From assembly GCA_015521185.1 (NCBI GenBank), contig WAOS01000097.1:1-32628 (forward strand): a DNA stretch of 32,628 bases. Reading direction: 5' to 3'. A program made the position numbers and the translations under genes. Within the stretch, counting starts at the first letter, position 1. Every line of letters begins with the position of its first letter. Below, in pieces: positions 1 to 32,628 of the stretch. The notes beneath the pieces were generated by a model. The model was not told the origin of the DNA. It was given only the letters and a program-made list of their open reading frames with translations, and did no database searches. The DNA comes from Desulfurococcales archaeon. Its GTDB lineage: Archaea > Thermoproteota > Thermoprotei_A > Sulfolobales > Acidilobaceae.

Positions 1-9
1 GAGGAGGTC

Positions 10-480
10 ATGCTGCCCAACGGCAAGAAGATGCTTGTCGACAGAGTCATATTCCCCGAGGCGGTGGCCGTCCTACCAGTCCTAGAGGACGGGACAGCTG
101 TCCTAGTGTGGCAGTACAGGCCCGTGATAGACAAGTTCATCCTAGAGGCGCCCGCCGGCGTCCTTAGGACGGGAGAGAGCCCGGAGGAGGCGGCGCTCAG
201 GGAGATGGAGGAGGAGACAGGCTATAGGGGAGGCGATCTTGTCCGGGTAGGCTCAGCATACACTAGCCCTGGCTACTCGACGGAGAAGCTGCACCTCTAT
301 GTTGCGCTTGGGCCCAAGCCGGGCGAGGCGAGGCCGGAGGAGCACGAGATCATCCGGGTAAAACGGTATGGGCTCCGGGAGCTCGCCGAAATGGCCCTGA
401 GAGGCGAGCTAGAGGATCTCAAGACTATAGCTCTGGTGCTGGCCGCGCGGAGGATCCTGGGTGGTGAGAGTGAAGCCTAG
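10..480 (+). CDS. NUDIX hydrolase, ADP-ribose pyrophosphatase-like
   Basis: Nudix box GVLRTGESPEEAALREMEEETGY in the ORF translation. Confidence 0.9.
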   Translation: MLPNGKKMLVDRVIFPEAVAVLPVLEDGTAVLVWQYRPVIDKFILEAPAGVLRTGESPEEAALREMEEETGYRGGDLVRVGSAYTSPGYSTEKLHLYVALGPKPGEARPEEHEIIRVKRYGLRELAEMALRGELEDLKTIALVLAARRILGGESEA

Positions 481-1309
481 GCTCGCCCTGGTATATAGCA
501 CTAGTGATCCCGCGGGGAGCGGGGCCGCTGGAGAGCTAGCCGAGATAGTCGGCTGGGAGAGGGCTGAGTGCCCCCTAGCAGTGGAGTGCAGGCTTCTCCG
601 GACCGGGGAGCTGCTAGCCGGCTACAACACCGAGCAGGTTAGGTTCGAGTTCCTCGACAAGACCCCCGACCCCATGGCGGACGCCGTAGTAGTGCTGTCA
701 AGGCATGCCAGCACTAGTGGGAGGCCCACACTTACAACCCACCATACGGGCAACCCGACGGCTGAGGCCTCCCTCGGCGGGGAGCCGGAGAAGCTCGCGT
801 GGAGCGCGCCCGCGCTGAGCAAGCTCCTGCTACGCCTATACGCGGAGGAGGCCCGGGAGAGGGGGCTCCTGGATAGGTACGAGGTGAGCCTGGAGGCGAC
901 TCACCACGGGCCCACCTCGAATAGGAAGCCGCTCGTCTTCATAGAGATAGGCAGCACGCCGAGGGAGTGGGCCGACCCGGATGCTAGGCGGGCCATGGCG
1001 AGCGCGGTGGCGAGAGCGCTAGGGGCAGAACTGCCCGAGTGCGTCCCAGCCGCAGGCTACGGAGGGACACACTATCCCGCGAGGTTCACACGCCTCCACC
1101 TGGAGAGCGAGTACTGTATGGGCCACATCATACCTAAGTATGCCTTCGCGAAGGGAGTGCCCGACCACGTTATAGCTCAGGCAGTGGAGAAGACGTGGCC
1201 GAGCACCGCGTCAGTGGGGCTCGTCGAGAAGAAGAGCCTGCGGTCCGCCGAGCGCAGGAGGGTCGAGAGTATCCTTGCAGGCATGGGTGTCCCGGTTGAG
1301 AAGATATGA
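461..1309 (+). CDS. dtdA: D-aminoacyl-tRNA deacylase, archaeal DtdA/GEK1 family
   Basis: HHTGNPTAEASLGG, THHGPTSNRKPLVFIEIGS and GGTHYPARFT motifs typical of the family. Confidence 0.9.
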   Translation: MVRVKPRLALVYSTSDPAGSGAAGELAEIVGWERAECPLAVECRLLRTGELLAGYNTEQVRFEFLDKTPDPMADAVVVLSRHASTSGRPTLTTHHTGNPTAEASLGGEPEKLAWSAPALSKLLLRLYAEEARERGLLDRYEVSLEATHHGPTSNRKPLVFIEIGSTPREWADPDARRAMASAVARALGAELPECVPAAGYGGTHYPARFTRLHLESEYCMGHIIPKYAFAKGVPDHVIAQAVEKTWPSTASVGLVEKKSLRSAERRRVESILAGMGVPVEKI

Positions 1310-2336
1310 GGTTGCCGGGGCTATCGCGCTATTCATCATAGCTAAGCTAGTGGTGCTCTGGGCCTCGGGAGCAACTAGTCTCGAGGGGCTGAGGATATTC
1401 GCCACCCGCTGGGACGCCGAGCACTTCGCTAGGCTGGCGGAGGAGTGGTATAGTGGGGAGGCCGACTACGCCTTCGCGCCCCTCCTCCCAGCGACAGCGA
1501 GGATACTAGTCGTCGCGGGTCTACCGTCATGGGCGAGCGTGCTGCTGGTTGCGAACATAGGGAGCGTAGCCCTCCTAGCAGGACTGTCCCGCCTTTACGA
1601 CCCGCGCACCGCGGCACTAGTCATGGCGTTTCCTGTCCTAGCGGTGTACACGACAGCCCCCTACAGCGAGGCCCTAGCTCTCCCCTTGTTCGTGTGGGGA
1701 CTCTACGCTTACCAGAGGAAGAACTACCTCGCAGCCGGCCTACTGTTGGGGGCCTCCGCTACTGCCAGGTACACGATGGCGCTGGCCGGTGCAGTGCTCG
1801 TACTCTACACTCTCCGGAGGGGCCTGCGGGAGGCGGCGGCCCTCACAGCAGGCCTAGCCCCTGCCGCCCTCCTGCTAGCAGCGTTCCTAGCGTCTAGCCG
1901 CTGGGGGCTAACGGTCTACTTCAGAGCGGAGAGGTACTGGCAGGCGGGGTTGGGGACTCCGCTCGACCATGTAAGATGGATTCTCGAGTCGAGCATAACG
2001 GCCCAGTTCGCGAGCCTCAGAGGAATACCCGTCTCCCCCGGGCTATACGTCGCGAGGAACATCCTCTTCGCTCTCCTAGCGGTGGCGGGCCTCGCGCTTC
2101 ACTGGAGTAGGTGGAGGAGGCCCTGGGAGACCCTGGCGGCGGTCCCCGGGATAATAGTTCCTATCCTAGCCACAGGCGTGCCAGCCCTCAGCATGCCCCG
2201 CCTCATCCTGGCTGGCCTGCCGGCAATAGCGGGCCTAGCCCCCAAGGGCAGGGCCACGGCCCTGATATATGTCGCTGGGGCCCTAGCGGGGGCGTGTGTC
2301 GTAGCCGTGTGGCATATGGAGCTCTTCTTCTCGTGA
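1275..2336 (+). CDS. Polytopic membrane protein, PIG-V-like mannosyltransferase family
   Basis: Multiple hydrophobic segments; N-terminal RWDAEHFARLAEEWYS...YAFAPLLP resembles the PIG-V/GT-C WD...FPLLP region. Start uncertain (TTG 1275, GTG 1287 or TTG 1296); overlaps the end of dtdA. Confidence 0.6.
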   Translation: MQAWVSRLRRYEVAGAIALFIIAKLVVLWASGATSLEGLRIFATRWDAEHFARLAEEWYSGEADYAFAPLLPATARILVVAGLPSWASVLLVANIGSVALLAGLSRLYDPRTAALVMAFPVLAVYTTAPYSEALALPLFVWGLYAYQRKNYLAAGLLLGASATARYTMALAGAVLVLYTLRRGLREAAALTAGLAPAALLLAAFLASSRWGLTVYFRAERYWQAGLGTPLDHVRWILESSITAQFASLRGIPVSPGLYVARNILFALLAVAGLALHWSRWRRPWETLAAVPGIIVPILATGVPALSMPRLILAGLPAIAGLAPKGRATALIYVAGALAGACVVAVWHMELFFS

Positions 2337-2359
2337 GAATCCCCCCGGAGAGGAAGGAG

Positions 2360-2466
2360 TGGTAGCCGGGCGGGGATTCGAACCCCGGTCACGGGGGCTC
2401 TCCTAGCCCTGCCCCCCGGGTAGCCCCCGGGAGAGGGCCTGGCTCCTGGCCGCTTCCAGAGCCCCG
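2360..2466 (-). tRNA. tRNA-Gln(CTG)-like 3' portion with probable anticodon-loop intron; no 5' half found (candidate split tRNA)
   Basis: Minus strand: CGGGG-CTCTGGA (anticodon stem 5' strand and Gln loop, 2466-2455), about 58 nt intervening, CCCCG-TGAC-CGGGG-TTCGAAT-CCCCG-CCCGGCT-A-CCA (2396-2360). T stem pairs perfectly. The 5' acceptor strand AGCCGGG and a D arm are not recognisable upstream. Confidence 0.6.
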
Positions 2467-2502
2467 CCACGGCCCTCACAATAGGAATCCTCCCCCGGGG
2501 AG

Positions 2503-2510
2503 CCTTATAG
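2503..2510 (-). promoter_or_regulatory. TATA-like box for the tRNA-like gene
   Basis: CTATAAGG on the minus strand, about 40 nt upstream of the CGGGGCTCTGG segment. Confidence 0.45.
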
Positions 2511-2515
2511 CCCTG

Positions 2516-2534
2516 CCGGGCCGGTCCGGCCCGG
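2516..2534. repeat. 19-bp GC palindrome CCGGGCCGG-T-CCGGCCCGG between divergent promoters
   Basis: Perfect 9+1+9 inverted repeat read directly from the sequence. Confidence 0.85.
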
Positions 2535-2545
2535 TATTATTATAC
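2535..2545 (+). promoter_or_regulatory. TATA-like A/T-rich box upstream of alaS
   Basis: TATTATTATA embedded in GC-rich DNA 38 nt before the TTG start. Confidence 0.5.
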
Positions 2546-2582
2546 CTGCTGGCTTAGGAGTCTCAGAGGGGGTGCCAGGACG

Positions 2583-5297
2583 TTGGCGGCTGCTGATCCT
2601 AAAGAGTACGATCTCAACTTCTTCCGGGAGATAGGCTTCGAGAGACGTAGGGGGAAGAGGTGTCCGGTATACTTCTGGAGCCTTGGCGGCAGGTTTGAGG
2701 AGCCGCCGGATGCCCCGTGTATCGAGTACAGGTTCGAGGAGGTGCGCAGCCGGCCTGCCATGACTGTGGGGGAGGCCCGAGAGCTGTTCCTCAGCTTCTT
2801 CGAGAGGAGGGGCCACAAGAGGATTAAGCCGAGGCCCGTCGTCGCTAGGTGGAGAGACGATTTATACCTCACCATAGCCAGCATCGTGGTCTTCCAGCCC
2901 CACGTCACCAGCGGTCTCGTGCCCCCTCCCGCCAACCCTCTAACGATTAGCCAGCCAAGCATAAGGCTTGAGGACATCGATAATGTGGGTCTAACCGTTG
3001 GGAGGCACCTCACTAGCTTCGAGATGGCGGCGCACCACGCATTCAACTACCCGGATAAGCAGGTCTACTGGAAGGAGGAGACGGTCCGCCTCGCCTACGA
3101 GTTCTTCACCAAGGAGATGGACATACCCCCGGAGGAGATAGTGTTCGTAGAGTCCTGGTGGGAGGGGGGAGGCAATGCGGGGCCAAGCTTCGAGGTCGTC
3201 GTGGGCGGCCTGGAGCTAGCTACACTAGTCTTCATGAAGTACAGGGTCACCGACTCCGGCTACGAGGAGATACCGCTCAAGATAGTTGACACCGGCTACG
3301 GTGTGGAGAGGCTGGCATGGTTCACCAACAAGACCCCCACGGCATTCCACACCATCTTCGGCCCACTCCTCGGAAAGTACCGCGAGATCATAGGCGTTCC
3401 AGAGCCGCCGAGCGAGATACTATGGGCCGCGTACAAGGCTGCCGGCAGGCTGGACCCGGAGGACCCTGCAAGCGTCCAAGAGTATTATCGTAGCATAGCT
3501 CAGCGGACCGGTCTCCCCCTGGAGGACGTCGCGAGCACGATGCAGAGGGAGGCCAGACTGTATAGCGTGCTAGACCACGCCAAGACGCTCGCCCTAATGC
3601 TTGGCGACGGCATAGTGCCCTCGAACAGCGGGGAGGGGTACCTGGCGAGGCTTGTGGCTAGAAGAGCGCTCAAGCAGCTTAGCCTCTTGGGGGCTGACAG
3701 TGTTAGCCTGGCAGAGCTCGTCGATCTCCAGATAGAGTACTGGGGCAGGGACTTCCCCCAGCTCGTGGAGAACAGGGACTACATTCTGGACGCGGCAAGC
3801 CTCGAGCAGGAGAGGTTTAAGGAAGTTATTGAGAGGGGGAGGAAGATTGTTAGGAAGCTCCTGCGCAAGAAGAAGGCCCTCTCACTAGAAGACCTCATAA
3901 GGCTCTACGACAGCCACGGCATACCTCCCGAGATCATAGCCGAGGAGGCTGCTAGGCTCGGCGTCAAGGTCGAGGTACCGCACAACTTCTACAGCATAGT
4001 CGCTAGCAGGCACCAGGCACCTGAGAGGATAGCTAGGAAGAGGGAGAAGACTAACCTGCCCGCGGAGATCGCGGAGTGGGCCCGCACTCTCCCCCCGACC
4101 AGGCCCCTATACTACGAGAACCAGTATACCCGCGAGTTCGCCGCTAATGTGCTCGGATGCAGGGGGGAGCACGTTGTTCTCGACAAGACAGCGTTCTACC
4201 CTACTGGCGGTGGCCAGCTGCACGACACTGGGGTGATCTGCTTCTCCTCGGGCTGTGTGAGGGTTGTACGCGTTGAGAAGGCTAGTGACACCATAGTCCA
4301 CGTTCTAGAGCGGCCCGTGTCGTGCGTCCCCGGGGAAGAGGTGAGGGGCAGTATAGACTGGGAGAGACGGTATAGGCTGATGAGGCACCACACTGTGACC
4401 CACGTCCTCCTAGGCGCCCTACGGCGAGTGCTAGGCAACCACGTGTGGCAGGCGGGCGCGGAGAAGACCCCCCAGAAGGCGAGGTTCGACTTCACTCATC
4501 ATAGGCCCCTCACGAAAGAGCAGATACTGGAGATTGAGAGGCTCGTGAACAAGGTTATCGACGAGAAGCGTCCAGTCATAGCTAGGTTCGTGCCCAAGAA
4601 CGAGGCGGAGGAGAGATACGGGTTCACCATATACCAGGGCGGCGTCCCGATGAAGCCGGTGATAAGGCTCGTAGAGGTGAAGGACTGGGACGTTGAGGGG
4701 TGCGGCGGGACGCACCTGTCGAACACGGGAGAGATAGGCGGGTTCAAGATTATCGGCGTCGACAGGATACAGGACGGAGTGATAAGGGTCGAGTACGTCG
4801 CTGGAACGCGGGTGAGCGAGGAGGCCAGGAGGCTCGAGGAAACCCTGGAGAGGGTGGCCGGCATCCTAGGCACTGAGCCCAGCCAGGTCGAGCACGGGGC
4901 TAGGAGAACAGTCGAGACTCTGAAGAGGTACGAGGAGACGCTCAAGACCTATAGGAGGCTCTGGCTGGAGAGCGTCAGGGAGAGGATAGCTAGGGACAGG
5001 TCAAGGCTTATCATACTTGAGGCTGTCGAGCCCGATAGGAAGGAGATACAGGCCGCTCTGAAGAAGCTCACAGGCATGTTCCCGGACAAGGTAATAGGCC
5101 TCTACTATAGGGGGGACAGCCACGTTCAGCTAGAGCTAGCCACCAACGCTAAGAACATTCATCTCGGGCAGGCGGTCCGCAAGGCAGCTGAGAGTGTCGG
5201 GGCTAGAGGAGGGGGCGGTCCGAGTGTCGCGAGTGTGAGGCTCCCAGCCGACAAGCTCCAGGAGTTCGCGGAGGAACTAGCCAAGATACTAGGGTGA
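2583..5297 (+). CDS. alaS: Alanyl-tRNA synthetase, archaeal type
   Basis: 904 aa; HHTVTHVLLGALRRVLG and CGGTHLSNTGEIGGFKI editing-domain zinc motifs; archaeal N-terminal extension. Confidence 0.97.
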   Translation: MAAADPKEYDLNFFREIGFERRRGKRCPVYFWSLGGRFEEPPDAPCIEYRFEEVRSRPAMTVGEARELFLSFFERRGHKRIKPRPVVARWRDDLYLTIASIVVFQPHVTSGLVPPPANPLTISQPSIRLEDIDNVGLTVGRHLTSFEMAAHHAFNYPDKQVYWKEETVRLAYEFFTKEMDIPPEEIVFVESWWEGGGNAGPSFEVVVGGLELATLVFMKYRVTDSGYEEIPLKIVDTGYGVERLAWFTNKTPTAFHTIFGPLLGKYREIIGVPEPPSEILWAAYKAAGRLDPEDPASVQEYYRSIAQRTGLPLEDVASTMQREARLYSVLDHAKTLALMLGDGIVPSNSGEGYLARLVARRALKQLSLLGADSVSLAELVDLQIEYWGRDFPQLVENRDYILDAASLEQERFKEVIERGRKIVRKLLRKKKALSLEDLIRLYDSHGIPPEIIAEEAARLGVKVEVPHNFYSIVASRHQAPERIARKREKTNLPAEIAEWARTLPPTRPLYYENQYTREFAANVLGCRGEHVVLDKTAFYPTGGGQLHDTGVICFSSGCVRVVRVEKASDTIVHVLERPVSCVPGEEVRGSIDWERRYRLMRHHTVTHVLLGALRRVLGNHVWQAGAEKTPQKARFDFTHHRPLTKEQILEIERLVNKVIDEKRPVIARFVPKNEAEERYGFTIYQGGVPMKPVIRLVEVKDWDVEGCGGTHLSNTGEIGGFKIIGVDRIQDGVIRVEYVAGTRVSEEARRLEETLERVAGILGTEPSQVEHGARRTVETLKRYEETLKTYRRLWLESVRERIARDRSRLIILEAVEPDRKEIQAALKKLTGMFPDKVIGLYYRGDSHVQLELATNAKNIHLGQAVRKAAESVGARGGGGPSVASVRLPADKLQEFAEELAKILG

Positions 5298-6100
5298 TGG
5301 GAGGAGTGGAGTGCTACAGCAAGCTGATAGTTGATCTCGACGGCGTTGTATGGCGCGGCGGCGCCCCGATAATGGATAACGTCGAGCCCCTCTCATCTCT
5401 GCTCGCTGGGGGCGCCAAGATAGTGTTTCTCACCAACAATAGCACTAGGACGAGAGAGAGGTACGCCGAGATACTGTCGCGCCTATTGGGGGCGCCGGTC
5501 CGCCCGGAGGACGTGGTGACTAGCGGTTACAGCGCTTCCGAGTGGCTGAGGAAGAGCAGGGGATGCGCGAGGGTGCTGGTCGTCGGGGAGCACGGTCTCG
5601 TCAGCGAGCTCTCCAGAGCCTGCCACAAGCCCCTTACTCCCCCCGACTGGAGGGATGCCGATGCGGTCGTGGTAGGCCTCGACAGGGGAGTATGCTATAG
5701 GGGGCTCGCGGCGGCTCATCGGGCGATCCTGGGTGGCGCGCTCTTCATCGCGACAAATACTGATAGAAACTTCCCTGTGGAGGAGGGGACCGAGCCGGGT
5801 GCAGGAGCTATTGTGGCGCTCCTCCGAGAGAGTACTGGGAGGGAGCCAGACTTCGACGCTGGCAAGCCTGGAGGCTGGATACTGGAGCTCGCGCTGGAGA
5901 AGCTGGGCGGGGGGCCTGCCCTGGTGGTTGGTGATAGGGTCGACACTGACATGGAGATGGCTAGGCGCCACGGGCTCCCGGGGCTACTCGTTCTCACCGG
6001 CGTCACCAGGAGCCCGCCACGCGGCTCCTGGTTCAGAGTTGTGAGGTCCCTATCCGAGGCTGTGGTCGACGGGGGCCGCATATGTCTAGGGCCTCAGTAG
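5294..6100 (+). CDS. HAD superfamily hydrolase, NagD/p-nitrophenylphosphatase-like
   Basis: LIVDLDGVVWRGG, FLTNNSTRTRE and VVGDRVDTDMEMARRHGL motifs. Confidence 0.9.
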   Translation: MMGGVECYSKLIVDLDGVVWRGGAPIMDNVEPLSSLLAGGAKIVFLTNNSTRTRERYAEILSRLLGAPVRPEDVVTSGYSASEWLRKSRGCARVLVVGEHGLVSELSRACHKPLTPPDWRDADAVVVGLDRGVCYRGLAAAHRAILGGALFIATNTDRNFPVEEGTEPGAGAIVALLRESTGREPDFDAGKPGGWILELALEKLGGGPALVVGDRVDTDMEMARRHGLPGLLVLTGVTRSPPRGSWFRVVRSLSEAVVDGGRICLGPQ

Positions 6101-6793
6101 CCGGATCCTCCCGCGCTCGCTAATCTCCAATACTGATCCAGTCCTCACTGCCACCAGCTTCTCGGGATACTTACTCTCGACGTACCTGTAAGCCTCCTCG
6201 CCGCTACAGTGAGCAGGCGCTATGTAATCGCTTATGCGGGCGAGCCTATCGAGCTGGTCCGGGCTCGGGCCGTGGAAACCCCCAATTACAAGTATGGGCC
6301 TGAGACCTGTGGCTCTGGCTGCCTCCAGGGCTAGCCGGTCAACGCCTGGATGGCTGCACCCCACGACAACTATTATTCTGGAGCCCACGCGGACCGATAG
6401 GGCGTGCTCGAACAGCGGTCCAGCCCGGAGGGGCGGGGTAAGCGCGTACCTATCCGAGAGATTCAGTCCCGAACGGTTCTCCACGAGCTTGAGGGGCAGA
6501 TCCTTGGCCCATAGATGGAGGCCGGGGGGAACATACACTGTCAGGCCAGGCCTAGCTTTTGCTACGCACGCCATCCCGCCGTAGTGGTCCCAGTGCTCGT
6601 GGCTGAGGACTGCGAAGGCCGCGGTTGATAAGTCGACTCCCAGCTTCTCCGCGTTCGAGCACAGAATACTTGGGCTAGTGTCAGCGTCGAACAGGGCGTT
6701 CGCCTCGTCAGTCTCGATGAAGAGGCTCCACCCCCACTTGTTCCTTAGGCCCGGCCCAGGCCTGTTGTCGTTGAGGACTGTGAGCCTCACCAA
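6086..6793 (-). CDS. Metallo-beta-lactamase fold hydrolase, RFA-P synthase/DHPS-associated subgroup
   Basis: LSHEHWDHYGGM, VVGCSHPGVDRL, VIGGFH and PAHCSGEEAYRY motifs. Confidence 0.85.
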   Translation of the reverse strand: MVRLTVLNDNRPGPGLRNKWGWSLFIETDEANALFDADTSPSILCSNAEKLGVDLSTAAFAVLSHEHWDHYGGMACVAKARPGLTVYVPPGLHLWAKDLPLKLVENRSGLNLSDRYALTPPLRAGPLFEHALSVRVGSRIIVVVGCSHPGVDRLALEAARATGLRPILVIGGFHGPSPDQLDRLARISDYIAPAHCSGEEAYRYVESKYPEKLVAVRTGSVLEISERGRIRLLRP

Positions 6794-6798
6794 GCGTC

Positions 6799-7692
6799 TC
6801 AGCCCCTCGGGATCTCCTCAACCACTAGAGTGTTATCGCTGATATAGAGGCTTGCAGCTCTCATGCCGTGGTAGAACGAGCTGAAAACTGTGATGACGGA
6901 GCCTCTGACCCCGCCTATGCTTAGCGGCTTCCCGTGGCGGAGCGGGCGGATCATGCTCCCGCTCCTAGTGTATATTATAGCGCCGTCTACAGTCTCGTGG
7001 GCTCTCACTATGAGGCCGAGCCCGTTGGCCTCTAGGAAGGAGGCCCAGGCCTTCACGCCGTAGTAATAGGCTCCCGACCCTCTAATGCTGGGGGAGAACC
7101 AGTCTATGTCGAGGCTTGGATCGTTCCAGAGGAGTTGGAACACGATCTCGTCGCTGGGCAGATCCGCCTCCGGCTTACCCTTGATGGAGGCCGCCCGGCC
7201 TGCTATCTCCTCGATCATTACGGGCGGCTCGGGCTCGTTGAGGCATGCCCTGCAGGGTATGCCGCCGTGGACCATGAAGACTTCTCTCCATACTGCCGCC
7301 ACGGGGAGGTTCCTGTACAGTTCTCTGACTAGCTCGAGGTACTCGCGACCCCTCTTCGAGAGCGCCTCCTCGTAGAAGCCGTACCACTTGTTCATCTCGA
7401 GAGACTCGTGGTTGCCCCTCAGCAGGTAGACGTGGCTCTGCTCTGCTAGGGTGCTAGCGATTAACTCGAGATTCTCGACCCCCCTGCTCCCCCTATCGAC
7501 CACGTCTCCCAGCACTACCAGGCAGCCCGCAGTGTCGAGGTATCTCCTGAGGAACCACTCCATAGGCATCGTGTAGCCGTGCGTGTCCCCCAGAATGGCG
7601 ATGCTGTCGCAGGACAAGCCTAGCACGGGCGGCTCCCCGGCAACCCTCTCTATTGCAGCCCTAAGCGCATCGGCGCCTCTCAACGCGGACAC
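6799..7692 (-). CDS. PPP-family serine/threonine protein phosphatase
   Basis: GDTHGY, GDVVDRGSRGVE, LRGNHESLE and VHGGIP motifs. Confidence 0.92.
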   Translation of the reverse strand: MSALRGADALRAAIERVAGEPPVLGLSCDSIAILGDTHGYTMPMEWFLRRYLDTAGCLVVLGDVVDRGSRGVENLELIASTLAEQSHVYLLRGNHESLEMNKWYGFYEEALSKRGREYLELVRELYRNLPVAAVWREVFMVHGGIPCRACLNEPEPPVMIEEIAGRAASIKGKPEADLPSDEIVFQLLWNDPSLDIDWFSPSIRGSGAYYYGVKAWASFLEANGLGLIVRAHETVDGAIIYTRSGSMIRPLRHGKPLSIGGVRGSVITVFSSFYHGMRAASLYISDNTLVVEEIPRG

Positions 7693-7725
7693 CCCTGCGA
7701 CCCAGCTCTTGATATAACGCTGGAT

Positions 7726-7740
7726 AGCACTAATAGTGCT
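7726..7740. repeat. 15-bp palindrome AGCACTA-A-TAGTGCT in divergent promoter
   Basis: Perfect 7+1+7 inverted repeat, about 20 nt after GATATAAC. Confidence 0.8.
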
Positions 7741-8764
7741 GGAGCCGGATATGCCTGGGGATGCGGCCGTGATAAAAGAGATCAGGGAGCTTCTAGGGAA
7801 GGACAGGGTCTTAGTCGCGTACAGATGGGCCCCCGACCAGTTCCTAGCGGCGGTGATGGTAGCGGACCACGTAATATCTAGTGGTGGGGAAGCCGGGTTC
7901 TACGCGTTCGCGGACCACAGGGTTGATATGAGCCTAGTGGCGAGGCTCGCCTCCGAGAGCAGGAGGTACGACAGCCTCATTCTTTTAGGCCCTGGATGGA
8001 GGGGGCCCGAGATAGACTTGCTAGCCTCAAACGTCCTCGCCCCTGTGGCCGTCATTGATAATGCATACAATAGGCTCCCCCCCAGGAGGCCCAACGTGCT
8101 ATACTTCAACCCCTCCCCCCGCGGAGACCCGCGTGGCGTGTGGCCGAGCATCACCTTCCTCCTCGGGACTATTCTCGGAGAGGCGACGAGCCTCCTGGTT
8201 GCGTCTAGCATTGTGGCCCTCCTCGGGAGGAGGAGCATAGCGGTCCGGGCGTATCAGAACAGTATGGCCGCCAATGGCCTGTCCCACATAGAGGACTACG
8301 GCCTCGTGGAGGAGTGCGCGTTGAGGGCGGCTGGCCTCACCGCGTCGGGCAACCCCGGGACAATGGCGGGGGCGGCCCTTAGCGTCGCCGAGGCCTCTCA
8401 CGGCGACCTTTGCAGGGCGCTCCTGGACGACGCGTTGCTCGCCACGCACGCAGGCATACTGGAGGCTTGGCTAGAGGAGTACGAGCCCGCCAGGCTAGTT
8501 GAGGGCTTGGCGGACGGTGACACGCTTCGCATGATTGTATCCAGGAACAGCGCCTTCTCCCTGGGCTCGCTAGCGGCAGCGGGAGGAGGAGGCTCGTGGT
8601 GCCTCTGGGATGCGAGGCGGTCCAGCATAATTCCGCTGGCCAGGGAGGCTTTCCGGTCCGGCTTGGCCGGCTACGCGGTCCACCAGGGTCTGGTGAACTA
8701 TGCCTGCGTTTCTGGTAGGGGTGCTGACGAGTGGGCGCGCCGGGCCGTGGAGAGCCCTATGTAG
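7736..8764 (+). CDS. DHH/RecJ-like phosphoesterase-fold protein, probably catalytically degenerate
   Basis: VLVAYRWAPDQFLAAVMVADH, DSLILLGPGWRGPE and VWPSITFLLGTIL match the DHH-family layout, but canonical DHD/DHH acidic residues are missing. Start may be ATG 7751. Confidence 0.5.
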   Translation: MLEPDMPGDAAVIKEIRELLGKDRVLVAYRWAPDQFLAAVMVADHVISSGGEAGFYAFADHRVDMSLVARLASESRRYDSLILLGPGWRGPEIDLLASNVLAPVAVIDNAYNRLPPRRPNVLYFNPSPRGDPRGVWPSITFLLGTILGEATSLLVASSIVALLGRRSIAVRAYQNSMAANGLSHIEDYGLVEECALRAAGLTASGNPGTMAGAALSVAEASHGDLCRALLDDALLATHAGILEAWLEEYEPARLVEGLADGDTLRMIVSRNSAFSLGSLAAAGGGGSWCLWDARRSSIIPLAREAFRSGLAGYAVHQGLVNYACVSGRGADEWARRAVESPM

Positions 8765-9933
8765 ACGAGGGCCGCCAGGACCTCCAAGAGCAGGGCCGAT
8801 AGCCTAGTCCACTCTATAGGGCTTAGCCTCTGGAGAGCTATGCCGGCCAGGAGGGTGCCGGAGATCCAGCCGAGGTTGAAGAAGGAGCTGAAGAGGCTGC
8901 TAGCTGTGTATCTAAACTCTTTGGGGAGCCCCGTGATGACTATGTAGTTCCCCGCTATGTTTACCATCGCAAAGCTAGCACCCTGCAGGACCATAGCGAA
9001 GATAGCCAGCAACGGCCTCCCCGTAGAGGCTGCTAGTATCGCGAATACAATCCCTGTCATGGCGATCCCGAGCGGGTACATCAGTCTCGCATGCGAGCTA
9101 GTCCTCCTAGCTATTGCCAGGCTGAGGGCCCCCTGGACTAGGGGGTTGACAGTGAGCGCTATAGTAGTCTCTATGATGCTCAAGTGTAGGACGAGCTTCA
9201 GTATTACCGCTAATAGCGCGTATACGCCCGTGGCGAGCGTTTGCCTCAGGAATATGCCCGCTAGAACCACCAGCACGTCGCCCCGGAGCAGTCGGGCGAC
9301 CTCCCGAAGCCTGGGCGGCCTAGTCTCGGGCTTGACGCGGAGGAGTAGCGCCACAAGCCCGCCCAGGACGCTTATGAGGGTGGCCACGGCGAAGAGGGGC
9401 GTATAGCCGTATAGCCATACTAGGAGGCCCCCAATAAGGCTCCCCAGCGCCATACCAGAGCCCATGAACAGGCTCGTCAGACCTACGCCCCTGCTCTCCC
9501 CGGCTAGCAAGCTCAGGCTCCCCAGCGCTACGGGTATTGCTGTTGACAGGCCCAGCCCCTGCACGACGCGTAGTAGAAGCATTACGGGGAAGCTCTTGGC
9601 GAGGCCCATTAGCCATATGCTTAGAGCGTTTATCTCTAGCCCGGCGAACGCGGTCAGCTGGGGCCTCCCGGTCCGGTCCGTAAGGCTACCCGATACTATG
9701 CTTCCCAGGGAGAGTGCCGCAAAGTAGGCTGTGGCGAGGTACTCAGTCATGCTATGAGTATACCCTAAGACCTCCTGCACGTAGAGGGGCAGCCAGAAGC
9801 CTATGGTTCCGACAGTGAACATGTACGAGAACGCTGGAAACCCCGCGATAGCTAACCGCGCCTTGTAACCGTGCACGACTAGCGCCCCGCTTGCGAGGTA
9901 GCAGTTATTCCGCCAAGATTTTAACCCGGCCAC
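8698..9933 (-). CDS. MFS transporter
   Basis: 12-TM-like hydrophobic profile; GSLTDRTGRP loop motif after TM2. Confidence 0.88.
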   Translation of the reverse strand: MAGLKSWRNNCYLASGALVVHGYKARLAIAGFPAFSYMFTVGTIGFWLPLYVQEVLGYTHSMTEYLATAYFAALSLGSIVSGSLTDRTGRPQLTAFAGLEINALSIWLMGLAKSFPVMLLLRVVQGLGLSTAIPVALGSLSLLAGESRGVGLTSLFMGSGMALGSLIGGLLVWLYGYTPLFAVATLISVLGGLVALLLRVKPETRPPRLREVARLLRGDVLVVLAGIFLRQTLATGVYALLAVILKLVLHLSIIETTIALTVNPLVQGALSLAIARRTSSHARLMYPLGIAMTGIVFAILAASTGRPLLAIFAMVLQGASFAMVNIAGNYIVITGLPKEFRYTASSLFSSFFNLGWISGTLLAGIALQRLSPIEWTRLSALLLEVLAALVYIGLSTARRAHSSAPLPETQA

Positions 9934-9988
9934 TACTCCCGATTGAGGTCAACAGGAGCATCGCCATACACCTGGGGGTGCGACGCGA

Positions 9989-10216
9989 ATGCCAGTGGAG
10001 GTAACGAGCCTCGAGGAGTTTAGGAAGATAGCGTCTAGAGCTGTGGAGTGTAGGGTGAAAAAGCAGAGGAAGGGGGACATTGTTAAGATCAAGGCCCGTA
10101 CCAAGCGCTATCTATACACGATAAAGGTGCCAGCCGACAAGGCCGAGGAGATAGTCTCCCAGCTGCCATGCAAGAAAATAGTATATATCGACGAGGGCAG
10201 GGTAGTGGAGAAGTAG
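9989..10216 (+). CDS. rpl38e: Ribosomal protein L38e
   Basis: 75 aa small basic protein: EVTSLEEFRKIASRAVECRVKKQRKGDIVKIKARTKRYLYTIKV. Confidence 0.88.
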   Translation: MPVEVTSLEEFRKIASRAVECRVKKQRKGDIVKIKARTKRYLYTIKVPADKAEEIVSQLPCKKIVYIDEGRVVEK

Positions 10217-10299
10217 GCCCGCATATTTAAGCGGGCTATTGACAACACCATGCAGACAAAATATTCTCTTAAGTATAAGCCCGCACACTTATAGTTGTC
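10217..10299. repeat. Cluster of inverted repeats: GCCCGC/GCGGGC, GACAAC/GTTGTC, TATAAG/CTTATA
   Basis: GCCCGC 10217-10222 with GCGGGC 10231-10236; GACAAC 10241-10246 with GTTGTC 10294-10299; TATAAG 10274-10279 with CTTATA 10288-10293. Confidence 0.7.
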
Positions 10300-10354
10300 A
10301 GCAACACAGTCAAAACTCGTGGAGCAAAAACGATTAGATGGAGGTGTGTAGGTC

Positions 10355-10777
10355 ATGGTGAGGCTTCCCAGGAGAAGTATACCTCTCCTCGCGAGGGACA
10401 TAATGAGTAAGCCCCCTATCACGATAGACGAAAAGACGCCGCTCCGAGAGGCGGCCAAGCTGATGTGCGAGAACAAGATTGGAAGCGTCCTCGTCGTTGG
10501 AGCTGACGGAAAGCTCAGAGGTATAGTCACCGAGAGAGACGTGACTTGCGCCGCGACAAAAGAGAACGATGTCTGCCAGATGCCCGTGTGGCAGTTTATG
10601 ACTCCCGACCCCGCGTTCGTATACGAGACAACGCCTGTCTCAGAGGTTATCGAGAAGTTCAGCGAACTCGGAGTTAGGCACCTGCCTGTCGTGGATAGGG
10701 ACGGGAAACCCGTGGGAGTAATATCCATACGGGACGTGCTAGCCCTAATCGAGCTCTTCATAAGAGCATTCAAGTGA
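10355..10777 (+). CDS. CBS domain pair protein
   Basis: Two CBS repeats: GSVLVVGADGKLRGIVTERDV and RHLPVVDRDGKPVGVISIRDVL. Confidence 0.93.
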   Translation: MVRLPRRSIPLLARDIMSKPPITIDEKTPLREAAKLMCENKIGSVLVVGADGKLRGIVTERDVTCAATKENDVCQMPVWQFMTPDPAFVYETTPVSEVIEKFSELGVRHLPVVDRDGKPVGVISIRDVLALIELFIRAFK

Positions 10778-10793
10778 AAGAGGCGTCCAACCA

Positions 10794-11708
10794 CTACTTT
10801 CCATTCCTACCGCTCACTATATTGCAGAGCGTGTTCTCGAGCACTAGGTCTAGCACTGATAGGAACGCCTCTACTGCAGAGAAGCTCGGGTCCTCCCTCT
10901 TGAGCTTCTCCACAATGGGGCGAGCCTCTCTAATGAGCCTCCTCGCCTCGCTAGTCCTCTTGACGCTCCCATTTAGCAGCCCGCCAAGTCCGCTCACGAG
11001 TATGGGAACTAGTATCTCAGCAGCCTTCTTACGGACCTCTAGGGGGCTCTCAGCCAGAGTGTTTACCATAGTCTCGAACACGTGTATTGCGGAGACGAGC
11101 ATGCCGTACGCGTAGGGGTCTATCGGCGCCTCCTCGCAGGCCGTCACACCTTTCTTACTCATTATCCTCTGCAGCTCTCTCATACCTACTATGACCGACC
11201 CGACATCTTCCCTAATCGCGGTCTTGTCCACATTCTCGCTCGAGGCTAGTAATTCCACTATCTCAACTAAGATCCTGCGTAGTCGCTTCAGAATCTCGGT
11301 GGGACTAGACCTCGCCTCTATTACCTTTATGACGAGGGTTCCCGGGCGTAGCTCTGCTGCCTCTACGAAGTCTGATGCCTCAGCTGTTTCTAGCTGCGCC
11401 ATCGCCTCCTCTAGCGCTCCGTTGCGGAGAGGGACCTCGACAATGTCGTAGCCCTTCGAGAACGCGCACTTTAGGATATCCTCAATAGCAATATTGTTTG
11501 TAATGGTCTTCTCAACCGTTATCGTTCTGAGTCTCGACTCGGCCTCGGGCGAACCAGGTAGTACTCTTAGGTGAGTGCCCTCGTCGACGACTATGACTTC
11601 GTCTCCAGCTTTGAGCCCGTACTTTCTAATCCATGGTTTTGGAAGCGTGATTATTAGGCTGGACCCTCCTAGTCTCTGTATTCTCCTCTTGGACACTTGA
11701 ATTGTCAA
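10794..11708 (-). CDS. AbrB/SpoVT N-terminal domain plus PhoU-like regulator
   Basis: KRRIQRLGGSSLIITLPKPWIRKYGLKAGDEVIVV (AbrB-like) followed by helical PhoU-like C-terminus. Confidence 0.85.
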   Translation of the reverse strand: MTIQVSKRRIQRLGGSSLIITLPKPWIRKYGLKAGDEVIVVDEGTHLRVLPGSPEAESRLRTITVEKTITNNIAIEDILKCAFSKGYDIVEVPLRNGALEEAMAQLETAEASDFVEAAELRPGTLVIKVIEARSSPTEILKRLRRILVEIVELLASSENVDKTAIREDVGSVIVGMRELQRIMSKKGVTACEEAPIDPYAYGMLVSAIHVFETMVNTLAESPLEVRKKAAEILVPILVSGLGGLLNGSVKRTSEARRLIREARPIVEKLKREDPSFSAVEAFLSVLDLVLENTLCNIVSGRNGK

Positions 11709-11755
11709 ATCTGGGCACCCGAGGAGGTGTTAGGGGGGTTGCCCACGTAAAAAGG

Positions 11756-11770
11756 TTTAACGGTGTTAAA
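11756..11770. repeat. Inverted repeat TTTAAC-GGT-GTTAAA upstream of the PhoU-like regulator
   Basis: Perfect 6+3+6 inverted repeat within an A/T-rich promoter patch. Confidence 0.7.
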
Positions 11771-11789
11771 TATCGGGAGCCGAAAAGAT

Positions 11790-12224
11790 CTAGCCGGCAC
11801 TATGAAGCTCTGACACGTCCACCTCTACCATGGGCTTCGAGAGATCCCTAATGCTAACGACACCTACAAGTATGCCGTTCTCGTCGACAACCGGTAGGTG
11901 CCTGAAGCCGAAGTTCATCATGATCTCCAGGGCCTGCAGAGCTGGAGTGTCCTCCGAGATGGTTACCGGGTCCTTGGTCATTACCTCCTCCAGCTTGACA
12001 CTCTTGGGGTCCAAGCCCTTCGCGCACACCTTTATAAGTAGGTCCCTCTCGGTGAATATGCCTATTGGCCTGAACTTATCGTCTACGATGACGACAGCCC
12101 CTATGTTATGCTCGGCCATAACGCGTATAGCATCCGCAACAGTATTATCGGGCTTTAGCACGATCGGGGAGTGTGCTAGAAGGGAAGATACCGGGGGGCC
12201 GAGATCCTTCTTCTCACTGGCCAA
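11790..12224 (-). CDS. CBS domain pair protein
   Basis: GAVVIVDDKFRPIGIFTERDLL and RHLPVVDENGILVGVVSIRDLS. Start trimmed from the track ORF to TTG 12224 after a GAGGGTG Shine-Dalgarno-like sequence. Confidence 0.85.
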   Translation of the reverse strand: MASEKKDLGPPVSSLLAHSPIVLKPDNTVADAIRVMAEHNIGAVVIVDDKFRPIGIFTERDLLIKVCAKGLDPKSVKLEEVMTKDPVTISEDTPALQALEIMMNFGFRHLPVVDENGILVGVVSIRDLSKPMVEVDVSELHSAG

Positions 12225-12289
12225 GATATTACACCCTCTATTAGGGTAAGAACGCGTGCGGGGATAAAAGGGTAGGGCGCTCCGGAGTC

Positions 12290-13210
12290 CTAGCTCTTCT
12301 TCGCCTGATAGAGCCTCCTGCATAGATCCGCGGTTCTCTTGTTTAGCGGTCTCGGTCTGCTAGTCTGAGTGTTGACCTCCATAGTTATAGTGCTCATACC
12401 GTCCCGGGGCCCCCTAGAGGCGCTCTCTATCACCCCCATATCGGGCTCCACGGGAAGCGTCCTAGTGTAGGCGTAGTACGGGTTCGCGTTTGACTCGACA
12501 GTTCCCCCGACTAGTATCACGGGAAGCCCCGTCTCCCTGCTGCGGACGCCTAGGAACTCCCGTATGGGGTCTTCCTCCATAGTCATCATGTGGTTCTCAT
12601 CGGTCACGAGCTTGAAGTAGTCTGAAACGTAGGGGAGCATGAATCCTATTATTATGTTGGCCTCGCTAGCCTGGATGTAGCGGAATATCTCGCTATACGC
12701 GAGGTCCTCGTCTATGAACACGCCGATCCTGGCCCTGCTTGATCCGACGATGAATATCCCCGGGTCTTTCCCCGGGTTTATACCGTAGGCTTCCTCCGTC
12801 CTAGTGACCGCTATTTTCCTATACTTTCCGACCAGGTCCCCGTACCTGTCGATGTGAACGCTCGTTATGTAGAGCCTCGGCCCGGCCCTCTCAATCATGG
12901 GCCCGGTTATTATGTGGACATCGTAGTCCCTGGCCAGCTTCATGAGGAACTCGAGCACCCTGCTGCTAAGCATTTTCCTGCTGAGTATCTCTGCCGCGGC
13001 GCGCAGGTGGTCGCGGATCCTCTTCTCACCATTGTAGTACCCTATAACGGGTCCTGTGAAGGGGAATGGTGGAAGAACTATCAAGTCCACGCTCCTATCA
13101 GTATCGCTGAGTACCTCGTTAATGTATCTTCTCAGAGCCCTCATGTTAGACAGCTTAGCTCCAAGCCGGATCCTGCCATGAATTATGAGAATGTTGATCT
13201 TGTCGCTCAC
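12290..13210 (-). CDS. Nitrilase/carbon-nitrogen hydrolase fold protein, likely catalytically inactive
   Basis: Overall nitrilase layout (YRKIAVTRTEEAYGINPG; IGVFIDEDLAYSEIFRYIQASEANIIIGF), but the catalytic Cys and first Glu positions are not conserved. Confidence 0.7.
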   Translation of the reverse strand: MSDKINILIIHGRIRLGAKLSNMRALRRYINEVLSDTDRSVDLIVLPPFPFTGPVIGYYNGEKRIRDHLRAAAEILSRKMLSSRVLEFLMKLARDYDVHIITGPMIERAGPRLYITSVHIDRYGDLVGKYRKIAVTRTEEAYGINPGKDPGIFIVGSSRARIGVFIDEDLAYSEIFRYIQASEANIIIGFMLPYVSDYFKLVTDENHMMTMEEDPIREFLGVRSRETGLPVILVGGTVESNANPYYAYTRTLPVEPDMGVIESASRGPRDGMSTITMEVNTQTSRPRPLNKRTADLCRRLYQAKKS

Positions 13211-16200
13211 TCTTCACCACCCGCGACCTTTACCGCTATCGAGCCTCGTAGGCACTCCTCGAGCTCGGACACGTTGAGGCGGGAGAGGCCTGAGATGAAG
13301 GCGCTGATCGGGACTGAGAGCCCCTCTAGCTCCTCGTAGATCTCATCCAGCACCTCTTCCCTACGCGTCTCGCCCCTCTCTATCTTGTCCATCTTCTCCT
13401 CCAGCTCCCTAGTCCTCTCCTCTGAGACGAGGCGTGGAACGTTCTCTATAGTCTTCATAGCCCTACTGCCGAGCCTCGAGAAGTAGTCTCGGAAGTATGT
13501 TATATCCCGCGAGAGATACCTGTACACGTACTCTCCTCTCGGTGTCGAAGCCACCATATCACTTCGTCTCCCACCGGCCCTAGTGATATATCTCCTGCGT
13601 AGCAGCGTGTCGACTATCTTCGCGTACGTGCTGGGCCTCCCTATCCCGCGCTTCTTCATCTCGAGGACGAGCTCTCCCTGGGTGTAGAGCGGCGCTTTTC
13701 CGACCCGGGCTATGGCGAGAACAGCCTCGTACTTGCCTGGGTCTAGGCGCGGAATCGTGTGGATGTACTCCCATACTAGCGTGAATCCTCTGCTAGCAGG
13801 ATCGCCCTCCCTACCAATTCTGGTTATGCCCTCGGTCTCGAGCGAGAAGCCGTATAGTACAACAGTTAGCTTGTACCTCGTCCGCTCCACGTCGGCTTCT
13901 CGCATCTGGCTTGCCATGAACCTCCGGAATATGAGGTCGTAGAGGCGTAGGTGGTTGCGCGTGAAGACTCCCTGGATCTCGATAACTCCCTCGTTTATCA
14001 GGTTCCAGAGCGTCTCAGCATCAATAGGCCTTGTCGGCCGTATCGCCTCGTGCGCGCCTCCCTTACCCCAGCTCCTAGGCTTGAATATTTTCTCGGCTAT
14101 GTTGGGGAACTTCTCAGTTATCCACTCCCTAGCGACCTGTATCCCCTTCTCGCTAACTCGTGTCGAGTCCGTCCTGTGATACGTTATGAGACCCCATTCG
14201 AAGAGGTTTTGGGCGAGCCTCATAGTTTCTGGGGCACCTAGGCCTAGGAACCTGCTGGCATCCGCTATCATGGTGTCAGTCGTGTACGGTGGTGGGGGCG
14301 GCATTGTGCTCTCGGTCCTCTCTAATACGTCGACTTCGACGAGCACGGGCTCCGGGTAGATGCGTAGCCTGCCCTTCTCCCTCGGCTTCGCATACTTGTA
14401 TATCTGGCCTAGTGCGGACACGTCGCCCTCTAGCTCGTCCTCCTTGACCGTCGCCCTCAGCTCCGCCCCGTCGACCCTTATGGATAGCATTACTTGGAAT
14501 ACCAGCTCCCTGTTGAGGCGAGTTCTCTCAACAACCCATCCGAGAACAGGCGTCTGGACTCTGCCAGCGCTCAGGTTATAGTAGTACCTGTTCTGCTCGC
14601 ACCTCCTCCTCTCCTTTGAGGCCCTCCGGATTTCCAGCAGCTCCCTGCAATAGTAATGAGGCCAGAAGTGGCACCAGAGAATCGGGCTCAGCGTATACCC
14701 TATCCAGCGGTCCTCAATCCTCCTAACAACCTGCGCATCGACGAGGCGGCTGTTGAACTCTCTCGGGTTCTCGAGGGCCTCTGTGATGGCGCGCTTTGTT
14801 ACCTCGTGGAACTCCACCCTTAGGAGGGAACGGCTGTATGGTCTGAGGAGCATAGCTATGTCCCAGCCGATCTTCTCTCCCTCAACGTCGGGGTCCGTCC
14901 CTATGAGGACCTGGTCAACCTCCCACGCGACTCTCCTAATATCGGCCACGGTCCCCCTTGAGTCCTTCACTCTTGTGCTCCCACATACGGGGCACCTGGG
15001 AGTGTCTGCTGTGTACTGGTAGCCGCAGTTCATGCACCTCTTTATGCTGGTATACACGGGGGTGTAGCTCCTAGGCTTCTTCCTCGTGACTAGAACGCTG
15101 AATATGTCGAGCGCGCCATTCCCAGTGATTCCCGCTATCTCCTCGTCTATCTTGCGAGCTTTCGGTGCGAGATCATATACGTGGCCCCCGCTAGCCACTA
15201 CGGAGAGGATTAGGTTTCCAGTTGTGACCTCATATACCCTGGTTCCCTCCGGGAGTATGCGTATGCTTGGCTGGCCGAAGAAGCCGGCTATGGTCCTGGC
15301 CTTGTTAGGGCTCTCAACGACGAGAAGCGCTGTCTTTACGAGGTCGGGCACCTCAACTTCTCCGCGGCGAAGCCTTCTCACTCTCTCCCTGTCCTCGTCA
15401 ACCATGCGCATGATCTCTTTAATATCGACGTCTTCGAGCTTTCTCCACTCGGTCTCCACGTAGAATCTCATCCTCCTGACGAGACCGTTGAACACGGCCT
15501 CGTTGTCCACGACGACAATGCTGACGCCCAGGGTTATGCCTCCCGCGTACAGCCTGCTAGTTCTACCGCTGGCCTGTATGTAGGTTGGGACGTCAGCTAT
15601 GAGGAGGTACCTGTTGCCGTGCCTCTCCTCTATAGCAATGTCGGTCCTCGTCTTGAGGTACTCCCAGACGTCCTCCTCTTCTAGCGCCTGCCGCAGGAAC
15701 TGGTATGCCTCGGCAACTATCCATGCTGGGCTGCCCGGGCCGTCAACGTCTCCGGCTAGCACCTTCTCGGTTATCATCCGCAGAGCTGCAGGACTCAGCC
15801 TCCTCAGAATATCGCGGAGCCTAGCCATATGTCTTCTCGCTTGCTCCCGTATGTCCTCGATGGGGGCCTCCACGAGGAGGGCTAGGAGCCTTATGAGCCT
15901 AGCAGGGTGCGGTTCGCCGACGTCTGCGGGGAACTTGTGCCTGGGCACGCCGGCGAAAACAGCGTAGCGAACCCTCTCGGGCAGGTCGAGGCCCCGTACC
16001 AGTGTGCCATAATAGTTTGCAACGCCAACGAGTATGTCTATGTCGCCGCTGGCAAAAGCGTCGAGAAGGCCAGGAGGAGATTTGCTGTGGTACGCCTCCG
16101 CCCTGAGACCTCTCTCCCTAATCATCTCTGCTAGACGCTCGGCCCCATCGATACCATGGTCTATAGGCACGTAAACTAGGCCTCCTCCCCTGAACAGCGG

Positions 16201-17292
16201 GTCAGAGACTATTTCTACAACCTTCTCGTAGACATCGTTCTCGGGATAAGTGTAGAGGTCGTAGACCCTTCTCAGGCTCCATGCGGCCCTTCCTCCCGCC
16301 TCGAAGTTTAGCAGGCTGCGGAAAAGCCTTACCCTGCTACCTCTCGGGCGGCCAGTAGCGGTGCTTACTATTAGGCTTGCAGCCCTCTTCCTCGCCTTCT
16401 CGATCCTGCTAGCGATCTTCTCGATGCTCCTCTCTATCTTGTCAAGCTCGCGTTTAAGCCTCTCCTCCTCCCTAGGCCGCGGAGTCCCCTGGGCCTGTAT
16501 CTGCGTTAGTCTCGCCAGTATAGCTGCTCTCCTCCTCTGGAGGCGGAGAAGCTCCATCCCGAGCTCCATGTCTTCCTCCGTGAAACCCGTTATACGGAGT
16601 ATAACGTTGACGCTCTTCGCGCTTTTTAGAACCGCGTCGACATCGTCCACGAACACTAGCCTGTACCTGTGCCTCGACACGAGATCGACTCTGGTCCTCG
16701 CGAACGCCGCGGTAGTTATGAGAATATCGAAGTCCCCGGACTCGAGCTTCGATAAATTCTCGTTTCTAACCTTCCTGGGCTGTTTGCTGTGGATGACCAC
16801 TACTCTGGCCTTGGTGTTGGATAGGCTCATCATGCCGAGTATCTTCTTCTCGGCCTGCATTACTAAGGCAGTAGTCGGCAGTATAATGTAGCTCTTCCCC
16901 TTGCGCTCCCTAGCCAGGAAGAGGCTGGCTGCGAGCCCGAACGTCGTCTTCCCGACTCCTGTAGGAGCAACGATGCTGAAGCTATCGCCTCTAACAAGAC
17001 GGCGAGCCCACGTCCTCTGCGCGCCCCACGGCCTGCTCCCCACTGCCCTGCGAAAGAACTCTATGAGCCGCTCGCTCTCCTCCTCTAGCCGGGCCAGCTC
17101 CCTGTACTCTCTGAGGGTGCCCTCGCGCTTGAGAGCCTCGTATATCGAGAGTATGCTTTTCTGCTTTGGAGGCTCGCTAAGACATCGCTCGCATGGAAGG
17201 CCCTGGGATAGCCTCTCCTCAGTGTTTGGGCCGAGACAGTTTGGACATGAGTGTCTGTAGACAGCCCTTGCCGGTGTAGGGGGTTTGCTCAT
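13207..17292 (-). CDS. rgy: Reverse gyrase, full length without intein
   Basis: N-terminal zinc finger CPNC...CERC, APTGVGKTTFGL helicase motif, internal zinc finger CMNCGYQYTADTPRCPVCGS, topoisomerase IA motif WGLITYHRTDSTRVS; 1361 aa. Confidence 0.98.
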   Translation of the reverse strand: MSKPPTPARAVYRHSCPNCLGPNTEERLSQGLPCERCLSEPPKQKSILSIYEALKREGTLREYRELARLEEESERLIEFFRRAVGSRPWGAQRTWARRLVRGDSFSIVAPTGVGKTTFGLAASLFLARERKGKSYIILPTTALVMQAEKKILGMMSLSNTKARVVVIHSKQPRKVRNENLSKLESGDFDILITTAAFARTRVDLVSRHRYRLVFVDDVDAVLKSAKSVNVILRITGFTEEDMELGMELLRLQRRRAAILARLTQIQAQGTPRPREEERLKRELDKIERSIEKIASRIEKARKRAASLIVSTATGRPRGSRVRLFRSLLNFEAGGRAAWSLRRVYDLYTYPENDVYEKVVEIVSDPLFRGGGLVYVPIDHGIDGAERLAEMIRERGLRAEAYHSKSPPGLLDAFASGDIDILVGVANYYGTLVRGLDLPERVRYAVFAGVPRHKFPADVGEPHPARLIRLLALLVEAPIEDIREQARRHMARLRDILRRLSPAALRMITEKVLAGDVDGPGSPAWIVAEAYQFLRQALEEEDVWEYLKTRTDIAIEERHGNRYLLIADVPTYIQASGRTSRLYAGGITLGVSIVVVDNEAVFNGLVRRMRFYVETEWRKLEDVDIKEIMRMVDEDRERVRRLRRGEVEVPDLVKTALLVVESPNKARTIAGFFGQPSIRILPEGTRVYEVTTGNLILSVVASGGHVYDLAPKARKIDEEIAGITGNGALDIFSVLVTRKKPRSYTPVYTSIKRCMNCGYQYTADTPRCPVCGSTRVKDSRGTVADIRRVAWEVDQVLIGTDPDVEGEKIGWDIAMLLRPYSRSLLRVEFHEVTKRAITEALENPREFNSRLVDAQVVRRIEDRWIGYTLSPILWCHFWPHYYCRELLEIRRASKERRRCEQNRYYYNLSAGRVQTPVLGWVVERTRLNRELVFQVMLSIRVDGAELRATVKEDELEGDVSALGQIYKYAKPREKGRLRIYPEPVLVEVDVLERTESTMPPPPPYTTDTMIADASRFLGLGAPETMRLAQNLFEWGLITYHRTDSTRVSEKGIQVAREWITEKFPNIAEKIFKPRSWGKGGAHEAIRPTRPIDAETLWNLINEGVIEIQGVFTRNHLRLYDLIFRRFMASQMREADVERTRYKLTVVLYGFSLETEGITRIGREGDPASRGFTLVWEYIHTIPRLDPGKYEAVLAIARVGKAPLYTQGELVLEMKKRGIGRPSTYAKIVDTLLRRRYITRAGGRRSDMVASTPRGEYVYRYLSRDITYFRDYFSRLGSRAMKTIENVPRLVSEERTRELEEKMDKIERGETRREEVLDEIYEELEGLSVPISAFISGLSRLNVSELEECLRGSIAVKVAGGEE

Positions 17293-17353
17293 TCTAGAGG
17301 ATCCCCGCGCATATAGATATGGCCGGAAGGATTTTTGTGGGTTTTGTGTAGTG

Positions 17354-18142
17354 TTAGAGATATTCCTCCGGGGGAAGATAAAATCTTATCTTGCTCTTGT
17401 GATAATCTCTAATAACTGTCCTGGCCGCCTCCTCGACGAGAGGCTCCTTATCCTTCTTGTAGAACCACCCCCTCTTGCGGGCCAGTGCCTCCAGTATGGC
17501 GTAGGGATCCCTCTCCTCTATGCCATACGCCTCGAGCACGGCTCGCGGATTATAGCGGAGTATCCTCTCAAGAAGCGCCATAGCAGGCCTAACAGGGTCG
17601 GAGAGCTCCTCCGGCGAGCGCCCCCGAATAACGGCCTCCGGCCAGCCGCCCTCGACAGGTATGACGCCTGGCGTGTCAATCATGTAGAAGCCAGGCTCTA
17701 CCTTGAGGAGCTGGATCGCCTTAGTATATCCGGGGCTGCCCGGTATTGGGCTCGTGCTAGCCCCTTTCCGCCCGCGGAGAGCGTTTATCACGCTGCTCTT
17801 ACCCGTCTTCGGGTAACCGATGACCGCCGCGCTGAAGGGCTTTATCGGGGCTACAGCCTTGATCAGCCCCCTGAGCATCCTCGTCCCGAGGCGGCGCGTC
17901 GCGCTTACATACATGACCTCGTAGCCCTGGCCCTCGATGATCCTTTTCCACTTCTCCGCCACGCTCCTAGGTACGAGGTCCGCCTTGTTCAAGACTATGA
18001 CTAGCTCCTTGTCGAGTGCCTCAGCCATTCGCTCGGCACGCCTGCTGCGCGTGTGGACCGGATCCCTGATATCGACTACTTCCACTATAACGTCGGCGTT
18101 CTTTATTGTCCTAGCAAGCATTCTCCAGCTGGCTAGCTCCAA
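17354..18142 (-). CDS. Circularly permuted GTPase, YlqF/MMR1-HSR1 family
   Basis: G4 IVLNKADLV precedes G1 GYPKTGKSSVIN and G3 DTPGV. Confidence 0.93.
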   Translation of the reverse strand: MELASWRMLARTIKNADVIVEVVDIRDPVHTRSRRAERMAEALDKELVIVLNKADLVPRSVAEKWKRIIEGQGYEVMYVSATRRLGTRMLRGLIKAVAPIKPFSAAVIGYPKTGKSSVINALRGRKGASTSPIPGSPGYTKAIQLLKVEPGFYMIDTPGVIPVEGGWPEAVIRGRSPEELSDPVRPAMALLERILRYNPRAVLEAYGIEERDPYAILEALARKRGWFYKKDKEPLVEEAARTVIRDYHKSKIRFYLPPEEYL

Positions 18143-18254
18143 TTCTCTACACCTTCTCCGCGGCTCTCTCCAGCAGGAGTCTGGCGCTGTCCGAAGGATA
18201 TATTTTGGGTCCTATGGAAAATAGTGCGGAGGAAAATTATTGTTGATGAGGATA

Positions 18255-18274
18255 GAGGAGGCTTAGGCCTCCTC
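18255..18274 (-). terminator. Hairpin with ferredoxin stop codon in its loop, possible 3'-end structure
   Basis: GAGGAGGC-CTAA-GCCTCCTC on the minus strand: perfect 8-bp stem, 4-nt loop. Confidence 0.4.
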
Positions 18275-18502
18275 TACGTGGATTATGTTTACGGGGCAGC
18301 TCTCGGCTGCCTCCTGCACGCAGTCCTTGAGGTCGTCGGGGACTACGCCCTCTGCATTGTTGTCAGGGCTAACCCTGAACTGGGGGACAATCTCGCTCTT
18401 CCCGTCCTCCTCGTTCATCTGGAAGACGTCGCCACATATGCTCACACAGACCATGTCGGAGATACACGCATCCCTTGGGTCTATCCTTACCTTCACGGGC
18501 AC
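18263..18502 (-). CDS. Single-cluster ferredoxin with Asp at the second ligand position
   Basis: CISDMVCVSICGDVF (CxxDxxCxxxC) and ESCPVNII, as in Pyrococcus-type ferredoxins. Confidence 0.9.
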   Translation of the reverse strand: MPVKVRIDPRDACISDMVCVSICGDVFQMNEEDGKSEIVPQFRVSPDNNAEGVVPDDLKDCVQEAAESCPVNIIHVEEA

Positions 18503-18668
18503 CGTTCCTCACCCCTCTTCCTCGAGTCGTGTCGTCTCTCGGTGTTGCTCTGGTATTTAATGATTGGTATATCGCGATTAGTGTCGTTCTCCATCTCAAA
18601 GCTCTATGCCAAACACGTATAATTAACCGGTGCCCACCGTTTTTACTATGAATGTTGGGTGAGAGGGA

Positions 18669-19451
18669 GTGTACGCAAACCCTGTGTACGAGGAAGAGAT
18701 CGACGGCTTCACGTTCATCGAGTACGAGCGCTTCGCTCCCGAGGCGCTTGTCCTAGCGCTACCAGACGTGGGTCTAGTGGGTGCGATAACGGGGTTACAC
18801 ATAGTGAGAGAGCTACGCCTCCGCGACGTGGTGGGCATCGACAGTTATAACATGCTCCCGCCCGTGACCGTGATAATAGATGGTGTCCCCAAGCACCCGG
18901 TCCGTATATACTCTACTGAGGACGGAAAGCTAGGGGTCCTGCTAACCGACGTGCCCTTCACGCCTCCCGCCATAATAGCGTTTGGCGTGGCCGTCGTCCG
19001 CTATGCTAGGAGCAGGGGCGTGAAGACCCTTGTGAGCGTGACAGGGATAGGGAACCCTGCCAGGTTCGAGATAGAGAAGCCTAACCTCTACGTTGTCGCT
19101 AATAGGCCAGAGCTCGAGAAGGAGGTAATCGAGAAGACGGGGGCCAAGAAGATACCCGCCGGGATACTAGTTGGGCCATACAGCATAGTCCTCAAAGAGG
19201 CAAGTAGGAGGGGGCTCGACAACGTGGTTCTGCTCGCCGATGCTTTCGTCGACATACCGGACCCGGGAGCCGCTATCGTTACTGTTGAGGCTCTGAGTAA
19301 GCTCTACGGTATCAAGGTTGATACTAAGAAGCTTGAGGATGAGGCGGACAAGATCAAGATGAGGCTTAGAGAGCTAATGAGGGAGACCAGGAACCTCATG
19401 GCGAAGATGGGCAAGTCCATGGAGTACCGCCCAACCCTGATGTACACGTGA
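18669..19451 (+). CDS. PAC2 family (proteasome assembly chaperone-like) protein
   Basis: ALPDVGLVGAITGLHIVRELRLRDVVGID and GNPARFEIEKPNLYVVANRPELE. Confidence 0.88.
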   Translation: MYANPVYEEEIDGFTFIEYERFAPEALVLALPDVGLVGAITGLHIVRELRLRDVVGIDSYNMLPPVTVIIDGVPKHPVRIYSTEDGKLGVLLTDVPFTPPAIIAFGVAVVRYARSRGVKTLVSVTGIGNPARFEIEKPNLYVVANRPELEKEVIEKTGAKKIPAGILVGPYSIVLKEASRRGLDNVVLLADAFVDIPDPGAAIVTVEALSKLYGIKVDTKKLEDEADKIKMRLRELMRETRNLMAKMGKSMEYRPTLMYT

Positions 19452-19464
19452 GGGGCTGAGAGCC

Positions 19465-19899
19465 GTGTCGGAGGACATGTTCAGCCTCGCGGAGGAGATG
19501 AGGCGCTTCATAGAGAGGAGGATGCGCGAGCTAGTCGAGGCTATACAGAGCGAGTATGTGAGTATGGAGAAACTGTTCGAGGAGAGAATGAGGATGCTGT
19601 CTAGCGGCACAATCGAGCCGCTAGTGAGCATAATCGACGAGGGAGACCACTACGTGATAGTAGTTGAGGCCCCCGGCGTGAAGAGCGACCTCGACATTCG
19701 CTTCGAGCCTAGGCGCATAATAATTGAGGGCTATGTGGACGAGAAGTTCGTCGAGAGCACGTTCGGCGACATGGTATGGGCTAGGAGTATACGTAAGGTG
19801 AAGGGAGAGTATGTGCTTCCAGAGGAAATAGATATTAATGGTATAACAGTGGAGAGAAAGGGGAGTATGATAATAATTAGGGCTCCTAAGAAGCGCTAG
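19465..19899 (+). CDS. Hsp20/alpha-crystallin family small heat shock protein
   Basis: ITIVVEAPGV-like core (YVIVVEAPGVKSDLDIRFEPRRIIIEGY) and ITVERKGSMIIIRAPKK C-terminal strand. Confidence 0.85.
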   Translation: MSEDMFSLAEEMRRFIERRMRELVEAIQSEYVSMEKLFEERMRMLSSGTIEPLVSIIDEGDHYVIVVEAPGVKSDLDIRFEPRRIIIEGYVDEKFVESTFGDMVWARSIRKVKGEYVLPEEIDINGITVERKGSMIIIRAPKKR

Positions 19900-22024
19900 A
19901 TTCCTCGTCCTCCACACTTTCTCCCAGGAGCTCAGCTATATCCTTCACTTCGAAGCCGAAGTCCTCTGCCTCGCCTCGGAACATCGTGTTACAGTAGGGG
20001 CATGCAACCGCGACGAACCTCTTATCGCCTCCAGCTTTTGATAGGGTATCGGCGGCCTCCTGGGCCCTAATCCTAGCTATCCTTGTTCCGCGTTTTATCT
20101 CGTAGAACATCTGGCCACCTCCTCCGCCACAGCAGAAGCTCTTGTCTCTGCTCCTAGGCATCTCAACTAGTCGGAGCCCCGGTATTGAGCGTAGGACGCT
20201 TCTGGGCTCGTCGTAGTGGCCGTTCCACCTCCCAAGATAGCAGGGGTCGTGGAACGTTACTGTGTAGTCTAGCTTCTTTGTGGGGCGTATCTTGCCCTCC
20301 TTCAATAGTCTTGATAAGACGACGCTGTGGTGCTCTACTTCCAGCTTCTCGAGGAACTCGGCAAGAGACCTAGTCTCCTCGTTACTCCTCAGATAGTCGA
20401 TATACTTGGGGTACTCGTTCTTGAATACGTGCATTCCGTGTGGGCAGTGGACCAGCAGCTTCTTGAACTTATACTGGGACAAGTTCTCCAGGGTCATCTT
20501 CATTATCTCCACGAAAAGGGTCTCCTCTCCCATCCTCCTAGCAGGCTCTCCGCAGCATCCCTCCTCCAGCAGGACCGCTACCTTGTAACCCGCCTTCTTT
20601 AGGAGCTTGATAGTGTTCTCCACGACCGGCCTAATCCTAGGATCGTAGCTTGCAACACACCCTATCCAGTAGATATAGTCGTACTCCTGCTCGGGCTCGG
20701 CTATTATGTCGTCTCCCAGCCGCTCCGCCATCTCTCTGATCCAGTCCTCCCTGTCCGCCGGGTTGTAGCCGAACGGGTTGCCCGTCTGCTGTATGCTGTA
20801 GAGCGCATTGAGCGCGTCCTCGGGCACTTTCTCGCTACCAGTGCTCATCATTCCCCTGCGAATGTCGAGGATAGTATCTACGTGGTGGATCAGGACGGGA
20901 CACTCGTTAACGCACGCGCCGCAAGTCACACAGCTCCAGACCACCTCAGGGTTGAGTTTGAGCCGGGTCGTCTCCTCGTCCTCGCTCCAAACCTGCTCGT
21001 CCCATTTGTTGGAGAGCATCATATCTCTCAGCGTAGTTATTACGTCGCGGGGGCTGAGGAGCTTGCCGCTGGCGTAAGCGGGGCAAGCGTTCGTACATCT
21101 CATACAGCTAGTACACGCCTCATAGTCCATCCTCTGCTTCCACGTAGTGTCAGAGAGCTTCACAACTCCGATAGGCTTCTCCTCCTCTATCCTCTGGTCT
21201 ATATCGGGATACGCCCTTATCGCGGCCGCAGCGGGCTCCGGCCGGGCGAGGGCTACGTTGAGGCTGGAAGCCGCTATGTGCCATAGGTTGGTGAATGGTA
21301 TCAGTGCTAGGGTTAGCTGGGCTATCAGCATATGGAATAACCAGAGCGGCCTGTAGAGGCTCTCGATCTGGTCCGGGCTCATGCCTGAAGCCCATTGGTA
21401 GACCAGATACCCCACAGGGTCCCACGAGGGGGACTCGTAGTTGTGTCTGGAGCTTAGAGGATAGGCGGCGACGAGGCCGTCGAGGAAGAACCCGGTTATG
21501 ACTATTGTGATGAAGAGCGCGTGAACAACGTAGTATACCGGGTCCTGGGGCAGGTTCGGCGTAAGCTTTAGAGCCCTCCTAATTATTGCGAGAGTGCTCC
21601 CGAGGAGAACCATTAGCCCTGCGATATTGCTGAGAAACTTGTAGGCCATGAAGAAGTCGCCAGTAATAAACCGGAAGAGGTGATCATCTATTGCTCGAAG
21701 CGTGGTGGCAACCAGGAGCCACCCCATCCCTAGGTAGATCAGCAGGTGGATCGTTCCGGGGAACCTATGCCGGACGACCTTCCACTGTAGGAGAGCGTAT
21801 TTCGTGAAGTTCTTTAGGCGGAGACCTATTGGGGAGAGCTCAATCTTCTCCCCGCCATAAGTCCACCTCCTATACGCCGCGTACAGGCTGTAAAGGAGTA
21901 CTATGACTGTTATCGTTGCCACTATGTATACTATAGGCTCGAGATCGTGAACCATTATGAAATGGTCTATATATGGCGCGCCAGCCATCCCGGCGACCCC
22001 CAAATGATAATTGCTGATTGACAC
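19886..22024 (-). CDS. Heterodisulfide-reductase-like fusion: N-terminal cytochrome b-type membrane domain, two 4Fe-4S sites, two CCG domains
   Basis: N-terminal TM helices; CTSCMRCTNACP and CVTCGACVNECP; CCG motifs EEGCCGEPARRMGE and DPCYLGRWNG...FCCGGGGGQMF. Confidence 0.9.
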   Translation of the reverse strand: MSISNYHLGVAGMAGAPYIDHFIMVHDLEPIVYIVATITVIVLLYSLYAAYRRWTYGGEKIELSPIGLRLKNFTKYALLQWKVVRHRFPGTIHLLIYLGMGWLLVATTLRAIDDHLFRFITGDFFMAYKFLSNIAGLMVLLGSTLAIIRRALKLTPNLPQDPVYYVVHALFITIVITGFFLDGLVAAYPLSSRHNYESPSWDPVGYLVYQWASGMSPDQIESLYRPLWLFHMLIAQLTLALIPFTNLWHIAASSLNVALARPEPAAAAIRAYPDIDQRIEEEKPIGVVKLSDTTWKQRMDYEACTSCMRCTNACPAYASGKLLSPRDVITTLRDMMLSNKWDEQVWSEDEETTRLKLNPEVVWSCVTCGACVNECPVLIHHVDTILDIRRGMMSTGSEKVPEDALNALYSIQQTGNPFGYNPADREDWIREMAERLGDDIIAEPEQEYDYIYWIGCVASYDPRIRPVVENTIKLLKKAGYKVAVLLEEGCCGEPARRMGEETLFVEIMKMTLENLSQYKFKKLLVHCPHGMHVFKNEYPKYIDYLRSNEETRSLAEFLEKLEVEHHSVVLSRLLKEGKIRPTKKLDYTVTFHDPCYLGRWNGHYDEPRSVLRSIPGLRLVEMPRSRDKSFCCGGGGGQMFYEIKRGTRIARIRAQEAADTLSKAGGDKRFVAVACPYCNTMFRGEAEDFGFEVKDIAELLGESVEDEESSAS

Positions 22025-22170
22025 GTATAGCGCGTCCCCAGCCCCTTTTATTCAGAATAGGAGGCTATACTGTCAAAAACCCGTAGCCCTCCTTTTATTC
22101 CCCGCTCTAGCCGGCCCGGGGGAGCGCATGTTATATGCGGTCCAGAAGCAGAATCTTACCCTGGAGGAGC

Positions 22171-22198
22171 CAGCCGCTCCCTGATCTGAGAGCGGCTG
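22171..22198 (+). repeat. 9-bp stem hairpin in the polB1 5' leader
   Basis: CAGCCGCTC-CCTGATCTGA-GAGCGGCTG, downstream of TATA-like GTTATATG at 22130-22137. Confidence 0.65.
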
Positions 22199-22224
22199 TC
22201 AACTATGGGGGAGGGAGCTGCTAG

Positions 22225-25110
22225 TTGACGAAGCATAGGGGGATCGACGAGTTCCTACGAGAGCTTGCTGACGAGGCAAAGAGTGGATCAGATGGGAGGA
22301 CCCGTAGGAGCAAGAAGAGGAGGCCGGGCAAGACGATACTAGATTTCTTGGCGGGAACAACCCGGGAGGAGCGCGGCGGGGAGAGGCCTAGAACTCAAGC
22401 TAAGAGGAGCGAGAGCAGGCCGGCCTCCAGCGGGCTCGAGACGCGATCTGAGAGCGTAGAGGGGACCCGGCCAGTTGCGGAGCCCGAGGAGCCCGTGACG
22501 CCTCGGGCGTCGAAGCGGGAGCCTAGGGTTCTGCCCAGACTCGTTAGTGCCAGTATAAGTCTTGAGACGGAGAAAACGTCGAGCTGGTATCTAGGGGAGA
22601 AAAACGATATTGTCGAGAGCGTGACGGGCTACCTGATGGACGTCAGATATGACGGCCAAGCCGGGAAGGCCGTGCTCTACATCTACGATCCTTCTAAGGG
22701 GAGGATAACTCGCTGGTACGATAGGAGCAAGCATAGGCCCTATTTCCTGCTCAAGGCAGAGCCAGGCCCGGAGCTAGCTAGAAAGTTCAGCCGAGCCGGT
22801 CTCGAGCAGTACATAGCAAGTATAGAGACTGTGACCAAGTTTCACCCGATAACTAGGAGGAATGTTAAGCTTGTGAGGCTAGTGACTACAGACCCGCTAG
22901 CTGTGAAGAAGCTCAGGGATGTTGCAAAGTCCAATGGTATACCGTATTATGAGGCCGACATAAGATACCACCACAACTACATATACGATAAGCACCTCAT
23001 ACCGGGCCTCATCATTAGGGCTGATAAGGATGCTGGAGTTACAGAGTATGAGGCTGACCCCGAGGCCGTCAAGCGCGTCTTAGAGGCTTTCTCGGATGAG
23101 CCTGAGGAGGTCCAACGGAGAGCTGTCAAATGGATTCCCATGTTCGAGCAGGAGCCTCCCAGCCCTAGAATACTAGCCGTAGACATAGAGGTATACACTC
23201 CTTTTGAGGGCGAGCTCCCCGACCCGGAGCAAGCGCCCTATCCAGTATTCAGCGTAGCACTAGTGTCGAGCACGGGGCGTAGAAGGGTTCTACTCCTCGA
23301 CTGGGAGGGAGCCCGCCCTGGCAACCTAGAGGATATTGACGGCGATATCGAGATATTTGACGACGAGGCAAGCCTCATACTAGAGGTTTTCAGAGAGATC
23401 GACAATCACGACATAATTGTGACGTTTAACGGCGACAGCTTCGACATCCCATACTTATACAACAGGCTGATAGTGCTTGGGTTCCCTCCTTGGCTAATTC
23501 CAGTAGAGTTCCATCAGACATCGGTTACATTCCGCAACCAGCTCCACATAGACCTGTACAAGTTCTTCGATATTAGAGCGCTACAGGTGTACGCCTTCGG
23601 GAACAAGTATAGAGAGAAGAATCTTGATACCATAGCCGAGGCGCTGCTCGGCAAGCGGAAGGTATCCCTAGAGAAGCCTATAAGCGAGCTAGACATTGCG
23701 ACACTCGCAAAGTACAACTTGACAGATGCCATGCTAACCATGGAGCTCCTAACTTTCGGGAACAATCTAGTCTGGAACCTAATGGTTCTGTTAATGCGAA
23801 TCAGCAAGTTGGGCTTGGAAGACGTTACGAGGAGCCAGGTGAGCGCGTGGATTAAGAGCCTACTCCACTGGGAGCACAGGAATAGGGGCTGGCTTATCCC
23901 TAGCAGGGAGGACATAGCGCGCATAGGGAATGTGGCCCGGAGCAGCGCTATAATCAAGGACAAGAAGTACAAGGGGGCGATAGTCCTCAAGCCACCTCAG
24001 GGAGTGTTCTTCAACATTGTAGTTCTCGACTTCGCTAGCCTATACCCGAGCGTCATAAAGAATTGGAACCTCAGCTATGAGACCGTGAACAATCCCGCGT
24101 GCCCGGGAGAGAAGAGGAAGGTCCCCGAGGTAGGGCACGAGGTCTGCATGGCCATCAAGGGCCTTACAAGCGAGATAGTTGGTCTGCTACGAGACTTCAG
24201 GGTCAAGATCTACAAGAGAAAGGCTAAGGACAAGAGCCTGCCCGAGACAGCTAGGTTATGGTTCAACACTGTGCAGGCAGCTATGAAGGTGTATATTAAC
24301 GCTAGCTACGGGGTCTTCGGGAACGAGACGTTCGCGTACTATAGCTTAGCGGTGGCGGAGAGCGTCACGGCGATAGGGAGGGCTGTCCTCAAGGACACTT
24401 TACAGCAGGCGTCTAGGCTCGGCCTCATGATACTCTACGGCGATACTGATAGCATCTTCGTATGGGACCCGCCTGAGGAGAAGCTGGAGGAGATTATGAG
24501 GTATGTGAGGGAGAAGCACAGCCTAGACCTAGAGGTCGACAAGGTCTTCCGGCTAGCACTCTTCAGCGGTCTAAAGAAGAACTATATCGGCGTCAGCCCG
24601 GAGGGAGATGTCGTTATCAAGGGCATGGTCGGTAAGAAGAGTAACACTCCCGAGTTCCTCAAGAAGGAGTTCACTGAGGCAACGCGGATCCTCGCAGGGG
24701 TGAAGGACCCTGAAGGCCTCCTTAGCGCTATCGAGGCCATACGCAATCACATCGAGGGGATACTCAAGAAGCTGAAGAATAGGGAGTACATGCTCGACGA
24801 GCTCGCCATAAAAGTTATGCTATCGAAGGACCCCAAGGAGTACACCAAGAACACCCCCCAGCACGTGAAAGCCGCGCTCCTACTCAGAAAGTACGGGCTA
24901 CGAGTGACCAAGGGCACGGTCGTGACGTTCGTCAAGACCAGGGACAAGCTAGGGGTCAGGCCCGTGAAGCTGGCAAGGCTCCCAGATGTGGACACGTCGA
25001 AGTACCAGGAGCTCGTGCGGACCGTATTCGAACAAATGCTCATGTCTCTAGGCCTAAGCTGGAACAGGCTGCTGGGCCAGAAGAACCTTTTATTCGCCGG
25101 GTTTAAATAG
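22225..25110 (+). CDS. polB1: Family B DNA polymerase, crenarchaeal PolB1 type
   Basis: DIEVYTPFEGELPD exo motif, LDFASLYPSVIKNWNLSYETV, YGDTDSIFV, KNTPQHVKAALLLR; no intein. Confidence 0.97.
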   Translation: MTKHRGIDEFLRELADEAKSGSDGRTRRSKKRRPGKTILDFLAGTTREERGGERPRTQAKRSESRPASSGLETRSESVEGTRPVAEPEEPVTPRASKREPRVLPRLVSASISLETEKTSSWYLGEKNDIVESVTGYLMDVRYDGQAGKAVLYIYDPSKGRITRWYDRSKHRPYFLLKAEPGPELARKFSRAGLEQYIASIETVTKFHPITRRNVKLVRLVTTDPLAVKKLRDVAKSNGIPYYEADIRYHHNYIYDKHLIPGLIIRADKDAGVTEYEADPEAVKRVLEAFSDEPEEVQRRAVKWIPMFEQEPPSPRILAVDIEVYTPFEGELPDPEQAPYPVFSVALVSSTGRRRVLLLDWEGARPGNLEDIDGDIEIFDDEASLILEVFREIDNHDIIVTFNGDSFDIPYLYNRLIVLGFPPWLIPVEFHQTSVTFRNQLHIDLYKFFDIRALQVYAFGNKYREKNLDTIAEALLGKRKVSLEKPISELDIATLAKYNLTDAMLTMELLTFGNNLVWNLMVLLMRISKLGLEDVTRSQVSAWIKSLLHWEHRNRGWLIPSREDIARIGNVARSSAIIKDKKYKGAIVLKPPQGVFFNIVVLDFASLYPSVIKNWNLSYETVNNPACPGEKRKVPEVGHEVCMAIKGLTSEIVGLLRDFRVKIYKRKAKDKSLPETARLWFNTVQAAMKVYINASYGVFGNETFAYYSLAVAESVTAIGRAVLKDTLQQASRLGLMILYGDTDSIFVWDPPEEKLEEIMRYVREKHSLDLEVDKVFRLALFSGLKKNYIGVSPEGDVVIKGMVGKKSNTPEFLKKEFTEATRILAGVKDPEGLLSAIEAIRNHIEGILKKLKNREYMLDELAIKVMLSKDPKEYTKNTPQHVKAALLLRKYGLRVTKGTVVTFVKTRDKLGVRPVKLARLPDVDTSKYQELVRTVFEQMLMSLGLSWNRLLGQKNLLFAGFK

Positions 25111-25120
25111 CTATGCACCT

Positions 25121-25200
25121 GGGGGGATGGCGAGCGACTTCGGATCAGAGGCCCTCCGCTGGCCGATGCTGAACCGTGTGAGGGCCGACCCCCAAGACAA
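25121..25200 (+). ncRNA. Possible structured small RNA, hairpin with ACA near 3' end
   Basis: TATA-like TTTAAATA (25102-25109) about 20 nt upstream; GGGGGG (25121-25126) can pair with CCCCC (25189-25193); GGCCCTC (25150-25156) pairs with GAGGGCC (25180-25186); ACA at 25197-25199, 3 nt after the outer stem. Confidence 0.35.
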
Positions 25201-25293
25201 TTGTGTTCTGCGATGCGAAGTGGGAGGTTAGCCTCTATAACGCTAGATAGTGTTGTCCGGGGAGAAGTCTAACCGTTAGGAGGGTCCGGGGCC

Positions 25294-25402
25294 TGGTGGG
25301 CCCGCGGGGATTTGAACCCCGGACCACGGGGTCCCGAGTCGGGCGCCGCCCCCTAACGGGCTCGGCGTACCCCGCATCCTAGCCAGGCTAGACGACGGGC
25401 CC
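25294..25402 (-). tRNA. tRNA-Pro(CGG) with about 31-nt noncanonical intron before the anticodon; CCA encoded
   Basis: Minus strand: GGGCCCG-TC-GTCTAGCCTGGCTAGGAT-G-CGGGG-intron-CTCGGGA-CCCCG-TGGTC-CGGGG-TTCAAAT-CCCCG-CGGGCCC-A-CCA. Confidence 0.85.
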
Positions 25403-25451
25403 GATCGGCCAGGCCCGCGGTCCCCAGGTCTGGGGGATAACTTGTCTGGAG

Positions 25452-25462
25452 GTTATATAAGG
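25452..25462. promoter_or_regulatory. Near-symmetrical TATA box between tRNA-Pro and the HTH gene
   Basis: GTTATATAAGG between divergent transcripts; A/T-rich island in GC-rich DNA. Confidence 0.5.
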
Positions 25463-25498
25463 TTTCTCGGCGACGCGTAGCCCTGGTGGAATCGACAC

Positions 25499-26245
25499 TT
25501 GTCGATCCCAGAGCGGGACTATGTGGTAGAGCTAATCGCGAAGAGGATAGCGGGAGACATAGTTATGAGTGAGAGCCCCGGCGATGCTCTACGAAAGTGG
25601 CGTGAGTACTTCGAGGTCAGCCAGCTACAGCTCGCTAAGGTTATGGGAGTTAGGAGCAGTGTTATCAGCGATTACGAGAAGAACAGGAGATCCCCGGGCT
25701 ACAGGTATATTCGGAAACTCGTGCTAGCGCTTATCAAGATAGATGTGGCTAGGGGGTCGCCGAAGCTCAGGGACCTCGCCAAGCTGATTGGTATACCTCC
25801 CGGAGTAGTAATAGATATGAGGGACTTCGAGAAGCCCGCGACCGCGGAGGACCTCATATCCGTTGTAAACGGAATACTCCTAACGCCGAGGCTCCCCCTA
25901 GACAGGAAAGTATACGGTTACACGATAATCGATAGCATTAGGGCAATAGCAACACTGAAGGGAACCGAGTTCTACTTCCTCCTAGGAGGCACTCCCGAGA
26001 GAGCGGTGATATTTACGGGCGTGAGAGCGGGGAGGAGCCCCCTAGTGGCGGTCCGCGTCTCGCCGGTTAAGCCCAGCGTCATAGTCTTGCACGGCCCGAG
26101 GAGGTATGTGGATCCCCTGGCGATTAGACTGGCGGAGATAGAAGGTATACCGCTAATCTTGAGCGCGCTCCCGGATGTTGACTCCCTAGTGAGGAGGCTG
26201 AGAGCGGCGACCACCATATCAGCGGGCCCGGTCGGACCGGTCTAG
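25499..26245 (+). CDS. Archaeal XRE/Cro-type HTH transcriptional regulator
   Basis: HTH SQLQLAKVMGVRSSVISDYEKNRRSPGYRYIRKLVLAL near the N-terminus. Confidence 0.9.
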   Translation: MSIPERDYVVELIAKRIAGDIVMSESPGDALRKWREYFEVSQLQLAKVMGVRSSVISDYEKNRRSPGYRYIRKLVLALIKIDVARGSPKLRDLAKLIGIPPGVVIDMRDFEKPATAEDLISVVNGILLTPRLPLDRKVYGYTIIDSIRAIATLKGTEFYFLLGGTPERAVIFTGVRAGRSPLVAVRVSPVKPSVIVLHGPRRYVDPLAIRLAEIEGIPLILSALPDVDSLVRRLRAATTISAGPVGPV

Positions 26246-26601
26246 CCCTTCTTCTCCTGTAACCTCAGTATTGCCTCAGCTATGTCGCCCCCAGTCTCCT
26301 CCAGGGCCTTCCTAGCCTCCTCGGGGCTAACGCCGGCCTGCTCTGCCACGAGGAGAACGTCCTCCTCGCTTATCTCCGGGGTCTCCTCCTTACTGGGCTC
26401 CTCGATGCGGGGCTCGCCAACAATATAGATCATTGGGGGCTGCCCTTTCTGCCTCATGAGGAAGCTTCCCACGGGCTCCTCAATAACCATTATTCTGCCG
26501 TCGTCAAGCTCTATAGTTACCCGGACCGCCCTCAGCTCCTCCATGCGTATGCCGAGCTGGCGCATGACTCTCCTCATATCTCTCGGGTTAAAGCCAAACA
26601 T
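26242..26601 (-). CDS. nac: Nascent polypeptide-associated complex protein (NAC alpha, with UBA domain)
   Basis: MFGFNPRDMRRVMRQLGI start and C-terminal EDVLLVAEQAGVSPEEARKALEETGGDIAEAILRLQ UBA domain. Confidence 0.95.
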   Translation of the reverse strand: MFGFNPRDMRRVMRQLGIRMEELRAVRVTIELDDGRIMVIEEPVGSFLMRQKGQPPMIYIVGEPRIEEPSKEETPEISEEDVLLVAEQAGVSPEEARKALEETGGDIAEAILRLQEKKG

Positions 26602-26736
26602 ATCCCAGCACCCCGCCCAGCCACTCCCGGGCCAAGGAGGGGTGCATGGCCAGCACTATATAAGCCCCCGATCCCACTCCCCAGGGAGGGTACGACACAA
26701 GCTCTAACGAGAGAGTGCCTGCAATCGCTGACAGCA

Positions 26737-28017
26737 GTGGTGATCGGGTTGAGCAGTGTAAGGATTAAGGTGCTTGGCAGCGGCCGAGAGGTTGGGAGGG
26801 CCGCTATAGGGATAGAGAGGAAGGGGAGGATACTCCTGCTCGACTACGGAGTTAACTTTGACGAGGAGGATCACCCGATCTTCCCAGGGCATGTGAGGCC
26901 GAGGGACCTAGACGGAGTAATCCTCACCCACAGCCACCTAGACCACATAGGCGCAGCCCCATACCTCTTCGTGAGCATGATCCCGAACCTCTACGCAACA
27001 CCGGTAACCCTAGACGTGTCCAGGCTCCTACTACTCGATATGATAAAGCTCAACGGACCGTATCTCCCCTACGACGACGTAACAGTCGAGGACATGCTGA
27101 AGAATGCCAAGACAGTTACATACGGAGAGACCGTTGAAGCGGGAGAGTTCGAGTTCGAGCTCGTGTACAACGGCCATATACCCGGGAGCGCCTCGGTCCT
27201 GGTCTCCGTGGACGGGCACAGAATACTCTACACTAGCGACATGAACACTGTCGAGACCAAGCTGATGGAGCCCGCCAGGATAGAGGGCGTGAAAGCCGAT
27301 ACAGTAATAGTCGAGAGCACCTACGGCGCTAGTAATCACCCGCCTAGGAGGGAAGCCGAGGAGGAGTTCTACCAGGCCGTGGAAGAGGTTGTTAGGAAAG
27401 GAGGAACCGTCCTAGTCCCCGCTTTCAGCGTGTCAAGGGGACAGGAGATGGCGTGCATCCTCGCGGAGAGGGATTTCGAGTATCCCGTGTGGATAGACGG
27501 GATGATAAGGCAGATATTCGAAATATACTTGGAGCACGGCGAGTACCTCCGCGATCCCATACTGCTAGACAAAGCTAAGAAGATGTTCAGAATGGTGAAG
27601 TCCTGGCAGGATAGGCGTAGAGCATTCAAGAAGCCAGGCGTAATCATTGCTAGCGCAGGCATGCTCAAGGGGGGACCAAGCCTGTTCTACCTCAAGAAGA
27701 TGCATCAGAACCCTGCAAACGCGATCTTTATGGTAAGTTATCAAGCCCCGGGTACGCCTGGGAGGAGAATACTCGAGGAGGGGGTCTTCGGCGAAGAGTC
27801 CGTACCTGTAAAGGCCAGGGTTCAGTGGTTCGACTTCAGCAGTCACACCGATCAGAGGGGTATACTGAGGACTCTGAAAGGAGTGAGAGGCCTGGAGAGG
27901 GTCGTGCTCGTCCACGGAGACCCGCAGGTCCAGGAGAAGCTTAGGGATAAGATTATAGAGGAAATCGGTGTTGAGGTGCTTATTCCGGATAACGGGGACG
28001 TCATAGAGCTAGACTAG
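26737..28017 (+). CDS. Beta-CASP metallo-beta-lactamase ribonuclease, archaeal CPSF2-like
   Basis: [37 protein letters not shown] and FSSHTDQRG motifs; no N-terminal KH domains. Confidence 0.93.
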
Positions 28018-29741
28018 CACTTTAGCATGGGCATCCATATGCCCTTCTCGCACGCCACCTCCCTAGCCCTCTTATAGCCCGCGTCAGCGTGCCTAACGAC
28101 CCCCATGCCCGGGTCCGCCGTTAGCACTAGCTCGGCCCTCTTCTCGCTCTCCTCAGAACCGTCGAGGACAAGCCCTATGCCCGCGTGTATACTGTAGCCT
28201 ATGCCTACTCCCCCGCCGTGGTGGAAGCACACCCAAGTAGCGCCTGCCGCAGTGTTTAGGAGTGCGTTGAGTATTGGCCAGTCTCCTATGGCATCACTAC
28301 CATCTATCATGCCCTCGGTCTCCCTGTAGGGGCTAGCAACGCTGCCCGCGTCGAGGTGGTCGCGGCCTATCCACATCGGGCCTATCTCTCCCAGGCGTAT
28401 CAGGCTGTTCATCAGCTTACCGAACCGGGCCCTCTCGCCATAGCCGAGCCAGACGACCCTAGCCGGTAGGCCCTGGAATTTGACGTGTTTCCTAGCCTTC
28501 TCCACCCAGCGGACGAGCCTCGGGTTGTCCTTGAACGTTGCTATGAGCTCGTCGTCTAGCCTGTAGATATCCTTCTCCCTGCCCAGGAGGCTCGTGTACC
28601 TGAACGGTCCGCGGCCCTCCTCGAACATCGGCCTGATGTAGGCTTGTACGAAGCCTGGGAAGGCGAAGGCCTTCGTGTACCCTGCCTCATAGGCCATCTT
28701 CCTAATGTTGTTACCGTACTCGAAGACCACGCTCCCCCTCTCGAGGAAGCCGACCATGGCGGCGACATGCCTCTTCATGCTCTCGAGAGCCAGCTCCTTA
28801 TACTTCTCCGGGTTCTCCCTACGAAGCCTCTCAGCCTCCTCGAGGCTGAGGCCGGCGGGCACGTAGCTCAGTGGATCGTGCGCTGGGGTCTGATCCGTGA
28901 CTATGTCTGGCACGATACCCATCTCGAGTATGCGCGGGAATATCTCCGCTGCGTTGCCGAGCAAGCCTATGCTTAGGGGCTCTCTCCGCTCCTTCGCGCG
29001 GAGAGCCATGTCGAGCGCCTTATCGAGGCTATCGGTCCACGTGTCGAGATAGCCATGGCGTATCCTGCGCTCTATCATCCGCTTGTCCACTTCGACTACT
29101 ATAGCGACTCCTCCATTCATAGTTACTGCTAGAGGCTGGGCCCCTCCCATCTCGCCGAGGCCAGCGGTGAGAACGAGCCTTCCCTCGAGCGTGCCGTCGG
29201 GGAAGTGCTTTTGCGCGGCAAAGGCGAGCGTCTCGTAGGTTCCCTGCAAGATTCCCTGTGTCCCGATATATGCCCAGCAGCCCGCGGTCATCTGACCGTA
29301 CATTGTGAGGCCCTTCTTCTCCAGCTCCCAGAATATCTCCCAGTCAGCCCACTTCGGCACTAGCATAGCATTGCTTATGACGACCCTGGGAGCCATCCTG
29401 TGGGTCCTGAAGACAGCCACAGGCTTACCGCTCTGGACAACGAGCGTCTGGTCCTCCTTCATAGTCATGAGCGTATCAACTATTGCCTCGAAGGACTCCC
29501 AGTTCCTAGCGGCTTTCCCCGTTCCCCCATACACGATCAGGTTCTCCGGGTCCTTTGCAACCTCCGGGTCTAGCACGTGAAAGAGCATACGCAGAACTCC
29601 TTCTAGCTGCCAGCTACCGGAGGATACGTGGATCTCCTCTCCCCGAATGTGGCGGACGCGCAGCCTCCTAGTAGGATCGTAGTAGCCCTTCTCAATAAGT
29701 CTCCAGATAGGTCTCTCCCTATATGATCCGAGGTCTACCAA
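28014..29741 (-). CDS. hutU: Urocanate hydratase
   Basis: 575 aa; [68 protein letters not shown]. Confidence 0.97.
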
Positions 29742-29764
29742 GGAGCACCACCTAGGGGTGTGTT

Positions 29765-29774
29765 CTCACGTGAG
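29765..29774. repeat. 10-bp palindrome CTCACGTGAG between divergent hutU and hutG
   Basis: Perfect palindrome read from the sequence. Confidence 0.75.
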
Positions 29775-29845
29775 GATACTAGAGTAAATGGGAATAAAAC
29801 GGTGAGCCCCCGCCCCGATGGGGATCCCGGGGGTGTGCCCCTGGA

Positions 29846-30772
29846 TTGGTTAGGGAGCTGTTCAGACCCTTGGGCTCGAGGCTTCTCCGAGACGCGAGGG
29901 ATACGCGCATCGGAGACCTCGGCGAGTGCCCTTGGAGCGCGATCGCGGGGGTCCCCTGGGACTGGAACACAGGTGGCGACCCGGGGGCCAGGCATGCGCC
30001 GCGCCAGATCATAGAAAGGCTCCTCTCCCTGCCGGACCACCGGCCGGGGCTCGACGGTATCGGTTGCAAACCGAGGATTCTAGGGGATATAGCCGTCTCG
30101 GGCGGGGACTGGGCTACTACAAGGGAGAGGCTGCGCAGGGCTGCCTCGAGAGTGTTCGATGAATACACGTTCTCCCTGTTCGTGGGCGGGGACCACAGCA
30201 TAACGGGGCCTATACTTGAGGCCCTCCTAGAGAAGGGGAGCGTAGGCCTCCTCATGCTGGACGCGCACTACGATCTCAGGAGTGTGGAGGAGGGGGTCAC
30301 AAGCGGCTCGTGGCTTTGGGATACTGCTATGATTGCTAGGAAGCGGCTCGACGCGAGGCTCGAAGCTGCTATCATCGGCGTCGCAGACTTCGCTAACCCC
30401 GCATATCTCGAGGAGAGAGCCCGCAGGCTCGGTTTCCGAGTGGTGCCCGCTAGGGGCGTCAGCCGGTCCGGGATCGAGGCGGCTCTGGAAGCTGTAGACT
30501 GGCTCGCGTCCCAGGCTGTCGAGCGTTACTATGTGACTATTGACATGGACCACGTAGCGGAGGCGTACGCGCCCGGGGTAAACAGCCCTAGTCCCCTAGG
30601 CCTGCATCCCTCCGCGTCTCTCGAGATAGTCGAGTATGCTATGGAGAAGCTGAGGCCTATCGGTGCCGATATAGTCGAGGTCGTCCCCATTAAGGACGTG
30701 CGGGGCCGCACGGTCCGGCTAGCCTCCATGATAGGGGCAACACTACTATGGGGTGCGAAGAGGTGGCGGTGA
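29846..30772 (+). CDS. hutG: Arginase/agmatinase-family ureohydrolase, probable formimidoylglutamase
   Basis: GGDHSITGP, MLDAHYDLRS and TIDMDHVAEAYAPGVNSPSPLGL metal-binding motifs; function inferred from position between hutU and hutI. Confidence 0.85.
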   Translation: MVRELFRPLGSRLLRDARDTRIGDLGECPWSAIAGVPWDWNTGGDPGARHAPRQIIERLLSLPDHRPGLDGIGCKPRILGDIAVSGGDWATTRERLRRAASRVFDEYTFSLFVGGDHSITGPILEALLEKGSVGLLMLDAHYDLRSVEEGVTSGSWLWDTAMIARKRLDARLEAAIIGVADFANPAYLEERARRLGFRVVPARGVSRSGIEAALEAVDWLASQAVERYYVTIDMDHVAEAYAPGVNSPSPLGLHPSASLEIVEYAMEKLRPIGADIVEVVPIKDVRGRTVRLASMIGATLLWGAKRWR

Positions 30773-31974
30773 AGGCGGACGTCCTACTCCGAGGGGCCTC
30801 CTACGTTGTGACAATGGCTAACGGGCCCTATAGGAGAGTCACAGAGGATAACGCGGGCATAATTGAGAGAGGCGCCATAGCTTGGAGGGAGGGCCGCATA
30901 GTCTGGGTTGGCCCGGAGCCCGACTCTCACGTTGTTCGGGCGAGGGAGGAGGTTAACGTTGGGGGCCGCCTGGTAACGCCTGGCTTCGTCGACTCCCACA
31001 CGCACCTAGTTTTCGCTGGGGAGAGGTTCTGGGAGCTGTGGATGAAGCTCGAGGGCAAGAGCTACCTCGAGATCCTGGAGGCGGGAGGAGGAATATACTA
31101 CACGGTCCGGAAGACGCGGGAGGCCAGCGTGGAAGAGCTGGCGGAGGCGGCCGTCAACAGGCTCTACACCATGAGGAGGTACGGGGCGGGCCTCGTGGAG
31201 GCGAAGACGGGTTACGGACTCCTCCCGGAGCACGAGGAGAAGATACTTCTCGCCGCTAGGATGGCGGAGAAGAGGGTTAGAGGAGTGGAGCTCGTACATA
31301 CTGTCTTAGCGCACGTGGTGCCCGAGGAGTATGCTGGCCGCAGGGAAGAGTACATAGAGCTATTCAGCAACGAAATAATACCTATGGCCGCCCGCCTCGG
31401 CGCCAGGTTCGTGGATGTCTTCTGCGATAAGGGAGCGTTCACCGTGGAGGAGACGAGGCGTATAATAGAGGCAGGCCTCCGCAACGGCCTCAAGCCCAGG
31501 CTTCATAGCGACGAGCTAGCGAATATAGGATGCCATAAGCTGGCCTTCGAGTATGAGATATACAGTCTCGACCACCTCGAGCACCTGCCCCCCGCTGCGG
31601 CCCGAGAGCTCGGCCGCACGAGAACGGTTGCTACCCTCCTGCCCACAAGCATGCTCAGCGTGTTCTCGGAGAAGAAGCCGCCGGTCGACGATCTGAGGAG
31701 GGGCGGAGCGATTATAGGGGTCGCGACGGACTTCAACCCTAACAATATGACCCCGAGCATGAAGCACGCCTTCGAGCTAGCAGTGTACCTATACAAGCTC
31801 ACCCCTCTCGAGGCCCTCGCTGCCACCACGGTCAACGCAGCGTATAGCCTCGACGCTAGGGGCTACGGGACCATAAGCGAGGGGGCTCCGGCGAGGCTCG
31901 TGGTTTGGGACTTCAGCCACTATAAGAGGCTGGCGTACGAGTGGGGCGTGGATAACATATACGCTGTATACTAG
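30748..31974 (+). CDS. hutI: Imidazolonepropionase
   Basis: VTPGFVDSHTHLVFAGERFWE, EAKTGYGL, LHSDELANIGCHKLAFEYEIYSLDHLEH, ATDFNPNN. Confidence 0.96.
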   Translation: MGCEEVAVKADVLLRGASYVVTMANGPYRRVTEDNAGIIERGAIAWREGRIVWVGPEPDSHVVRAREEVNVGGRLVTPGFVDSHTHLVFAGERFWELWMKLEGKSYLEILEAGGGIYYTVRKTREASVEELAEAAVNRLYTMRRYGAGLVEAKTGYGLLPEHEEKILLAARMAEKRVRGVELVHTVLAHVVPEEYAGRREEYIELFSNEIIPMAARLGARFVDVFCDKGAFTVEETRRIIEAGLRNGLKPRLHSDELANIGCHKLAFEYEIYSLDHLEHLPPAAARELGRTRTVATLLPTSMLSVFSEKKPPVDDLRRGGAIIGVATDFNPNNMTPSMKHAFELAVYLYKLTPLEALAATTVNAAYSLDARGYGTISEGAPARLVVWDFSHYKRLAYEWGVDNIYAVY

Positions 31975-31998
31975 CACCCCAGGCTGGTGCGCGGCTAC

Positions 31999-32628
31999 AT
32001 GATAAGGGTGCTGGTCAGCGGCGAGGGCTCCCTAAGGCTCCGGCAGGGCACGGGGATAGTTTACAGGAAGTGGGTCAAGCCTCTCGGACAGCCGCGCCCA
32101 GGCGAGCTAGTTAGGGTTGAGGCGGAGGGCTACGAGGGCTGCGCTCTCTGGGAGCCCCAGGGGCCTGTCGCGCTGAGAGTGGTGAGCCACTGGGGATGCC
32201 CCTACCGATCCGCTGAGGAGGCGGTTCGGGACAGGATCGAGAGCGCGTATAGAGCTCGTGAGCGGTCCGGTCTGGCTGGAACAGGCAGCTATAGGCTAGT
32301 GAACAGCGATGGAGACCTGCTCAGCGGGCTAATAGCAGACGTGTTCGCGGGCGAGGTCGCGGTCCTCCAGAGCAGTAGCTTGGCTATAGACGCTCTCATC
32401 GAGGCTATAGCCGAGAGCATACGGAGCGTCACCGGGGTCCGTGGCGTCTACGAGAAGAGCGTGCAGAGGAGTAGGAGAGCGATAGGCCTGGAGCCCAAGC
32501 GGAGATGGATCTATGGAAGGACTAGGAGAGTCGTGGTTGAGGAGTGGGGAGCCAAGTTTATTGTTGATGTCGAGATGGGCCAGAAAACGGGTTTCTACCT
32601 GGACCAGAGGATGAACAGGCTAGAGCTG
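31999..32628 (+). CDS. SAM-dependent rRNA methyltransferase, RlmI/PUA type, truncated by the window end
   Basis: Translated from ATG 31999: MIRVLVSGEGSLRLRQGTGIVYRKWV...DLLSGLIADVF...VEMGQKTGFYLDQRMNRLEL, open to the last base. Confidence 0.88.
   Translation, partial: MIRVLVSGEGSLRLRQGTGIVYRKWVKPLGQPRPGELVRVEAEGYEGCALWEPQGPVALRVVSHWGCPYRSAEEAVRDRIESAYRARERSGLAGTGSYRLVNSDGDLLSGLIADVFAGEVAVLQSSSLAIDALIEAIAESIRSVTGVRGVYEKSVQRSRRAIGLEPKRRWIYGRTRRVVVEEWGAKFIVDVEMGQKTGFYLDQRMNRLEL

What the first reader, a model, noticed from the sequence alone, without database searches (positions are those of the whole stretch)
2360..2510. Candidate split (trans-spliced) tRNA-Gln(CTG) 3' half with an extra anticodon-loop intron
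The minus strand encodes a complete T arm, 3' acceptor CCCGGCT-A-CCA, and an anticodon stem CGGGG/CCCCG flanking a Gln-type loop CTCTGGA interrupted by about 58 nt. The complementary 5' acceptor AGCCGGG and a D arm are absent upstream. Only about 40 nt separate the anticodon stem from a TATA-like CTATAAGG, leaving a GC-rich leader of about 15 nt (roughly TTGTGAGGGCCGTGG), too short for a 5' half. This is the layout expected for a 3' half joined near position 25/26, plus a cis intron near 37/38. Split tRNAs joined at these positions are known in Caldivirga, and split or permuted tRNAs are known in other Crenarchaeota. That this particular locus is split is my inference.
Basis: partly seen in the sequence, partly recalled or inferred. 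Interest (0 to 1): 0.78.

Follow-up and report, generated by a model that had tools for sequence, protein, structure and literature searches.

The report
Split tRNA-Gln(UUG) gene, 3' half
The window holds the back half of a glutamine tRNA gene in a heat-loving archaeon; the front half, with the anticodon, lies on another contig of the same genome, and the two RNAs carry a 49-base matching stretch that should pair them for splicing, so the split is very probably real but is made at a different place than first proposed.

Summary
The split is supported; the proposed junction is not. Window 2480-2360 (-) is the 3' half of a split tRNA-Gln whose 5' half lies in the same genome at G000:C59:747-657 (-). 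The 5' half carries acceptor, D arm, anticodon UUG and a trailer complementary to window 2452-2404 (duplex -106 kcal/mol, shuffles -52±5). Together they form a canonical bulge-helix-bulge at 37/38. The joined tRNA is identical to the intact tRNA-Gln(UUG) gene of a congener. It lies just upstream of the paired leader, lacks a proper intron helix and has no 1-25 partner; it is probably a remnant of an older 5' exon. In congener G035 the intact gene sits between the genes beside the C59 half and those beside the window half, so the gene appears to have been broken in place by a rearrangement. tRNA-Gln is split at 37/38 in 8 of 48 genomes of the family and in 13 related MAGs; in eight of those, two 5' halves (UUG, CUG) face a single 3' half. 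Split tRNAs are a known kind; I found no report of split tRNA-Gln in this phylum. No RNA evidence was available.

The parts
2360..2397 (-). 3' exon of tRNA-Gln, positions 38-76 including encoded CCA (CCCCCGTGACCGGGGTTCGAATCCCCGCCCGGCTACCA)
   Evidence: Identical to the 3' exon of intact tRNA-Gln genes in congeners; only copy in the genome
2398..2403 (-). 3' strand of the bulge-helix-bulge: GGAG pairs with CUUU of the 5' half; AG plus C38 form the 3-nt bulge
   Evidence: Canonical BHB in trans with G000:C59
2404..2452 (-). Leader complementary to the trailer of the 5' half at G000:C59:708-657
   Evidence: duplex -106 kcal/mol, z -10.6 against shuffles; longest such pairing among the pairs compared
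2456..2467 (-).
   Evidence: GCGGGGCTYTGG occurs only twice in the genome, here and in the C59 5' half; 21-column match to the G016 5' half, reached by 1 of 2000 shuffles
2502..2512 (-). TATA-like box of the 3' half (GGCTATAAGGC); start of transcription expected near 2480
   Evidence: Sequence; start position inferred from usual archaeal spacing
10..480 (+). NUDIX hydrolase gene, kept next to the 3' half
   Evidence: Pfam PF00293; synteny
461..1309 (+). D-aminoacyl-tRNA deacylase (DtdA) gene, kept next to the 3' half
   Evidence: Pfam PF04414; synteny
1275..2336 (+). Membrane protein, PIG-V-like, kept next to the 3' half
   Evidence: Pfam PF04188 weak; synteny in G035
2583..5297 (+). alaS (alanyl-tRNA synthetase), present neighbour on the promoter side of the 3' half; not at the tRNA-Gln(UUG) locus of G035 in the 9-kb stretch examined
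   Evidence: Pfam PF01411; absent from the matches in L199

Best explanation
Window 2480-2360 (-) is a separate gene for the 3' half of tRNA-Gln(UUG). Its own promoter makes an RNA of about 120 nt. The leader of that RNA pairs with the trailer of the 5'-half RNA from G000:C59, giving a bulge-helix-bulge at 37/38. The archaeal tRNA-splicing endonuclease cuts GG|A and AG|C, and a ligase joins 37 to 38. The result is a normal tRNA-Gln(UUG). The split arose when a rearrangement broke a formerly intact gene at the anticodon/intron position, leaving each half with its old neighbours. Shown by sequence: the halves, the pairing, the identity of the product, the synteny. Inferred: transcription, trans-splicing, order of events.
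For: Exactly one 5' and one 3' exon in G000, on different contigs. Trailer/leader pairing with a perfect BHB: UAGCCC/GGGCUA, GGA bulge, CUUU/GGAG, AGC bulge, CGGGG/CCCCG. The joined 76-mer is identical to intact UUG genes of G038 and G017, and ARAGORN calls it Gln(ttg). In G035 and G036 the intact gene sits between C59-type genes and DtdA (and MEM and NUDIX in G035). 31 half pairs from 21 genomes all keep the 4-bp central helix and 3-nt bulges, with stems that differ in sequence but stay paired. EndA-family genes are found in congeners.
Against: No RNA data. The genome is 77% complete and in 97 contigs, so the distance between the halves is unknown and a chimeric contig cannot be fully excluded. 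No EndA gene was found in this bin, probably because it is incomplete. The 3' half keeps an unexplained CUG-type 12-mer in its leader.
Confidence: 0.92

Rival explanations
1. One reading: a 3' half starting at position 26 with its own CUG anticodon arm and a cis intron at 37/38, joined at 25/26 to an unseen 1-25 fragment to make tRNA-Gln(CUG).
For: The 12-mer GCGGGGCTCTGG equals positions 26-37 of tRNA-Gln(CUG); no CUG gene was found in this bin; 25/26 joins are known in Caldivirga (background knowledge).
Against: No 1-25 fragment (20-mer, up to 2 mismatches: the two other hits have no tRNA continuation). The trailer it would need is absent. Forcing the cis anticodon stem costs about 10 kcal/mol (-65.5 vs -75.2), and the cis intron lacks the inner helix by inspection, whereas the trans BHB is perfect.
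Confidence: 0.03
2. One intact gene with a hairpin intron of 100 nt or more, broken only by the assembler.
For: Trailer and leader could be the two arms of a hairpin; GC-rich hairpins break assemblies.
Against: Both contigs continue past the hairpin arms into other genes. The C59 side continues to a gene that in G035 lies beyond NUDIX, as expected if the 3' half-MEM-DtdA-NUDIX segment moved. A TATA box precedes the 3' half. Eight family genomes including this one show the same organisation, several with 146-1943 nt gaps on one contig.
Confidence: 0.03
3. Both pieces are pseudogenes of a disrupted tRNA-Gln and a functional UUG gene lies in the missing 23%.
For: Incomplete genome; remnant sequence upstream.
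Against: Both exons are without mutation, the pairing is extensive and the BHB is intact; pseudogenes would not be expected to keep 49 nt of trans pairing.
Confidence: 0.02

Closest known systems
[quoted passage not shown]
   Same: Two transcripts, GC-rich complementary leader/trailer, hBHBh' at 37/38, own promoter for the 3' half, synteny break within the tRNA
   Different: Different isotype; those halves are adjacent, here they are on different contigs; 14-bp GC-rich stem in A. pernix against about 49 complementary bases here
Split tRNA-Gln(UUG) of Nanoarchaeum equitans (listed in PMC3218864 Table 1)
   Same: Same isotype and anticodon, two separate loci, trans-spliced
   Different: Joined at 32/33, not 37/38; distant phylum; therefore very probably an independent split
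N. equitans tRNA-Glu: two 5' halves sharing one 3' half (PMC4033280, PMC3218864)
   Same: Like genomes G048-G055 here, with UUG and CUG 5' halves and one 3' half
   Different: Different isotype; sharing is not shown in the window's own genome
Tri-split tRNAs of Caldivirga maquilingensis (Fujishima et al. 2009; read only as cited in PMC4033280)
   Same: The window's leader carries a 26-37 piece; joins at 25/26 and 37/38 in Caldivirga are recalled from memory
   Different: No 1-25 fragment found; the piece is best read as a remnant

Membership tests
Split (trans-spliced) tRNA, archaeal | 5' and 3' halves encoded at separate loci of one genome | tested here: met
   5' exon only at G000:C59:747-710, 3' exon only at G000:C97:2397-2360
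Split (trans-spliced) tRNA, archaeal | Complementary trailer and leader | tested here: met
   51 against 49 nt, duplex -106 kcal/mol, z -10.6
Split (trans-spliced) tRNA, archaeal | Bulge-helix-bulge at the junction | tested here: met
   4-bp central helix, two 3-nt bulges, 6-bp inner helix
Split (trans-spliced) tRNA, archaeal | Joined product is a normal tRNA | tested here: met
   ARAGORN Gln(ttg); 0 of 76 differences to intact genes of G038 and G017
Split (trans-spliced) tRNA, archaeal | Separate promoters for the halves | tested here: inconclusive
   TATA-like GGCTATAAGGC before the 3' half; only an AT-rich stretch about 40 nt before the 5' half
Split (trans-spliced) tRNA, archaeal | Half transcripts and mature joined tRNA observed | not testable with these tools
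   No RNA data
Split (trans-spliced) tRNA, archaeal | Splicing endonuclease in the organism | tested here: inconclusive
   PF01974 not found in this 77% bin, present in all four congeners searched
Tri-split tRNA | Three separate fragments with junctions at 25/26 and 37/38 | tested here: not met
   5' half is continuous 1-37; no 1-25 fragment
Permuted tRNA | 3' part immediately upstream of the 5' part in one transcript | tested here: not met
   No 5' part downstream in the window; it is on C59

The most novel reading that the evidence does not exclude
The 3'-half RNA works in two ways: in trans with the C59 5' half it gives tRNA-Gln(UUG), and through its own CUG anticodon arm plus an undiscovered 1-25 fragment it gives tRNA-Gln(CUG), so one transcript would serve two isoacceptors through two different junctions.
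Probability: 0.03. Interest if true: 0.85.

Novelty: new member of a known kind. Interest (0 to 1): 0.55.

Why it matters
Split tRNAs are known from few genomes (seven by a 2014 review). Here the same tRNA occurs in intact, cis-intron, adjacent-split and distant-split forms within one archaeal family, and the synteny catches the break inside the gene. That makes the 'late split' origin directly testable and suggests that tRNA-Gln is split repeatedly in this order, in some genomes with one 3' half apparently shared by both isoacceptors. It also means gene finders can miss these tRNAs.

Tried and rejected
Pattern AGCCGGGGT for the 5' acceptor: wrong guess, 14 chance hits, the control pattern as frequent. 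ARAGORN and Rfam on the window: nothing. Two weak 5'-half lookalikes at C18 and C44: no tRNA continuation. Idea that trailer and leader are a direct duplication of one intron: direct alignment is at shuffle level (15 vs 14.9), only the reverse complement matches (52). First run of the half-pairing script had a wrong regular expression, repeated. Two literature searches gave no later report of split tRNA-Gln in Crenarchaeota and a third gave no papers; the library holds only open-licence papers.

Full report
Observation. On the minus strand the window has a complete T arm, acceptor 3' strand and CCA at 2397-2360, with no D arm or 5' acceptor nearby. ARAGORN and Rfam find no tRNA in the window at their thresholds. 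The genome (G000) is a 1.05-Mb, 77% complete bin in 97 contigs, and the window is contig C97. Matched contigs of same-family and same-genus genomes (G016, G037) carry the title 'Acidilobaceae archaeon', so the family is taken to be Acidilobaceae; the sizes of G006 and G001 fit Aeropyrum pernix and Acidilobus saccharovorans (inference from memory).

The missing half. A search with the tRNA-Gln 5' end of relatives found one 5' half in G000, at C59:747-710 on the minus strand: AGCCGGGTCGTCTAGCGGCCCAGGATGCGGGGCTTTGG. It carries the anticodon TTG and is followed not by the 3' exon but by a trailer. Before I knew this, the DNA search with the window had already matched the same place in the opposite orientation (C59:658-708, E 8e-5). 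The trailer is close to the reverse complement of the window's 2452-2404. The local alignment score is 52 against a shuffle maximum of 28, and the duplex energy is -106 kcal/mol against -52±5 in shuffles.

The junction. Co-folding puts the halves together with a textbook bulge-helix-bulge: UAGCCC/GGGCUA, bulge GGA, CUUU/GGAG, bulge AGC, CGGGG/CCCCG. Cutting GG|A and AG|C and joining gives a 76-nt tRNA-Gln(UUG) that is letter for letter the intact gene of congener G038 and of G017. So the join is at 37/38, the usual intron site, and not at 25/26.

GCGGGGCTCTGG at 2467-2456 lies just upstream of the paired leader. GCGGGGCTYTGG occurs only twice in the genome, here and in the C59 5' half. With the next bases it matches the 5' exon end and intron start of relatives over 21 columns (1 of 2000 shuffles as good). 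I read it as a remnant of a former 5' exon at this locus. It could also take part in a cis fold, but that fold is about 10 kcal/mol worse than the free fold, the inner intron helix does not form by inspection, and no 1-25 partner was found in the bin. How a CUG-type remnant came to stand beside a 3' half used for UUG is not explained; in congeners G037 and G038 the CUG copy sits at this locus, which may be related.

How the split arose. In congener G035 the intact UUG gene stands between the genes that flank the 5' half on C59 and the membrane protein, DtdA and NUDIX genes that flank the 3' half in the window; G036 shows the C59-type genes on one side and DtdA on the other as far as its contig reaches. 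In G035 the gene found just past the 5' half on C59 lies beyond NUDIX. So in G000 the segment 3' half-MEM-DtdA-NUDIX appears to have left its old place, with the break inside the tRNA, and now stands next to alaS. This is the pattern that Chan et al. described for split tRNA-Asp (PMC3218864). Sugahara et al. (PMC3293823) proposed mobile elements as the cause in another archaeon; I did not search for one here.

Relatives. In 48 genomes of the family the counts of 5' and 3' exons are equal, with no orphan halves. Eight genomes have a split tRNA-Gln: gaps between the halves of 146-222 nt (G028, G040, G042, G043), 712 (G016), 1943 (G027) and different contigs (G000, G041). Others have ordinary cis introns or none. 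A scan of named genomes found 13 further MAGs with split tRNA-Gln. In eight of these (G048-G055) there are two 5' halves, UUG and CUG, and one 3' half, whose leader pairs with both trailers. All 31 half pairs keep the 4-bp central helix and 3-nt bulges, while the stems beyond differ between genomes and still pair. The window's pair has the longest complementarity of those compared. The short-gap cases (146-222 nt) could still be long cis introns; a TATA-like box can be seen inside the gap in several.

Known or new. Split tRNAs are known; the held literature lists Asp and Lys in Desulfurococcales, tRNA-Gln(UUG) in Nanoarchaeum at 32/33, and sharing of a 3' half for tRNA-Glu in Nanoarchaeum. I found no report of split tRNA-Gln in Crenarchaeota/Thermoproteota, but subscription papers are not covered. 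I file this as a new member of a known kind.

Limits. There is no RNA evidence. The bin lacks about 23% of the genome; no EndA hit was found in it, though EndA is present in the four congeners, and no CUG gene was found. Whether a CUG 5' half shares this 3' half is open.

Noticed in passing
window 25402-25294 (-): A second tRNA missed by ARAGORN and below the Rfam cut-off: tRNA-Pro(CGG) with a 31-nt non-canonical intron near position 31/32; the spliced form is called Pro(cgg) by ARAGORN.
   Followed up: partly
G048-G055 (e.g. L128, L134 and L194; L120, L133 and L184): Eight Sulfolobales/Desulfurococcales MAGs carry two tRNA-Gln 5' halves (UUG and CUG) and only one 3' half, whose leader pairs with both trailers: an apparent shared 3' half.
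   Followed up: partly
L202 and L213 (G037), L201 and L214 (G038): In two congeners the CUG gene, not the UUG gene, occupies the locus between the C59-type genes and DtdA: the two tRNA-Gln genes seem to have swapped places or been converted.
   Followed up: no
L046 (G000:C30:1-135): tRNA-like 3' end with a TATA-like stretch just upstream, on an AT-rich contig; either another 3' half or contamination of the bin.
   Followed up: no
G040 (L103, L058, L121) and G042: Both tRNA-Gln isoacceptors are split in the same genome, each with its own pair of adjacent halves.
   Followed up: partly
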